Of a stretch of DNA of 64,000 nucleotides, positions 1-64,000 are shown one piece after another. Both the position numbers and the translations under genes were made by a program. Below the pieces are notes generated by a model that saw only the letters and a program-made list of their open reading frames with translations, did not search any database and had not been told where the DNA came from. The stretch spans positions 186,001-250,000 of the forward strand of contig NZ_MLFR01000001.1 of the NCBI RefSeq assembly GCF_002095475.1, in the 5' to 3' direction. Numbering within the stretch: position 1 is the first letter of the stretch; every line of letters begins with the position of its first letter. This stretch comes from Pantoea rwandensis. Its GTDB lineage: Bacteria; Pseudomonadota; Gammaproteobacteria; Enterobacterales; Enterobacteriaceae.

Positions 1-524
1 AACCAGTTACTGATATGACAGATAATTTGCGCGCCGCCCAGCGCTGCCAGGCGGGCCGTTTCGATAAAGTGGATATCCATACAAATCAGCAAGGCGATAT
101 TGCCAATTTCGGTGGCAAAAACCTGATGCCCGACATCACCGTTGGCGGCCCACTTGGGTTCAGAGATATAAGGGTGGGTTTTACGATGCACGCCAATCAC
201 ACCTTGTGGGCCGACTAAAATAGCGCTGTTGTAATAGATGTCTGTGACAGGGTCATGCTCGGGCATGCCAAACACCAGATAGCAATGGTACTCCCGCGCG
301 ATGGCGGCAAAAGCCTGACTGGTTTCGCCATCAGCTGTTTCTACATAGGGCGCAACTTCCGCACGATCCTGCCAGCAATAGCCGGTGGTGGCCATTTCCG
401 GCATCACTATTAGTTGGGCGCCATCACGTGCCGACTGACTGGCAAGTTGCAGCAGACGGGCGACGTTTTCATCTTTACGAAATTGTGTGGGTTCAAACTG
501 AATAGTCGCAACGTTAATTTTCAT
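1..524 (-). CDS. Carbon-nitrogen hydrolase (nitrilase superfamily), C-terminus cut by window edge
   Basis: About 174 residues are visible before the window edge. The Glu-Lys-Cys triad of the nitrilase superfamily can be read: Glu43 in LIVMPEMATTGY, Lys115 in VHRKTHPY and Cys148 in LLICMDIHF. Family members hydrolyse nitriles, amides or N-carbamoyl compounds in the cytoplasm; the substrate here cannot be told. The start codon shares one base with the stop of the NCS1 permease (TAATG), so the two are translationally coupled. That suggests the enzyme acts on what the permease imports and releases ammonia, which would fit the sigma-54 promoter upstream. The subfamily is uncertain because the C-terminal third is missing. 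Confidence 0.9.
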   Translation of the reverse strand, partial: MKINVATIQFEPTQFRKDENVARLLQLASQSARDGAQLIVMPEMATTGYCWQDRAEVAPYVETADGETSQAFAAIAREYHCYLVFGMPEHDPVTDIYYNSAILVGPQGVIGVHRKTHPYISEPKWAANGDVGHQVFATEIGNIALLICMDIHFIETARLAALGGAQIICHISNW

Positions 525-2017
525 TACTCAGCCTCCTTGCTCATTAATGGTTGGAAGACTGGCTTAGGCCCCTGATAGGCATCAGAAGGTTTCCAGTTGG
601 TCTGCATATCATCAGGGAATGTCTTAAAGTAATAGCGTCCACGCGTGGCGACACTGATAGCGACGTGCAGCACCGGCCCCACCAACATGGCAATGAACGA
701 CGCGTAAACCATAGGGTAAACACCGAGCACACCTGCAGCACCAATGGCTACCGCAACGCAAAGGGCAATGACGCCGCTTGGGTTCCACATCCGCAGATAC
801 TCTTTGCGAAACTCAACAAAATCGGACGGCGCAAGGTGTAGCATTTTGCGGCAGATGTAATAGTCAGCAAGGATAATAAACACCCAAGTATTGGTGAGAA
901 TGCCGGTAATCGAAAGGAAAGTACCGGTGTACTGCAGAATATTGCAAACGTAGAACACCACGCCAAGCAACCAGACCAGCAGCATCCACCATTGACGCCC
1001 CGGACGATAGTTAAACGCCATATCCATGGTATTCGACAGCGCGATAGAACCGGAATAGAGGTTCAGTACGTTGATGCGAATCTGCGTGATCACTGCAAAT
1101 AGCACGCCAGTCAGTCCAATAATCAGCGGGAAGACAAAGCCAGGATCTAAAGCCAGTGACCAGACATCCTGCCCATGAATGTGCGGCATCAAGGTATAGG
1201 CCATAAAGGCGCCAAACAGCATTACCACCACAATGGGAATCAACATCCCCAGCATAATGGTCGCCGTGCCTTTATGACTCACGCCAGGACGAGCGAAGCG
1301 GCCATAATCGGTGGCCATCAAGCCCTGAAACACGATCTGTCCATTGGCCATATTCATCACCAGCCACAGTGCATTGCTGTCGACTTCCGCTTTCGGCTGC
1401 CAGCCTCCGAAGCCAACCGTGGGATAATGGTGGGTGAGTTGCCAGATGCAGAAACCGAATAGCAAGATGAAGATCGGCACGCCCCAGGTTTGCAAGAACT
1501 GCATTGACGACATGCCTTTCCATACAAACCAAATTGCCGCCAACCCCATCAATGCAAAAATCGCGATACCAGTGATGGAGTTAACCGGCACACCTGCGTA
1601 GTTTGCGATGGCATGTGACACGATGGTGCCTTCAAACAAGAAGTAAAAGATAAAGTTGATGGCATAGATCAATGAGGTAAAGGCCGACCCCATATATCCA
1701 AAGCCTAAACCTCGCGTCATCAGATTGAGTGACAGGCCCTCTTTACTGGCCATTTTCATAATGCAGGAGCCAATGAGGGTGGCAAACACCACCATATACC
1801 CGATGGGTAACAGCAGCAGCGGCCAGCCGACCTGATAGCTGATATCTGCGCCGAGGCTGAACCAAAACATGGCGGTTGAGTTGCCCAGTAACACTAAAAT
1901 GATGGCCGGGATTGGCCAGCGATAGTGGGAGGGAACACGCCCAACGGCATAATCCTCGACCGCTTCCGCTTCGGTGATGTCTTGTGGTCCCTGAAACCAC
2001 GCTTTTAACTTGCTCAT
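524..2017 (-). CDS. NCS1-family nucleobase/hydantoin-type permease
   Basis: A 497-residue inner-membrane protein with about 12 hydrophobic segments and an NCS1 pattern (cytosine, purine, allantoin and hydantoin permeases); the GNSTAMFWFSLGADISYQVG stretch lies in the first membrane segments. It probably imports a nitrogen-rich heterocycle or amide by H+ or Na+ symport. The reading frame stays open upstream to 2293, but the ATG at 2017 is chosen because GGAG lies eight bases before it and the upstream part would run through a terminator hairpin. The protein then begins MSKLKAWFQG, typical for the family. It is first in an operon with the nitrilase-type gene. Substrate unknown. Confidence 0.9.
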   Translation of the reverse strand: MSKLKAWFQGPQDITEAEAVEDYAVGRVPSHYRWPIPAIILVLLGNSTAMFWFSLGADISYQVGWPLLLLPIGYMVVFATLIGSCIMKMASKEGLSLNLMTRGLGFGYMGSAFTSLIYAINFIFYFLFEGTIVSHAIANYAGVPVNSITGIAIFALMGLAAIWFVWKGMSSMQFLQTWGVPIFILLFGFCIWQLTHHYPTVGFGGWQPKAEVDSNALWLVMNMANGQIVFQGLMATDYGRFARPGVSHKGTATIMLGMLIPIVVVMLFGAFMAYTLMPHIHGQDVWSLALDPGFVFPLIIGLTGVLFAVITQIRINVLNLYSGSIALSNTMDMAFNYRPGRQWWMLLVWLLGVVFYVCNILQYTGTFLSITGILTNTWVFIILADYYICRKMLHLAPSDFVEFRKEYLRMWNPSGVIALCVAVAIGAAGVLGVYPMVYASFIAMLVGPVLHVAISVATRGRYYFKTFPDDMQTNWKPSDAYQGPKPVFQPLMSKEAE

Positions 2018-2031
2018 AAATTTACTCCAAT

Positions 2032-2066
2032 AAAAAAAGCCCCGCCGACAGCATTGCCGGTGGGGC
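2032..2066 (-). terminator. Intrinsic terminator inside the permease leader (attenuator candidate)
   Basis: On the minus strand an 11-bp stem (GCCCCACCGGC with GTCGGCGGGGC, one mismatch and one G-U) closes a 6-base loop and is followed directly by seven T residues. The permease ribosome-binding site and start codon lie only 8 to 15 bases beyond the T tract, and a sigma-54 promoter lies about 100 bases upstream. A terminator between promoter and gene implies attenuation (riboswitch, leader or protein-mediated), or that the hairpin ends a small RNA of about 125 nt. I could not match the leader to a riboswitch class from memory. Confidence 0.8.
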
Positions 2067-2168
2067 TTCTTCGCCTGAATTCGATGTATTGGAGTGGCAC
2101 TGTGCCACAAACCGCTTACCAGACTACGGCGCCTGTTCCTGACGTGCAGGATGCGGTATATGGAGAAA

Positions 2169-2184
2169 AGCAATTGTCGTGCCA
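2169..2184 (-). promoter_or_regulatory. Sigma-54 promoter for permease-nitrilase operon
   Basis: The minus strand reads TGGCACG-ACAA-TTGCT, which fits the -24/-12 consensus TGGCACR-N4-TTGCW, with exactly ten bases between the invariant GG and GC. It implies RpoN dependence and an enhancer-binding activator, a usual arrangement for nitrogen-scavenging genes. Predicted transcription start is near 2157, giving an untranslated leader of about 140 bases. Confidence 0.85.
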
Positions 2185-2245
2185 GATTGTAAGTATCTGG
2201 TATCCATGCCCCTACAAGTAAAATTCGACATAATGAAGCTTTATT

Positions 2246-2264
2246 ACGGTGCAGCTTGCACCGT
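2246..2264. promoter_or_regulatory. 19-bp perfect inverted repeat, likely activator site upstream of the sigma-54 promoter
   Basis: ACGGTGCA-GCT-TGCACCGT is a perfect 8-3-8 palindrome about 62 bp upstream of the -24 element. It is the natural candidate for the upstream activating sequence of an enhancer-binding protein. It does not match the NtrC consensus, whose half-sites run the other way (GCACC...GGTGC), so a dedicated regulator is more likely. None is encoded in the visible neighbourhood. Confidence 0.55.
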
Positions 2265-2364
2265 GATTGATCGTATGGGGTCCGTTCAGTCACGAATAAA
2301 ATGGAGGTTTATTGGATCGGGAGTAATGGCATTACTTACAGGCACAGCGCAATCATCAGGCAAT

Positions 2365-2396
2365 AAAAAAGCCGATGACTGTTTTCAGTCATCGGC
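2365..2396 (-). terminator. Rho-independent terminator after ddc
   Basis: On the minus strand GCCGATGACTG-AAAA-CAGTCATCGGC forms a perfect 11-bp stem followed by TTTTTT. It begins about 20 bases after the ddc stop codon and separates dat-ddc from the permease transcription unit. Confidence 0.9.
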
Positions 2397-2415
2397 TTTA
2401 TCGAACACAGCAGAA

Positions 2416-3882
2416 TTACGCGTTCAGCAGCTGATTAGCAGTCTTCTCAACCAGCGCCAGCAGGACTTTGATGTCTTCCAGCGTCACGGTTGGGTTCAGC
2501 AAAGTCAACTTCAGGCAAGTCACACCCTGGTGCTCCGTCACACCTACGTTGGCGCGGCCAGAATCCAGCAGGGCATCGCCGATACGCTGGTTGAACAGAG
2601 CAATCTGCGCGATATCGGTCAGTTGCTCTGGACGGTAGCGGAACAGCACGCTTGCCAGTTGTGGCTGCATCACCAGCTCAAGGCGTGGTTCTGAAGTCAC
2701 AAACTTCGCCACTTCCTGTGCCAGCGTCACACCGTGATCGATGATCGCGGCATACTGTTTCTGACCCAGAGCTTCCAGACCCATCCACAGCTTCAATGCA
2801 TCGAAACGACGCGTGGTCTGCAGAGATTTGGATACCAGGTTAGGAACACCGGCTTCTTCATCGAACTCAGAGTTCAGGTAAGCCGCCTGATAACGCATCA
2901 GCTCGTAGTGACGCTCATCTTTCAACAGGAATGCGCCACAGCTGATGGTCTGGAAGTACTGTTTGTGGAAGTCCAACGTCACGGAATCCACTAACTCCAG
3001 GCCATCAAGGTAGTAACGATACTTCTCAGACAGCAGCAGTGCGCCGCCCCAAGCTGCATCGACATGCATCCAAATGTTGTGCTCAGCCGCGATGCCCGCG
3101 ATTTCGCGCAGGGGATCAATCGCGCCTGCATCGGTAGTACCTGCAGTCGCGACAATCGCCAGAATCTGCTCGCCATTGGCTTCGGCCTGCGCCAGTTTGG
3201 CTTTCAGGTCGTTAACGTCCATCCGTGCGAACTGATCAGACTTCACCTGCACCACAGAATTGTAACCGTGGCCAAGCAGCGCCATGTTTTTCTGTACCGA
3301 GAAGTGCGCATTCTCAGAACACAACACTTTGATCTTACGCAGATCGCCAGTGATGCCGTCCAACTGCACTGAATGACCTTGACGCTGATAGAACGCATCA
3401 CGCGCCAGCATCAAGCCCATCAGGTTGCTTTGTGTGCCACCACTGGTGAACACGCCAGCATCGCCTGCTGGGTAACCCACCTGTGCACGCAACCATTCGA
3501 TCAGTTTGACCTCAATGATGGTGGCAGAAGGGCTCTGATCCCATGAGTCCATACTCTGGTTGGTGGCGTTGATCAGCACTTCTGCGGCCTGGCTTACCAC
3601 CAGGCTTGGGCAGTGCAGGTGCGCCACACATTGTGGGTGGTGCACTGACAGGCTGTCTTTCAGGAAATACTCAATCGCGCGTTCAATCGCGGCCTGGTTA
3701 CCCAAGCCGTTTGGATTGAAGTCGAGCGTGATACGCTCGCGCAGTTCGGCAACACTTTTGCCTTGATACATCTCAGGCTGTTGCAGCCACTGCACAACCG
3801 CGGCGCTGCTCTGGGCAATCGCCTGCTGGTACGCCTCAATGCTCTGTGCTGAGGCGGCCAGAATCGGGTTTACTTCAGACAT
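2416..3882 (-). CDS. ddc: L-2,4-diaminobutyrate decarboxylase
   Basis: A 488-residue cytoplasmic group II PLP decarboxylase. The internal aldimine Lys307 lies in TLDFHKQYF, Asp275 in HVDAAWGG binds the pyridine nitrogen, and His193 in the NAH motif would stack on the cofactor. Next to diaminobutyrate aminotransferase, the expected reaction is L-2,4-diaminobutyrate to 1,3-diaminopropane and CO2; the decarboxylase fold alone would not separate this from glutamate or tyrosine decarboxylase. It starts 12 bp after the dat stop, with GGAAGAG as ribosome-binding site, so it is co-transcribed with dat. A strong terminator follows. Confidence 0.93.
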   Translation of the reverse strand: MSEVNPILAASAQSIEAYQQAIAQSSAAVVQWLQQPEMYQGKSVAELRERITLDFNPNGLGNQAAIERAIEYFLKDSLSVHHPQCVAHLHCPSLVVSQAAEVLINATNQSMDSWDQSPSATIIEVKLIEWLRAQVGYPAGDAGVFTSGGTQSNLMGLMLARDAFYQRQGHSVQLDGITGDLRKIKVLCSENAHFSVQKNMALLGHGYNSVVQVKSDQFARMDVNDLKAKLAQAEANGEQILAIVATAGTTDAGAIDPLREIAGIAAEHNIWMHVDAAWGGALLLSEKYRYYLDGLELVDSVTLDFHKQYFQTISCGAFLLKDERHYELMRYQAAYLNSEFDEEAGVPNLVSKSLQTTRRFDALKLWMGLEALGQKQYAAIIDHGVTLAQEVAKFVTSEPRLELVMQPQLASVLFRYRPEQLTDIAQIALFNQRIGDALLDSGRANVGVTEHQGVTCLKLTLLNPTVTLEDIKVLLALVEKTANQLLNA

Positions 3883-3894
3883 TTACTCTTCCAA

Positions 3895-5280
3895 TCAAAC
3901 AGGTTTGATGCCAGCGCCAATCAGCGCCTGCTCAAATTTATCCAGGAAAATCGCCAACTCTTCATTGGTGATCAGCAGTGACGGCAACAGACGCAATACT
4001 GCACCATGACGTCCGCCACGCTCCAGAATCAGACCTGCTTCGAAGCACTTCTTCTGCAGCAGCGCAGAAAGTTCGCCATCAGCCGGCAGGCTACCCATAT
4101 GGTCAGCCGCTTCGTTTGGTTTAACAATCTCAATACCGATCATCATACCCATGCCGCGAATGTGACCGATGACTGGGAAGCGCTTCTGCATTTCAGCCAA
4201 CTGCGCTTTGAGCCATTCGCCTTGCTCTGCCACTTTCCCGGCAATGTTCTGCTCGGTCAGGACTTTCAAGGTTGCCAGACCGGTTGCCATCGCCAGCTGG
4301 TTGCCGCGGAAGGTGCCAGTGTGGTGGCCAGGTGACCAGGCATCAAACTGCTTTTTAATACCCAGTACAGCCAGTGGCAGGCCGCCGCCGACAGCTTTTG
4401 ACATCACGATGATGTCTGGCTGAATGTCAGCGTGTTCGAAGGCGAAGAATTTACCGGTACGCGCAAAGCCAGCCTGTACTTCGTCCAGGATCAGCAGAAT
4501 GCCATGTTCCTGAGTCACTTTACGGATGCGTTGCAGCCACTCGACCGGAGCCGGGTTCACGCCGCCTTCACCCTGAACTGCTTCCAGGATGACAGCCGCA
4601 GGTTTACGTACGCCGCTTTCAACGTCGTTGATCAGGTTTTCGAAATAGTAGGTCAGTGCTTTAACACCGGCTTCTCCACCGAGGCCCAATGGGCAACGGT
4701 ACAGGTGCGGGTAAGGCATGAACTGCACTTCTGGCATCATGCCATTGACCGCTTCTTTCGGCGAAAGGTTGCCGGTAACGGCTAACGCACCATGGGTCAT
4801 ACCATGGTAGCCGCCTGAGAAGCTGATTACGCCACTGCGACCAGTGACTTTCTTAGCCAGCTTCAGAGCCGCTTCAACGGCATCAGCACCGGAAGGACCG
4901 GTGAATTGCAGGCAGTACTCTTTACCCTGGCCAGGCAGCAGCGAGAGCAAAGACTCAGAGAATTGATCTTTCAGAGGTGTCGTCAGATCAAGAGTATGTA
5001 ACGGCAAGCCGCTGGTAATGACATTTTGGATGCTCTGCAGAACATCAGGATGGTTGTGACCAAGTGCCAGCGTCCCTGCGCCAGCCAGACAGTCAAGATA
5101 TTGTTTATTCTCAACATCTGTGATCCACACGCCATTGGCTTTGGCAATCGCTAAAGGCAATTTGCGCGGGTAACTCCTGACGTTTGATTCAAACTCAGCC
5201 TGACGGGCTAAGAATGCGTCGTTGTTTCCGTTGAATGAATTGGCACCAAAAGTATCAATACGGACTTTATCCGTCATCAT
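3895..5280 (-). CDS. dat: Diaminobutyrate--2-oxoglutarate aminotransferase
   Basis: A 461-residue class III PLP aminotransferase. Asp266 in [10 protein letters not shown] and the Schiff-base Lys295 in VMSKAVGGG are visible, and length and overall pattern match the DABA transaminase family. It converts L-aspartate semialdehyde and glutamate to L-2,4-diaminobutyrate, the substrate of the next gene. Two ATG codons stand in tandem; the second (5277) has the better distance from AAGGAG, so the protein may start MTDKVRID. A sigma-70-like promoter lies about 90 bp upstream. 1,3-Diaminopropane serves polyamine synthesis or secretion in other bacteria. Confidence 0.93.
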
Positions 5281-5363
5281 ATCTCTCCTTCAACCGGGGC
5301 TCACACAGGCTGGCCGATTGACTAGTTGAACAAAAAAGTATCAGTGGTTTAAAAAACGCGGCC

Positions 5364-5392
5364 AATATAGAGCCTTTTGACCTACATCACAA
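5364..5392 (-). promoter_or_regulatory. Putative sigma-70 promoter of dat-ddc
   Basis: On the minus strand TTGTGA and TATATT are separated by exactly 17 bases, upstream of dat. The -35 region reads TTGTGATGTAGGTCAA and partly resembles a CRP- or FNR-like site, but the second half-site is poor, so no regulator is assigned. Confidence 0.5.
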
Positions 5393-5492
5393 TGATTAAT
5401 TTTGTTTAGAATTGTTTATTCTTTTCATATAGGAATCAGGGCGTTGGCCACTAATTGGCCGGCTATTTTAGCGCCAGCCTATGAACTGGTTA

Positions 5493-6257
5493 TTAAATAA
5501 TCGTGTTAATAAAAAGACTTATGCCCGCCAGGGCGATCCAGGGGCCAAATGCGAGAGGCTGATTAAGGTCACGTTGCCAGCAAATTTTGGCGAAAAAAAT
5601 CGCTAACATCGCGCTACTACAAGCAAAAAAAAGCATCAAAGGCAAAAGCTCCCACCCCAGCCATGCGCCCATGGCCGCGACCAGCTTTACATCCCCCATG
5701 CCCAACGCAGTTATCCCTTTAATCCATTGATAACTATGAAGGAGAATCCAGAGCGAACCATAGCCAGAGATGGCACCGAACACCGCATCAGACAGTGAAC
5801 CGGGTATCCACTCCATCGCTTTAAAGCACAGTCCCCACCACAGCAGTGGCAGGGTGATCACATCTGGCAACAGAAAATGCTCGTAATCGATGATCGCGAC
5901 GGTCAGCAGCAGCCAAAACAGCAGAAGTACCGCGAGTAATGACTTTTCAACTGGAAGCAATGCAACGAACAATAGGCTAATTGCTGCACAGGCAGTTTCT
6001 ATTAGCGGATAGCGCAGGCTGATAGCACATCTGCAAAAATGACACCGACCTCGTAATAATAGCCAACTCAATACGGGTATATTGTCTCGCCAGCGCAAAC
6101 ACGTTTTGCAAACCGGACAGTGTGAAGCGGGTCGCCGTAAACCCACACTGATTCCTGGCTGTAAAATCTGTATAGGCAAGCGATGAATAACAACATTAAT
6201 AAAGCTACCGATGCTTAAGGCTAACACCGTTGCCAGCAACCACAGTATCCACTCCAT
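5493..6257 (-). CDS. Type 4 prepilin peptidase (A24 family)
   Basis: A 254-residue multi-spanning inner-membrane aspartyl protease. The N-terminal half carries the paired zinc-type cysteines (CPVCKTC and CHFCRC), and both catalytic aspartates are present: one in IIDYEHFLLPD, one in GMGDVKL (the GxGD motif). Family members cleave and N-methylate type IV pilins or type II secretion pseudopilins. The start at 6257 is preceded by AGAGG and gives the normal N-terminus; the frame is open to 6353, but the extension is not membrane-like. No pilin, ATPase or secretin gene is beside it, so its substrates must be encoded elsewhere. Confidence 0.9.
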   Translation of the reverse strand: MEWILWLLATVLALSIGSFINVVIHRLPIQILQPGISVGLRRPASHCPVCKTCLRWRDNIPVLSWLLLRGRCHFCRCAISLRYPLIETACAAISLLFVALLPVEKSLLAVLLLFWLLLTVAIIDYEHFLLPDVITLPLLWWGLCFKAMEWIPGSLSDAVFGAISGYGSLWILLHSYQWIKGITALGMGDVKLVAAMGAWLGWELLPLMLFFACSSAMLAIFFAKICWQRDLNQPLAFGPWIALAGISLFINTII

Positions 6258-6537
6258 GTTGACCTCTTGTTCCTTTCCGGATTTATCGAAAAGAAACCTA
6301 CGCCTCATAGGGAAAGGAGGCGAGTACCAGCGAGGTATTACCGTGTTTTTCATCGCGTTTTATGAGCGGCGTTCAGGCGATGAGGAGGATATACCCGTCC
6401 CGACTGACCTCCGGACTGATTCACCATTGGTAAGGTACGCAACAGCAGCGGGTGAAAAGAGGTGTTGCAGAGTGGCTGGGATGAGGCGGAGTTTGTGATG
6501 AAGCTAGATGCGCATAACGAAAAACTTAAGGTACTAA

Positions 6538-6561
6538 AGCAGTCAATGGATCATGACTGCT
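6538..6561 (-). terminator. Hairpin at the stop codon of the 69-residue gene
   Basis: AGCAGTCA and TGACTGCT pair across an 8-base loop that overlaps the last codons of the small gene. On the minus strand it is followed only by TTAG, so it is a weak or Rho-assisted terminator at best. Confidence 0.4.
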
Positions 6562-6760
6562 GTTTGAACATCTGGATGGCTTCCTGCACGTTACTGGTCG
6601 CCAGTGACATCACGCGGTCATTATTGAGAAACACATCATAGTGTCCTGAATTGTAGCGGAAGACATAGAGATCCCCGCGGAAGCGTAACCCTTTAGTTTT
6701 CACGCCAATATGATGGCGACGTAGGGCAGCCTGCGCCAGTCTGTCAGCTCCGGTGTTCAT
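6551..6760 (-). CDS. Small basic protein of unknown function (69 residues)
   Basis: The gene has a very strong ribosome-binding site (GGAGGGGAG, six bases before ATG). The product starts MNTGADRLAQAALRRHHIGV, is rich in Arg, His and Lys in its first half, and has no signal peptide or membrane segment. Its middle (FRGDLYVFRYNSGHYDVFLN) looks like a small beta-rich fold, followed by a C-terminal helix. I do not recognise the family. A PmrA-like repeat lies about 60 bp upstream of the start codon, facing this gene; the arn operon is divergent from it. Confidence 0.6.
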   Translation of the reverse strand: MNTGADRLAQAALRRHHIGVKTKGLRFRGDLYVFRYNSGHYDVFLNNDRVMSLATSNVQEAIQMFKQQS

Positions 6761-6819
6761 CTTAATCTCCCCTCCATTCGTTTAAACGCCAATATCCCGA
6801 CATAGAGTATGGTTTGAAG

Positions 6820-6836
6820 CTTAGCTTAACCTTAAG
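6820..6836 (-). promoter_or_regulatory. PmrA-like repeat facing the 69-residue gene
   Basis: The minus strand reads CTTAAG-GTTAA-GCTAAG, with the spacing of the YTTAAK-N5-YTTAAK PmrA (BasR) box but two mismatches in the second half. It lies about 60 bp upstream of the small gene. The likeness could be chance in A+T-rich DNA. Confidence 0.3.
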
Positions 6837-7058
6837 AACAGTGCTGTGACTTTGCTAACAGACTGTTTCTTTGTCATTTTTCCATCATCTTCACGCTTCA
6901 ACTTTTGGCGTTCAAAAAAACAGCAAACGAAATGTTTCATGTTTCTGGTCATCTTGATGAAACTTTGGTGACGACTAAATAGTGAGACGAAACGGTTGAG
7001 CGGACATCTTCTACCAATCCTCAACATTTAAGAGAAAAGCCAACTTGCGCGTCACCCA

Positions 7059-7075
7059 TTTAATGTTCAGTTAAG
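7059..7075 (+). promoter_or_regulatory. PmrA (BasR) box upstream of the arn operon
   Basis: TTTAAT-GTTCA-GTTAAG fits the YTTAAK-N5-YTTAAK consensus with one mismatch. PmrA control of arn (pmrHFIJKLM) by low Mg2+, Fe3+ or polymyxin is established in Salmonella and E. coli. The box is 215 bp from arnB, so the leader would be long. Confidence 0.65.
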
Positions 7076-7289
7076 TTTTCATCCGTATTTTGTTCAACAG
7101 GCAATAAGACAGGTGTGCTTAAGTTTTTTGCTGTAGGTTAAAAAATTAACACTTAGTGCTATCAAAACTTTTATGTGTAATCTAAGTTTAAACAGCAAGT
7201 TACTGAATGTTGTTATGGATCTGAATCACTGCACACTGCAATTGGTCCTATTGCAGGCAATTTTAGGTGTCAAACGTTAAGGTAAACTT

Positions 7290-8426
7290 ATGACTTTTCT
7301 TCCATTCTCGCGCCCCGCTTTGGGCGAGGAAGAGTTAGCGGCAGTAAAAGAGGTTTTTGAATCAGGTTGGATCACCACCGGCCCCAAAAATGCGGCCTTG
7401 GAACAAGCCTTTTGCCAGTTAACCGGCAATCAACATGCGATTGCTGTCAGTTCCGCCACGGCAGGCATGCATGTCACCCTTCTCGCGTTAAACATCCAGC
7501 CCGGTGATGAGGTGATCACGCCTTCACTGACGTGGGTGTCCACCATCAACATCATTACGCTGCTGGGTGCAACGCCAGTGATGATTGATGTTGACCGCGA
7601 TACGCTGATGGTCACGCCTGAGCAAATTGAAGCGGCCATCACGCCGCAGACGCGTGCCATCATTCCGGTGCATTATGCCGGCGCACCCGCGGACATTGAC
7701 GCCATTCGCGCCATAGGCGAACGGCATGGCATTGCAGTGATTGAAGATGCGGCGCACTCTGCAGGCTGCTATTACAAAGGGCAGCATGTCGGTAATAAGG
7801 GCACGGCTATCTTCTCTTTCCATGCCATTAAAAACATGACTTGCGCGGAGGGTGGCTTAATTGTAACCGATGACGCCGAGTTGGCCGATCGCATGCGCAG
7901 TCTGAAATTTCACGGCTTAGGTGTTGATGCGTATGACCGTCACACGCATGGCCGTAAACCGCAGGCTGAAGTGATTATGCCTGGATTCAAATACAACTTA
8001 CCCGACATCAGCGCTGCCATCGCGCTGGTTCAGTTGAACAAACTGCCCGCCATCAATGCACGCCGTGCAGAGATTGCCCAACGTTATTTAAACGAACTGG
8101 CTGATACGCCGTTCCTGCCATTGTCCCAGCCGACATGGGCGCATCAGCACGCCTGGCATTTGTTCATCATTCGCGTAGATGAAGCGCAGTGTGGACTGAG
8201 TCGCGATGCCTTGATGGAGACGCTGAAAGCGCAAGACATCGGCACCGGCTTGCATTTCCGCGCGGCACATACCCACAAATATTATCGCGAACGCTACCCA
8301 CAGCTTTCCCTGCCCAACACGGAATGGAATAGCGATCGTATCTGTTCAATACCGTTGTTCCCTGATATGAGCGATGAAGATGTGACAAGAGTCATTCGCG
8401 CACTGCGTCAGATCGCTGGAGTTTGA
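7290..8426 (+). CDS. arnB: UDP-4-amino-4-deoxy-L-arabinose--oxoglutarate aminotransferase
   Basis: A 378-residue PLP sugar aminotransferase, almost the same length as E. coli ArnB. The cofactor lysine Lys181 lies in [11 protein letters not shown], and the Asp of IEDAAH is present. It transfers an amino group from glutamate to UDP-4-keto-pentose, giving UDP-L-Ara4N. It is first in the seven-gene arn operon; AAGG lies seven bases before the ATG. Its stop codon lies a few bases before arnC. Confidence 0.96.
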
Positions 8427-8431
8427 TTGAG

Positions 8432-9418
8432 ATGTTGGAAGAAAAAGCCATTCGTAAAGTCTCCGTGGTGATCCCGGTCTATAACGAACAGGAAAGCCTG
8501 CCTGAGTTGGTGCGTCGCACTGATGCAGCCTGTGCGGTGCTTAACCTTGAGTATGAAATTTTGCTGGTTGATGACGGCAGCAGCGATCGCTCAGGCGAGA
8601 TGATTACTGAAGCCGCCGATATGCCAGGCAGTCATGTCGTGGGAGTTCTGCTGAACCGTAATTACGGCCAGCACTCCGCGATTATGGCGGGTTTTAGCCA
8701 TGTCTCGGGTGATTTGATCATCACTCTGGATGCTGACTTACAGAATCCGCCCGAAGAGATTCCCAATCTGGTGAAAGCCGCCCAGCAGGGATATGACGTG
8801 GTAGGTACCGTTCGTCAGAATCGGCAGGACAGTTGGTTCCGCCGTCGCGCATCGCGCACGATTAATCAGCTGATTCAGCGCGTCACCGGCAAAGCGATGG
8901 GCGACTATGGCTGCATGTTGCGTGCTTATCGCCGCCACATCGTCGATGCCATGCTCAACTGCCACGAGCGCAGCACCTTTATTCCCATCCTCGCCAACAC
9001 TTTCGCACGCCGAACCATCGAATTGCCGGTGGCGCATGCAGAACGTGAGTTTGGTGACTCTAAATACAGCTTTATGAAGCTGATAAATCTGATGTATGAC
9101 CTGGTCACCTGTCTGACCACCACGCCGCTGCGTCTGCTGAGTATTGTTGGCAGCCTGATTGCTCTGGCGGGTTTTGCCTTCTCATTGATTTTGATTGTCT
9201 TACGACTGTTCCTCGGTGCCGACTGGGCCGGAGACGGTGTGTTCATGCTGTTTGCGGTGCTGTTTATCTTTGTCGGCGCGCAATTCATCGGCATGGGCCT
9301 TCTCGGCGAATACATTGGCCGAATCTATAACGACGTACGCGCACGTCCGCGCTACTTCATTCAACGTGTTATTAACTCGCAGAAAGATGCCTCATCTGTA
9401 CAGGAAATTGAGCAATGA
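8432..9418 (+). CDS. arnC: Undecaprenyl-phosphate 4-deoxy-4-formamido-L-arabinose transferase
   Basis: A family 2 glycosyltransferase of 328 residues with two C-terminal membrane segments (about 238-300). The [16 protein letters not shown] start, the [10 protein letters not shown] motif and the RQDSWFR stretch match E. coli ArnC closely. It moves Ara4FN from UDP to undecaprenyl phosphate on the cytoplasmic face of the inner membrane. The ATG at 8432 is preferred over an in-frame TTG at 8423, because it aligns with the E. coli N-terminus and has GGAG ten bases upstream. The last four bases overlap arnA (ATGA). Confidence 0.95.
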
Positions 9419-11394
9419 AAACTATCGTCTTCGCCTATCACGATATGGGCTGTGCAGGCATTACTGCGCTGTTGAATGCAGGTTTTGAAATCAGTGCGAT
9501 CTTTACTCACGCTGACTCGGCTGCGGAGAATCACTTCTTTGGTTCAGTGGCGCGTCTGGCGGCTGAGCAGGGCATTCCCGTCTATGCACCGGAAGATGCT
9601 AACCACCCTCTGTGGGTGGATCGTATTAAAACCATGGCACCGGATTACATCTTCTCGTTCTACTACCGCAATCTGTTGAGTGACGACGTTCTCAGCAGCG
9701 CGCGTCTGGGAGCCTTTAATCTGCATGGTTCATTACTGCCAAAATACCGTGGTCGCGCTCCGCTGAACTGGGTGTTGGTGAACGGTGAGAAAGAAACTGG
9801 GGTGACACTGCACCGCATGGTGAAACGCGCGGATGCTGGCGACATCGTTGCCCAGTTAAGTGTTGCTATCGAAGAGCAAGACAATGCGTTAACGCTGCAT
9901 CGCAAATTGGTGACCTGTGCGACCCAGGTGCTGGAGCAGGCGCTGCCCGCGATGAAACGGGGTGAGATCGCGGCAACACCTCAGGATCAAAGCCAGGCTA
10001 CGGTTGTAGGACGCCGTACGCCAGAAGATGGTCGTATCCAGTGGGAGCAGTCCGCACAATCGATAAACAATCTGGTACGTGCAGTTACCGACCCATGGCC
10101 GGGCGCGTTTGCCTTTGCTGGAACCGTGAAATTTGTGGTGTGGAAAGGGCGTGTGCATGCCGATGCGCCGCAGGCTAAACCGGGTACGGTTATCTCGGTG
10201 GAGCCTTTCCTGATCGCTTGTGGTGAAGGTGCATTGGAAGTGGTCACCGGTCAAAGTGAAAATGGCGTTTACATGAACGGCAGCCAACTGGCACTAAGCC
10301 TGGGCATGGTACCGGGCGCGCTGCTGTACTCACAGCCAGTCGCGGCGATTAAACGTCGTACCCGCGTACTGATTTTGGGTGTCAACGGTTTCATCGGTAA
10401 CCATTTAACCGAGCGTCTGCTGCAAGACGATAATTTCGAAGTGTATGGTCTTGATATTGGATCTGATGCGATCAGCCGCTTCCTTGATCAGCCACGTTTC
10501 CACTTTGTTGAAGGCGATATCAGCATTCACTCTGAGTGGATTGAATACCACATTAAGAAATGTGATGTGGTATTACCGCTGGTGGCGATTGCGACCCCGA
10601 TTGAATATACCCGTAACCCGCTGCGCGTGTTCGAACTCGATTTTGAAGAGAACCTCAAGATCATCCGTGATTGCGTGAAATACAAAAAACGTATCATCTT
10701 CCCATCAACGTCTGAAGTGTACGGTATGTGTACCGACAAGCATTTCGACGAAGATCACTCCAACCTGGTGGTAGGTCCGATCAACAAGCAGCGTTGGATT
10801 TATTCGGTCTCTAAGCAGTTGCTGGACCGCGTCATCTGGGCGTATGGCGAAAAAGAGAACCTGCGCTTCACTCTGTTCCGTCCGTTTAACTGGATGGGCC
10901 CACGTCTCGACAACCTTAACGCTGCACGTATCGGCAGTTCACGTGCCATCACCCAGCTGATTTTAAATCTGGTGGAAGGTTCGCCCATTAAACTGATCGA
11001 TGGCGGCGCTCAGAAACGTTGCTTCACCGACATTCGCGATGGTATCGAAGCCTTGTTCCGCATTATCGAAAACAAGAACAACAACTGTGACGGTCAGATC
11101 GTCAACATCGGTAATCCTGAGAACGAAGCAAGCATTAAAGAGCTGGCAGAGCGTTTGCTGGCAAGCTTTGAGCGTCATCCTCTGCGCGATCGTTTCCCAC
11201 CATTTGCGGGTTTCCGCGAAGTGGAGAGCAGCAGCTATTACGGTAAAGGTTATCAGGACGTAGAGCACCGTAAACCGTCGATCAAAAATGCGCGTCGTCT
11301 GCTGGATTGGACACCGACCATTCAGATGGATACCACCATTGATAACACGCTGGACTTTTTCCTGCGCACCGTTGAGTTGCAGGATAAGCCATGA
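9415..11394 (+). CDS. arnA: Bifunctional UDP-L-Ara4N formyltransferase / UDP-glucuronate decarboxylase
   Basis: A 659-residue fusion. The N-terminal formyltransferase (about 1-300) has Asn102 and His104 in [13 protein letters not shown] and Asp140. The C-terminal short-chain dehydrogenase (about 315-659) has the NAD motif [11 protein letters not shown] and the [10 protein letters not shown] active-site segment. It oxidatively decarboxylates UDP-glucuronate to the 4-keto-pentose used by ArnB, and formylates UDP-L-Ara4N with 10-formyl-THF. Four-base overlaps at both ends show tight coupling to arnC and arnD. Confidence 0.96.
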
Positions 11395-12275
11395 AGAAAA
11401 TTGGTTTGCGCGTAGATGTAGATACCTGGCGTGGTACTAAGCTCGGTGTCCCAGCCCTGCTGGAACAGTTCAGCATGCATCAACTGCAGGCCAGTTTCTT
11501 CTTCAGCGTAGGGCCGGACAACATGGGGCGCCACTTGTGGCGTCTGATGAAGCCGCGCTTCTTATGGAAAATGCTGCGCTCACGCGCAGCATCACTCTAT
11601 GGCTGGGATATTTTGCTGGCAGGCACGGCGTGGCCAGGACGTGAGATTGGCCGTGGACTGGAAGAGATCATCAGCGCCACTGCCGACCATCATGAAGTCG
11701 GTTTGCATGCGTGGGATCACTTTGCTTGGCAAACATGGGCAGGCGTGTGGCCCGAAGAGAAACTGCATGAGCAGATTGCACGTGGCAAAGCGGCGCTGGA
11801 GGCGATTATTGGTGACAATGTCACGTGTTCAGCCGTGGCGGGATGGCGTGCCGATGGTCGAGTAGTGGCTGCTAAACAGAAATTTGGCTTCCATTACAAC
11901 AGCGATTGTCGTGGTACTGGACCTTTTTTACCGCGACTGCGTGATGGCAGTTTAGGCACCGTGCAAATCCCTGTGACATTGCCGACATGGGATGAAGTGG
12001 TCGGCCAATCCGTTAGTGCCACGGGATTTAACGATTACATCCTTGAGCAAATGCACGCGGCGCAGGGTTCGCCAGTCTATACCATTCATGCCGAAGTCGA
12101 AGGGATTGTCGGTTCGCATGCGTTCGGCGAATTGTTAACGCGAGCAGAGCAGCAAGGTATCCACTTCTGTCCGCTCAGTGAGCTGCTACCCGATGATCTC
12201 AGCACGCTGCCAGAGGGCAATCTGGTTCGTGGGCACATTCCCGGACGTGAAGGCTGGCTGGGCTGTCAGAACTGA
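11391..12275 (+). CDS. arnD: 4-deoxy-4-formamido-L-arabinose-phosphoundecaprenol deformylase
   Basis: A 294-residue NodB-type polysaccharide deacetylase. The metal-site Asp lies in [10 protein letters not shown] near the N-terminus, and the paired His and Asp residues of [11 protein letters not shown] follow at about residue 105. It removes the formyl group from the lipid carrier-linked sugar so that ArnT can use it. It overlaps arnA by four bases; arnT follows after 30 bp. Confidence 0.95.
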
Positions 12276-12305
12276 GTATCACAGGAAATTTTATAGGAAC
12301 CACGG

Positions 12306-13967
12306 ATGCGTACAGGTACCAAAACAGCGCTATTGCTGGCGCTTTTCGCGCTTTACTATCTCATTCCAGTTGAATTCCGTGCTTTATGGCAACCGGATGA
12401 AACCCGCTATGCCGAGATCAGCCGTGAGATGCTGGTGAACGGTAATTGGGTGGTGCCGCACTTCTTTGACTTACGTTATTTCGAAAAACCCATTGCGGGA
12501 TATTGGGTCAACAATATTGGACAGATGTTGTTTGGCCACACCAATTTTGGTGTCCGTGCGGGATCGGTATTCTGCACGACGCTCAGTGCGGTGTTGATTT
12601 ACTGGCTGGGTAAACAGATGTTTGCCAGCCGGAAAATCGCGCTGACAGGCAGCGTCATCTTCCTGACTTCTCTGCTTGTTTACGGTATCGGCACTTATGC
12701 TGTGCTTGACCCGATTCTGTTGCTTTGGCTGGTGGCCGCGATGTGCAGCTACTGGTTAGCAGCGCAGGCGACCACTACGCAACAGCGCCTGTGTGGCTAT
12801 GTCTTGCTGGGTGCTGCCTGTGCCATGGGCTTTATGACCAAAGGCTTCCTCGCGTTGGCGGTGCCGGTGCTGGCCATATTGCCATGGGCAATCTGGCAAC
12901 GCCGCTTTGGCGAACTGCTGCGCTGGGGGCCCTTAACGATCGTCGTCGCAGCCCTGTTAAGTGCACCTTGGGCACTTGCGATTTATCGTCAGGAAGGCGA
13001 TTTCTGGCACTACTTCTTCTGGGTTGAACATATCCAACGTTTCGCCGAGAAAGATGCCCAGCACAAGGCACCTTTCTGGTACTACCTGCCGGTCTTGTTG
13101 GCGGGCTGTTTGCCTTGGTTAGCGCTGCTGCCGGGTTCGCTGATGGGTGCCTGGCGCCAGCGCAGTCAGCATACGGGTGCTGTGTATCTGCTGAGTTGGG
13201 TGTTGCTGCCGCTGCTGTTCTTTAGCATTGCCAAAGGGAAACTGCCGACCTATATCCTGCCATGCTTTGCACCGCTGGCTCTGCTGATGGCGCACTATGC
13301 ACACAGTGGGACAGCGCAGGTGGTTAAAGCGTTTAAAGTGAACGGGTGGATCAATCTGCTGTTCGGTGCGATCACGACGATAGTCTTGCTGGTGGTTATC
13401 GCCCCCTGGGGTCTGTCGCACCGTCCGGTTTATGCCAGTGATGAAACCGTCAGGGTAATTTGCGGTGCGGTGGCGTTTGCCGGTTGGGGGGTGATGGGAT
13501 GGCTGAGTCTGAAGCCAGGTCGTCGTCGTTGGCAGTTGGCGGCACTTTGCCCGTTAATGCTGGCACTGCTGGTGGGTTTTGCCATTCCACAGAAGGTGCG
13601 TGATTCCAAACAGCCTCAGAGCTTTGTTAGCGCGGTACACAATCAATTAGTGGATAGCCGTTATCTGTTGGCTGACAATCCCGGTGTTGCGGCGGCGGTG
13701 GCATGGGAAACAGAACGTAGTGACATCACGTTTTACGATGCCAAAGGAGAGCTGGAATATGGTCTTAGCTATCCTGATGCACAGACGCGTTACGTTGATG
13801 GCGCCGCTTTTGCAGACTGGCTGCGTGAGCACCGTCGTCATGGCAAGGTATCCTTAGTCATGATGCTAACGTCGGGAGAAAAAGGCCCGGATCCTTCAAT
13901 GCCCGTTCCGGATGATGTTTATCGCCAAGGGCGATTGGTTTATTACGGTTACGACGCTAAACCATGA
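12306..13967 (+). CDS. arnT: Lipid A 4-amino-4-deoxy-L-arabinosyltransferase
   Basis: A 553-residue GT-C glycosyltransferase (E. coli ArnT has 550). The first periplasmic loop carries the WQPDETRYAEISREML signature, followed by about 12 membrane segments and a soluble C-terminal periplasmic domain from about residue 430. It transfers L-Ara4N from undecaprenyl phosphate to lipid A phosphates, lowering the negative charge and the affinity for polymyxin. AGGA lies upstream of the ATG; its stop overlaps the arnE start. Confidence 0.95.
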   Translation: MRTGTKTALLLALFALYYLIPVEFRALWQPDETRYAEISREMLVNGNWVVPHFFDLRYFEKPIAGYWVNNIGQMLFGHTNFGVRAGSVFCTTLSAVLIYWLGKQMFASRKIALTGSVIFLTSLLVYGIGTYAVLDPILLLWLVAAMCSYWLAAQATTTQQRLCGYVLLGAACAMGFMTKGFLALAVPVLAILPWAIWQRRFGELLRWGPLTIVVAALLSAPWALAIYRQEGDFWHYFFWVEHIQRFAEKDAQHKAPFWYYLPVLLAGCLPWLALLPGSLMGAWRQRSQHTGAVYLLSWVLLPLLFFSIAKGKLPTYILPCFAPLALLMAHYAHSGTAQVVKAFKVNGWINLLFGAITTIVLLVVIAPWGLSHRPVYASDETVRVICGAVAFAGWGVMGWLSLKPGRRRWQLAALCPLMLALLVGFAIPQKVRDSKQPQSFVSAVHNQLVDSRYLLADNPGVAAAVAWETERSDITFYDAKGELEYGLSYPDAQTRYVDGAAFADWLREHRRHGKVSLVMMLTSGEKGPDPSMPVPDDVYRQGRLVYYGYDAKP

Positions 13968-14296
13968 GTTTATTACTCATTCTTCTGGTGAGTTTGTTGA
14001 GTTGCGCCGCCCAGCTGTGTCAAAAGCAGGCGGCGTATCTCGGCATGCGACACGGCAAAAAAAAACTGATCATGTGGATTGGGCTCAGCATTATGTTGCT
14101 GGGCGTTGCGATGCTGTTGTGGTTGCTGGTACTGCGTGTCGTTCCCGTCAGTGTTGCCTATCCAATGCTTAGCCTTAACTTTGTGTTGGTGGCGATAGCG
14201 GCAAGATTGATCTGGCGCGAGACCTATAGCTTACAGCAATGGTTTGGCACGCTGGCGATAGTGGCGGGTGTGGCGCTGATGGGGAGCCACTTATGA
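13964..14296 (+). CDS. arnE: L-Ara4N-phosphoundecaprenol flippase subunit
   Basis: A 110-residue protein with four membrane segments of the small multidrug resistance fold; the RVVPVSVAYPMLSLNFVLVA stretch is characteristic. With ArnF it moves the lipid-linked sugar to the periplasmic face. It starts within the arnT stop codon (ATGA) and ends within the arnF start. Confidence 0.93.
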   Translation: MSLLLILLVSLLSCAAQLCQKQAAYLGMRHGKKKLIMWIGLSIMLLGVAMLLWLLVLRVVPVSVAYPMLSLNFVLVAIAARLIWRETYSLQQWFGTLAIVAGVALMGSHL

Positions 14297-14667
14297 AAGG
14301 GGTGCTGCTTGCGTTGTGCAGCGTGTTGCTGGTATCGCTGGCGCAACTGGTGCTGCGCGCGGCGATGCAACATTTCCCGCCGCTGGCTGAGATACTGAGT
14401 CCACAAATAGGGCAGCACGTTAAACCTCTACTGCTGCTATGTTTGGGACTTGGCGCTTATGCACTCTCCATGCTGTGCTGGATGCTGGCGCTGCGTCATT
14501 TGCCACTTAATCGGCTCTATCCGCTGCTGAGTCTGAGCTATGTGTTGGTGTGGCTCGCCGCTATCTCTTTGCCGATGTTTGGTGAACCCTTTCGCTGGAG
14601 CAGTTTTGCAGGTGTACTGCTGATTGTTTTCGGTCTGCTTTGCGTATCGTTACCACGCAAAAAATAA
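14293..14667 (+). CDS. arnF: L-Ara4N-phosphoundecaprenol flippase subunit
   Basis: A 124-residue, four-helix partner of ArnE. The start at 14293 overlaps the arnE stop (ATGA); the frame is open upstream to 14239, but the extension is only arnE read in another frame. The LRHLPLNRLYPLLSLSYVLV stretch parallels that of ArnE. It is the last gene of the operon. Confidence 0.92.
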   Translation: MKGVLLALCSVLLVSLAQLVLRAAMQHFPPLAEILSPQIGQHVKPLLLLCLGLGAYALSMLCWMLALRHLPLNRLYPLLSLSYVLVWLAAISLPMFGEPFRWSSFAGVLLIVFGLLCVSLPRKK

Positions 14668-14706
14668 GGTGCCATTGGGCGGCGTGGTCATCATCTACAA
14701 CTTCAC

Positions 14707-14725
14707 AAAAGCGGTCTAAGACCGC
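14707..14725. terminator. Hairpin between arnF and the convergent dehydrogenase gene
   Basis: GCGGTC-TAA-GACCGC is a perfect 6-bp stem followed on the minus strand by TTTTG, so it best serves the minus-strand dehydrogenase gene. It may stop arn transcription in the other direction too, although no T tract follows there. Confidence 0.55.
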
Positions 14726-14757
14726 ACTTCATGGGCTGGTTAGATTAGGTGACAACG

Positions 14758-15915
14758 TCACTCTGTCAGGCGTAAATGGTGTAGATGGATGTCAGCCAAC
14801 GTTGGAGCGCCCAGCATGCCAAGGTCGCGGCTGACTTCATTGACGATCAGATCAATTGCCCATTCAACGCCCGCTGTGCCTGCCACTGCGCAAGCATAGT
14901 TAAAGGGGCGTCCTATAAAGCAGGACGTTGCCCCCAGCGCCAACGCCTTAATGACGTCAGTGCCGCGCCTGATTCCGCTATCGATCATCACTGTCATCTC
15001 ACCTGCCGCCTCGACGATCTCCGGTAACACATGGATGGGCGAGATCACTGTGTCCAACTGGCGGCCGCCGTGATTTGACACCACAATGCCGTCAATGCCC
15101 ATGGCCTTACAGCGCTGAGCATCAGTGCGACTGAGAATCCCTTTGATAACCATCTTACCCGTCCAGCGCTGGCGGATATGCTCAATGTGCTGCCAGCTAA
15201 GATGGCTGCGGCCGCTAAAATCACGTACTGCATTATTTGAAAAAAGCGGAGCACCGCGTAGGGCTTGGTTATTTTCAAAATAGGGCATGCCGCTGGTCAG
15301 CAGCGTTCTCATCAAGGTGCCAGCAAACCAGCGCGGGTGGGTTACACCTTGCCAGGCCAGAGACAGACTGGGACGAAATGGCGTGGCAAATCCGGCACGG
15401 ACATTATTTTCACGGTTGGCTTTAACGGGAGTATCAACGGTCACCACCAAAACGGGAATTGCCGCACGTTGCACACGATCCACTAGCGCATCGATCTCTT
15501 GCAGTGTTTTGGGCAGATAAGCCTGGAACCACATATTGGCATTAACTGCCGCAACATCTTCTAGCCGAATTAACGATGAACCGCTCATGATAAAGGGCAC
15601 ATTTTTCTGTGCGGCAGCACGTGCCAGCGCAATATCACCTTGGAAGCCGGTTATCGCCGAGATGCCCATGGGAGCGATCCCCACAGGTGCAGCGTAGCGA
15701 TGGCCAAACAGTTCAACCTCGGTATTCCGCTTTGAAACATCCACCATATTTTCTGGAATCAGGCTGTAACGTGCATAAGAGTTGCGCGTTTTGTGCAGCG
15801 CAATATTGTCTTCAACACCACCGGAGACATAGGCATACAACGGATGAGGTAGCCGTTTCACGGCATATTTTTCAAAATCATTCAGAGCAAGACAACGCTC
15901 AAGCAGTTTACGCAT
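14758..15915 (-). CDS. FMN-dependent alpha-hydroxy-acid dehydrogenase (lactate/mandelate type)
   Basis: A 385-residue TIM-barrel flavoenzyme. The catalytic base His lies in VVSNHGGRQLD, the FMN segments VMIDSGIRRGTDVIKALALGA and FIGRPF follow, and the middle membrane-loop region characteristic of LldD and mandelate dehydrogenase is present (about residues 180-215). It oxidises an L-2-hydroxy acid to the 2-oxo acid; lactate, mandelate or another acid are all possible. The ATG at 15915 is chosen because it starts at the MRKLLERC family N-terminus; the frame is open to 16038. The gene lies after an MHS-type symporter but behind that gene's terminator. Confidence 0.85.
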   Translation of the reverse strand: MRKLLERCLALNDFEKYAVKRLPHPLYAYVSGGVEDNIALHKTRNSYARYSLIPENMVDVSKRNTEVELFGHRYAAPVGIAPMGISAITGFQGDIALARAAAQKNVPFIMSGSSLIRLEDVAAVNANMWFQAYLPKTLQEIDALVDRVQRAAIPVLVVTVDTPVKANRENNVRAGFATPFRPSLSLAWQGVTHPRWFAGTLMRTLLTSGMPYFENNQALRGAPLFSNNAVRDFSGRSHLSWQHIEHIRQRWTGKMVIKGILSRTDAQRCKAMGIDGIVVSNHGGRQLDTVISPIHVLPEIVEAAGEMTVMIDSGIRRGTDVIKALALGATSCFIGRPFNYACAVAGTAGVEWAIDLIVNEVSRDLGMLGAPTLADIHLHHLRLTE

Positions 15916-16023
15916 AGGGAACCCATCTGGCGGGCGAAGATAACATGATGAAAAGCATGCTATTGCACAGGAGATATTTAGCAAATGCTGAAAATGGAAA
16001 AGGTTTTGCGAGAATTGCATATA

Positions 16024-16049
16024 GAAAAAGAGCGGCATCCCGCCGCTCT
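16024..16049 (-). terminator. Rho-independent terminator after the MHS symporter gene
   Basis: On the minus strand AGAGCGGC-GGGAT-GCCGCTCT is followed by TTTTTC, a strong intrinsic terminator between the symporter and the hydroxy-acid dehydrogenase. The latter would need readthrough or its own promoter in the remaining 108 bp. Confidence 0.8.
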
Positions 16050-16059
16050 GATAAGAAGA

Positions 16060-17403
16060 TTAGTGTTGCTGCCAGGGATGATATTCGCCATTACGGCGAC
16101 CCGGCGCTGTTTCGGGCAAGCGCAGCAGGCCAATCACCGAAATCACGCCCAGCACTGCTACATAAAGCGCTAATCCATACCAATGCCCGTCTGTGACTTG
16201 CAGAATTTTCACCGCGACCAAGCCAAGTACACCGCTGCCAATCAGGGAACCAACCTGCCAAATCACTGCAATACCGCTGCAGCGGATATGGGTCGGGAAC
16301 AACTCTGGGAACCAAGACGCCTGTGGGGCATAACACATGCTGTGACCGAGGGTCAGGGCGACAATCATGGCGATCTGCGTTAACCAGTAGCTGTTCTGTG
16401 ACAAGGCATAAAAGAACGGCACAATAGAGAGAACAATCATCAATGCACCCATCATATAAACCGGTTTTCGGCCGATTTTATCTGACAGCGCGCCCATTAA
16501 CGGGATGGCGAAGACTTCCAGAATCACGGCGACAATCATGCTGTTCATCAGAATACCGGAGTCGAGATTATTGGCCTTACCCCACGCCAGGATGATCACG
16601 GTAAACAGCGCAAACGCGCAGGCTTCAATCAATTTTGCTGCTACGCCATTGACGACCAAGCGTGGATTGCCGCTGATGACCTCTTTCAACGGACGCGATT
16701 CCGCTGCTTTGGTTTCACGAATGGCAGCGAATACCGGCGACTCATCAATTCGCAGACGAATAAACAAGCCAACAATCACCAGCACCGCGCTCAGCAGGAA
16801 GGGGACACGCCAGCCCCAATCCATCATTTGATCGGCAGATAAGGTGGCGTTGAGGATAGCAAACAGTGCCAGCGGCAGTAAGAAACCCACCGGTGCGCCA
16901 ATTTGCACCCAGCTAGCAAAGAAACCACGGCGTGAGGCTTGCGCATATTCGGCGGTCATCAAAACCGCACCAGCTTGTTCACCACCAACGCCAAAGCCTT
17001 GTAACAGTCGAATAGCAATCAGCAATACAGGGGCCCAGATACCAATTTTTTCGTAAGTGGGCAGTATGCCAATACAGAAGGTACCGAGACCGACAATTAA
17101 GATGGTAGCCACAAGCGCTTTTTTACGACCGACTTTATCGCCGATGTGCCCAAACACAATCCCGCCAATCGGACGTGCCAGGAAGCCCACCGCGTAGGTG
17201 GCAAAAGCGGCGAGGGTGCTGATTAACGGATCGTGGCTGGGGAAAAACAGATGACCAAAAAACAGCACGGCAGCGGTGCCATAAGCAAAGAAGTCATAAT
17301 ATTCTGCCGCTGTACCAATTGCGGAGGCGCTGGCAACCCGACGAATGAGTGAGGTGTGGTTTCCCTGATCGGTCTGTGTCTGGGTAAGGGTGGAAGATGC
17401 CAT
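16060..17403 (-). CDS. Metabolite:H+ symporter (MHS family, MFS)
   Basis: A 447-residue inner-membrane MFS protein. The N-terminal ASAIGTAAEYYDFFAYGTAA and the DKVGRKKAL loop between helices 2 and 3 mark the MHS branch (ShiA, ProP, KgtP). Twelve membrane segments are apparent. Substrates of this branch are organic acids and osmolytes. A hydroxy-acid dehydrogenase follows, so a hydroxy acid is a reasonable guess, not more. AGGAAC stands before the ATG. Confidence 0.85.
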   Translation of the reverse strand: MASSTLTQTQTDQGNHTSLIRRVASASAIGTAAEYYDFFAYGTAAVLFFGHLFFPSHDPLISTLAAFATYAVGFLARPIGGIVFGHIGDKVGRKKALVATILIVGLGTFCIGILPTYEKIGIWAPVLLIAIRLLQGFGVGGEQAGAVLMTAEYAQASRRGFFASWVQIGAPVGFLLPLALFAILNATLSADQMMDWGWRVPFLLSAVLVIVGLFIRLRIDESPVFAAIRETKAAESRPLKEVISGNPRLVVNGVAAKLIEACAFALFTVIILAWGKANNLDSGILMNSMIVAVILEVFAIPLMGALSDKIGRKPVYMMGALMIVLSIVPFFYALSQNSYWLTQIAMIVALTLGHSMCYAPQASWFPELFPTHIRCSGIAVIWQVGSLIGSGVLGLVAVKILQVTDGHWYGLALYVAVLGVISVIGLLRLPETAPGRRNGEYHPWQQH

Positions 17404-17825
17404 AACAAAGTTCCTGCCTGTTTTATAATGTTAGACTACCATACAAGAAGGTTTGTTGATTTGTTGCGCGAACGATCACAAATTTAAGCTCACAGCAAGC
17501 AAACTGGAGCCATAGAAGACCTGGTTAATTTCAGTATTTCCCTCTCTGATGGGTAAGTCTGCATATCATCCAGATGATTAAAACTAAGGCGCAATCAATT
17601 TAATTGGAATTGGACATTATTGAAATCCCCATTCAGCTAACTACTATTTTATAAAGCAACCTTTCATACTGATGTTAATCCATCAAAATATAATATTAAA
17701 AATGCTTGATCTCACAACTTGGATTTATGGTTTCAAATAATGATTAACATGAAATAAAAATACCGTTAGCGTGAGGTTCTGTTTTGTTCTGCTGTATTTC
17801 CTAATGCGTTTTACCAGGAGGGGTT
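17404..17825. other. 422-bp A+T-rich divergent intergenic region
   Basis: It separates the leftward MHS symporter from the rightward sugar porter and must contain both promoters. I see no convincing palindrome or terminator. Immediately before the porter a strong AGGAGGGG ribosome-binding site ends the region. Confidence 0.5.
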
Positions 17826-19277
17826 ATGGAAAAAGAACTTTATATATCGACTAATACGGCGTCCGGTCCGAATAGCGTGACGCGGACTGAACCTTTTGTG
17901 AAGATCATTGCCTTGGTCGCCACCTTAGGCGGTTTATTATTTGGTTATGACACGGGCGTGGTATCCGGTGCGCTGTTATTTATGCGCGATGACCTGCAAT
18001 TAACCCCATTCACCACTGGCCTCGTGACCAGCTCGTTGCTGTTTGGTGCTGCTTTTGGTGCCTTGTTGGCAGGGCATTTCGCCGATGCCATGGGACGCCG
18101 TAAAATCATAATCATGCTGGCGTTTATTTTCGCTCTGGGTGCCGTGGGTTCTGCCTTCGCGCCAGATGTCGTTTCTATGATTGTTTCGCGCCTGTTTCTG
18201 GGAATTGCGGTAGGCGGCGCGGCGGCCACCGTACCGGTCTACATCGCGGAAATCGCGCCTGCCAATAAACGTGGCCAACTGGTCACCCTGCAAGAGTTGA
18301 TGATCGTATCAGGTCAACTGCTGGCCTACGTATCTAACGCCACTTTTAATGAGATCTGGGGGGGAGAACATACCTGGCGCTGGATGCTGGCGATCTCAAC
18401 CGTGCCTGCGGTGCTGTTGTGGCTCGGGATGATTTTCATGCCCGAAAGCCCGCGCTGGCATGTGATGCGCGGGAACACGGGTGAAGCGAGGAAAGTGCTG
18501 GAGAAAACCCGAGCGGCAGACGATGTCGAATGGGAGTTGGAAGAGATTGAAGAGACCATTGAAGAAAATCGCCAGAAGGGTAAAGGTCGACTGCGTGACC
18601 TAAAGACGCCGTGGCTGCGCAAGGTGTTTCTGCTGGGCATTGGTATCGCGGCTATCCAGCAATTGACCGGCGTGAACACCATCATGTATTACGCACCCAC
18701 CATGCTGACGGCGACAGGGTTGAGTAATGATGCGGCACTCTTTGCCACCATTGCCAACGGCGTGATTTCCGTGTTGATGACACTGGTAGGGATTTGGATG
18801 ATTGGTAAAATCGGCCGCCGACCGCTGGTGCTGGTTGGACAGATGGGCTGCACAGCTTGCCTGTTTTTTATTGCCGCTGTGTGCTTCTTCATGCCGGAAT
18901 ATCATGTGGGTGGTGAGGTTAACCTGGTGCGTGCCTATCTGGTGTTAACCGGTATGTTGATGTTCCTGTGCTTCCAGCAAGGTGCGCTTTCCCCGGTGAC
19001 CTGGCTGCTATTATCGGAGATTTTTCCCGCCCGCCTACGTGGGATCTGTATGGGAGGTGCGGTCTTTGCGCTGTGGATGGCTAACTTTGCCATCTCTATG
19101 GCCTTTCCAATTTTGCTCGCCGCTTTCGGACTGGCAGGTGCGTTCCTGGCCTTTGCGATAATTGGCATCGGTGGCTCGATGTTTGTCTTGCGCACCATAC
19201 CGGAAACGCGCGGTCGCAGCCTTGAACAGATCGAACACTACTTCTATGAGTTGTATGACGGTAAGCCATCAAGGTGA
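17826..19277 (+). CDS. MFS sugar porter, probably myo-inositol/H+ symporter (IolT-like)
   Basis: A 483-residue, 12-helix sugar porter. GYDTGVVSGALLF in helix 1, the repeated DxxGRRK/IGRRP loops, VPVYIAEIAP at helix 4 and PESPRW in the central loop are all family signatures. A charged stretch (about 210-255) links the halves. Inositol is inferred as substrate because iolG and an inosose-isomerase-like gene follow on the same strand; arabinose or galactose porters share the same motifs. Confidence 0.88.
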   Translation: MEKELYISTNTASGPNSVTRTEPFVKIIALVATLGGLLFGYDTGVVSGALLFMRDDLQLTPFTTGLVTSSLLFGAAFGALLAGHFADAMGRRKIIIMLAFIFALGAVGSAFAPDVVSMIVSRLFLGIAVGGAAATVPVYIAEIAPANKRGQLVTLQELMIVSGQLLAYVSNATFNEIWGGEHTWRWMLAISTVPAVLLWLGMIFMPESPRWHVMRGNTGEARKVLEKTRAADDVEWELEEIEETIEENRQKGKGRLRDLKTPWLRKVFLLGIGIAAIQQLTGVNTIMYYAPTMLTATGLSNDAALFATIANGVISVLMTLVGIWMIGKIGRRPLVLVGQMGCTACLFFIAAVCFFMPEYHVGGEVNLVRAYLVLTGMLMFLCFQQGALSPVTWLLLSEIFPARLRGICMGGAVFALWMANFAISMAFPILLAAFGLAGAFLAFAIIGIGGSMFVLRTIPETRGRSLEQIEHYFYELYDGKPSR

Positions 19278-19428
19278 CGTGGAACATATTTGAGTGGTGT
19301 TGATGTAAATCACTCAACGTTCACGCAGTGCGGAACAAAAAGATAATTTACTATCAAAACCAGTTAATGCGTTGCAGCAAAACAGAACATCTCTACGTAA
19401 ACGGCTGATTATTATCCCAGGAAAAATC

Positions 19429-20249
19429 ATGACGTACAAAATAAGTAATGACCGTCTCTGTGTTAACCGTAAAATTGCACCAAACTTGAGTGTTAATGCG
19501 TTTTTTAGTTTGGTGAAGGGTTTGGGTTTGAATAAAGTTGAAATTCGCAATGATATGAAAATTGGTAGTGTAACAGACGGCTTGGGTGGCGAAAAAATAC
19601 GTGATCTGGCTCGCCAATATTCGCTTTCAATTGAGACCATTAATGCCGTCTATCCGTTCAACCAATTAACGGATGAAGTGCTAGAAAAGACCCGTTGTTT
19701 ATTAAATGACGCGCGTGAAACGGGAGCAAAAGCATTGGTACTGTGCCCGCTGAATGATGGCACCGATATCTCCGATGAACAGACTGTTGCCGCGCTGAAA
19801 ACTCTTGCCCCCCTGTTTGCGGAATACGGCGTTCAAGGGCTGGTGGAACCGTTGGGCTTCCCACAAAGTTCATTGCGTTCTGCCGCGCTGGCGCAGCAGC
19901 TCATCAAGCAAGCGGCGCGCCATTTAAAATCGTGCTCGATACCTTCCATCACCATCTGTATGAAGGGGCTGAACAGGACTTCGCGGGGGGCGTGGATGTT
20001 AACAATATCGGACTGGTGCACCTCTCGGGTGTGACCGATACGCGTCCTACCGCTGAATTGACCGATGAAGAACGCATCATGCTCAGTGCCGAAGATCTGC
20101 TGAAATCCCGTCAGCAAGTGCAGCGGCTTGAAGAGCTGGGCTACACCGGTGTTTACGCGTTCGAACCTTTCTCGTCAGTGATGGATGCATGGAGCGAAGA
20201 GGATATCGCCCGTGAAATCCGTACCAGCATTGACTACCTGAACCATTAA
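19429..20249 (+). pseudogene. TIM-barrel sugar isomerase/epimerase (IolI/MocC-like), split by a -1 frameshift
   Basis: The first part starts at ATG 19429 (AGGA upstream) and encodes an AP-endonuclease-2-type TIM barrel with metal-ligand-like residues in GLVEPLG. The frame is lost at about 19921-19929. The other frame continues the protein perfectly (IVLDTFHHHLYEGAEQ to IDYLNH). Restoring one base gives 273 residues, normal for the family. The join lies on CAT TTA AAA: a T TTA AAA heptamer in the right phase for a -1 shift. A lost C in GCGCGCC(C)ATTT explains it as well. With iolG next, it may act on inosose. Sequencing error, real mutation and programmed shift are not distinguished. Confidence 0.7.
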
Positions 20250-20281
20250 TTTCACCTGTACAAAGATCGAAGGAACTCATC

Positions 20282-21292
20282 ATGACGCTCAATATTGGTG
20301 TAATCGGCACGGGCGCTATCGGCCGCGAACACATTCGTCGTTGCAGCCAGGTGCTGCAAAATTCACGCGTTGTTGCACTCAATGATATCAACCGTGCTAA
20401 CTGTGAGCAGGTGATTAACGATCTTGGGCTAAAAGCGGAGATCTATGACAATGCCCATGATCTGATTAATGCACCAGATGTGCAGGCTATTCTGGTGACA
20501 TCCTGGGGGCCTACGCATGAAGAGTTTGTGTTGGCGGCTATCAAAGCGCGTAAAGCGGTTTTCTGTGAGAAACCACTGGCGGTCACAGCCCAAGGTTGTA
20601 TGAACATTGTCGAAGCTGAGATCGCGGCAGGTAAAAAGCTGGTGCAGGTTGGCTTTATGCGTCCTTACGACAGCGGCTATCGAGCCTTGAAAAAGGTGAT
20701 TGATAGCGGCGAAATTGGCGAACCTCTGATGCTGCACTGCGCGCACCGTAACCCAGAAGTGGGCGATTCATACACCACCGACATGGCCATCACCGATACG
20801 CTGATCCACGAGCTGGATGTGCTGCGCTGGCTGCTGAAAGATGATTACGTCAGTGCGCAGGTGATTTACCCGCGTAAAACCCGTAAAGCCTCTTCGCATC
20901 TGAAAGATCCGCAGATTGTGCTGCTGGAAACGGCCAAAGGCGCGCGCATCGACGTGGAAATCTTCGTTAATTGCGAATATGGCTATGATATTCAGTGTGA
21001 AGTGGTGGGGGAAACCGGTATCGCCAGTCTGCCTGAACCGATGTCTGTTCAGACCCGCAGCGCGGCAAAACTGTCAACCAGCATTCTGACTGACTGGAAA
21101 AAACGCTTTATTGATGCCTACGACGTTGAACTGCAAGATTTCATCAACAACGTGCTGTCTGGCGATATGACCGGTCCATCAGCCTGGGATGGTTATGCGG
21201 CGGCGGTAGCGGCGGATGCCTGCGTTGCTGCGCAAAACAACGGTGAGATTGTGCCGATTAAAATGCCACCGCGTCCGGCGTTCTATCAATAA
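20282..21292 (+). CDS. iolG: myo-Inositol 2-dehydrogenase
   Basis: A 336-residue Gfo/Idh/MocA oxidoreductase. The NAD motif [12 protein letters not shown] is N-terminal. Lys97 (in CEKPLA), Asp172 and His176 (in DTLIHELDV) fall on the catalytic triad known from B. subtilis IolG, and the C-terminal [17 protein letters not shown] stretch is typical of enterobacterial IolG. It oxidises myo-inositol to scyllo-inosose with NAD+. It lies 32 bp after the frameshifted isomerase gene, with AAGGAA as ribosome-binding site. Confidence 0.92.
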
Positions 21293-21308
21293 TACGATTT
21301 TTAGCAGG

Positions 21309-22205
21309 TTAGCTGCTTAACCAGTGCAGATAATGTCCAGGCCACTCTACAGTGGGTGTGCCTGGTTTACCTAAACCAAACCCGTGACCACCGGTAGCAT
21401 AACGATGCATTTCAACCGGAATATGCTGTTGCTTACATGCTTCAGCCATGATCAGGGTATTGTGCGGATCGGATATGGGATCGTCCTCTGACTGTACCAG
21501 GAAAAACGGCGGTGACTGCGGATTAACATAAGCCTGTACCGACCAGGTTGTATCCGCCTCTAGCGAGGCATTGCTCCCAACCAACACTTTGTGGGTAGAG
21601 GTATGTGAGTAGGGTGGTTCCAGTGTGATGATCGGATAAATGAGTGCGGCGCGTTCAGCGGATGCCGGCAGATTATCTAATGCATCGGTCGCCTGATAAG
21701 AGCGGAAGTCCGGGCGATTGGCCGCCATCCCCAACAGATGTCCTCCAGCAGAAAACCCCAAAACGCTAACATGTTTCTCACGATGACGAACCATACGCAG
21801 TGCGCGTTGCGCATCCTGCAGCGGTGCTAACGCGCCATCTTTCCAGCCTTCCTGTGGCAGTCGGTAGCTCAGTACGTACGCGGTGTAGCCATGAGACGCC
21901 AGCCATTCTGCCGCTGGCCAAGCCTCTTTTCCCATCTCAATGCGTGTGTAGCCACCGCCCGCCGCGATGAGTACCGCCTGCCCATTCGGAGCGACGGGTT
22001 GAAGCACGGTCAACGTGGGCATTGCGATATTGCTTTGCGCTCCCTTGGCAGTGAAATGCATTGCCCCCAGTGGGCCGCCGCCACCGGGTGGTTGTTTCGG
22101 CCACAGCGGGAGAACCACCGGTTTAGCCGTCACAGCCTGGCTTAAACCACTGTGCACGACAAAGGGTAAGAGAGAAAGACAGGTGAGAAAATGGCGACGA
22201 TTCAT
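21309..22205 (-). CDS. Tat-exported alpha/beta hydrolase, acetyl-xylan-esterase-like
   Basis: A 298-residue protein. It begins MNRRHFLTCLSLLPF, a twin-arginine signal (RRxFL) followed by a hydrophobic segment, so it is probably exported folded. The nucleophile Ser lies in GFSAGGH, the acid Asp in SEDDPISD and the His in GGHGFG; GGGYTRIE supplies the oxyanion region. Such enzymes de-esterify acetylated sugars. The ATG at 22205 is preferred to a TTG at 22226, because the signal then sits at the N-terminus. It is convergent with iolG (16 bp between ends). Confidence 0.83.
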   Translation of the reverse strand: MNRRHFLTCLSLLPFVVHSGLSQAVTAKPVVLPLWPKQPPGGGGPLGAMHFTAKGAQSNIAMPTLTVLQPVAPNGQAVLIAAGGGYTRIEMGKEAWPAAEWLASHGYTAYVLSYRLPQEGWKDGALAPLQDAQRALRMVRHREKHVSVLGFSAGGHLLGMAANRPDFRSYQATDALDNLPASAERAALIYPIITLEPPYSHTSTHKVLVGSNASLEADTTWSVQAYVNPQSPPFFLVQSEDDPISDPHNTLIMAEACKQQHIPVEMHRYATGGHGFGLGKPGTPTVEWPGHYLHWLSS

Positions 22206-22278
22206 AGCCGATCCAAGCTGGGTCAAAGTAGGCTATTGAAACAGAAGAATCGGCAGAGAAAATGAAGAAGATGTTCAA

Positions 22279-22626
22279 TTATATGTGCAAACGCGTCATT
22301 TCTTGCTCGGCTAACCACGCGGCTTGAGTGGCAGAGCGTGCGTGGATAGCTCGATGATGGCAATCCAGCGCCGGCCAACCAGCGAGGTCAATACCGAAGA
22401 CATTGCACCAGCCGCACAGGACATAAAGATAGATGTCCGCAATGCTCATCGTCTCACCCAGCAAAAACAGATTGTCCTTTAACGCCGCCTCCATTTTGGT
22501 CTGGTACGTGTAACGGATGCATCGGCTACAGCGGCTGTGAATGCCTTTTGGGATTTTACTGCTCGTACTTTTAAGTGAATCAACGCTTTTCAGTTGACTA
22601 GTTACAACATACTGTAATCTACTCAT
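22279..22626 (-). pseudogene. C-terminal remnant of a glutathione S-transferase
   Basis: From about 22497 to the stop, the frame reads as the C-terminal helical domain of a GST (NLFLLGETMSIADIYLYV, then WPALDCHHRAIHARSATQAAWLAE). The thioredoxin-like N-terminal domain that binds glutathione is absent; the upstream 44 codons are unrelated and Ser/Lys-rich. With half the enzyme missing it is very likely non-functional. Confidence 0.65.
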
Positions 22627-22733
22627 GCAATCACACTGGAAGCTTCAGCGTGAATTTCGCTGTACAGCGGATAATTTTCATTACGAAATTGCCGAAGAAG
22701 ATTAGAAACACCAACGGTGTGGAATCGCAGAGG

Positions 22734-22762
22734 AGAGCAGAGCACATTGGATGCTCTGCTCT
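22734..22762. terminator. Strong hairpin downstream of the oxidoreductase gene
   Basis: AGAGCAGAGCA-CATTGGA-TGCTCTGCTCT is a perfect 11-bp stem 11 bp beyond the minus-strand oxidoreductase stop. No T tract follows on the minus strand, so it may work in RNA 3' end protection or Rho-assisted termination. Confidence 0.5.
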
Positions 22763-22772
22763 GTGCAAAAAT

Positions 22773-23801
22773 TTACAGCGCCACTAACACCACCCCACGC
22801 GCCTTGCCGGAACAGGCATCGGCCAACGCCTGTGGTGCTGAATCTAACCCCTGATAAAGGCTTGATGCAAAGTGTATATCTTGCCAGTCAGGATGCCCAA
22901 GCTGGTCTATCCATCTGTTAAACACTTCTGGATTCTCATCAGCGCTATAGCCCTTAAGCGTGACGCCTTTCACGATCAAGGCAAAGGAGTCGATTTCGAC
23001 TGGCGCGATTTTTGTTGATTGCTTATCTGCCAGTTCGGCCGAAAGGGCACCAAGCAAAACGTAACGAGCATGTTCACGCGCTTGTGACACGGCGGCTTCC
23101 AGCTGTTCACCACCGACAATATCAACAAACACATCAATGCCTTGTGGCGCACTCACCTGCAATTGCGCGGCAATCGTGCCTTTACCACGTTCAATTGTGG
23201 CGTCGTAACCCAACTGTTCACGCATCCAGTGAGCCTTGTCTGCCGAACCCGTGCTGCCTATGAGTTTCGATGCGCCGAGACGGCGTGCGATCTGACCCGC
23301 CATCGAACCAATCGCGCCGGCACCACTGGACACAAATACGGTATCTCCTTTGCGCACCTGAATGCCCTGCGTCAATGCGGCGTAGGCGGTCCATCCGTGG
23401 CCAAGATAGGCCGCCGGGTCATGAATCTCTTTTCCGAGTGCGACACATTGCTGAGAATCAACCGAGGCGAATTCGCGCCAGCCATAGGGATGCATCACAA
23501 AATCACCCGGCGTTAAACCACTCTCAATGGGTGCCTCAATGACTTGACCGATGGCTGCATCGGCTAAGGTGTCGCCGATTTTTAGCGGTGGGAAGGGAAT
23601 GCCTTTTACCTCTTCGGCTTCTACGCTCATCATCAGACGCGTTGAGATGGAAACACGAAACCAACGATTTTTCACCAGCACCTTATCTGCTTGAGAAGCA
23701 GGCAAGGGAAGCTCAACCAGAGCAAAGTTGTTTTGGTTGGGCATGCCATTGCTGCGCTGGCGTAAACGAATTTCCCTGTTGTGAATATTTTCAGGTAACA
23801 T
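22773..23801 (-). CDS. NADP-dependent zinc-free MDR oxidoreductase (CurA/YncB-like)
   Basis: A 342-residue medium-chain dehydrogenase without zinc cysteines. The NADPH motif lies in VSSGAGAIGSMAGQIARRLGAS (about 155-175), and NREIRLRQR near the N-terminus is typical of the leukotriene-B4-dehydrogenase/CurA branch. It would reduce C=C bonds of enones such as 2-alkenals or curcumin. The ATG at 23801 has GAGGAAAAC upstream. It is divergent from a tetR gene across a 56-bp region with two operator-like repeats, so it is probably the repressor target. Confidence 0.88.
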   Translation of the reverse strand: MLPENIHNREIRLRQRSNGMPNQNNFALVELPLPASQADKVLVKNRWFRVSISTRLMMSVEAEEVKGIPFPPLKIGDTLADAAIGQVIEAPIESGLTPGDFVMHPYGWREFASVDSQQCVALGKEIHDPAAYLGHGWTAYAALTQGIQVRKGDTVFVSSGAGAIGSMAGQIARRLGASKLIGSTGSADKAHWMREQLGYDATIERGKGTIAAQLQVSAPQGIDVFVDIVGGEQLEAAVSQAREHARYVLLGALSAELADKQSTKIAPVEIDSFALIVKGVTLKGYSADENPEVFNRWIDQLGHPDWQDIHFASSLYQGLDSAPQALADACSGKARGVVLVAL

Positions 23802-23826
23802 CACGGTTTTCCTCGATATGTGAGTG

Positions 23827-23862
23827 AATACTCGTATTATCGTTCGGAGGTACACTGATGAA
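23827..23862. promoter_or_regulatory. Two operator repeats between the oxidoreductase and tetR genes
   Basis: AATAC-TC-GTATT (23827-23838) is a perfect inverted repeat, and AATAC-TC-GTGTT (23851-23862) is a near copy starting 24 bp later, over the first codons of tetR. Placement between divergent promoters suggests binding sites of the TetR protein controlling both genes. About two helical turns separate them, so both dimers would lie on one face. Confidence 0.6.
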
Positions 23863-24496
23863 TACTCGTGTTACGGACCCCGCGCGCTCGATGCGCAAAG
23901 CTCCGCGCCAGCGGCGCTCACAAGTGATGGTGGATGTGATTTTGCAGGCGGCGGCTCGCGTCCTGGCAAAGAATGGCTGGTCAAAATTTAACACCAACGA
24001 AGTTGCGCGCATCGCGGGTGTCAGCATTGGTTCGCTTTATCAATATTTCCCCAACAAGTTGGCGCTGGCTGAGGCGATTCGTCAGCAACATCTTGATGCG
24101 ATTCTGCAGGTTCTTGCGGCAGCAACGATTGAAGAGGGGGGTCTGACCAAGCGGATTGAACGCTTAGTTGACGGGGTAATTGCCGTGCATTTGATCAATC
24201 CCAGTCTGCATCGGGTTTTACTGGATGAGGTGCCACTCTCTGAACGCAGCGCACATGAAGATTTTGAACAGCGCTACGCACAATTTTATCGACAGTTTGT
24301 CGAACAAAATTTACAGGCAGATGAGATTCGCACGGCGATTGCGGCCAAAGTATTGGCTTCTGCTGTAGAAGGCGTGGTGCATGATGCTTCCAGGCGCAAT
24401 GAGCTCAACTCGAATGAATTAAAACAGGAATTGCAGAGGTTGATACACGCCTATCTGGAAAGCAAACAGGGTGACAAGATTGCCACCCCAAAATAA
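23858..24496 (+). CDS. TetR-family repressor
   Basis: 212 residues. The HTH is at about 30-65 (FNTNEVARIAGVSIGSLYQYFPNK) and is followed by an all-helical ligand domain. GGAGG precedes the ATG. It is divergent from the CurA-like reductase and likely represses it until an enone or similar ligand binds. The gene ends four bases before the convergent betA stop. Confidence 0.88.
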   Translation: MNTRVTDPARSMRKAPRQRRSQVMVDVILQAAARVLAKNGWSKFNTNEVARIAGVSIGSLYQYFPNKLALAEAIRQQHLDAILQVLAAATIEEGGLTKRIERLVDGVIAVHLINPSLHRVLLDEVPLSERSAHEDFEQRYAQFYRQFVEQNLQADEIRTAIAAKVLASAVEGVVHDASRRNELNSNELKQELQRLIHAYLESKQGDKIATPK

Positions 24497-24500
24497 ACGC

Positions 24501-26180
24501 TTAGGCGCGCTTCGGCTCGCCACGAACCGGCAGGTCACCCGCAACAAAATAATCCGCTTTGCTGCGCGCTAATGGCTCACGACCTCGAATATTATCCGCG
24601 ATCTTTTCACCAATCATAATGGTGGTGGCATTGAGGTTGCCGGTGATGATCAGCGGCATAATAGAAGCATCGACTACGCGCAATGCTTGTAATCCGTGAA
24701 CACGACCTTCGCCATCGACAACCGCCATCTCATCACTGCCCATTTTGCAGGTACCGCAAGGGTGATAGGCGGTTTCACCGTGATTACGCACAAACTCATC
24801 CAGCTGCTCATCAGTTTGGCAATCCAAGCCTGGGCTGATTTCTGCGCCACGATATTTATCCAGCGCAGGCTGGTTGATAATCTGACGCGTGATGCGGATA
24901 GCATCGCGGAACTCATGCCAGTCCTGCTCATGTGCCATGTAATTGAACAAAATGGCAGGATCGCGACGTGGATCGCGTGACTTAATGCGCACGTGACCGC
25001 GGCTAGGTGAACGCATTGAACCCACATGGCACTGGAAGCCATGGGCTTCAACCGCATTCGAGCCATTGTAGTTAATCGCCACCGGCAGGAAGTGATACTG
25101 AATATTTGGCCAAGTAAACTCTTCTCGACTGCGGATAAATCCACCGCCTTCAAATTGGTTACTGGCACCGATACCCGTGCCGTTAAACAGCCACTCGGCA
25201 CCAATCTTCGGTTGGTTATACCATTTCAGTGCAGGATAGAGCGAAACCGGTTCTTTGCACTCATACTGCAAGTACATTTCGAGGTGGTCCTGTAGGTTCT
25301 CACCCACGCCAGGCAAGTCATGCACTACCGGAATTTCAAATTTCTCCAGCAGCTCTGCTGAACCCACACCTGAGCGCTGCAAAATCTGTGGTGAGGCGAT
25401 TGCACCAGCACACAGTAATACTTCACGTCGCGCATGCACCTGATGTGAGGTATTGCTACCGCCTTGTAAGTACTGCACGCCCACTGCACGTTTACCTTCA
25501 AACAGAATGCGGTCAGTAGTCGCATGGGTCACGATTTTCAGGTTCGGACGCACTTTTGCGGTATCAAGATAGCCGCGTGCGGTACTGGAACGGCGACCTT
25601 TTGGCGTCACAAAACGATCCATCGGGCCAAAACCTTCCTGCTGATAACCGTTCAGATCTTCCGTGCGCGGATAGCCCGCCTCCACGCCGGCTTCAATCAT
25701 CGCCGCGAACAGTGGATTGTTATCAGGTTTACAGGTGGTGATGCTCACCGGGCCTTCGCTGCCGTGGTAATCATTGGCGCCAATATCGCGCGTCTCTGAT
25801 TTGCGGTAGTAGGGCAGGCAATCCAGATAACTCCAACTTTCTAAGCCGGGCTGCTGTGCCCAGTTATCGAGATCCATGGCGTTACCTCGGATGTAACACA
25901 TACCGTTGATCAGCGATGATCCGCCCAGCCCTTTACCGCGTCCGCACTCCATGCGGCGATTGTTCATGTGCGGTTCTGGCTCAGTTTCATATGCCCAGTT
26001 GTAGCGTTTGCCCTGTAAAGGGAACGCCAGTGCCGCAGGCATTTGGGTACGGAAATCGAAGCGGTAGTCAGGACCACCGGCTTCTAATAGCAGCACGTTT
26101 ACGCTGCTGTCTTCGGTCAGTCTTGTTGCCAAAACGTTCCCTGCGGATCCGGCTCCGATAATGATGTAATCAAATTCCAT
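24501..26180 (-). CDS. betA: Choline dehydrogenase
   Basis: A 559-residue GMC flavoprotein (E. coli BetA has 556). The N-terminal FAD motif is [35 protein letters not shown] is the GMC signature, and the active-site His lies in [13 protein letters not shown]. It oxidises choline to betaine aldehyde and on to betaine at the membrane. It is third in betI-betB-betA, 25 bp after betB, with GAGGAG before the ATG. Confidence 0.95.
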
Positions 26181-26205
26181 TAGTCGCTCCTCAGGTTAAG
26201 CTCAA

Positions 26206-27677
26206 TTAAAATACGGACTGAAAACGGGTTAATTCGACCTGCACTGATTTCACCTGGGTGTAATTTTGCAGTGTCATCAGGCCATTCTCACGGCCAATTC
26301 CCGAATGCTTGTAGCCACCCACAGGCATCTCGGCGGCAGATTCGCCCCAGGTGTTGATCCAGCAAATACCCGCTTCAATCTGGTGAATCACACGATGTGC
26401 GCGGTTAAGATCTTGCGTTACCACACCGGCAGCCAGACCGAAATCGGTGGCATTGGCGCGGCGCACCACTTCTTCTTCGCTCTCGTAGGTCAGGATTGAC
26501 ATCACTGGCCCAAAGATCTCTTCACGTACAATAGTCATCTCATCACGCAGTCGGTGAACACAGTAGGTTCAACCCAGGCACCGTTATCAAAATCCGCGCC
26601 GCTCAGACGTTGACCGCCACACAGCAGACGAGCGCCTTCTTTAAGGCCGGTTTCGATGTAGCGCATCACGTTATCGCGATGTGGGAAGCTCACCAGCGGG
26701 CCAAAGTTAGTGGCCGGGTCGTTGACATCACCAGCTTTGATGCGCGCCACGCGCTCGGCGATTTTTGCTTCAAAGGTGGCCTGGAATTTGGCAGGGATGA
26801 ACACGCGCGTGCCGTTGGTGCACACCTGACCAGAGCTGTAGAAGTTCGCCATCATGGCAATATCAGCGGCCAGATCGAGGTCGGCATCTTCAAAGATGAT
26901 CAGCGGAGATTTACCGCCCAGTTCCATGGTCACTTCTTTCAAGGTTGAACCTGCGGCATTGGCCATCACTTTTTTGCCACTGGCCACGCCACCGGTGAAA
27001 GAGACTTTGTCGATGCCAGGATGGTCAGTAAGCAACTGACCGGTTACCGCACCGCGGCCGTTTAACACGTTGAAGACACCAGCTGGCACACCGGCTTCGG
27101 TGTAAATTTCAGCCAGTTTCAGTGCGGTGAGGGGCGTCACTTCGCTTGGTTTGAAGATCATGGCGTTACCGGCCGCCAGTGCAGGCGCGGACTTCCACAG
27201 GGCAATCTGAATCGGGTAGTTCCATGCACCGATGCCCGCGACCACACCGAGCGGTTCGCGGCGGGTGTAAACGAAAGCGGTGTCACGCAGTGGGATCTGT
27301 TGGCCTTCCAAGGTCGGAATCAGACCGGCGTAATACTCCAGTACATCGGCACCGGTCACGATATCGACATACAGGGTTTCGCTCAGGGGTTTACCGGTAT
27401 CGAGGGTTTCAAGCGCGGCTAATTCGTCATTACGTTCACGCAGAATATCAACGGCACGACGCAGAATGCGCGAACGCTCCATTGATGTCATCGCTGCCCA
27501 GACTTTCTGGCCTTTTTGCGCGGCAGCAACTGCACGATCAACATCAGCGCGCTCCGCTTCATGAACTTCGGCCAGTACTTCGCCATTCGCAGGGTTGATG
27601 GTCTGGAACGTATTACCTGCGGCAGCGGGCACTAATGCGCCATCGATGTACAGGTGCTGCTCGGTGAATCGGGACAT
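26206..27677 (-). pseudogene. betB: Betaine aldehyde dehydrogenase, interrupted by a 1-bp frameshift
   Basis: The first frame runs from ATG 27677 (AAGGAG upstream) through the catalytic Glu (MELGGKSP) and Cys (SSGQVCTNG), then turns to VMR-stop. The next frame continues as [12 protein letters not shown] to the normal C-terminus. One added C at 26546/26547 (TGC-GTG read as TGC-CGT-G) restores the conserved DCRDEMT and gives 490 residues, the exact E. coli length. As read, the protein lacks its last 109 or so residues, including the oligomerisation strand. Everything else is intact, so this is a very recent mutation or a sequence error. The normal role is NAD-dependent oxidation of betaine aldehyde to glycine betaine. 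Confidence 0.88.
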
Positions 27678-27690
27678 AGTTTCTCCTTCC

Positions 27691-28287
27691 TCAGTGATTC
27701 TGATGGCCAGCAAGCTGCTGGCTGATGAATTGAGTGGTCAGCGTGCGGGCAATACCCAGATCGAAGGGTTTACCGCTCAGTGCTGCACGTAGCCAGAGTC
27801 CGTCGATTAACGATGCCAAGCCGTGAGCGGCGAGTCGGGCATGTTCGCGCGGCAATTCGCGACGAAATTCAGCCGCCAACGTGGAGAACAAGCGTCGACT
27901 ACTCACGCGCTCAAGACGGCCCAACTGCGGCTGATGCATGCTGCTGGCCCAGAAATCCAGCCAGGCTTTCATCGCGGCACTGTGCACCTGCGTGTCATCA
28001 AAGTTACCTTCAACAATGGCCAGTAAACGCGCTTCGGTCGTCGCTGCTGCCAGCGGTTTCAATCTCGCGGCAACCGCATCGCGTAATTGGCGCGTGACAT
28101 CCCGCATGGTGGCTTCCAGCAGACCGTTTTTGTCTTTGAAGTAGTGACTGATGATGCCGGTTGAGACGCCCGCACGGCGCGCAATTTGCGCAATCGTGGC
28201 GTCATTAATCCCGACTTCGTTAATGGTATCGAGGGTTGCATCAATCAGTTGCCGACGACGAATCGGCTGCATTCCCACCTTTGGCAT
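27691..28287 (-). CDS. betI: TetR-family repressor of choline-betaine genes
   Basis: 198 residues, starting [19 protein letters not shown], nearly the same as E. coli BetI; the HTH is [19 protein letters not shown]. It represses the bet genes and is relieved by choline. The ATG at 28287 with GGAG upstream matches the E. coli start; the frame continues to 28347 without similarity. Only 13 bp separate it from betB. Confidence 0.95.
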
Positions 28288-28334
28288 GACTCCAGCTCCA
28301 CCACAATGTAAGGGCACCATTAAAACTTTTTTTG

Positions 28335-28348
28335 ATTGCACGTTCAAT
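28335..28348. promoter_or_regulatory. Probable BetI operator
   Basis: ATTGCACGTTCAAT is an inverted repeat (ATTG-N6-CAAT) in A+T-rich DNA, 48 bp upstream of betI and within the betI/betT divergent region. It resembles the ATTGAACGTTCAAT-type element I associate with bet promoters. The assignment rests on position and symmetry. Confidence 0.55.
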
Positions 28349-28540
28349 ATAAAAAAGAAATTTGTTAGGATGCTGTGCTTCGATTGTTACAAAAACGCAG
28401 CGGTGAACCGGGCTATGCGGGATATCGCCAGTAGAAAGCACCAAATGGAGGGAACACAGGGGAGTAAACAACAACAAGACCAGGCGAACTGGTCACGCTA
28501 ATTCATTGAGTCATTACAGGAAATTAACCAGAGGTAACCG

Positions 28541-30571
28541 ATGATTAATCCACCTGCCAGTGAAAAAGACAGAATCAATCCCGTGGTGTTTTTTACCTCG
28601 GCCGGACTGATTCTGACATTTTCACTTGTCACTATCTTCTACAGCGAGCTGGCTGCGAGCTGGATTCAGACCGCAGTCAATTGGGTCACATCCACGTTCG
28701 GCTGGTACTACATGCTTGCCGCCACGCTCTACATTGTTTTCGTGGTGTACATGGCCTGCTCGCGTTACGGCGCGATCAAACTCGGGCCAGAACAGTCCAA
28801 ACCTGAATTCAGCTTGCTAAGCTGGTCTGCCATGCTGTTTGCCGCCGGTATCGGTATCGATTTGATGTTCTTCTCGGTAGCTGAACCGGTTACGCAATAT
28901 ATGCAACCGCCCGAAGGCGCAGGCCAAACCATGGAAGCGGCGCGTCAGGCCATGGTGTGGACGCTGTTCCACTACGGCGTGACCGGTTGGTCGATGTATG
29001 CGCTGATGGGCATCGCACTGGGCTACTTCAGCTATCGCTACAATCTGCCGCTGACTATCCGTTCTGCGCTCTATCCTATCTTTGGCAAACGCATTAATGG
29101 GCCGATTGGCCATACTGTCGATATCGCGGCAGTGGTCGGCACCATCTTCGGTATTGCCACCACGTTAGGTATTGGCGTGGTGCAGCTCAACTACGGCTTG
29201 AATGTCCTGTTTGATATCCCGGAAGGCTTCACCGCGCAGGCAGCTTTGATTGTGCTGTCCGTAATTATTGCCACCATTTCGGTGACATCCGGTGTGGATA
29301 AAGGCATTCGTATTCTGTCGGAACTGAACGTAGCGCTGGCGCTGGGATTGATCTTGTTCGTGTTGTTTATGGGCAAAACTGATTTCCTGTTGAACGCGCT
29401 GGTGCTAAACGTCGGTGATTACATCAACCGCTTTATGGGCATGACGCTGAACACCTTTGCGTTTGATCAGCCGAGAGAGTGGATGAACAGTTGGACCCTG
29501 TTCTTCTGGGCATGGTGGGTTGCCTGGTCACCCTTTGTTGGCTTGTTCCTCGCACGTATTTCACGTGGCCGTACCATTCGTGAGTTTGTACTCGGGACGC
29601 TAATTATTCCGTTCACCTTTACCTTGTTGTGGCTGTCGGTATTCGGCAATGCGGCACTGTATGAAATCATTCACGGTGATGCGGGCTTTGCACAGGAAGT
29701 GATGGCGCATGCTGAGCGTGGTTTTTACAGCCTGCTGGCACAGTATCCTGCCTTTAAGTTCAGCGCGTCTGTTGCCACCATTACCGGCATGCTGTTCTAC
29801 GTCACCTCAGCAGACTCAGGTTCGTTGGTATTGGGTAACTTCACGTCAAAACTGAAGGACATCAACAGTGATGCGCCGAACTGGCTGCGTATCTTCTGGT
29901 CGGTAGCAATTGGTGTGTTGACTATGGGTATGTTGATGACCAACGGCATCTCAGCACTGCAAAACGCCACGGTAATCATGGGCCTGCCATTTAGCTTTGT
30001 GATCTTCTTTGTTATGGCCGGATTGTATAAATCGCTGAAGGTGGAAGATCATCGTCGCGCCAGTGCCAGCCGAGAAACCGCGCCCTACATTCCGGCCAGT
30101 AACGATCGTTTAAGCTGGAAGAAACGCCTGTCACGTCTGATGAACTATCCCGGCACGCGCTATACCCAGCAGATGATGGAGAGCGTTCTGTTTCCCGCGA
30201 TGCAGGACGTAGCAAAAGAGCTGGAATTGCGCGGCGGACGCGTGTCTCTTGAACGTATTGAGGCGGAAGAAGAGCATCCGCTGGGCTATCTTGATCTGCG
30301 GGTGATGCTGGGCGAAGAGCAAGACTTCGTTTATCAAATCTGGCCGCAGCAGTATTCGGTGCCGGGCTTTACCTATCGTGCCCGCAGCGGTAAATCGACC
30401 TATTACCGACTCGAAACGTTCCTGCTGGAGGGTAGCCAGGGCAATGACTTGATGGACTACAACAAAGAGCAGGTGATTATCGATATTCTCGATCAGTACG
30501 AACGTCACCTTAACTTTATCCATCTCCACCGCGAAGCGCCTGGGAGTAATATTACTTACCCAAGCGTGTAA
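28541..30571 (+). CDS. betT: High-affinity choline:H+ symporter (BCCT family)
   Basis: A 676-residue BCCT transporter (E. coli BetT has 677). Twelve membrane segments span about 15-500, with the BCCT signature FFWAWWVAWSPFVGLFLARI. A cytoplasmic C-terminal domain of about 170 residues follows, implicated in osmotic control in the family. It is divergent from betIBA and supplies their substrate. Ribosome-binding site AGAGG. Confidence 0.95.
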   Translation: MINPPASEKDRINPVVFFTSAGLILTFSLVTIFYSELAASWIQTAVNWVTSTFGWYYMLAATLYIVFVVYMACSRYGAIKLGPEQSKPEFSLLSWSAMLFAAGIGIDLMFFSVAEPVTQYMQPPEGAGQTMEAARQAMVWTLFHYGVTGWSMYALMGIALGYFSYRYNLPLTIRSALYPIFGKRINGPIGHTVDIAAVVGTIFGIATTLGIGVVQLNYGLNVLFDIPEGFTAQAALIVLSVIIATISVTSGVDKGIRILSELNVALALGLILFVLFMGKTDFLLNALVLNVGDYINRFMGMTLNTFAFDQPREWMNSWTLFFWAWWVAWSPFVGLFLARISRGRTIREFVLGTLIIPFTFTLLWLSVFGNAALYEIIHGDAGFAQEVMAHAERGFYSLLAQYPAFKFSASVATITGMLFYVTSADSGSLVLGNFTSKLKDINSDAPNWLRIFWSVAIGVLTMGMLMTNGISALQNATVIMGLPFSFVIFFVMAGLYKSLKVEDHRRASASRETAPYIPASNDRLSWKKRLSRLMNYPGTRYTQQMMESVLFPAMQDVAKELELRGGRVSLERIEAEEEHPLGYLDLRVMLGEEQDFVYQIWPQQYSVPGFTYRARSGKSTYYRLETFLLEGSQGNDLMDYNKEQVIIDILDQYERHLNFIHLHREAPGSNITYPSV

Positions 30572-30578
30572 ACAGAGG

Positions 30579-30596
30579 GGCGGCCAAAAGGCCGCC
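30579..30596. terminator. Hairpin between betT and the VWA gene
   Basis: GGCGGCC-AAAA-GGCCGCC is a perfect 7-bp G+C stem directly after betT, followed by TTAAAAG. It lies between convergent genes and could serve both, although neither side has a clean T tract. Confidence 0.55.
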
Positions 30597-30605
30597 TTAA
30601 AAGTA

Positions 30606-32024
30606 TTAAAGCGTTAACGCCGCGTTGCCCGGATTGGCAATAACCAGTCGGCCAACGTGGTAATCATTGCCGTTACTGTCATTTTCATGGCTCACCACTT
30701 CAAGTTTCGCAGTCGATGCCACTGCAGTGAATTGCCCCTGCAACGTCACCCATTGATCTTTGACGGTCAGCTCTACAACATCCGTGATGTCTTTGCCATC
30801 GACGCGCAGTGACAATTTTGGCGTTGTCAATTTTGCAATCACGCGCTTAGTCCGAATCATGAAGATGTAATCACAGTTAGGTTGCAAACCAGATAGCGAT
30901 TTTTGCAGGATCACCCCTGCATGAGGTTTGCCTGGTGCGGTTTTGAAATAAATGCCTTTAGTTTTATTGTCTGGATAATCCACCATATCGAAATCGTGAC
31001 CGACTTCACCGGCTTGCCAGTTATTCCAGTTGCCGTCTGTAAACAGCGTTGCATCGACAAAGTCTGGTGCGGTCGGCTGAAGTTGTGCCTCAGAGGTGGC
31101 GGTGGGCGGAACGTGACGGTGTGGCGCGGCGTTTTCACTATGGTCATGGTCGTTACAGCGGCACCCCCCTGATGAACCTGCATCACCTTTGGGCCCACAG
31201 GCATCAACCAATTTGTCGAGAATACCTGCCAGGGTATTTACTGCGCGTATAATTTCTGGCGCCTGCTCGCAAATGCTGCTGCCTTGATGATTCTGAGCGC
31301 CGCTATCAGTTGCCGTCGTCTTACCCTCTAACCGATCGGCCTCCGCTTGTTTCTCGGCGATAGCTTCTGCGGGTGGAACTAGCCCGGCGCAAATGGTGTC
31401 TTTCAAGACTTGGGTAAAATCTGCTACACCTCGCGTATAAATATAGTGCTCACCGCCGGTACGCAGCGCCAAACGCTTATATTCCACAATCATTTTTTGT
31501 TCGTCGTCATCAGATGGGTAGGGGGTGCTTTCGTGAGGTGTACCCAGGTAGGTGTGTACTTTGACGCTTTGAGCAATGGCGGTTTTTATAGCGTTATTGC
31601 AGGCCTCAATCCGTGCGTTATTCAGCACCATATCGCCGCCTTCCAGACTCTCATCACCCAGTACAAACAGGTTGCGTTCTGCGCCATCACGCCAGTCAAA
31701 GTATTGGCTGACGTCCTCTACCGCGCGAGCCACATCTTCTTGCGCACCGGCACGCGCCGCCGTGTTATAAACGCGGCCTTTTAAGCTGTTTCCTGCCACG
31801 CCAAGGGTGTTTAGATAGCTGCGCACCGATTGTTCGAACTTACTGTTTTTGAATTGCCCTTCAATACCAAGAAATTCAACGCGCAAATCTGAAGGGCAAG
31901 ATGCTGTTGCCACTTCAATCGCGCGGTTAAGTGCTTCACTCAGTGCCGTCGCTTCGTCCGCCATTGAGTTGCTGGTATCAATGACAATAACCAGATCAAC
32001 TTTTTTGGTTGCTGAAAAACTCAT
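30606..32024 (-). CDS. Orphan von Willebrand factor A protein with His/Cys-rich linker and beta-sandwich end
   Basis: 472 residues, no signal peptide or membrane segment. Residues 8-215 form a VWA domain with a complete MIDAS start (Asp16, Ser18, Ser20 in VIDTSNS), so metal-dependent ligand binding is expected. Residues 220-310 are a low-complexity linker with a Cys/His cluster at 288-304 (Cys288, Cys290, His293, His295, His302, His304), able to bind metal. Residues 320-465 look like a jelly-roll, carbohydrate-binding-like domain (NWNNWQAGE, GVILQKSLSGL). No AAA+ ATPase, TerD or chaperone partner lies nearby, as most cytoplasmic VWA proteins have. Function unknown. Confidence 0.75.
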   Translation of the reverse strand: MSFSATKKVDLVIVIDTSNSMADEATALSEALNRAIEVATASCPSDLRVEFLGIEGQFKNSKFEQSVRSYLNTLGVAGNSLKGRVYNTAARAGAQEDVARAVEDVSQYFDWRDGAERNLFVLGDESLEGGDMVLNNARIEACNNAIKTAIAQSVKVHTYLGTPHESTPYPSDDDEQKMIVEYKRLALRTGGEHYIYTRGVADFTQVLKDTICAGLVPPAEAIAEKQAEADRLEGKTTATDSGAQNHQGSSICEQAPEIIRAVNTLAGILDKLVDACGPKGDAGSSGGCRCNDHDHSENAAPHRHVPPTATSEAQLQPTAPDFVDATLFTDGNWNNWQAGEVGHDFDMVDYPDNKTKGIYFKTAPGKPHAGVILQKSLSGLQPNCDYIFMIRTKRVIAKLTTPKLSLRVDGKDITDVVELTVKDQWVTLQGQFTAVASTAKLEVVSHENDSNGNDYHVGRLVIANPGNAALTL

Positions 32025-32367
32025 TTTAGATCCTTTTATGGGTAGAGGTTTGTTGATAAAAATTAAGTAAAGCTACTCAATTTAACAAAAGGCTAGAAGT
32101 AAAATTAAGAAGTTGCAATGCTTGTCATCCAGTGTAATGCATATGACATATTGTATTTTATATATTTATCAATATGATAATTAACTGATGGCTAAAATCC
32201 TAAAAATTAAACACATTAGTTATGTTGACGTTATGGGTGTTTAAAAAATGGTTTTTGCACTTTTTATTGGTACTGATCTGAGTATCAGGCATCGTCAAGG
32301 TTGTATGACTGCTCACGTGCAGCAGATTGAGAGCTAGACTAACAAGCTGCTCTTAAGAGGAAAGAAA
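32025..32367. other. 343-bp A+T-rich divergent region between VWA and uvsE genes
   Basis: It must carry the promoters of both genes. A CTG-N10-CAG element occurs at 32273-32288, but its centre does not resemble a LexA box. No other motif is convincing. AGAGGAAAG ends the region as the uvsE ribosome-binding site. Confidence 0.5.
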
Positions 32368-33327
32368 ATGAAATTGGGTTTCGCATGCAAGTATTTGGAT
32401 GCACAGGCTAAGCAGCCTTTTCCGTTTAAAACCACCACACGCACTCGTTTTCTCGGTCTTGATCGCGAAGCGCAGGCCAGTTTGTTAGCGCTGTTGGCTA
32501 CTCACAATCTCGAAAACCAACTCCACATGTTGAATCAGCTGGCGCAACTGCCCGATGAGCTGCGTATGATGCGCATTGGCAGCGATCTGCTACCGCTCTT
32601 TACCGTGCCAGAGGCCACAGCCATTTATGCGGAGTTAATGCCCGACCTACAGCCACTGTTAAGCCGCTGCGGCGATGTTGCACGAGCCAATAACATCCGC
32701 CTCTCATTCCATCCCGGACAATATTCGGTGCTGGCCTCAGACAATGAAGGGGTGGTGGATCGTGCGATCGACGATGTGGAGTATCACGCCCTGTGCGCGG
32801 TGGCGATGGGCTATGGTCGCCAGTTTCAGGATTTCAAAATTAATATTCATATGAACGGGAAGAAGGGGATTGAGGGTTTTCGCGCGTCCTTCCAGCGACT
32901 CTCTCCTGAAGCACGTAACATGCTGACGGTAGAAAATGATGAAATATCCTGTTCGATAGATGATGTGTTACAGGCACGCGATCTCTGCCCGGTGGTATTG
33001 GATATTCACCATCATTGGGTGAAAGAGAATCTGTATATTCAGGCGAATGATCCACGTGTACCACTGATTATTGAATCCTGGCGCGGTGTCCGTCCGGTGC
33101 TGCACTATTCTATTGCGCAGGAGGGCATTATCCCCGATCACGGTTTTCCTCATCAGCAGGATTTAGCCGTGAATAAAGTGAAGTTGCGCGCCCATGCAGA
33201 TTATTACTTCAATCAAACGCTGAATGACTGGGCTTTGTCATTCAGCGATTTCGATATCATGTGTGAAGTGAAAATGAAAAATCTGGCACGCGATAGATTG
33301 TACTTTTATTCACTGTCACGAAGCTAA
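32368..33327 (+). CDS. uvsE: UV DNA damage endonuclease (UvsE/UVDE-like)
   Basis: A 319-residue TIM barrel. MKLGFACKYLD at the start, RIGSDLLPLF, LSFHPGQYSVLAS, FKINIHMNGKK, LTVENDE, VVLDIHHHWV and HADYYF are the successive UVDE motifs; the His, Asp and Glu residues in them bind three metal ions. Such enzymes nick 5' of UV photoproducts, starting an alternative excision repair. It stands alone on its strand. Family members occur in a minority of enterobacteria, so lateral transfer in the past is possible. Confidence 0.88.
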   Translation: MKLGFACKYLDAQAKQPFPFKTTTRTRFLGLDREAQASLLALLATHNLENQLHMLNQLAQLPDELRMMRIGSDLLPLFTVPEATAIYAELMPDLQPLLSRCGDVARANNIRLSFHPGQYSVLASDNEGVVDRAIDDVEYHALCAVAMGYGRQFQDFKINIHMNGKKGIEGFRASFQRLSPEARNMLTVENDEISCSIDDVLQARDLCPVVLDIHHHWVKENLYIQANDPRVPLIIESWRGVRPVLHYSIAQEGIIPDHGFPHQQDLAVNKVKLRAHADYYFNQTLNDWALSFSDFDIMCEVKMKNLARDRLYFYSLSRS

Positions 33328-33338
33328 ATAAATGAAAC

Positions 33339-33363
33339 GGGTGAATATACTCATTACTCACCC
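33339..33363. terminator. Hairpin between convergent uvsE and secreted-protein genes
   Basis: GGGTGA and TCACCC pair around a 13-base interior that adds further pairs. It lies between two convergent stops and probably ends one or both transcripts; no T tract follows. Confidence 0.4.
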
Positions 33364-33370
33364 CTAATCA

Positions 33371-33868
33371 CTATTTTCTTGCGGCAGCCATTCCTTGCTG
33401 AGTGGCCTCGATCGCTATTTTATAGCCAGCCGCGGTGGCCTTATCGTTGGTGGTTTGTGCCGCGGCTTCATGATCTTTTACTGCCTTAACCAATTGCGGC
33501 TCCATCTGCTTATCCATGTCATTGATGGTCCAGTTGGCCCCTTTATAACAGGTGAAGCTTATCACTTTGCGGTACTCTGTTTCGCTGTAGCCTGTATCTT
33601 CAAGGGACATTTGATGACCCAGAATTTCTTGTGTCATTTTATGGAATTTATTGACGGCATCCTGTGGCGCAATCACATCACAGATGTGCTGCACTTTTTT
33701 ACTGAATGACGCACGATCAATTTTGGCTTCATTAAGAATTTTCTGGTGAGATTCCAGGTTTTTGTGTGAGTCTTGGGTAAATTGATTGTCAGGTTTCCCT
33801 GATAGAACGACTTCAGCATGAGCCGCGGTTGAAAGGAATAGCGCAGCAAGGACAATGGTTAATTTCAT
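33371..33868 (-). CDS. Small secreted protein of unknown function
   Basis: 165 residues with a clean Sec signal (MKLTIVLAALFLSTAAHA, cleavage likely after AHA). The mature part is helical and charged, with two cysteines (in HICDVIAP and SFTCYKG) that could form a disulfide, and an Ala/Lys-rich C-terminal helix ending AAARK. AGGAGT before the ATG supports a real gene. I do not recognise the family. It lies just after yfiB on the same strand, behind a hairpin, so a shared envelope role is possible but unproven. Confidence 0.75.
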   Translation of the reverse strand: MKLTIVLAALFLSTAAHAEVVLSGKPDNQFTQDSHKNLESHQKILNEAKIDRASFSKKVQHICDVIAPQDAVNKFHKMTQEILGHQMSLEDTGYSETEYRKVISFTCYKGANWTINDMDKQMEPQLVKAVKDHEAAAQTTNDKATAAGYKIAIEATQQGMAAARK

Positions 33869-34014
33869 AATGACTCCTGTCGTAGTGATGAAAATATTAA
33901 TTGTAATGGATGCTGAATGATGAAAGTTTTCACCGGCTGGGCGTGGGTTTATTTAAACCGAAACCGTGAATGGGTCGGATAGTATTAGAGTTAAAAATAA
34001 GAATCAATTTATTT

Positions 34015-34034
34015 AGGGCAGAATAGACTGCCCT
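34015..34034 (-). terminator. Hairpin after yfiB
   Basis: AGGGCAG-AATAGA-CTGCCCT forms a perfect 7-bp stem 20 bp beyond the yfiB stop, followed on the minus strand by AAATAAATT. It probably ends the yfiRNB transcript. Confidence 0.5.
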
Positions 34035-34054
34035 ATTAATAACGAAGGGGAAGC

Positions 34055-34525
34055 TTAAGGCGAGGTGATGATAACGGCCACACGGCGATTCTGTGCTCGA
34101 CCTTGCGCGGTATTATTGCTGGCAATCGGGGCGGTCATGCCCAAACCGCGCGTAATAATATTGGCGCGTGGCACGGCGGCTCCTTGTGCCCATTGCGCAG
34201 CGACCGCATCTGCGCGTTCCAAAGAGAGCTGTTGGTTGTAATCTGCTTTGCCGTAATTATCAGTATGCCCATCTATGCGGACATGCTGAAGACCGGTCGC
34301 CGCGAGGCTCTTTGCCATATTGGCAATCGTGGTTTTGCTCGTGGGAGTCAGCTCTGACTCGTTAACACCAAACAGAATTTTTTCTGACAAACCCAGGCCC
34401 CAGCCTTCGCTGTTCTCGGTAAAGCCAGCATTTTGCATGGCTGCAATCTGTGCCGCACTAAAACGTCCCTGAGACTGACAGCCAGCGCAGACCAGAACAC
34501 ACATCAACAGAAAAATCTTTTTCAT
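34055..34525 (-). CDS. yfiB: OmpA-like lipoprotein of the YfiBNR switch
   Basis: 156 residues. A lipoprotein signal ends at Cys16 (VLVCAGC), and the OmpA-C peptidoglycan-binding domain follows (RIDGHTDNYGKADYNQQLS, then NRRVAVII). Order and sequence match E. coli YfiB. It sits in the outer membrane and, under envelope stress, sequesters YfiR and so frees the cyclase YfiN. Its ATG overlaps the yfiN stop by four bases. Confidence 0.93.
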   Translation of the reverse strand: MKKIFLLMCVLVCAGCQSQGRFSAAQIAAMQNAGFTENSEGWGLGLSEKILFGVNESELTPTSKTTIANMAKSLAATGLQHVRIDGHTDNYGKADYNQQLSLERADAVAAQWAQGAAVPRANIITRGLGMTAPIASNNTAQGRAQNRRVAVIITSP

Positions 34526-35736
34526 ATCCTTACCTTATTTATCCCTTTGTTTTTGTACATGTTCATATCTGCACGCTCAAGAATCGACTCTACGCTATCG
34601 CCATGCTGTGACCAGGCGAAACCAATGGTCACAGAGGTGGTGATGGGTGTGCCTTCAGCAATCATGATTTTTTGTGCGATGGTTTCACGAATCTCTTCGG
34701 TGAGCTGTTGCAGTTGCGATTCCGTCGCACGGCTGGTGATCAGCATGGCGAACTCATCACCGCCAAGTCGGGCAACCAAATCCTGTTTATAGGCCAACGC
34801 CAGCAAACGTGAGCCGATAGCACGTAACACCTCATCGCCTGCTGCATGTCCCCAGTTGTCATTGATACTCTTAAAGCGATCGCCGTCGAGGAACAGTAAA
34901 ACAAATCGTTCCTGCGCGAGTTGCGCATCCAACAATGTGGTCAAGCGGGCGACAAATGCGGCGCGGTTTGCTAATCCAGTCAGCGGATCTTCCAGCGCTT
35001 TGGCCGCTAACGACCGGTTATCACGCAGCAAAGACGTTTGCAGTGACTGCATCTCTGCTAATAGCGAATTAAGGTCTTCTGAAAACAGCTGAAATTCTTT
35101 GGTAGGGCTTTCAGGAATACGCAATGAGAAATCACCAGAGCGGATTACATAGTGAATCGAGCTGGTGATATTACGTAATGAAACCAAAATACCGCGATGT
35201 AGCAATGCACTCAGCAGGGAAGCGACGATCAGCACGCACAACATGCCACTGGTTAAAATCATCACAGAATAACGAATAAAATCAGCGGCACCTGTCACGG
35301 TGCCCACCAGCGTCAACGTACCCACGGTGTTCTCGGCATGAACGATATTCACGCTGAACGGACGGGCGTAAATCCATTCACGTAGGAAATTTTGGTACCA
35401 ACCGCTTCGCTGTTGCTGATCTTGCCAGTCAACCAAGACGGTTTGGTCATCGGTGACCAGTTTTGCCGAGGCGAACATACCTTCATTCCCCAGGGTGGCA
35501 ATTTTCTTGTGCGCGTCATAGCTGTCTTCAAAAACCGTGGCAGCCGTCAGACTGTTGCTCAACGTGGCGGCAATCAGCTCTAGATTCCTTTTCTCGTAAC
35601 GTTTAATAAACAGTAACGATGTGGAAGTGAGCAGTAGCCAGCACAGCAATAAAATAACCGCTGAATTAATGATGCTGATTTTGCGTAGTTTGATGCGGAT
35701 AGATGATTTTTCATTTTTAATTTTATCTATTTTCAT
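34522..35736 (-). CDS. yfiN: Membrane diguanylate cyclase of the YfiBNR switch
   Basis: 404 residues. Two membrane segments (about 24-45 and 158-180) flank a periplasmic domain; a HAMP-like linker and a GGDEF domain follow, with an intact GGDEF at 325-329. It makes c-di-GMP from GTP when not held by periplasmic YfiR, favouring biofilm over motility. No allosteric RxxD I-site is visible where expected. The ATG at 35736 lies one base after the yfiR stop and has GGAAG upstream; an open extension to 35823 overlaps yfiR and is not used. Confidence 0.93.
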   Translation of the reverse strand: MKIDKIKNEKSSIRIKLRKISIINSAVILLLCWLLLTSTSLLFIKRYEKRNLELIAATLSNSLTAATVFEDSYDAHKKIATLGNEGMFASAKLVTDDQTVLVDWQDQQQRSGWYQNFLREWIYARPFSVNIVHAENTVGTLTLVGTVTGAADFIRYSVMILTSGMLCVLIVASLLSALLHRGILVSLRNITSSIHYVIRSGDFSLRIPESPTKEFQLFSEDLNSLLAEMQSLQTSLLRDNRSLAAKALEDPLTGLANRAAFVARLTTLLDAQLAQERFVLLFLDGDRFKSINDNWGHAAGDEVLRAIGSRLLALAYKQDLVARLGGDEFAMLITSRATESQLQQLTEEIRETIAQKIMIAEGTPITTSVTIGFAWSQHGDSVESILERADMNMYKNKGINKVRI

Positions 35737-35737
35737 C

Positions 35738-36310
35738 TTATTGGCTTCCTTTGCGCGACAGCAACAACACATCCGGGCTAACGCGAACACCACTACGGGC
35801 CAGCGAATCGAGATTAACGGCAAACATAGGATGATCGGTATTCAATATCAGGCAAAACGCGGCACCCATTGCGCAATCTGGATTATTTTCTGCCAGCGAC
35901 AGCACGGCTCTGTCTTTTTCTAACGCCAGCAGTTCAGTCTGTTTCTGTGGCGACTGGTCACCGAAATAGATGGCATCACAGCGGGTGCTCGCCAAATCGC
36001 TCTCTGTGTTGAGATAAACCACGCTAAAAGGCAGTGAGGTCGCGATGGGACTGGCAGGGAAAGCAATATGCTGTGCAGAAGAGAACACGCAGAGTTGCGG
36101 GGCATCCTTTAGGGCGGGCCAGCGCGTAAAGCTGATGATACCGCTGACAATACGATTCGCTTTGTCATCTTTTCCCGTGGCCAGGGCAGGAGATGAAAAC
36201 GAAAAGAGCAACAGCACGCAGGCAGTCATGCAGATAAACGCCGCTTTAAGCTGAGCAAAAAGCAGAAAAAACACTTCACGTAGGTGAAGACGAGGTTCGA
36301 AACGTAACAT
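35738..36310 (-). CDS. yfiR: Periplasmic repressor of YfiN
   Basis: 190 residues with an N-terminal signal segment (about 25-45, ending SSPALA). The mature part contains SGIISFTRWPAL, the C-x-F-S motif, RCDAIYFGDQSP, CLILN and FAVNLDSLARSGVRVSPDVL, matching E. coli YfiR. It inhibits YfiN from the periplasm and responds to redox stress through disulfides. The start at 36310 (GGA upstream) is a choice; an inner ATG at 36229 would give a shorter signal but lacks a ribosome-binding site. Confidence 0.9.
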   Translation of the reverse strand: MLRFEPRLHLREVFFLLFAQLKAAFICMTACVLLLFSFSSPALATGKDDKANRIVSGIISFTRWPALKDAPQLCVFSSAQHIAFPASPIATSLPFSVVYLNTESDLASTRCDAIYFGDQSPQKQTELLALEKDRAVLSLAENNPDCAMGAAFCLILNTDHPMFAVNLDSLARSGVRVSPDVLLLSRKGSQ

Positions 36311-36462
36311 GCCGCAATTCCGCTGGATTAATCGCGGAAATAGTACCATTGCCATTTATAAAAGAGTACTGGTGATCACGACACCAAAATTCTTATTTTT
36401 TAATACAGTTGGATAATCAGATCCATTTATTCATAGAGATTGAAAAATACGGTCTAAAGATT

Positions 36463-36486
36463 TTGGGCGCAGTAAAATGCGCCCAA
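36463..36486 (-). terminator. Terminator after ascB
   Basis: TTGGGCGCA-N6-TGCGCCCAA is a perfect 9-bp stem 12 bp beyond the ascB stop, A+T-rich on the exit side (AATCTTTAG on the minus strand). It separates the asc operon from yfiR. Confidence 0.65.
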
Positions 36487-36497
36487 TAAAAATCGGG

Positions 36498-39387
<2,890 letters not shown>

Positions 39388-39444
39388 GGATATTGGGTCT
39401 CTGATTATTTGAGTAGGGTAGAACTGTCAACACGTGACTTATGA

Positions 39445-39456
39445 GAAACCGGTTTC
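39445..39456. promoter_or_regulatory. AscG operator
   Basis: GAAACCGGTTTC is a perfect palindrome 58 bp upstream of ascF in the ascF/ascG intergenic region. It matches the TGAAACCGGTTTCA element described for AscG in E. coli, except for the outer base on one side. Confidence 0.75.
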
Positions 39457-39632
39457 ACAAAATCATGAAGAGGCAGGTTTAATCAGGCAAGTTATTTAAA
39501 ATTTGATGTTCATAAATGTGATATCGATCGTTTTCAGCCGAAAAGGACGTTCATTGCTGCACAGAGAAAAACTCCCGTGCAATTCGCAGCTTAGGTACAC
39601 TGCTGTTATCAGAAGGCAAAGTTGAGTGAAAA

Positions 39633-40655
39633 ATGGCGACCATAATTGAGGTGGCGAAGGTTGCGGGCGTATCTAAAGCCACAGTTTCGCGGGTACTGTC
39701 GGGCAAGGGTTACGTTAGCGAGGAAAAGCGCGAAAAGGTGTTCCAGGCCATCGCTGAAACCGGTTTTCGTCCCAATCTTTTGGCGCGCAATCTGGCAACC
39801 AAGTCGACACAGACCATCGGATTGGTGATCACCAACACGCTGTATACCGGGAGCTATTTCACTGAGCTGATGCAGCATTCAGCGCGAATGATGGAGCAAC
39901 AGGGTCGGCAACTCATATTGGTGGATGGCAAACACAGTGCCGAGGAGGAGCGGGCTGCGATTCAGTTTTTACTCGATCTCCGTTGCGATGGTGTGATCAT
40001 CTATCCGCGTTTTCTCACTATTGATGAGATGGATGACATTGTTGCTCAGCACAAGCATCCGATTTTGGTGATCAATCGTCGTTTGCGTCAGCATTCCAGT
40101 TACTGCATCTACGCCGATCAACAGCTCACTTGCTCAAAGGCGGTGGAACAGCTGATTGCCCTTGGGCATCGCGACATTGCTTTTATCACCGGTTCACTGG
40201 ATTCACCCACCGGACGCGAGCGTCTGGCGGGTTATAAATACGCGTTGGCACAACATCATATTCCGTTGCAGGAAGCCTTGATCGTGGAAGGAAAATGGCA
40301 GGCGCAAAATGGCGTGACGGCGGTGGAAACCCTGCTGGCGCAAGGCAGTACTTTCAGTGCGCTGGTCGCCAGTAACGATGAGATGGCGGTGGGGGCGCTT
40401 AAGGCACTCTCGACTCAGGGTATTGCCGTGCCCGCTCAGGTCGCGGTGCTGGGATTTGATGATATACCGCTCGCGCCGTTTACCATTCCTGCACTGTCGA
40501 GTGTCAAAATGCCGGTTACCGCGATGATCGAGGAAACCCTCGAAAGGCTGATATCGATGCTTGATGGCGGCGAAATGCGCAACCGTAAAACTTTCTCGGG
40601 CGAATTAGTGGTGCGGGAATCCATTGGACCGGGGCCACACCGAACCGAACCCTGA
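39633..40655 (+). CDS. ascG: LacI-family repressor of the asc operon
   Basis: 340 residues. The HTH IIEVAKVAGVSKATVSRVLSG starts at residue 3, followed by a hinge and the periplasmic-binding-type effector domain (NTLYTGSYFTELM, GKHSAEEERAAIQFLLDLRC, LVASNDEMAVGALKAL). It matches E. coli AscG along its length. It represses ascFB divergently, and possibly itself. Confidence 0.93.
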   Translation: MATIIEVAKVAGVSKATVSRVLSGKGYVSEEKREKVFQAIAETGFRPNLLARNLATKSTQTIGLVITNTLYTGSYFTELMQHSARMMEQQGRQLILVDGKHSAEEERAAIQFLLDLRCDGVIIYPRFLTIDEMDDIVAQHKHPILVINRRLRQHSSYCIYADQQLTCSKAVEQLIALGHRDIAFITGSLDSPTGRERLAGYKYALAQHHIPLQEALIVEGKWQAQNGVTAVETLLAQGSTFSALVASNDEMAVGALKALSTQGIAVPAQVAVLGFDDIPLAPFTIPALSSVKMPVTAMIEETLERLISMLDGGEMRNRKTFSGELVVRESIGPGPHRTEP

Positions 40656-40830
40656 TATCACCCAAGGGTAGCAAACCGCGGCAATGCATTGCATTTGAAG
40701 AGATTTTAAAGTTACGGCCTAACAATATAACGCTGCTAAACAATAGGTTAACGAATCCTATCGATATATAATCGAAAACATAGCGCTAGCTTTACGCGCA
40801 ACGTCCTTCGTTAGCCATTCTGGAAAAGTC

Positions 40831-42945
40831 ATGTTTATCAAGCGTATTACCCTGGTGAAAACGGGTTTCACCAGCGCGATGTTATTGTCCAGCGTTCCGG
40901 TGTATGCCGCGACTGAGCAGCCAACCCTCACCGTTAATGCCTCTCCTCATTCAGCACCCGTCGAAACCGAAAAAAAGGCCACCCTCGGTAATCTTGGCAA
41001 GCAGGAAGTACGAAACACGCCGTGGTCGGTACAGACCGTTTCACCGCAATTGATGAAGCGTCAGCAGCTGAAAAGCGTTAGCGACCTCTATCGTTACATG
41101 CCCTCCGTACAAGGTGATGGCGCGCGTCCGCAAACGCGCGGCGTGCAGGGCAGTGTGGTACAAAACAGCATGATTGATGGGTTGAATGTCGTATCAACCA
41201 CCGATTATGCAGCTGAGCAATTCGATCATATTGAAGTGCTCAACGGCCTTGCGGGATCGTTATATGGGCCAGGCAATCCCGCAGGATTATTCAACTTCGT
41301 CAGCAAGCGGGCCAGCGACACCCCACAACATAGCCTCACTGTCGGCGCGGGCACAGGATTAAGCCATCAGGTAGCGGGAGATTTCAGCGGCCCGTTGGAC
41401 AGTAGCGACCGACTGCGTTATCGCCTCAATCTGTTGGACGACGAAGGCGAAGGGTATGTCAAAGACAGTAAAAAACGCCGCCAACTGTTCAGCCTGGCGC
41501 TCGATGCCAACCTCACCGACCAAACCGTGCTGGAGACGAACTTCAGCTACTACCACTTCTATGACAAAGGTCTGCCGGGTAAATTTGCCCTGGGCAACGG
41601 CTTATCATTTCCTGCCGCGCCGAATCCCAAAACTGCGCACCTTGGTCAATCTTATGCCGGGGATAATAACCACACGCTCACTGCTGGTGTGCATCTAAAG
41701 CATGATTTTGATGGCAACTGGCAGGGTGAAGTGGGCGTGCTGCGTCAGATTGCGGATCGTGAATCGACCGCTGTGACCAATACCTTCACCAATAACAAAG
41801 GCGCTTACACCACGACGACGTCATCGGCTACCGCCAGCCGCTTCACCATTAATAGCTATATGGCAAACTTGAATGGTGAAGTCGATACCGGATGGATTCA
41901 TCATCAGATTGCGACTGGCGTGCGCGGCTTTGTCTGGAAAAACTACAACCCTCGCAGCGGCGGAACCTCTACGCTCGGCAGCGCTTCATTGGATGACCCT
42001 CAAGCGTTTGCTGAACCAGACTACCCCGATTTCACTGACCGCTATCATTCCGCTACTGCCACCCAGCATGCATTTTTACTGAGCGATAACCTGCAATTTT
42101 CACCGCAATGGAGTGTGCTGCTCGCGGGCAGTGAAAGTTTGCTCAGCTCAGCGAATTACAGCAAAACCGGCAGCCGTAGCAGCGACTCTTCGAATAGCGG
42201 ATTTAGCGGTTCTGCCAGTCTGATGTACAAACCTGTCGACCCGCTGACGCTGTATGTCACTTACGCTGATAGCCTGCAGCAGGGCGATACCGCGCCGGCC
42301 ACGGCAAACAATGCCGGGGCGATTTTGGCACCGTATCGCAGCCGCCAGATTGAAGTGGGCAGCAAAGTCGCCATCGACAAGTTATTGCTAACCGCCGCGC
42401 TATTCCAGATCAAGCGTCCATTTGCCTACACCAATGCCAGCGGTGATTATGCCGTAGACGGTGAGCAGCGCAACCGCGGCCTGGAGTTGATGGCAGACGG
42501 TGATGTTACCGATCGCTTGCATGTCTTTGGCGGGATGACATGGCTTGATCCCCGTTTACTGGATACCGCCAGCACACAGACTGATGATAAGCAGATCGTC
42601 GGTCTGCCACGCTATACCGCCAGTTTGTTTGCCGCCTATGATTTACCGATGCTCAGCGGCACCGATATTCACGGAGGTATTCACTGTGTGGGGCGCCGCA
42701 CAACAGACAACCAAAATGATGGCTGGGTTAGCAGCTACACCACGCTGGACGCGGGTGCCGCTTACAAAACGCAGTTGTTTGATACCGCCACCACTTTCCG
42801 TCTTGATGTCACCAATCTGACGAACCGTCACTACTGGACCAACATTGTGCCGGGCGGTTTGAATGGTTACAGCGGCGCCGGTTATGCCAGTGCTTCACTG
42901 GGCGAACCGCGCATGGTGCAGGTTTCCATGCAACTTAATTTCTAG
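40831..42945 (+). CDS. TonB-dependent siderophore-type receptor
   Basis: 704 residues with a signal peptide ending VPVYAA, a TonB-box-like QPTLTVNA, a plug domain (TPWSVQTVSPQLM to about residue 170) and a 22-strand barrel that ends in Phe (QVSMQLNF). The plug resembles the ferrichrome/ferrioxamine receptor class, but the ligand cannot be told. There is no N-terminal signalling extension. A TATAAT lies at 40767-40772; I found no convincing Fur or Zur box upstream. The binding-protein gene starts 9 bp later, so the pair is an operon. Confidence 0.88.
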   Translation: MFIKRITLVKTGFTSAMLLSSVPVYAATEQPTLTVNASPHSAPVETEKKATLGNLGKQEVRNTPWSVQTVSPQLMKRQQLKSVSDLYRYMPSVQGDGARPQTRGVQGSVVQNSMIDGLNVVSTTDYAAEQFDHIEVLNGLAGSLYGPGNPAGLFNFVSKRASDTPQHSLTVGAGTGLSHQVAGDFSGPLDSSDRLRYRLNLLDDEGEGYVKDSKKRRQLFSLALDANLTDQTVLETNFSYYHFYDKGLPGKFALGNGLSFPAAPNPKTAHLGQSYAGDNNHTLTAGVHLKHDFDGNWQGEVGVLRQIADRESTAVTNTFTNNKGAYTTTTSSATASRFTINSYMANLNGEVDTGWIHHQIATGVRGFVWKNYNPRSGGTSTLGSASLDDPQAFAEPDYPDFTDRYHSATATQHAFLLSDNLQFSPQWSVLLAGSESLLSSANYSKTGSRSSDSSNSGFSGSASLMYKPVDPLTLYVTYADSLQQGDTAPATANNAGAILAPYRSRQIEVGSKVAIDKLLLTAALFQIKRPFAYTNASGDYAVDGEQRNRGLELMADGDVTDRLHVFGGMTWLDPRLLDTASTQTDDKQIVGLPRYTASLFAAYDLPMLSGTDIHGGIHCVGRRTTDNQNDGWVSSYTTLDAGAAYKTQLFDTATTFRLDVTNLTNRHYWTNIVPGGLNGYSGAGYASASLGEPRMVQVSMQLNF

Positions 42946-42954
42946 GGGCAATTG

Positions 42955-43962
42955 ATGATTAACAGCTGGAAATGGGCACTGCCGTTGCTATTGGTTAGCA
43001 CAATGGCAACGGCACAAACAGTGACTGACGATAGCGGTAATCAGGTGGAGATTCATCCACCGGCACAGCATATTGCGGATGCCTGGTTTGCCCATCACTC
43101 ATTATTGATGACGCTGGGGGCGGGTGATCGCATCGTTGCAACGGTGAATCATCCCGCTGATCGACCCTGGATGTTCAAAGTGCAGCCGTCGTTGCATCAG
43201 GCGCTGCAAGTGCATGGCAAGACTTTTGCCAGTGAAGCTTTAGTGGCGCGCCATGTCGATGCCGTTTTCGTCCCCGCCAACGATCCTGATGCCGAATCCT
43301 ATCGGCTTGCCGGAATTCCAGTGCTGGCGATGAACTTTGATAACTTCGAATCAATGAAACGTTCGCTGATCACCACCGCGCAGGTAGTGGGTACACCGCA
43401 GGCCGCATCCCGCGCGCAAGCCTACAATCGCTATCTGGATAGTCAGATAGCCGCCATTCAGGCAAAAACCGCTGGACTCAAACAGGCGCAGCGCCCGCGG
43501 GTGTTACACATCCAATCGCTGCATCCGTTGAAGGTAGATGGACGCAATACGCTGATTGATACCTGGATCAAGCTTGCCGGTGGGCGCAACGTGGCCGATA
43601 GCATCAATGGCAATATGCAGCCGATATCACCAGAAGAGGTGATTCGCTGGAATCCGGATGTGATCATTATCGGTGCAGGGGCTGGAACGCTAGCGGACTC
43701 GGACTACAAGACGCTGTTTGCCAGCGTTAAAGCCGTGCAGCAGCATCAGGTTTTGCAAAACCCCTCCGGCGTATTCCCTTGGGACCGCTACGGCACCGAA
43801 GTGGCGTTACAAATCCAGTGGGCCGCGAAACAATTGCACCCGGCACTGTTCCCGCAACTGGATATGGTGAAAGCGACGCAGGACTTCTATCAGAAGTTTT
43901 ATGATTATTCGCTCAGCGCAAACGATGCACAGCGCATTTTGCAGGCGTTGCCACCGGAATAA
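42955..43962 (+). CDS. Periplasmic metal-chelate binding protein of an ABC importer
   Basis: 335 residues with a Sec signal (MINSWKWALPLLLVSTMATA) and a class III binding-protein fold of the FepB/BtuF type; TVTDDSGNQVEIHPP is the usual first strand and VDAVFVPAND the middle of the first lobe. It should pick up what the outer-membrane receptor releases. No permease or ATPase gene follows, so it must borrow a transporter. The ATG at 42955 (AGGGG upstream) is preferred to a TTG three bases before. Confidence 0.85.
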   Translation: MINSWKWALPLLLVSTMATAQTVTDDSGNQVEIHPPAQHIADAWFAHHSLLMTLGAGDRIVATVNHPADRPWMFKVQPSLHQALQVHGKTFASEALVARHVDAVFVPANDPDAESYRLAGIPVLAMNFDNFESMKRSLITTAQVVGTPQAASRAQAYNRYLDSQIAAIQAKTAGLKQAQRPRVLHIQSLHPLKVDGRNTLIDTWIKLAGGRNVADSINGNMQPISPEEVIRWNPDVIIIGAGAGTLADSDYKTLFASVKAVQQHQVLQNPSGVFPWDRYGTEVALQIQWAAKQLHPALFPQLDMVKATQDFYQKFYDYSLSANDAQRILQALPPE

Positions 43963-43967
43963 AAAAA

Positions 43968-43993
43968 TGGAAAGCGCAGTCTTGCGCTTTCCA
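43968..43993. terminator. Terminator after the binding-protein gene
   Basis: TGGAAAGCGCA-GTCT-TGCGCTTTCCA is a perfect 11-bp stem right after the stop codon, followed by TTCATT. It probably ends the receptor/binding-protein operon. Confidence 0.7.
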
Positions 43994-44279
43994 TTCATTA
44001 GTGCGACTGACCGTTATTGCCACTAGCCCCGTTATTACTGTGTTAATGACTGGCTTTATTTAATGGATAAAATAAAACATCAATGCATGGGTAATTAGAT
44101 GTTTAATCTATTTTTTATTAGATGAGGCATAAGGCCAAGGATTGCAGGGTGGAGTTGGGTTTAATTATTAATTAAAGTGTCTTCGGTATTTATTTTAATC
44201 AGATTAAGTCTTATTGTGGGTAAAGATGTGTCAGTGCTAATTTGGCTTTACATATCCGGTCATCTTTCCTGAGGGAATT

Positions 44280-45338
44280 ATGCACGCTCGTATTCGACAT
44301 CTTGATGGAATGCGCGGTTTAGCCATCCTTTTAGTCATTGGTTACCACGCTTATGCACGTTGGCCAACACTGTTACCTTATGCGAATAGCACACAACATA
44401 TTCCAGTTTTCTCTTATGGCTGGCTTGGGGTCGAGCTATTTTTCATGATTTCCGGTTTTGTCATATTTATGACACTCGATAAATCGGAGAGCTATGTGAG
44501 CTTCCTTAAGAAACGCTGGTTACGCTTATTCCCCGCGATGCTGATTGCTAGTTTACTGCTTTATTTTGTCGGAGGGTTATTCCCTGAATGGTCAGCAATG
44601 ACGCCGCACGTCAAGAACCTGTTGCCTGGATTGATCTTTACCAATCCAGAGACGCTGACGCAGATCACTGGCATTGAGTTTAAATCGATGGCCGGTTCAT
44701 TTTGGTCATTGTACGTTGAAGCAGTATTTTATCTGATCATTGGCGCCATCTATTTTACGCTGGGCCGAAAATATTGCCTGCCAGGCTTGTTGGTGCCGAT
44801 GTTACTGTTATCAGCGTCTTCAGTGTTAAAATCTTTAGGTCATCCTGTTTTTATTGATATTATTTCTAGGTTTGGCTTTATTCATTATGCGTGGTTTATG
44901 GTGGGTTGTCTGGTTTATGAAAGAATGCACGGGCGAGACAAAGTATTACATTATGGGGTTGTGGTCTTCGCGCTGCTGATTAACTTCAGTTACTTCATTA
45001 AAAATGCTGGGATTGTCACCCTGATTCCATTACTGATCGTTATGCTGTTCTTTATTGGCAGTTTTTATTCCAAACAGCTGGAGCGAATGTTATCTCTGCG
45101 CTTCCTGACCGCGATTGGCTTTGCCAGTTACGCCTTCTATCTGATTCATGAAAACCTGATGATTGCCACGCTGATTAAACTCAACGTTCATATTAAAAAT
45201 GAGTTTGTGATGATGCTGATGCCGATAGTAGTGGCCACCGTGCTGTATTATGTCGCGTGGTTTATTAGCAAATACGCGGAACCGGCATTAAGACATCTAT
45301 TGAAAGGCAAGCGCGTACCCGCTCCCGAAGTGGGGTGA
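44280..45338 (+). CDS. Acyltransferase 3 family membrane protein (OafA/YrhL-like)
   Basis: 352 residues with about ten membrane segments. RHLDGMRGLAILLVIGYHAY is the family N-terminus, with the conserved His; the RLFPAMLI and SFWSLYVEAVFYLI motifs follow. Such proteins O-acetylate surface polysaccharide or other sugars. It stands alone, in visibly A+T-richer DNA than the neighbours, after a 286-bp gap, and has a GAGGGAATT ribosome-binding site. The acceptor is unknown; a horizontally gained surface modifier would fit. Confidence 0.85.
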   Translation: MHARIRHLDGMRGLAILLVIGYHAYARWPTLLPYANSTQHIPVFSYGWLGVELFFMISGFVIFMTLDKSESYVSFLKKRWLRLFPAMLIASLLLYFVGGLFPEWSAMTPHVKNLLPGLIFTNPETLTQITGIEFKSMAGSFWSLYVEAVFYLIIGAIYFTLGRKYCLPGLLVPMLLLSASSVLKSLGHPVFIDIISRFGFIHYAWFMVGCLVYERMHGRDKVLHYGVVVFALLINFSYFIKNAGIVTLIPLLIVMLFFIGSFYSKQLERMLSLRFLTAIGFASYAFYLIHENLMIATLIKLNVHIKNEFVMMLMPIVVATVLYYVAWFISKYAEPALRHLLKGKRVPAPEVG

Positions 45339-45376
45339 CGTCCTGGGCGACGGTGAGGCCGCCCAGGACAGTCATG

Positions 45377-45700
45377 CTAAAGCCCGAAGAAGTAGCGCAG
45401 CGCGGTATAGGCCACCATTCCGGCCAATACCGTGGCAAAAAGACCCCGTGTGATGATGCCAACCACTGCGGCAATTAAAGCTGCCAGCAGTGACAAACTC
45501 AGGCCCGAAGCGGTGAGCGCTGGCTTTTCTACTAATTCAGCAGTGACAATCGCTGCCATGATGGCGGCGGGGATAAAGCTCAGCCACTGTTGTGCCAGTG
45601 GAGCCAGACGAAAACGCGACAACAGCAGAATGGGGCCCACGCGCATCACAGCGGTGACTAGCGCCGCCACCACAATGGTCAGCAAGACATTACGTTCCAT
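45377..45700 (-). CDS. azlD: Branched-chain amino acid exporter, small subunit
   Basis: 107 residues, with three to four membrane segments, of the AzlD family. The ATG at 45700 lies one base after the azlC stop, with AAGGAAGG upstream; a longer open frame overlaps azlC only. With AzlC it forms a two-part exporter for branched-chain amino acids or their analogues. Confidence 0.88.
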   Translation of the reverse strand: MERNVLLTIVVAALVTAVMRVGPILLLSRFRLAPLAQQWLSFIPAAIMAAIVTAELVEKPALTASGLSLSLLAALIAAVVGIITRGLFATVLAGMVAYTALRYFFGL

Positions 45701-45701
45701 T

Positions 45702-46442
45702 TCACACACCTTCCTTAGACTGGATACGCAAAACCAGTGTGGCCAGGCTTGCGGCAATGGAGGCTGCCACAATCACCACGACGCTAAGGTCAAGATGTCC
45801 GGCGGAGAAGAACGTCACCAACACCGCGACGACAATCGCCAGCGTCTCCAGCCATTTGCGTCGGCTGGCAAACCACGTCATTAATATCAGCCCGAGAAAC
45901 ATCGACACCAGACTGAAGCTTAAACCGGCCATCAGTGATTCTGGAACAGCTGATGCGGCATAGGCACCAATAACACAGGCAAGAATCCAGTTAAGCCAGG
46001 CGGGCAGGTTCAGACCAAACATCCAGGCAAAGCCGATTTTTCCATGCTGGCTACCCTGCTGAACGGCCACTCCAAACGTTTCATCAGTGAGCAGCAGGCC
46101 GCTGACCACCTTCTGCCAGCCCGTTTGTCCACGGAAGAAGACGCTAATCGCCGAACTCATCAGCAAATAACGCAGATTGACCAAGATTACGCTCAGTACC
46201 ACAGAGGTCATTTCTGCCCCTGATGCCCAAAGTGAGTAAAATAAAAACTGCGCTGAACCGGTATAAAGCAATGAGGCCAGCAGCGCGGTTTGCAGAACTG
46301 AAAAGCCCGCTAGCGTGCCAATGGCACCGGCGGCAAAGCCAATACTGAGATAGCCCGGCACTGTGGGCAAACAGGCGATAAATCCCGCGCGGAAGTGCTG
46401 ATATTCGCTGTGTTTCGCGAGGGGATGACTCTTCAACGACAT
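45702..46442 (-). CDS. azlC: Branched-chain amino acid exporter, large subunit
   Basis: 246 residues, six to seven membrane segments. FRAGFIACLPTVPGYLSIGFAAG, LLYTGSAQFLFYSLWASGA and LLTDETFGVA are AzlC/YgaZ signatures. The ATG at 46442 has GGAAA upstream. It is divergent from an AraC-type gene, which probably controls it. Confidence 0.9.
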   Translation of the reverse strand: MSLKSHPLAKHSEYQHFRAGFIACLPTVPGYLSIGFAAGAIGTLAGFSVLQTALLASLLYTGSAQFLFYSLWASGAEMTSVVLSVILVNLRYLLMSSAISVFFRGQTGWQKVVSGLLLTDETFGVAVQQGSQHGKIGFAWMFGLNLPAWLNWILACVIGAYAASAVPESLMAGLSFSLVSMFLGLILMTWFASRRKWLETLAIVVAVLVTFFSAGHLDLSVVVIVAASIAASLATLVLRIQSKEGV

Positions 46443-46546
46443 GACAATTTTCCAAAACCTTCTCAACAGAAGCAGCAATTTTAAGCCAGGATGCGCAAGG
46501 CTATAGTAAAATCCTGCTCCCGGAGAGATTAAGCGAAGGATTTGTG

Positions 46547-47383
46547 ATGCAGGAAAAACGTGATGACATCAAATTGTGGCGCGATCAGGGTATGCACGGC
46601 GGCATGGAAATCCTGCGCGCGCGTTGCTACGAGCATAGCTATCCGCCGCATTTCCACGATGAGTTTGTTATCGCGGCCTTTGCACGTGGCGCGCAGCGAA
46701 CGCGCATTTGTCGTCAGCAGGGCATTGCGGCGGCGGGGACGGTCATGGTGATTATGCCGGGGGAGGTGCATACCGGTGAAGCGGTCGAGCGTGATGAAGG
46801 ATGGGATTATTGCGCCTTTTATCCTTCGGCTGCTTTGGTTAATGAGATAGCGGATACGGTGATTGGTGGTCAAGGCGAACTCAATTTTGGTCAGGAAGGG
46901 ATGCGTTATGACCCCTTAATGGCACAGCAGATGCTTCAGGCATCAGCCGTGATGCTGCAAAGCCCGGACGCGGTGGAAAAAGAGTGCGCGCTGTTTCACG
47001 TTCTCAACGTGTTGATTCGCCAGCATGGTGAACGAACGGTAAAAGGCGGGCTACCGAGTGCGATGCGCGCCGAGATTCGCCATGCCGTTGACTTCCTGCA
47101 CAGCGAGTTTCATCAGCCGCTCGCGGTGAGTGAGATTGCCGCCGCCGCTGGCTTGAGTGAATTCCATTTCATGCGCACGTTTCACAAGCACACCGGCTTA
47201 TCAGTGCATCAATACCTGACGCAAATCCGCCTGACGCGGGCCAAGCATATGTTGTCACTGGGGCGGGATGCCGCGCAGACGGCAAATGATGTCGGCTTCT
47301 TTGATCAGAGCCATTTCATTAAAAAATTCCGTGCTCATTTTGGTATTACGCCTGGCGCCTTTGCGGCGGCATCGCTGCAATAA
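46547..47383 (+). CDS. AraC-family regulator with N-terminal cupin, probably of azlCD
   Basis: 278 residues. The cupin domain (about 20-120, YPPHFHDEFVIAAFARG) senses a ligand; the two HTH motifs lie at about 175-275 (LAVSEIAAAAGLSEFHFMRTFHKHTG and ANDVGFFDQSHFIKKFRAHFG). Divergence from azlCD makes it the likely local activator. The ATG at 46547 is six bases after AAGGA; a GTG three bases earlier is possible. Confidence 0.87.
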   Translation: MQEKRDDIKLWRDQGMHGGMEILRARCYEHSYPPHFHDEFVIAAFARGAQRTRICRQQGIAAAGTVMVIMPGEVHTGEAVERDEGWDYCAFYPSAALVNEIADTVIGGQGELNFGQEGMRYDPLMAQQMLQASAVMLQSPDAVEKECALFHVLNVLIRQHGERTVKGGLPSAMRAEIRHAVDFLHSEFHQPLAVSEIAAAAGLSEFHFMRTFHKHTGLSVHQYLTQIRLTRAKHMLSLGRDAAQTANDVGFFDQSHFIKKFRAHFGITPGAFAAASLQ

Positions 47384-47397
47384 ATTAAGGAGCTCAC

Positions 47398-48450
47398 ATG
47401 ATCGCCCGCAGTAAACCTGTCGAACACGCCACGCCACTTTCTGTGGGTTTCATTCTATTGAACCGGTTTACGCTGCTGCCGTTTGCTGCCTTTGTTGATT
47501 GCCTACGTCTTGCGGCCGATGAGGGCGATCGCAGCCGTCAGCTACGCTGTAGCTGGACGTTTATGTCGAGTCACGGTGGCGCGGCCACCTCCAGCTGTGG
47601 TGCGGTGATTTCACCCTGTGAGGAGCTCAAAAATCCCGAAAGCTTTGACTATCTCGTGGTGATCGGCGGTGTTCAGGATGAAAAAGACAAAATCGATCAC
47701 CGCGCGCTGGATTATATTCGTCTGGCCGCGCAGTTTGGCACGCCGCTGGTTGGACTCTGTACTGGCGTATTTGCGCTGATTCAAGCGGGCGTGATGAAAG
47801 GAAAACAGTGCTGCGTCAGTTGGTATCACCATGGCGATTTGCAGCGGCGTTTTCCGGATATCACCCCGGTTGCCGATCGTATTTTTGTCGATGAAGGCAA
47901 ACTGATTACCTGCGCGGGCGGAATCGCGGCGGCGGACGTGGCGGCATATCTGATTGAACGACATTTAGGCCGCGCCTGGGCGATTAAAAGTCTGCACATT
48001 ATGCTGATAGATGAAGCACGATCCACTCAGCATCCTCAGCCACAGCCAGTGATCTTCGAAAAAGTGAAGGATCGTTTGGTGCGCAGCGCCGTCGATATTA
48101 TTTCGCAGCATATGGGCGAAGTGATTTCTGTTGAACAGTTGTCCCAGCGCTTAAATACCTCAAGGCGTAATCTTGAGCGTAAATTTCAGGATGAACTGGG
48201 TGTGAGTCCGCAACGCTTCGCCCGCGACCTGCGTTTGCGCTACGGATTGTGGCTGCTGATGTATAGCGCCAAAACGGTAACGGAAATTGGCGAACGTTGT
48301 GGTTTTGCCGACACAGCCCATTTTTCCCGCCATTTCCGCGAGGCGTTTGGTTATCCGCCGAGCCTGGCGAGAAAGCAAAACAATACGCGCGACCAGCAGC
48401 ATGTGGATCCATTCTTTATTCATATTGATAGCCGGATAGAAGGGCGTTGA
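47398..48450 (+). CDS. DJ-1/PfpI-AraC regulator (GATR type), probable activator of the glyA-sox cluster
   Basis: 350 residues. The N-terminal glutamine-amidotransferase-like domain (about 14-200) has the nucleophile-elbow-like GLCTGVFAL, with Cys in place; the C-terminal AraC domain (about 225-335) has SVEQLSQRLNTSRRNLERKF and GERCGFADTAHFSRHFREAFG. GbdR, SouR, CdhR and ArgR of pseudomonads share this build and control betaine, sarcosine, carnitine and arginine use. Position upstream of glyA-soxBDAG suggests a SouR- or GbdR-like role. AAGGAG precedes the ATG. Confidence 0.82.
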   Translation: MIARSKPVEHATPLSVGFILLNRFTLLPFAAFVDCLRLAADEGDRSRQLRCSWTFMSSHGGAATSSCGAVISPCEELKNPESFDYLVVIGGVQDEKDKIDHRALDYIRLAAQFGTPLVGLCTGVFALIQAGVMKGKQCCVSWYHHGDLQRRFPDITPVADRIFVDEGKLITCAGGIAAADVAAYLIERHLGRAWAIKSLHIMLIDEARSTQHPQPQPVIFEKVKDRLVRSAVDIISQHMGEVISVEQLSQRLNTSRRNLERKFQDELGVSPQRFARDLRLRYGLWLLMYSAKTVTEIGERCGFADTAHFSRHFREAFGYPPSLARKQNNTRDQQHVDPFFIHIDSRIEGR

Positions 48451-48828
48451 TATTTGTTGCGTATTCTGCTGGTTAATCCGCTTCAGGTTAATTCCTAGGC
48501 GAAAATAGCGGTTGCCAGCAGCCATTAATAAATCCCGCTTTATCAAGCTGGAATGGTTTTTCTGCCTCAACACTCCCATTCAACTCCTCCTCAAACGCAA
48601 TGTGGTCCTTTTTATTGACCCGCATCACATTCATCATTTTTTCTTATTCATACGTGACCGCTATCAAACAATTCAATCGTTAATGAAAAGTTAATTCATT
48701 GATAAATAAGGATTGTCGCGAAGTTACCGTATCTATTGTCGCAAACGTTCAAGATTATGCCCGCTTATTTTCAGTAGTTTGAATGTGTACTGAATCCGGC
48801 AACTAAACCTGATGATGAGGGTGAGGCA
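48451..48828 (+). other. 378-bp promoter region of the glyA-sox-purU cluster
   Basis: The region is A+T-rich and must carry the cluster promoter. Its notable element is a pair of TGTCGC direct repeats (annotated separately), about 87 to 115 bp before the glyA ATG. No terminator is evident for the preceding regulator gene, so readthrough is possible. GAGGGTGAGG stands before the glyA start. Confidence 0.55.
48714..48752 (+). promoter_or_regulatory. TGTCGC direct repeats, probable GATR-regulator site
   Basis: TGTCGC occurs at 48714-48719 and 48737-48742, 23 bp apart (about two helical turns). The second copy continues AAACGTTC-AA and so fits TGTCGC-N8-AA, the half-site of Pseudomonas ArgR, which is a regulator of the same DJ-1/AraC class as the flanking gene. 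AraC-type proteins commonly bind such direct repeats upstream of -35. Confidence 0.6.
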
Positions 48829-50130
48829 ATGAATGCAAATAACTTAAACAGTGCAGATCCACAGCTGTTTGCGGCAGTCGTAGGCGAGTTGGTCAGGCAG
48901 GAAACTCACATTGAACTTATCGCCTCTGAGAACTACGCCAGTAATCAAGTGATGTCATTACAGGGCAGCCAGCTGACGAACAAATATGCAGAAGGCTATC
49001 CGGGCAAACGTTATTACGGCGGGTGCGAACATGTGGATACCATTGAACGGTTAGCCATTGAACGTGCCTGCATGTTGTTCGGTGCCGATTATGCCAACGT
49101 TCAACCGCACTCTGGTGCGCAAGCTAACGCAGCCGTGTTTATGGCGTTGATTAAACCCGGTGACACAATATTGGGTATGAGTCTTGCGCACGGCGGCCAT
49201 TTAACTCACGGCGCCGCGCCAAATGTCTCCGGCAAGCACTATAACGCGGTGCAGTATGGATTAGATCCGGAAACCGGCGAAATCGATTATCAGGCAGTTG
49301 AACGGCTGGCCAAAGAGCATCAGCCCAAGCTAATTGTCGCGGGTTTCTCTGCCTATTCACGCATCGTTGACTGGAAACGCTTCCGCGAAATCGCTGATAG
49401 CGTAGGTGCCTGGCTGATGGTGGATATGGCACACGTCGCCGGTCTGGTTGCCGCACGTTGCTATCCGAGCCCATTACCCCATGCTCACGTGGTCACTACG
49501 ACGACCCATAAAACCCTGCGCGGTCCGCGTGGTGGGTTGATTCTCTCTGCTCTGGGTGACGAAGCGCTGTACAAAAAACTCAATTCAGCCGTTTTTCCTG
49601 GTCAACAGGGCGGTCCACTAATGCACGTGATTGCGGCTAAAGCCATGGCATTCCGGGAGGCGATGGAACAGGACTTTATCCACTATCAAGCCAAAGTGAT
49701 CGATAACGCGAAAACCATGGCGAAAGTGTTCATCAAGCGTGGCTATGACGTGGTTTCTGGCGGCACTGATAATCATCTTTTCCTGGTTTCGCTGATTCAT
49801 CAGGACATTACCGGTAAAGAGGCTGATGCGGCACTCGGCCGTGCGCATATCACCGTGAATAAAAACTCCGTTCCTAACGATCCGCAAAGCCCGTTTGTCA
49901 CTTCTGGATTGCGCATTGGCACGCCTGCGGTGACTACCCGTGGTTTTGGTGAGAAAGAGTGCGAAACCCTGGCCGGCTGGATTTGCGACATCCTCGATGT
50001 GCTGGCGGTAAAACAGAACAGCGACAACATCGAAGCCTGGGTGCGCTTCAACGTTTCTGAGCTGTGCGCCAAGCATCCGGTGTACGGCGAGCATCCCCAG
50101 CAGGTCATCGCCAAAAAAGCCATTGCCTGA
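48829..50130 (+). CDS. glyA: Serine hydroxymethyltransferase (catabolic paralogue)
   Basis: 433 residues, longer than the 417 of housekeeping E. coli GlyA. The PLP lysine lies in [27 protein letters not shown], the [15 protein letters not shown] motif and the [11 protein letters not shown] stretch are all in place. It converts glycine and 5,10-methylene-THF to serine and THF. Sarcosine oxidase produces exactly these two substrates, so this copy completes sarcosine-to-serine conversion. The same order (glyA-soxBDAG-purU) is known from Pseudomonas. A second, housekeeping glyA is expected elsewhere. Confidence 0.94.
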
Positions 50131-50171
50131 CATTTTTTCCCGGTGCGAACCGGGAGTTTAAGGAGACGAGT

Positions 50172-51422
50172 ATGCAACGTTTTTCCGGCTTCGGGCTTAT
50201 CAGCCACGGACTGAGTTATCACGAGAATTGGCAGCGCATGTGGCGTAACCCTACGCCGAAGAAGTCTTATGACGTCATTATTATCGGCGGCGGCGGACAC
50301 GGTTTAGGCACGGCATATTACCTGGCGAAAGAGTTTGGTATTCGCAATGTGGCCGTGATTGAAAAAGGCTGGCTGGGTGGCGGCAATACCGCACGTAACA
50401 CCACCATTGTGCGATCTAACTACCTGTGGGATGAAGCGGCAGCCTTGTTTGAACACTCAATGAAGTTGTGGGAAGGGCTCACGCAAGACCTCAATTACAA
50501 CGTGATGTTCTCACAGCGCGGCGTACTGAATTTGGGTCATACCTTACAGGACATGCGCGACATTCAGCGCCGTGTCAACGCCAACCGCCTGAACGGTATT
50601 GATGGCGAGGTGCTGGATGCGCGCGGCGTTCAGGACTTGGAACCGCTGCTCGACTGCTCATCTCGCGCCCGTTTCCCCATCATGGGCGCCTCATGGCAGC
50701 CACGCGGTGGCGTAGCCCGTCATGATGCCGTGGCGTGGGGCTTTGCACGCGGTGCCGACGCCCATGGCGTGGATATCCTGCAACAGACCGAAGTCACCGG
50801 GCTGATGATCCGCGATGGACAAATCTACGGGGTACACACCAACCGTGGCGACATCGAAGCAAAAACCGTGGGCTGCGTGGTGGCGGGTAACTCTGGCACG
50901 CTGGCAAAAATGGCAGATATTCGCTTACCGCTGGAATCCCATCCCTTACAAGCGCTGGTCTCCGAACCCCTCAAACCGGTGGTGAATACGGTGGTGATGT
51001 CTAACCATGTGCACGGTTACATCAGCCAGTCCGACAAAGGCGACTTGGTGATCGGTGCTGGCATCGATGGTTACACCGGCTATGGTCAGCGTGGTAGCTA
51101 TCCCGTTATCGAACATACCCTCCAGGCGATTGTTGAAATGTTCCCGGCTTTCTCACGAGTGCGGATGAACCGTCAGTGGGGCGGTATCGTTGACACCACG
51201 CCGGATGCCAGCCCGATCATCTCGAAAACCAAGGTTAACGGTCTCTATTTCAACTGCGGTTGGGGCACGGGCGGCTTCAAAGCCACACCGGGTTCAGCGC
51301 ACGTGTTTGCCGCCAGCCTGGCGAAGCGCGAGATGCACCCATTGGCCGCTCCGTTCTCGATTGATCGATTCCACACAGGCGCACTGGTTGATGAACACGG
51401 CGCTGCGGCGGTCGCGCACTGA
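50172..51422 (+). CDS. soxB: Sarcosine oxidase subunit beta
   Basis: A 416-residue FAD amino-acid oxidase of the DAO fold. The dinucleotide motif is [18 protein letters not shown] (about 35-52). [15 protein letters not shown] includes His184, by position the probable site of covalent FMN in heterotetrameric sarcosine oxidase. The ATG at 50172 follows AGGAGACGAG and gives the usual length; the frame is open to 50064 within glyA. It oxidises sarcosine, passing electrons to O2. Confidence 0.93.
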
Positions 51423-51444
51423 TTTCCGTTCGGGAGAATACGAC

Positions 51445-51804
51445 ATGTTTCATATTTATTGTCCGTGGTGCCAAGAGCATCGTGAAGAAGAAGAGTTCCA
51501 TGCCAAAGGTCCAGCGCATTTGGCGCGGCCAAAGAACCCGGAAAACTGCAGTGATGAAGAGTGGGGCGACTACCTGTTCTTCCGCGATAACCCGCGTGGT
51601 GTGCACCACGAGCTGTGGGTACACGTCGTTGGCTGCCGCAAGTTCTTCAACATCACGCGAAACACGGTGACCTATGAAATTCTGGAAACCTACAAAATTG
51701 GCGAGCAACCGGCGAAGCGCGCGCAAGCCGATGTGGTGTCGTTGCCTCTGCGCCAGGATGCCGCAAATGAGAGTGTGAAAATCAAACTTGGAGGCGCGTC
51801 ATGA
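51445..51804 (+). CDS. soxD: Sarcosine oxidase subunit delta
   Basis: 119 residues. Cys6 and Cys9 (CPWC) with His60 and Cys64 (LWVHVVGC) match the zinc site of the delta subunit. The ATG at 51445 follows GGGAG, 22 bp after soxB; the four-base ATGA overlap with soxA is typical of this operon. It stabilises the alpha-beta interface of the complex. Confidence 0.92.
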   Translation: MFHIYCPWCQEHREEEEFHAKGPAHLARPKNPENCSDEEWGDYLFFRDNPRGVHHELWVHVVGCRKFFNITRNTVTYEILETYKIGEQPAKRAQADVVSLPLRQDAANESVKIKLGGAS

Positions 51805-54800
51805 GTCAGGTTAATCGTCTCACCAGCGGCGGCCGCATCGATCGCACGCGCAAAATCAACTTCACGTTTAACGGCAAAACACTGGAAGGTTTCGCAGGCG
51901 ATACGCTGGCTTCCGCATTGATTGCTAACGGCATTGATGTGGTGAACCGCAGCTTCAAGTATTCCCGTCCGCGCGGCATTGTGGCTGCAGGCGCGGAAGA
52001 GCCGAATGCTGTGGTACAACTTGGCGGCGCGGAACAAGAGCAGATCCCGAATGTGCGTGCGACCCAGCAAGCGCTCTATCAGGGACTGGTCGCCGCCAGC
52101 ACTAACGGTTGGCCGAATGTCGACCGCGATTTAATGGGCGTTGTAGGGAAAATCGGTGGCCGTTTTATGCCACCAGGTTTTTACTACAAAACCTTTAAGC
52201 AACCGGCATCAATGTGGAAAACCTACGAAAAATACATTCGTAAAGGTGCCGGTTTAGGCCGCAGCCCAACCGTGGCCGATCCGGATATATACGACCATTT
52301 CAATCAACACTGCGATGTGCTGGTGATTGGCGCGGGCGCCGCAGGCTTGGCCGCAGCGTTAACGGCAGGTCGCAGTGGCGTCAGCGTGATAGTGGTGGAT
52401 GAGCAAGAAGAGATGGGCGGTAGCCTGCTAGACAGCCGCGAAATCATCGATGAAAAAGCGGGGGTGCTGTGGGTGAATAAAGTGCTCAGTGAGCTGCAAA
52501 CCCTGCCGAACGTGCAGCTGTTGGCCAAAACCACCGCCAATGGCTATCACGACCATAACTTCATCACGCTGATTGAACGCCGTACCGACCACCTCTCAAT
52601 TACCGCTGCGCAGAAAAACGGGCATAAGCAGGCGCGTCAGCGTATGCATCGCGTGCGTGCTGGCCGGGTGGTGTTAGCAACGGGCGCGCATGAGCGTCCG
52701 TTGGTCTACAGCGGCAACGATATTCCAGGTAATTATCTCGCCAGCGCCGTCTCAACCTATATCCATCGTTACGGCGTGGTACCGGGTAACAAACTGGTGG
52801 TGTCTACCAGCAACGATGACGGCTATCGTGCCGCGCTTGACTGGCTGGAAAATGGGCGCGAAGTGGTGGCGATTGCTGATGCACGCTCTGCGCCAGAAGG
52901 TGAGTTGGTTAAGCAAGCAAAACTCAAAGGGATCCGCGTTATCACCGGTAGCGCAGTCATTGAAGTGCAGGGCAGTACGCGTGTACGTAGCGTCGATATC
53001 GCACGCATCAATGTGGAAAACTTTACGGTAGTGGGCAGCGCCAGTCGCTTTGCCTGCGATACCGTAGCCAGCTCCGGCGGCTTCAGCCCAGTTCTCCATC
53101 TTTCATCACACTGTGGCGGTCGCCCACAATGGCGCGACGATATTCTTGGCTTTGTACCGGCACAAGTGAAAGGAATGATAGCGGTTGGCGGCGCGCAGGG
53201 CATTTACAGTTTGCCTGAGGTGTTACGCAGTGGCTTCGAGGCTGGCAATCGCGCTGCAGTGGAAATGGGGGCTTCGTCCCAGACTCTGGCATTGCCACAA
53301 TCGCGCGCGCGGCGTGATGGTCCGGCAATAGCGTTGTATCAGGTGCCGCACCTGAAAAGCACCATGCGCGCGCCTAAGCAGTTTGTTGATTTGCAAAATG
53401 ACGTGACGTCGGCGTCAATTGAACTGGCAACGCGCGAAGGCTTTGAATCGATTGAACATATCAAACGTTACACTGTCATGGGCTTCGGCACCGATCAGGG
53501 TAAACTCGGTAACATCAACGGACTGGCGATCGCCGCACGCGTGCTGAAACGCACCATTCCAGATGTGGGTACCACGGTATTCCGACCTAACTACACGCCG
53601 GTCACTTTTGGTGCCATCACGGGGCGTCACTGCAATGAATTGTTCCAACCGGAGCGCTACACCGCGCTGCATCAGTGGCATGTTGAGCATGGCGCGATGT
53701 TTGAAGATGTTGGGCAGTGGAAACGTCCGTGGTATTTCCCGCAGCGCGTTAAAGGGCAACTGGAAACCATTCATCAGGCTGTGGTCCGTGAATGCCGAGC
53801 GGTCCGTGAAAGTGTTGGCGTGCTGGATGCCTCAACGCTGGGAAAAATCGACATTCAAGGCCCGGATGCGCGTGAGTTTCTGGAACGAGTTTACACCAAC
53901 AAATGGGCAAAACTGCCGGTAGGTCGTGTGCGCTACGGCTTGATGTGCCGTGATGATGGCATGGTATTTGACGATGGCACCACCAGCTGCCTGGGCCAGA
54001 ATCATTTCCTGATGACCACCAGCACCGGCAACGCGGCAACCGTGCTGGAGTGGCTGGAACTTTGGCATCAAACAGAATGGCCAGAGCTGCAAGTTTATTT
54101 CACCTCCGTGACCGATCACTGGGCCACCATCACGCTGACTGGACCAAAAGCCCGCGAGTTGCTGGCAGAGTTTTGCGATATCGACCTGGCTCGCGATAGC
54201 TTTAAGTTTATGGACTGGCGTGAGGGCAAGGTCGCGGATGTTCCCGCGCGCGTTTTCCGTATCTCCTTTACCGGTGAGTTAGCTTACGAAATTAACGTGC
54301 AAGCCAACTATGCGCTGCATGTCTGGCGGGTGCTGTTTGAACACGGCGCAAAATACAATCTCACACCTTATGGCACTGAAACCATGCATGTGCTGCGTGC
54401 CGAGAAGGGCTTCATTATTGGGGGCCAGGATACCGATGGCTCGATGACGCCGCATGACCTTGGCATGGAGTGGTGCGTGGGTAACGACAAACCGTTCTCG
54501 TGGATCGGTAAGCGATCCCACACTCGATCCGATGTGCTGCGCGAAGATCGTAAACAGCTGGTGGGCCTGCTGCCGAAGGATCCAAAAGTGGTGTTGGAAG
54601 AGGGGGCGCAAGTGGTACTCGATCCGCATCACGCCGTGCCCATCCCCATGTACGGCCATGTTACGTCAAGCTATTACAGCCCAACGCTCGACAGCGGTTT
54701 TGCGCTGGCGGTAGTGACGCGTGGGCACCATCGTATGGGCGAAAGCGTGTGGCTTGCCAGTTCAGATGGCAAGTTCACCGAAGCCGAAATAGTCAGCTCG

Positions 54801-54839
54801 ATCTTCGTCGATCCTAAAGGAGAGCGCCAGAATGTCTGA
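51801..54839 (+). CDS. soxA: Sarcosine oxidase subunit alpha
   Basis: 1,012 residues. Order: an N-terminal ferredoxin-like domain (about 15-100, without the iron-sulfur cysteines, as is normal here), an NAD-binding domain starting CDVLVIGAGAAGLAAAL (about 172), and a GcvT-like folate domain from about 620 to the end (YGLMCRDDGMVFDDGTTS, ELAYEINVQ). It transfers the methyl-derived carbon to THF as 5,10-methylene-THF. It overlaps soxD by four bases and soxG by eight. Confidence 0.95.
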   Translation: MSQVNRLTSGGRIDRTRKINFTFNGKTLEGFAGDTLASALIANGIDVVNRSFKYSRPRGIVAAGAEEPNAVVQLGGAEQEQIPNVRATQQALYQGLVAASTNGWPNVDRDLMGVVGKIGGRFMPPGFYYKTFKQPASMWKTYEKYIRKGAGLGRSPTVADPDIYDHFNQHCDVLVIGAGAAGLAAALTAGRSGVSVIVVDEQEEMGGSLLDSREIIDEKAGVLWVNKVLSELQTLPNVQLLAKTTANGYHDHNFITLIERRTDHLSITAAQKNGHKQARQRMHRVRAGRVVLATGAHERPLVYSGNDIPGNYLASAVSTYIHRYGVVPGNKLVVSTSNDDGYRAALDWLENGREVVAIADARSAPEGELVKQAKLKGIRVITGSAVIEVQGSTRVRSVDIARINVENFTVVGSASRFACDTVASSGGFSPVLHLSSHCGGRPQWRDDILGFVPAQVKGMIAVGGAQGIYSLPEVLRSGFEAGNRAAVEMGASSQTLALPQSRARRDGPAIALYQVPHLKSTMRAPKQFVDLQNDVTSASIELATREGFESIEHIKRYTVMGFGTDQGKLGNINGLAIAARVLKRTIPDVGTTVFRPNYTPVTFGAITGRHCNELFQPERYTALHQWHVEHGAMFEDVGQWKRPWYFPQRVKGQLETIHQAVVRECRAVRESVGVLDASTLGKIDIQGPDAREFLERVYTNKWAKLPVGRVRYGLMCRDDGMVFDDGTTSCLGQNHFLMTTSTGNAATVLEWLELWHQTEWPELQVYFTSVTDHWATITLTGPKARELLAEFCDIDLARDSFKFMDWREGKVADVPARVFRISFTGELAYEINVQANYALHVWRVLFEHGAKYNLTPYGTETMHVLRAEKGFIIGGQDTDGSMTPHDLGMEWCVGNDKPFSWIGKRSHTRSDVLREDRKQLVGLLPKDPKVVLEEGAQVVLDPHHAVPIPMYGHVTSSYYSPTLDSGFALAVVTRGHHRMGESVWLASSDGKFTEAEIVSSIFVDPKGERQNV

Positions 54840-55470
54840 GACCACAACCTGTAGTCAATTCGATGCACATCCTTCCGCTGCGGTGGCCGCCGAATCACCA
54901 CTGGTGTGGAGCTATCAGCAAACTGGCGTGCCTCCGGTGACAGGTAAACCGAACATCACCCTGCGTGAGCGGCCTTTGCTTGGCCATCTTACGCTACGTG
55001 GAGCCGCCATCGAACTTGATAAAGCACTGCGCGAGGTGCTGCAACTCTCGCTGCCAGCCCAGCCGCTCACGCTGACGCAGCAGGGCGATTACAGCGCACA
55101 GTGGTTATCTCCCGATGAGTGGCTGCTGATTGTGCCGCCAGGTGAAGAGTTTGCCGTGGAACAGCGTCTGCGTGCCGCACTGGGTGACGCACATTACGCC
55201 ATTGTTAACGTCAGCGGCGGACAAACGCTGCTCGAACTGAGTGGGAAACACGCCGCTGAACTGCTGAAAAAATCGGTGGTGTATAACGTTCATCCACACA
55301 ATTTCCCGGTGGGAAAAGGGGTGATGACCTGCTTCGCCAAAGCATCGGTGATTTTACGTCGTCCCAGTGAAGATCGTTGGGAGTTAGTGGTACGCCGTAG
55401 CTTTGCCGATTACAGCTACCGCTGGTTGCTGGATGCCGGGGCTGAGTATGACATTGACGTGCTGAGCTGA
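54832..55470 (+). CDS. soxG: Sarcosine oxidase subunit gamma
   Basis: 212 residues related to the C-terminal part of the T-protein fold (WLSPDEWLLIVPPGEE, then NVSGGQTLLELSGKHAAELL). It is the fourth subunit of the heterotetramer. Its start overlaps the soxA stop, with GGAGAG upstream. The first 30 or so residues are Ser/Ala/Pro-rich and variable in the family. Confidence 0.92.
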   Translation: MSETTTCSQFDAHPSAAVAAESPLVWSYQQTGVPPVTGKPNITLRERPLLGHLTLRGAAIELDKALREVLQLSLPAQPLTLTQQGDYSAQWLSPDEWLLIVPPGEEFAVEQRLRAALGDAHYAIVNVSGGQTLLELSGKHAAELLKKSVVYNVHPHNFPVGKGVMTCFAKASVILRRPSEDRWELVVRRSFADYSYRWLLDAGAEYDIDVLS

Positions 55471-55572
55471 AGTTTATTCCAGGTGCGCTTCAATGCGCAC
55501 CCTTTGAAAATCGTCGTAGGGTTGCTCTTCATTCATGGCGACCGCTTATTCAGATATCTCGAGGGTTTTACC

Positions 55573-56439
55573 ATGAGTCGTCATCACGCAAACTGGATTT
55601 TAACCGCACAGTGCCCAAGCAAGTTGGGCAGTGTTGATGTGGTCACGCGTTTTCTCAAAGAGCAGCGCTGCTACATCAATGAACAGCACAGCTTTGATGA
55701 CAAGTGTGCCAAGCGTTTCTTTATCCGCACGGTGTTTGAGCCGCAGACGGAAAACTTTGATCCGGTCGCCTTTCGCGATGAATTTAGCCTGCGTGCCGCC
55801 GATTTCGCCATGTCCTATGAGCTGACGGAACCGGATTATAAAGTGCCGGTGGTGATTATGGTGTCGAAAACCGACCATTGCCTGAATGACCTGCTCTATC
55901 GTCATCGCGCGGGAAAACTGGCGATCGACATTAAAGCGGTGATTTCCAACCACCCGTTGCTGGAGCCCATCGTCGCCTGGCACGGTTTGCCCTATCACTA
56001 TTTCCCGGTGACCGCTGCGACACGTGAAGAGCAGGAGCGGAAGATCTGGCAGGTGGTGCAGGAAACTGGCGCTGAACTGGTGGTGCTGGCACGTTACATG
56101 CAGGTCATGTCGGCTGAGATGTGCCAAAAGCTGGCAGGCCGAGCCATCAATATTCATCACTCATTACTGCCAGGTTTTAAAGGTGCCAAACCCTATCACC
56201 AGGCCTATGACAAAGGGGTAAAACTGGTTGGCGCCACTGCGCACTTCATCAATGAAGATCTCGACGAAGGGCCAATTATCAGCCAGAAAGTCGAAGTGGT
56301 GAGCCATTCGGATTACGCTGATGATCTGGTGGACAAAGGGCGTGATATTGAACGCTTAACCCTGGCACATGCGGTGTCTTGCTACGCTGAGCGCCGGGTG
56401 TTTCTGTATGAAAACCGCACTGTGGTATTTTCGCGGTAA
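55573..56439 (+). CDS. purU: Formyltetrahydrofolate deformylase (catabolic paralogue)
   Basis: 288 residues. An ACT domain covers about 5-85; the formyl-hydrolase domain follows, with catalytic Asn and His in AINIHHSLLPGFKGAKPYHQA and Asp in NEDLDEGPIISQ. It hydrolyses 10-formyl-THF to formate and THF, draining the one-carbon units made by sarcosine oxidation. The ATG at 55573 (GAGGG upstream) gives the usual length; the frame is open to 55483. Lies 102 bp after soxG. Confidence 0.93.
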   Translation: MSRHHANWILTAQCPSKLGSVDVVTRFLKEQRCYINEQHSFDDKCAKRFFIRTVFEPQTENFDPVAFRDEFSLRAADFAMSYELTEPDYKVPVVIMVSKTDHCLNDLLYRHRAGKLAIDIKAVISNHPLLEPIVAWHGLPYHYFPVTAATREEQERKIWQVVQETGAELVVLARYMQVMSAEMCQKLAGRAINIHHSLLPGFKGAKPYHQAYDKGVKLVGATAHFINEDLDEGPIISQKVEVVSHSDYADDLVDKGRDIERLTLAHAVSCYAERRVFLYENRTVVFSR

Positions 56440-56451
56440 GGTGCGGTGCAA

Positions 56452-57480
56452 ATGGATAATTATCCCACTCCCATGAATGATCAGGACGCACCACTGCGTC
56501 CTGATATCCGCATTGGGTTGGTGTTGATCAATCACTTTACGCTCAACTGCGTGTCCGAGTTGATTGAACCCATCCGCTTCGCAGCCGACATTTCCTTTCT
56601 CAGCCGACAGATTTTTTGTCAGTGGGAATGGATGAGCTGCGATAACCAACCCGTTACCTCCAGCTGCGGTTTGCACATTGTGCCAACCGCTGAATTCAAT
56701 CTGCATAGCAACTGGGATTACGTGGTGTTTGCCGGCGGTTTATTAGATCAAACTCGTGATGTGCCAGCTTGGTTACTGGAGGCAATGCGTGATTTACACG
56801 CCAGGCGCGTCCCTATCATCACCTTATGCAGTGCGACCTTTATGGCAGCACAAGCGGGCTTGTTGGAGGGCAAGAAATGCGCGATTCATTTCACCACCCG
56901 TGATGAATTTCGTGAGCGCTTTCCGAATGTGTCACCCGTTATCGATCAAACCTATATTAGCGATGGCGGGGTGATCTCCAGCCCGGTAGGGACGGCACGT
57001 GATTTGGCGATGGATATCATCCTGCAGCACTGCGGCGAGCTGCGCGCTAAAAAAGTGCAAAAGTATTTGCTGATGGATGAGGGTAAGCGAGGGCAAACGC
57101 GGTCGCGGGTTGCTCATCCGCTAAAAACCTATGATGATGAGTTGGTCCAGCGCACTATTGCCTACATGCAACAGCATTTGGCCTCACCAGAACCGCTGCA
57201 AACCCTGACTACGGCGATGCAGATTAATCTCCGCCAGCTCAATCAAGCTTTCCTACACAGCACGGGAGATACGGCTGCGGTCCATTGGCGAAAGATGCGT
57301 CTCGAACATGCGCGCAAATTAATGATCGCCAGCAACGTCAGCATCAATAATGTGGCTAAGTCCTGTGGGTTTTCTGATGCTTCACACCTTATTACTTGGT
57401 TTCGCAAACAATATGGCGAAACACCCAGCGATTATCGTAAACGTCGCCGTGATGTTGAAAGACTGATTGCGCCTAATTAA
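56452..57480 (+). CDS. Second DJ-1/PfpI-AraC regulator (GATR type) flanking the sox cluster
   Basis: 342 residues. DJ-1-like domain about 20-190 with ITLCSATFMAAQAGLL (Cys in place), and an AraC domain about 225-330 (LQTLTTAMQINLRQLNQAFLHSTG, VAKSCGFSDASHLITWFRKQYG). It starts 12 bp after purU and probably belongs to the transcript. The first HTH recognition helix differs from that of the upstream regulator, so the two should bind different DNA. A GTG at 56446 is an alternative start. Candidate roles are betaine, carnitine or dimethylglycine sensing. Confidence 0.8.
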   Translation: MDNYPTPMNDQDAPLRPDIRIGLVLINHFTLNCVSELIEPIRFAADISFLSRQIFCQWEWMSCDNQPVTSSCGLHIVPTAEFNLHSNWDYVVFAGGLLDQTRDVPAWLLEAMRDLHARRVPIITLCSATFMAAQAGLLEGKKCAIHFTTRDEFRERFPNVSPVIDQTYISDGGVISSPVGTARDLAMDIILQHCGELRAKKVQKYLLMDEGKRGQTRSRVAHPLKTYDDELVQRTIAYMQQHLASPEPLQTLTTAMQINLRQLNQAFLHSTGDTAAVHWRKMRLEHARKLMIASNVSINNVAKSCGFSDASHLITWFRKQYGETPSDYRKRRRDVERLIAPN

Positions 57481-57830
57481 ATAAATCCACGACTTCACCT
57501 CTTGTTAATTCAGAAGGTGGTTTTGATTTTTTCATTACCCTATCTCATTTTTATTGTTCTCATTTAAATAATTATACCCCACGAAACTTGTTGAAGTGGA
57601 AGTGTTTTATCAATCAATAATGGGGCCATTTCACAAAAATAAGAAAAGGATATGAATGAATTGTTAATTGCACAATTCGTTGATATTTATGAAGAATTCA
57701 TAATGTTCCTGCTTAAATATTATAGATTACTGCCTTTTTGTATTATTCCGCCTTTAGCTGAATGTTGACCAAATGTTAGATGCGGTGCAATTATTAGGTT
57801 ACGGATTCACGGATATACTGTGAGGCTTAA
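57481..57830. other. 350-bp A+T-rich intergenic region
   Basis: Apart from the terminator at its left end, it is long A+T-rich DNA with no motif I can name. It should hold the promoter of the 80-residue gene. Confidence 0.5.
57496..57533 (+). terminator. Probable terminator of the sox/regulator transcript
   Basis: CACCT and AGGTG pair around a 14-base interior that can add a few pairs, followed by GGTTTTGATTTTTTC. The stem is short, but the T-rich exit is good. Confidence 0.5.
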
Positions 57831-58073
57831 ATGAAAGGGTCAACCTGTAGTCTGATAGCACGCACGGCACTTCCCCACAAGGCTTATGGCAGACATCGTG
57901 TCAGCGGCGAGGGGGATAACATAGATGTGGTATTCTGTGCAGTGAGTAACGGTATTGTCGATGCATCATATATCAAGCCGGGTAAAACAATCGTTCGCAT
58001 CTTTAAAATGTGTTGGGAATTTATTAGCGCACCCAATACACGTAATCAGCAAAAACGTAAATTTCATTATTAA
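57831..58073 (+). CDS. Possible small protein of unknown function (80 residues)
   Basis: GTGAGG lies five bases before the ATG and an intrinsic-type hairpin follows the stop directly, so the frame has its own ends. The product is basic (C-terminus NTRNQQKRKFHY), with three cysteines and no signal peptide or clear membrane helix. I do not recognise it. Codon use is unremarkable, and short frames can arise by chance, so the call is tentative. Confidence 0.4.
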   Translation: MKGSTCSLIARTALPHKAYGRHRVSGEGDNIDVVFCAVSNGIVDASYIKPGKTIVRIFKMCWEFISAPNTRNQQKRKFHY

Positions 58074-58079
58074 TTCTTC

Positions 58080-58112
58080 AGAGGGCTAAACTCGCCCTCT
58101 CTGTTTTATCTG
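58080..58112 (+). terminator. Terminator after the 80-residue gene
   Basis: AGAGGGC-N7-GCCCTCT is a perfect 7-bp stem followed by CTGTTTTATC, six bases after the stop codon. Confidence 0.65.
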
Positions 58113-58303
58113 CCATCCACTTTAGTTTGTACCTTCCTAAAGTCGTCCGACGCCGGTTTCCTCCCTCTCTGCAAATAACAGCCCTTGTCAAATCTGTTGG
58201 CTGGCCTGTAACATCTCAAATAAAGATGCATATTAAATATATGTTCTCAAGATGAGATTCACCGACGAGGTTCTCGTCATGTACAGGCAATAACGGAGCT
58301 TAA

Positions 58304-59467
58304 ATGATCACGGTATTAAAACATCCACCGCATATTCGCGCATTCCTGCTGTCCATGGCCGGAAGCGTGGTGCTGATTATCGGCATGGGATACGGGCGTT
58401 TCGCATTTACTGGCGTATTGCCGGTGATGCTGAAAGAAAATCTGCTAACGCTACAGCAAGGTAACTGGGCGGCATCCGCAAATTATGCCGGTTATTTGTT
58501 GGGCGCACTGTTGCTATCACGTGCACGCCCTACGGATTCACGGCGGCTCTGTTTTACCTCCGTGCTTGCCACACTGTTATCGATAGTTGCCCTCGCATGG
58601 CTGCGATCGCCGCTGGCGATTATTGTGCTGCGCGGTCTGGCAGGGCTTTTCAGTGCTGTGACACTGATTGCGGCCTCACTATGGTTGTTGCAGCATATGC
58701 AACACACGCAAGGGGCACCATTGCTGTTTTCGGGCGTGGGTATGGGCGTTTTTCTCTCTGCAGAGATGGTCGCGGTGGGCAAATCACTTGCACTGCCCAG
58801 TGCGACGATTTGGCTTCTGTGTGCTGGCAGTGCCGCCGTGTTGTTTTTGGTGTTTTTCCGCCTGCTTAACAGTCCCCCAGATACGTTAGTGAACTATACG
58901 CTTAAGGCCCAAACATCCACACGTTCACAAACAGCAACAGCGGCAGAGGCGTGGAAATTGCTGCTGATTTACGGATTGGCAGGTTTTGGCTACATCATCA
59001 CAGCGACCTATTTACCGTTGTTTTTAACCGGATCGCTAACCGGGGTTGATCCCGTGCAAATCTGGGCGTTATTTGGGCTTGCAGCCGTACCGTCCTGTTT
59101 CTTCTGGCATCGATTAGCTGTTGCACGTGGCTACCGATTCACGTTGTTGCTAAACCTGATATTACAGGCGGTGGGAGTAATCCTGCCAGCATTCAGTCAC
59201 GCCTTACCCTTCTGTCTGGCCAGTGCACTATTAGTTGGTTTTACGTTTATGGGCACCGTCACCGTGGCGCTGCCTGAGGCTCGACGTCTCGCTGTCGCGG
59301 TCAGTTTCAACATGATTGCTGCAATGACGGCGCTGTATGGGTTTGGCCAAATTGCCGGCCCCTTGGTGGCGGGAGAACTCTACGCATTCAGTGGGTCATT
59401 CAATCCTTCACTCTGTGCGGCAAGCACCGCATTGGTGCTCGCGGCTGGATTAGTGGCTAAGCGCTGA
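58304..59467 (+). CDS. MFS transporter of the YbfB/YjiJ family
   Basis: A 387-residue, 12-helix MFS protein. GMGYGRFAFTGVLPVM in helix 1 and GNWAASANYAGYLLGALL in helix 2 are the family signature. The substrate is unknown; the fold suggests efflux. CGGAG lies upstream of the ATG. Its 3' end overlaps the convergent LysR gene by 11 bp. Confidence 0.85.
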   Translation: MITVLKHPPHIRAFLLSMAGSVVLIIGMGYGRFAFTGVLPVMLKENLLTLQQGNWAASANYAGYLLGALLLSRARPTDSRRLCFTSVLATLLSIVALAWLRSPLAIIVLRGLAGLFSAVTLIAASLWLLQHMQHTQGAPLLFSGVGMGVFLSAEMVAVGKSLALPSATIWLLCAGSAAVLFLVFFRLLNSPPDTLVNYTLKAQTSTRSQTATAAEAWKLLLIYGLAGFGYIITATYLPLFLTGSLTGVDPVQIWALFGLAAVPSCFFWHRLAVARGYRFTLLLNLILQAVGVILPAFSHALPFCLASALLVGFTFMGTVTVALPEARRLAVAVSFNMIAAMTALYGFGQIAGPLVAGELYAFSGSFNPSLCAASTALVLAAGLVAKR

Positions 59468-60344
59468 CATTCGCATCGCTAGCGAGTAATTGACGCAGAT
59501 GATCCAGAGCGGGCGAGCGGTAATCCTTACGCCAGATCAGCTGCGTCACTGCATGTCCGGCATGCAGCAACGTCAATCCAGCAGGTATTTGTAACAGTTG
59601 CAGCACGCTTTCGGGCAGCATGCACATATAAGTTCCCGCTGCCACGCAGGCCAGCATGGCGTGATAAGAGCTGACCTCCTGGACCTGAATGCGTCTGCCA
59701 CTCGCACCCATGTTCTGAAGCATCTGCATTGCTAACTGACGGTAAGTGCAGCCCACGGCAAAGGCCGCTAACTTACCCTCGTCGATGTCGCTCAACTGGC
59801 GGATATGGCTCATTGTGGTCGGTAATACCAGCAACAGTTGTTCATCATAAAGCGGTTGATAACGAAGATCGTCGGGGCAGAGGGGTTCACCTGCGTCATC
59901 GACTGGCAGCGCAACCAGCGCACAGTCGAGATCTGATTGCTGTACGCGTTCGATGAGTTGGCCTGTTGGTTGGGTCGAGAAAAGCAGGCGTACTTCAGGA
60001 CAGGTTTGGCTGAATTCGGCCAAAGGTTTCGTCAAACGGCTTGCGGCGGCGCACTCCATTGATCCCAATGCCAGATCGCCATTCGGCGTGTGTGGATGCA
60101 GGCTCTGCCGCGCCTCTTCTCCAAGACTCAATAATTTTTTGGTATAGCTGAGGAACAGTTTGCCCTGAGGTGATAACTTCAGACGCTTGCTATCCCGGAT
60201 AAACAGCTCGGCATCCAGCTCTTCTTCCAGTTGCTGTATACGCGTGGTGATATTCGATTGTACTCGCCCAAGACGTTGCGCTGCTTTCACCACGCTCAGT
60301 TCTTCTGCCACCACGCTGAAGATTTCCAGTGAAGTATGGTTCAT
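59457..60344 (-). CDS. LysR-family regulator
   Basis: 295 residues. HTH at about 17-37 (LSVVKAAQRLGRVQSNITTRIQQLE), followed by a periplasmic-binding-type effector domain. It is divergent from the nitronate monooxygenase gene with 92 bp between, the usual layout of a LysR activator and its target; the MFS gene at its 3' end may also be controlled. Inverted repeats ATTC-N9-GAAT (60350-60366) and TTTCAGGGAAA (about 60380) lie in the intergenic DNA. Confidence 0.87.
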   Translation of the reverse strand: MNHTSLEIFSVVAEELSVVKAAQRLGRVQSNITTRIQQLEEELDAELFIRDSKRLKLSPQGKLFLSYTKKLLSLGEEARQSLHPHTPNGDLALGSMECAAASRLTKPLAEFSQTCPEVRLLFSTQPTGQLIERVQQSDLDCALVALPVDDAGEPLCPDDLRYQPLYDEQLLLVLPTTMSHIRQLSDIDEGKLAAFAVGCTYRQLAMQMLQNMGASGRRIQVQEVSSYHAMLACVAAGTYMCMLPESVLQLLQIPAGLTLLHAGHAVTQLIWRKDYRSPALDHLRQLLASDANVSA

Positions 60345-60349
60345 GATTC

Positions 60350-60391
60350 ATTCTCTTTTAGGGAATGTGATTGATTTATCTTTCAGGGAAA
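60350..60391. promoter_or_regulatory. Candidate LysR-type binding sites upstream of the nitronate monooxygenase gene
   Basis: ATTC-N9-GAAT at 60350-60366 contains a T-N11-A LysR box, and TTTC-AGG-GAAA follows within the same 92-bp divergent region. Both are short, and the assignment rests mainly on position. Confidence 0.35.
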
Positions 60392-60436
60392 GAGATTTTA
60401 AGGCAACGACAGCGATCACATCAACGGAATAACCTC

Positions 60437-61495
60437 ATGACTCACGTTCTCTGCCAGGCACTTAATCTGCAATATCCCGTTATTCAGGCGCCGATGGCGG
60501 GCGTATCGACACCAGAAATGGCTGCCGCCGTCACTGAAGCAGGGGCGCTGGGATCGATTAGCATTGGCGCGTCAACGCCGGAACAGGCGGCGGTGATGAT
60601 CGCCAAAACGCAATCGCTCACCCGTGGGCCATTTAACGTCAACGTGTTTTGCCATGCGCCCGTGCAACGAAATGCTGAAAAGGAGCAGGCATGGATTGCG
60701 CGTTTCCGTGAGCTGTTTGCGCGCTATGATGCGGAACTGCCCGCTGACTTGCAGGAGATTTATCAGACTTTCCACGCTAATCAGCCGATGCTAGACGTCA
60801 TTGAACAGGCGAAACCGGCAGCGGTGAGTTTTCATTTTGGTATTCCTGTTCCACAGACGATTCAACGACTCAAGCGACTTGGTATTGTCACACTGGCCAC
60901 GGCGACCAATGTTAAAGAAGCGCTGGAGATTGCGCGCAGTGGCATTGATTTCATCATCGCACAAGGTATTGAGGCGGGCGGTCATCGCGGGCACTTCGAC
61001 CCCAACGCGTTTGATCAGCAGTTGTCGACTTTTACACTGGTGCAGGCTATCCGTCAGCAAACCTCTCATCCGGTGATCGCTGCGGGAGGCATCATGGATG
61101 GATCAGGCATCGCTGCCATGCTGCAGTTAGGCGCAGTAGGGGTGCAATTAGGTACGGCATTTGTGTTATGTCCAGAGTCAGCAGCCAATCCAGCCTACAA
61201 AGACGCACTGAGGCAGGCTCACGAATCGGCCACCGTGATCACTGCGGCTATTTCTGGTCGTCAGGCGCGTTGCCTGCGCAATGCCTTTTGCGCCTTTAGC
61301 GGTGAGTTTCTGGCTGAAGATATCCCTGACTATCCATTAACCTATTCGCTGGGCAAAGCACTGGCGGCGGCTGCCGCTGCTAAAGATGAACACGGCTTTG
61401 GTGCACAGTGGGCAGGTCAAGGGGCGGCGCTGGCACGCGAGATGCCAGCAGGGGAGCTGATCAAGGCTTTAGTGCATGAGTGGCAAGGTGAATAA
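60437..61495 (+). CDS. Nitronate monooxygenase (2-nitropropane dioxygenase type)
   Basis: A 352-residue FMN TIM barrel. VIQAPMAGVSTPEMAAAV is the N-terminal signature, the catalytic His lies in AQGIEAGGHRGHF, and the phosphate-binding AAGGIMDGSGIAAMLQLGAVGVQLGTAF segment follows. It oxidises toxic alkyl nitronates such as propionate-3-nitronate, a plant and fungal toxin, which would suit a plant-associated host. The ATG at 60437 gives the family N-terminus; the frame is open to 60371. Confidence 0.88.
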   Translation: MTHVLCQALNLQYPVIQAPMAGVSTPEMAAAVTEAGALGSISIGASTPEQAAVMIAKTQSLTRGPFNVNVFCHAPVQRNAEKEQAWIARFRELFARYDAELPADLQEIYQTFHANQPMLDVIEQAKPAAVSFHFGIPVPQTIQRLKRLGIVTLATATNVKEALEIARSGIDFIIAQGIEAGGHRGHFDPNAFDQQLSTFTLVQAIRQQTSHPVIAAGGIMDGSGIAAMLQLGAVGVQLGTAFVLCPESAANPAYKDALRQAHESATVITAAISGRQARCLRNAFCAFSGEFLAEDIPDYPLTYSLGKALAAAAAAKDEHGFGAQWAGQGAALAREMPAGELIKALVHEWQGE

Positions 61496-61866
61496 TTTTG
61501 GTGGGGGGCCGCAGGTGGCGGCCTGCACTTAACTAGCGCAACTGAAACTTTATCAAAATTTATGTTTATATCTTGGATACTATATCGTTTCATTTAGCAA
61601 AACGAAGAAGTGCCACTCTAACCGTCACATTTTTTAAAATTTCCCACCCCGCACCTTAACTTTTATTTAAAAAGTGCAAACCTCGTCATTTTTTATCTGA
61701 AAAAAAATTCCGTCTAAACATGCTATTTAGCCGCAGAGGACTATTGCCAGTGCAAACCCGTTGAAGTGTTCACTGATATGTCCACATTCTGTCCATCATT
61801 TAGTATTTAATCCGGTCTTAAAAGATTTTATAACGCTACTCATGGATGAGTCGAAAGGCGTGAATC
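61496..61866. other. 371-bp A+T-rich region before the PTS operon
   Basis: A G+C-rich hairpin (GGCCGC-AGGTG-GCGGCC, 61507-61523) just after the monooxygenase gene may be a terminator, but has no T tract. The rest is strongly A+T-rich with T and A runs and should hold the PTS operon promoter; I see no clear antiterminator hairpin. Confidence 0.5.
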
Positions 61867-63384
61867 ATGGTGCTGCTCAATAAAAGGCAAAATGAAATAG
61901 TTGCCTATCTCGCTACAGAAAATGACTGGATAGCAGCAAATCGTATCGCTGAATCATTTGACATTTCAGTGAGTACTTTACGACGCGATATTGAAGTCAT
62001 CAATGAATCTTTTATTGAACAGGAGAGCCAAGTTATCAGTAAACCGGGACTTGGTCTCCGATTTACTATCGGCTCACATTTTACCGGCTTACATGCTTGC
62101 TCGGCAGGGCAAAGGAATGAGATCTTTGCGACGAAACGTTTGGTAGGAATAGTCACCGACCTCCTAACGCAAGCACCTCAACCCTTATCGATTAGCACAC
62201 TTTCAGAAAAATATTTCGTTAGCCGTTCTTCTATCGTAGAGGATCTTAAGAAAGCGGAAAGTTGGCTCGAAAACTTTTCATTACACATGTTTCGAGACCA
62301 TACAGGTACCTACATAAAAGGCGATGATCTAAATATACGCGTGGCAATGAAAGAAATTATTGCGCATAGCTTTTTTAGCCGACACCAAATAGCGGATAGT
62401 CGCATAGACAGATTTTCTCATACTGAGTTAGTGGAACAGTTTGGCAAGGTGAACGTAGAGAATTGTATTTCTCTGATGAGTTTGATTGAGAGAGATCTCT
62501 CCGTGGCGATCAGTGAGCCTTATTACACAAATTTGTTTTCCCATTTACTTGTGACTATCAAAAGAGCTGTAGGTCTTGCCGCTCAATCGGAGATTGAAAC
62601 ATTCAATCGTTACATGAGTCGGGAGTGGACAATTGCCGAGAAGGCCGTAAGTTGGTTGGAAAAAGAGTACAACTTATCTCTCCCAGAAATCGAAGTGAGT
62701 TATATTTATCAATATATTATTTCATCTGGCCATCATACTTTGGCAAAGGATCCTCAAACGCCATTGTCACCGCGCAGTGAGGCCGATGAATATGCTGATA
62801 AATTAATTTCCTGCTGCTCTCACGAACTTGGACTGAATCTTCGTCTGGATAAAAAATTGCATGATGGTTTGGCTCTGCACATTAAGCCAATGCTTAACCG
62901 ATTAGCTTATGGAATAGCGATACACAATCCTTTATTGGATGAGATTAAGCATGAGTTTTTAACAGCGTTTAGCGCGGTCACCAGGGCAGTAGAAAAACTT
63001 GTAGGGTGTCATGCCACCTCAACAGTGTCAGAGGACGAAATAGCGTATCTCACACTCTATATTCAGGCTGCTCTTGATAAATTCAGTGCCAAAAAGAAGA
63101 TTATTATTGTTTGTTCCAGTGGAGTGGGAACATCACAACTATTAGCCAGTCGTATCAATCGCGCTTTTCCAGAGTGGGAGATCGTCGATATTGTTCCTGG
63201 CAGCCAACTTGATGTCACGTTAGCAGTAAAAGCATGTGATCTCATTATCTCCACGATTAAGTTAGAGGGGATGGAATTACCCGTTGCATATGTATCTGCA
63301 CTTTTTTCGAAGAAGGATATTGCCAGGATTTCTGAAAAAATTATTTTTAATGAAAATATGAAGGAGAAAGATAATGCTCGATAA
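61867..63384 (+). CDS. PRD-containing PTS transcriptional regulator with EIIB-like domain
   Basis: 505 residues of the LicR/MtlR build. Order: HTH (about 5-50, DWIAANRIAESFDISVSTLRR), second HTH (about 107-150), PRD1 (about 185-295), PRD2 (about 305-408) and an EIIB-like domain with Cys416 in IVCSSGVGTS. No EIIA domain is attached; the next gene encodes it. First PRD histidines (His226, His338) are present, but the positions where the second His is expected read Tyr283 and Tyr398. Phosphorylation by the PTS should set its activity on this operon. The DNA is A+T-richer than most of the window. Confidence 0.85.
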   Translation: MVLLNKRQNEIVAYLATENDWIAANRIAESFDISVSTLRRDIEVINESFIEQESQVISKPGLGLRFTIGSHFTGLHACSAGQRNEIFATKRLVGIVTDLLTQAPQPLSISTLSEKYFVSRSSIVEDLKKAESWLENFSLHMFRDHTGTYIKGDDLNIRVAMKEIIAHSFFSRHQIADSRIDRFSHTELVEQFGKVNVENCISLMSLIERDLSVAISEPYYTNLFSHLLVTIKRAVGLAAQSEIETFNRYMSREWTIAEKAVSWLEKEYNLSLPEIEVSYIYQYIISSGHHTLAKDPQTPLSPRSEADEYADKLISCCSHELGLNLRLDKKLHDGLALHIKPMLNRLAYGIAIHNPLLDEIKHEFLTAFSAVTRAVEKLVGCHATSTVSEDEIAYLTLYIQAALDKFSAKKKIIIVCSSGVGTSQLLASRINRAFPEWEIVDIVPGSQLDVTLAVKACDLIISTIKLEGMELPVAYVSALFSKKDIARISEKIIFNENMKEKDNAR

Positions 63385-63847
63385 AGTGGTGATTTCAGAC
63401 ATTCTCAGTCGCTCCTGCGTTGTAACTGATTTGGTGGCGACCAATAAAGTCGAAGTAATCGAGTATCTCTCAGCATTATTGCTGGCTGAAAATATCATCA
63501 ACGATAAATCTGGTTTTGTTCATGATGTACTCGCACGAGAGGAATTAGGACCAACAGGTTTTGATAACCAAGTGGCTATACCACATGGAAAGTCAAGCAC
63601 AGTGAACGAAACACGTATGGCGGTGGCCCGATTGCGTGACCCAGTGGACTGGGAAACCGAGGACGAGGTGGCAGTAAGGCTTGTCATTCTTTTTGCCGTA
63701 AGAAATGCGGACAGCAGTATAGGTCATATCAAAGTATTAGCCAGTGTTTCAGTTGCCCTTGGCGATGATGAGGTTGTTGAGCAATTAATGCAGGCGGAAA
63801 CGAGTGAGGCGTTATACCGATTAATCGTCAACAATACCGGAGTATAA
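63374..63847 (+). CDS. PTS fructose/mannitol-type EIIA
   Basis: 157 residues of the EIIA-2 family. The phosphorylated His71 lies in QVAIPHGKSS. The start overlaps the regulator's last 11 bp, with AAGGAG upstream, so the two are coupled. It takes phosphate from HPr (or FPr) and passes it to the IIB that follows; it may also phosphorylate the PRD regulator. Confidence 0.9.
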   Translation: MLDKVVISDILSRSCVVTDLVATNKVEVIEYLSALLLAENIINDKSGFVHDVLAREELGPTGFDNQVAIPHGKSSTVNETRMAVARLRDPVDWETEDEVAVRLVILFAVRNADSSIGHIKVLASVSVALGDDEVVEQLMQAETSEALYRLIVNNTGV

Positions 63848-63869
63848 ACTTTTAATCTGGAGTTTATCA

Positions 63870-64000
63870 ATGAGACTAATTGCGATCACTGCCTGTCCAA
63901 CAGGTGTGGCACATACCTATATCGCTGAAGCTAACCTTAAAAAGAGCGCAGCCAAAATGGGTATTGATATTGTGGTTGAAACCCATGGCGCTGTAGAAAG
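63870..64000 (+). CDS. PTS fructose-type EIIB, 3' end beyond the window
   Basis: 43 codons are visible: MRLIAITACPTGVAHTYIAE and onward. The phosphorylated Cys9 lies in the CPTGVAHT signature of fructose-family IIB. TGGAG stands eight bases before the ATG. It starts 22 bp after the EIIA gene. A IIC gene, perhaps followed by sugar-phosphate enzymes that would name the substrate, should lie just outside the window. Confidence 0.88.
   Translation, partial: MRLIAITACPTGVAHTYIAEANLKKSAAKMGIDIVVETHGAVE

Follow-up and report, generated by a model that had tools for sequence, protein, structure and literature searches.

A leader before an NCS1 permease operon of Pantoea: most likely a variant ANTAR-type transcription attenuator behind a sigma-54 promoter

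Why should an intrinsic terminator stand directly in front of the ribosome-binding site of a transporter gene? The question arises on the minus strand of the window, by which we mean the whole stretch of 64,000 nucleotides analysed here, where a palindrome, a sigma-54 element, a structured leader of about 140 nt, a terminator, the sequence TTGGAG and the ATG of an NCS1-family permease gene follow one another in the 5' to 3' direction. The answer we propose is that the leader is very probably a transcription attenuator controlled by an AmiR (ANTAR) protein, and most likely a variant of a known antitermination switch rather than a new riboswitch. The elements of the locus are the following.

2273-2257 and 2253-2237, minus strand: read as a tandem pair of NtrC-like sites spaced by 20 bp, their inner halves being the palindrome
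2264-2246, minus strand: palindrome ACGGTGCA-AGC-TGCACCGT
2262-2248, minus strand, flanking base included: palindrome core GGTGCA-N3-TGCACC
2184-2170, minus strand: sigma-54 -24/-12 promoter TGGCACGACAATTGC
2157-2153 with 2115-2111, minus strand: helix P1 (ACCGC/GCGGT), predicted three-way junction (2157-2111)
2151-2147 with 2141-2137, minus strand: helix P2 (TCCTG/CAGGA), predicted three-way junction
2135-2120, minus strand: SL1, first hexaloop hairpin (CAGGC-GCCGTA-GTCTG), with a C:G closing pair, G4 and, at loop position 1, G in place of A
2108-2094, minus strand: P4, linker hairpin (GTGGCA-CAG-TGCCAC)
2075-2064, minus strand: SL2, second hexaloop hairpin (GGC-GAAGAA-GCC), sharing bases with the terminator 5' arm and predicted to act as antiterminator
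2072-2033, minus strand: intrinsic terminator with an 11-bp outer and a 6-bp inner stem; run of seven T at 2038-2032
2030-2025, minus strand: ribosome-binding site TTGGAG, between terminator and ATG
2017-2015, minus strand: ATG of the permease gene

An earlier note on this DNA had described the upstream element as a perfect 19-bp palindrome; the palindrome is there, but it is not perfect, its arms of 8 bp being separated by a 3-nt centre. The near-consensus promoter, the terminator with its seven T residues followed by the ribosome-binding site and the ATG, and the hairpins TCCTG/CAGGA (2151-2137) and GTGGC/GCCAC (2108-2094) are as that note had read them, the two hairpins being parts of a larger fold. 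We also agree with its argument that such a terminator makes sense only if it is conditional. Both hexaloop hairpins, a pairing of the leader with the ribosome-binding site and the regulators encoded past the window edge are absent from it.

All 14 permease loci that carry the leader, and none of the 7 that do not, have a loose -24/-12 pattern within the 330 bases before the permease gene; the pattern also gives a few second, off-place matches in the leader loci. From the position of this element, transcription is expected to start near 2158. The consensus of NtrC sites is TGCACC-N5-GGTGCA. Counted against this consensus, each of the two degenerate window sites has 8 of 12 matches, and single sites reach up to 11 of 12 in some relatives. 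Upstream of the promoter, 11 of the 17 leaders have the palindrome with 10 or more of its 12 positions matched, and it falls below this value in L018 (9), in two Mangrovibacter loci and in three Alloalcanivorax loci; in the window genome the palindromic pattern is found 7 times, little more often than a reversed control, found 4 times. Control of the sigma-54 promoter by NtrC is plausible. Further upstream, the minus-strand genes at 2416-5280 include an L-2,4-diaminobutyrate decarboxylase-like gene (NCBIfam match below the cut-off), which is followed by a terminator-like site at 2399-2368, and a gene whose resemblance to a class-III aminotransferase was judged by eye alone.

The leader of the window folds with a minimum free energy (MFE) of -59.2 kcal/mol (z = -4.31), a stability equalled by none of 200 dinucleotide shuffles. 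The earlier note would have abandoned the leader had it been confined to this strain; we find it in 17 copies, namely those of 14 permease loci, that of the window and those of two Pantoea genomes (L007, L012), which together cover seven genera (Pantoea, Kosakonia, Winslowiella, Biostraticola, Erwinia, Mangrovibacter and Alloalcanivorax). When the leaders are cut at SL2, P1, P2 and SL1 are all present in the MFE structure of 12 of the 17, the full junction being missing in 5, and the stem of SL1 is formed in 14 and SL2 in 16, the SL1 loop of L031 having an extra inner A-U pair. In the full-length folds, the terminator is formed and SL2, which has only 3 bp, is not, in 17/17. The local MFE structure contains a hairpin at the position of P4 in every leader, with differing sequence, followed in 16 of the 17 local folds by 14-18 unpaired AU-rich bases, this spacer being partly paired in L028. 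P4 itself, read as GTGGC-ACAGT-GCCAC, was considered as an ANTAR loop and rejected, its loop being unconserved and those of SL1 and SL2 conserved. Among 5000 shuffles of the window leader, an SL1-like hairpin appears in 74 and 3 bp at the place of SL2 in 241, so that a single sequence is little proof and the case rests on conservation and context.

Standard pairs were counted in a hand alignment of 15 distinct rows out of the 17 (two duplicates dropped), since MAFFT misplaces the variable strands of the junction; in this alignment, which was guided by single-sequence folds and is biased towards structure, they occupy 69 of 75 cells in P1, 82 of 82 in P2 and 71 of 71 in SL1. The covariation that had been proposed as a check is present in P2, where both sides change in several genera (U-A/G-C, C-G/U-A, U-A/A-U/G-C and C-G/A-U), and in the terminator, which RNAalifold recovers on one MAFFT alignment together with SL1 and with 4 pairs changed on both sides; it is limited to the two Mangrovibacter rows in P1, and SL1 has no both-side changes, either in the 15 hand-aligned rows or by RNAalifold on the MAFFT alignment. 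On another MAFFT alignment RNAalifold returns SL1 alone, and P1 and P2 are not recovered by this program on the MAFFT alignments.

The genes that follow the leader extend past the window edge into the preceding stretch, L002, whose positions become window positions by the subtraction of 10000.

524-2017, minus strand: NCS1-family permease, 497 aa, over the Pfam Transp_cyt_pur cut-off (NCBIfam ncs1 match below cut-off)
1-524, minus strand, continuing past the window edge (L002:8818-10524): double nitrilase (CN_hydrolase) gene, 568 aa
L002:7517-8671, downstream of the nitrilase gene: AmiC/UrtA-type binding protein, 384 aa
L002:6906-7520: AmiR-like protein, 204 aa, its AmiR_N and its ANTAR domain both scoring above the Pfam cut-off

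The genes are closely packed, permease and nitrilase overlapping by 1 base and amiC and amiR by 4 bases, with a gap of 146 bases between nitrilase and amiC. An AmiR_N-ANTAR protein and an AmiC/UrtA-type binding protein are thus encoded together, as an AmiC-AmiR pair. Against the PDB, the AmiC-like protein matches P. aeruginosa AmiC at E 1.4e-55, its best match being 8tg1 (E 7.9e-66), named an extracellular ligand-binding receptor, and the AmiR-like protein matches AmiR at E 9e-4 as a single sequence and at 2.5e-22 as a 13-row profile. The match of this profile to NasR is stronger because the NasR relative of the window genome and a second AmiR relative are among its rows. No PDB relative of the permease was found by phmmer at E 0.01. 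ANTAR proteins are described as RNA-binding antiterminators (PMC3369931, PMC7496416, PMC8934654, PMC3369936, PMC8164766), and the RNA contacts reported for EutV include Tyr164, Arg168 and Met172 (PMC8934654). Assuming an offset of 2 residues in the PDB-chain numbering, these three align with a Tyr, an Arg and a Met that are the same in all 11 of the 11 AmiR orthologues; the AmiR-like protein of the window does not conserve Asn173, Arg175 and Arg177 of EutV.

Does the leader bear the RNA target of such a protein? Across the 17 leaders, the invariant bases concentrate at CAGGC-NNCGNN-GYC and GGC-RAAGAA-GCCC. As far as can be read from sequence, every leader allows two hexaloop hairpins of at least 3 bp each, has the C:G closing pair and G4 in both loops, and has an SL2 that overlaps and excludes the terminator, the two being mutually exclusive because SL2 takes the GCC of the terminator 5' arm. 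The GGC on the other side, needed by SL2 only, is invariant in 17/17 despite the variable spacer that precedes it. Two further features of the class are wanting. NasR, in SELEX, prefers a closing C:G, A1 and G4 (PMC7496416); the window has G at position 1 of both loops, A1 in both being found in 5 of the 17 leaders (L019, L020, L021, L030, L031) and G1 in 4 at SL1 and in 12 at SL2. In the structure described for EutV, G4 is the sole base-specific contact (PMC8934654), which would tolerate a G at loop position 1. As for the linker, lengths of 5-12 nt are given for eut and of 2-25 nt in an actinobacterial survey (PMC3369931, PMC8164766), and antitermination by EutV is reported to be impaired by linkers of 3 or 14 nt or by the addition of 20 nt (PMC3369931, PMC8934654). 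Here the distance from one loop start to the other is 58 nt in 9 leaders, the window included, and 67-75 nt in the remaining 8; the linkers measure 44 nt and 53-61 nt respectively and are partly folded into P1 and P4. Three of the five RNA features of the ANTAR-target class being present and two absent, the leader is a variant and not a plain member.

Leader and regulators occur together. A peptide-pattern scan of genome contigs with the permease, which reaches close relatives only, gave 21 permease loci, of which 14 have the leader with its sigma-54 match; nitrilase, AmiC and AmiR genes follow downstream in all 13 of these whose contig is long enough, L028 ending too early. None of the other seven (L022, L025, L026, L027, L029, L032 and L033) shows the leader or a sigma-54 match within the 330 bases before the permease, and a tblastn search at E 1e-8 detected amiC-amiR downstream in none of them. 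In L025, an AmiC relative (33.5% identity) lies upstream and the bases directly before the permease resemble, by eye only, the end of an ANTAR protein.

From these observations we infer the contact between protein and RNA, the antitermination, the control by AmiC, the part of NtrC and the kind of ligand, as follows. Under nitrogen limitation, the promoter would be fired by an enhancer-binding activator that occupies the tandem site upstream of it and is probably NtrC. In the absence of inducer, the AmiC-like protein would hold the AmiR-like protein, and the RNA polymerase would stop at the terminator before reaching the permease gene. The binding of the ligand to AmiC would release AmiR, which would dock on the SL1 hexaloop, presented by the three-way junction, and then capture and stabilise the SL2 hexaloop. 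Once SL2 is formed with the GCC of the terminator 5' arm, the terminator could not close, and read-through would result in the transcription of permease, nitrilase, amiC and amiR. The whole circuit would be an AND gate, in which a nitrogen-regulated sigma-54 promoter is followed by AmiR antitermination released by ligand-bound AmiC, a mechanism analogous to those of P. aeruginosa AmiC-AmiR and Klebsiella NasR. The ligand or substrate is perhaps a nitrile- or amide-type nitrogen source, a guess made because the sister systems described below include nitrile hydratase. An uncharacterised NCS1 permease/nitrilase operon thereby gains a regulatory logic open to experiment, in which nitrogen limitation AND inducer are combined. 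With a probable sensor named, the AmiC relative offers a way to look for the substrate.

The earlier note had suggested a possible riboswitch or small RNA; as the main function, both a riboswitch that binds a ligand and a small RNA standing by itself are disfavoured by a leader that travels with AmiC-AmiR and bears hexaloops of ANTAR type. A metabolite-binding riboswitch, whose aptamer would be the P1-P2-SL1 junction and which would control the terminator directly, could account for a three-way junction that is predicted to be stable, for the A left unpaired between P2 and SL1 in all 15 hand-aligned rows, and for a terminator placed downstream of the junction and before a transporter gene. The strands of P2 and the other junction strands vary, however, in sequence and in length, whereas the invariant bases are mostly at hexaloop, SL1-stem and SL2/terminator positions; moreover, no junction helix overlaps the terminator, and the seven permease loci without downstream amiC-amiR are also those without the leader. 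Nor does the leader match a class in Rfam, the earlier note having seen no likeness to the TPP, purine, cobalamin or guanidine classes: Rfam 15 gives no match at the gathering score in the 64-kb window, and in 1900-2420 a limit relaxed to E 5 brings in 7 hits below threshold, which are unrelated. We hold such a riboswitch to be very unlikely. A terminated transcript of about 125 nt would be expected whenever the promoter fires without read-through, and it might be thought a sigma-54-dependent small RNA, the permease being transcribed from another promoter; but a scan of 1-5000 for sites of the sigma-70 type gave none on the minus strand at 2017-2400, a simple terminator would need neither the SL2 GGC nor G4 in the loops, yet both are kept in every leader, and the leader co-occurs with amiC-amiR. 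This reading, too, appears highly improbable.

Could AmiR act on translation instead? In the MFE structure of the full leader of the window, ACTCCAATA (2095-2087) pairs with the region of the ribosome-binding site (2032-2024), and one may imagine a constitutive read-through in which this pairing blocks translation until AmiR binds. The 9-bp pairing is present, however, in the full-length folds of only 3 of the 17 leaders (the window, L013 and L014), against 17 of 17 for the terminator stem, and we consider a translational switch extremely unlikely. In the terminated fold, the same predicted pairing may possibly provide a second layer of control in some Pantoea. AmiR-controlled antitermination is the reading that we retain in what follows.

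NasR is a one-component nitrate sensor with a NIT domain, unlike the AmiC-AmiR pair. The likeness of the leader to that of Klebsiella nasF is seen through the window genome's own nas operon (L040, G000:C8:34000-53000, 9050-9260), which lies beside a NasR relative and has a sigma-54 site, the hexaloops AACGGC and AAAGGC, the second overlapping the terminator, and that terminator. Its loops are 27 nt apart, against 58 nt in the permease leader, both begin with A and the second is closed by U:G, whereas the permease leader has G1 and C:G; it offers a useful internal comparison. The amidase operon of P. aeruginosa, as it is described, likewise includes an AmiC-like sensor and an AmiR-like ANTAR protein in the operon they regulate, and its amiE leader likewise combines hexaloop hairpins with a terminator (PMC3369931, PMC3369936). 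The structural genes of the window differ from those of that operon, being an NCS1 permease and a protein with a double nitrilase domain, and its leader differs from amiE, known from descriptions, by the predicted three-way junction around SL1 and by the long spacing. Enterococcus eutP/EutV shares the dual hexaloops with G4 and a second hairpin that excludes the terminator, but belongs to the two-component system EutVW and is described as having loops 24 nt apart (A29, A53) with strict spacing, against 58 nt here (PMC3369931, PMC8934654). Titles and the beginnings of abstracts do not name the present leader, which the supplementary tables of PMC3369931 may list, and none of them joins ANTAR, a three-way junction and an antiterminator.

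The leader is present once per genome in the 15 genomes searched. A search of 147 genomes with the leader matched 8, of which 7 were kept, the window's own included; the match L010 (G042) looked, on inspection by eye, like a terminator resembling the leader by chance, no permease being found there, and was dropped. L004, L005, L006 and L009, whose contigs agree in length and place with those of L013, L014, L016 and L017, were treated as repeats of these and counted once, as was the genome to which both L008 and L012 belong. The plasmid search gave one record, Pantoea sp. SOD02, which is L016. A class-wide pattern search found the leader in 1 of 369 genomes, the window's own, and a protein search of 394 genomes of the order gave permease matches in 2, again including the window's own. 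From these few matches, the system is rare or the samples miss its genera.

The AmiR profile matches 15 of 295 genomes of the family at E 1e-20 or better; the high-scoring matches G926, G1071 and G890 were left out of the reading of loci. Four of the middle-scoring matches (L065-L068) have nitrilase, AmiC and AmiR without a permease in front, the AmiC of L067 being 56% identical to that of the window. Their nitrilase gene has its own leader, with a sigma-54 match in 3 of the 4, and in all four loci another sigma-54 match lies behind amiR. The second leader of L072 precedes a nitrile hydratase alpha gene (Pfam) and then transporter genes; that of L073 precedes a gene near-identical in sequence to the one in L072, and again transporter genes. 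A scripted search for dual hexaloops with a terminator found none in L065-L071, of which the leaders of L065-L068 were then read directly and the amide-ABC loci L069-L071 were covered by the script. In all 7 sister leaders that could be read, L065 ending inside its second, GGC-AAAG[AT]T-GCC stands at the base of the terminator, and the same search found no other R1/G4 hexaloop, hence no such SL1. SL2 at the terminator is therefore the shared element, being kept where SL1 is missing. With two leaders around nitrilase-amiC-amiR, both bearing the terminator-embedded hexaloop, L065-L068, L072 and L073 possibly represent a two-operon AmiR regulon for the use of nitriles.

Is there a clade of ANTAR antiterminators that departs from the published rules? 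In such a clade, hexaloops 58-75 nt apart would work because the P1-P2-SL1 junction and P4 fold the linker, leaving 14-18 unpaired bases before SL2, and G1 would be tolerated, while in the sister nitrilase/nitrile-hydratase loci the same type of AmiR would act, in each of two separate leaders, on just one hexaloop, embedded in the terminator. We regard the chances of this proposal as evenly balanced. If it is true, the published rules of spacing and of A1 do not hold generally, and one hexaloop can be enough. The loci provide natural variants with which the use of two loops by ANTAR proteins, their spacing and loop position 1 can be tested.

Other ANTAR systems were met on the way. In the window genome, a third ANTAR protein (L041, G000:C1:545000-563000), AmiR-like and of 197 aa, ends an ABC operon with a binding protein of the amide/urea type, divergent from a nitrile-hydratase-alpha gene; the search found no dual hexaloop in the leader of this operon, nor in the amide operon of a Raoultella plasmid (L049, NZ_CP041389.1), which carries an AmiC-AmiR-like pair together with acetamidase/formamidase, urea-type ABC and nitrilase-related genes. 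Among the plasmid records that match the AmiR relative, 20 of 69 are from Klebsiella.
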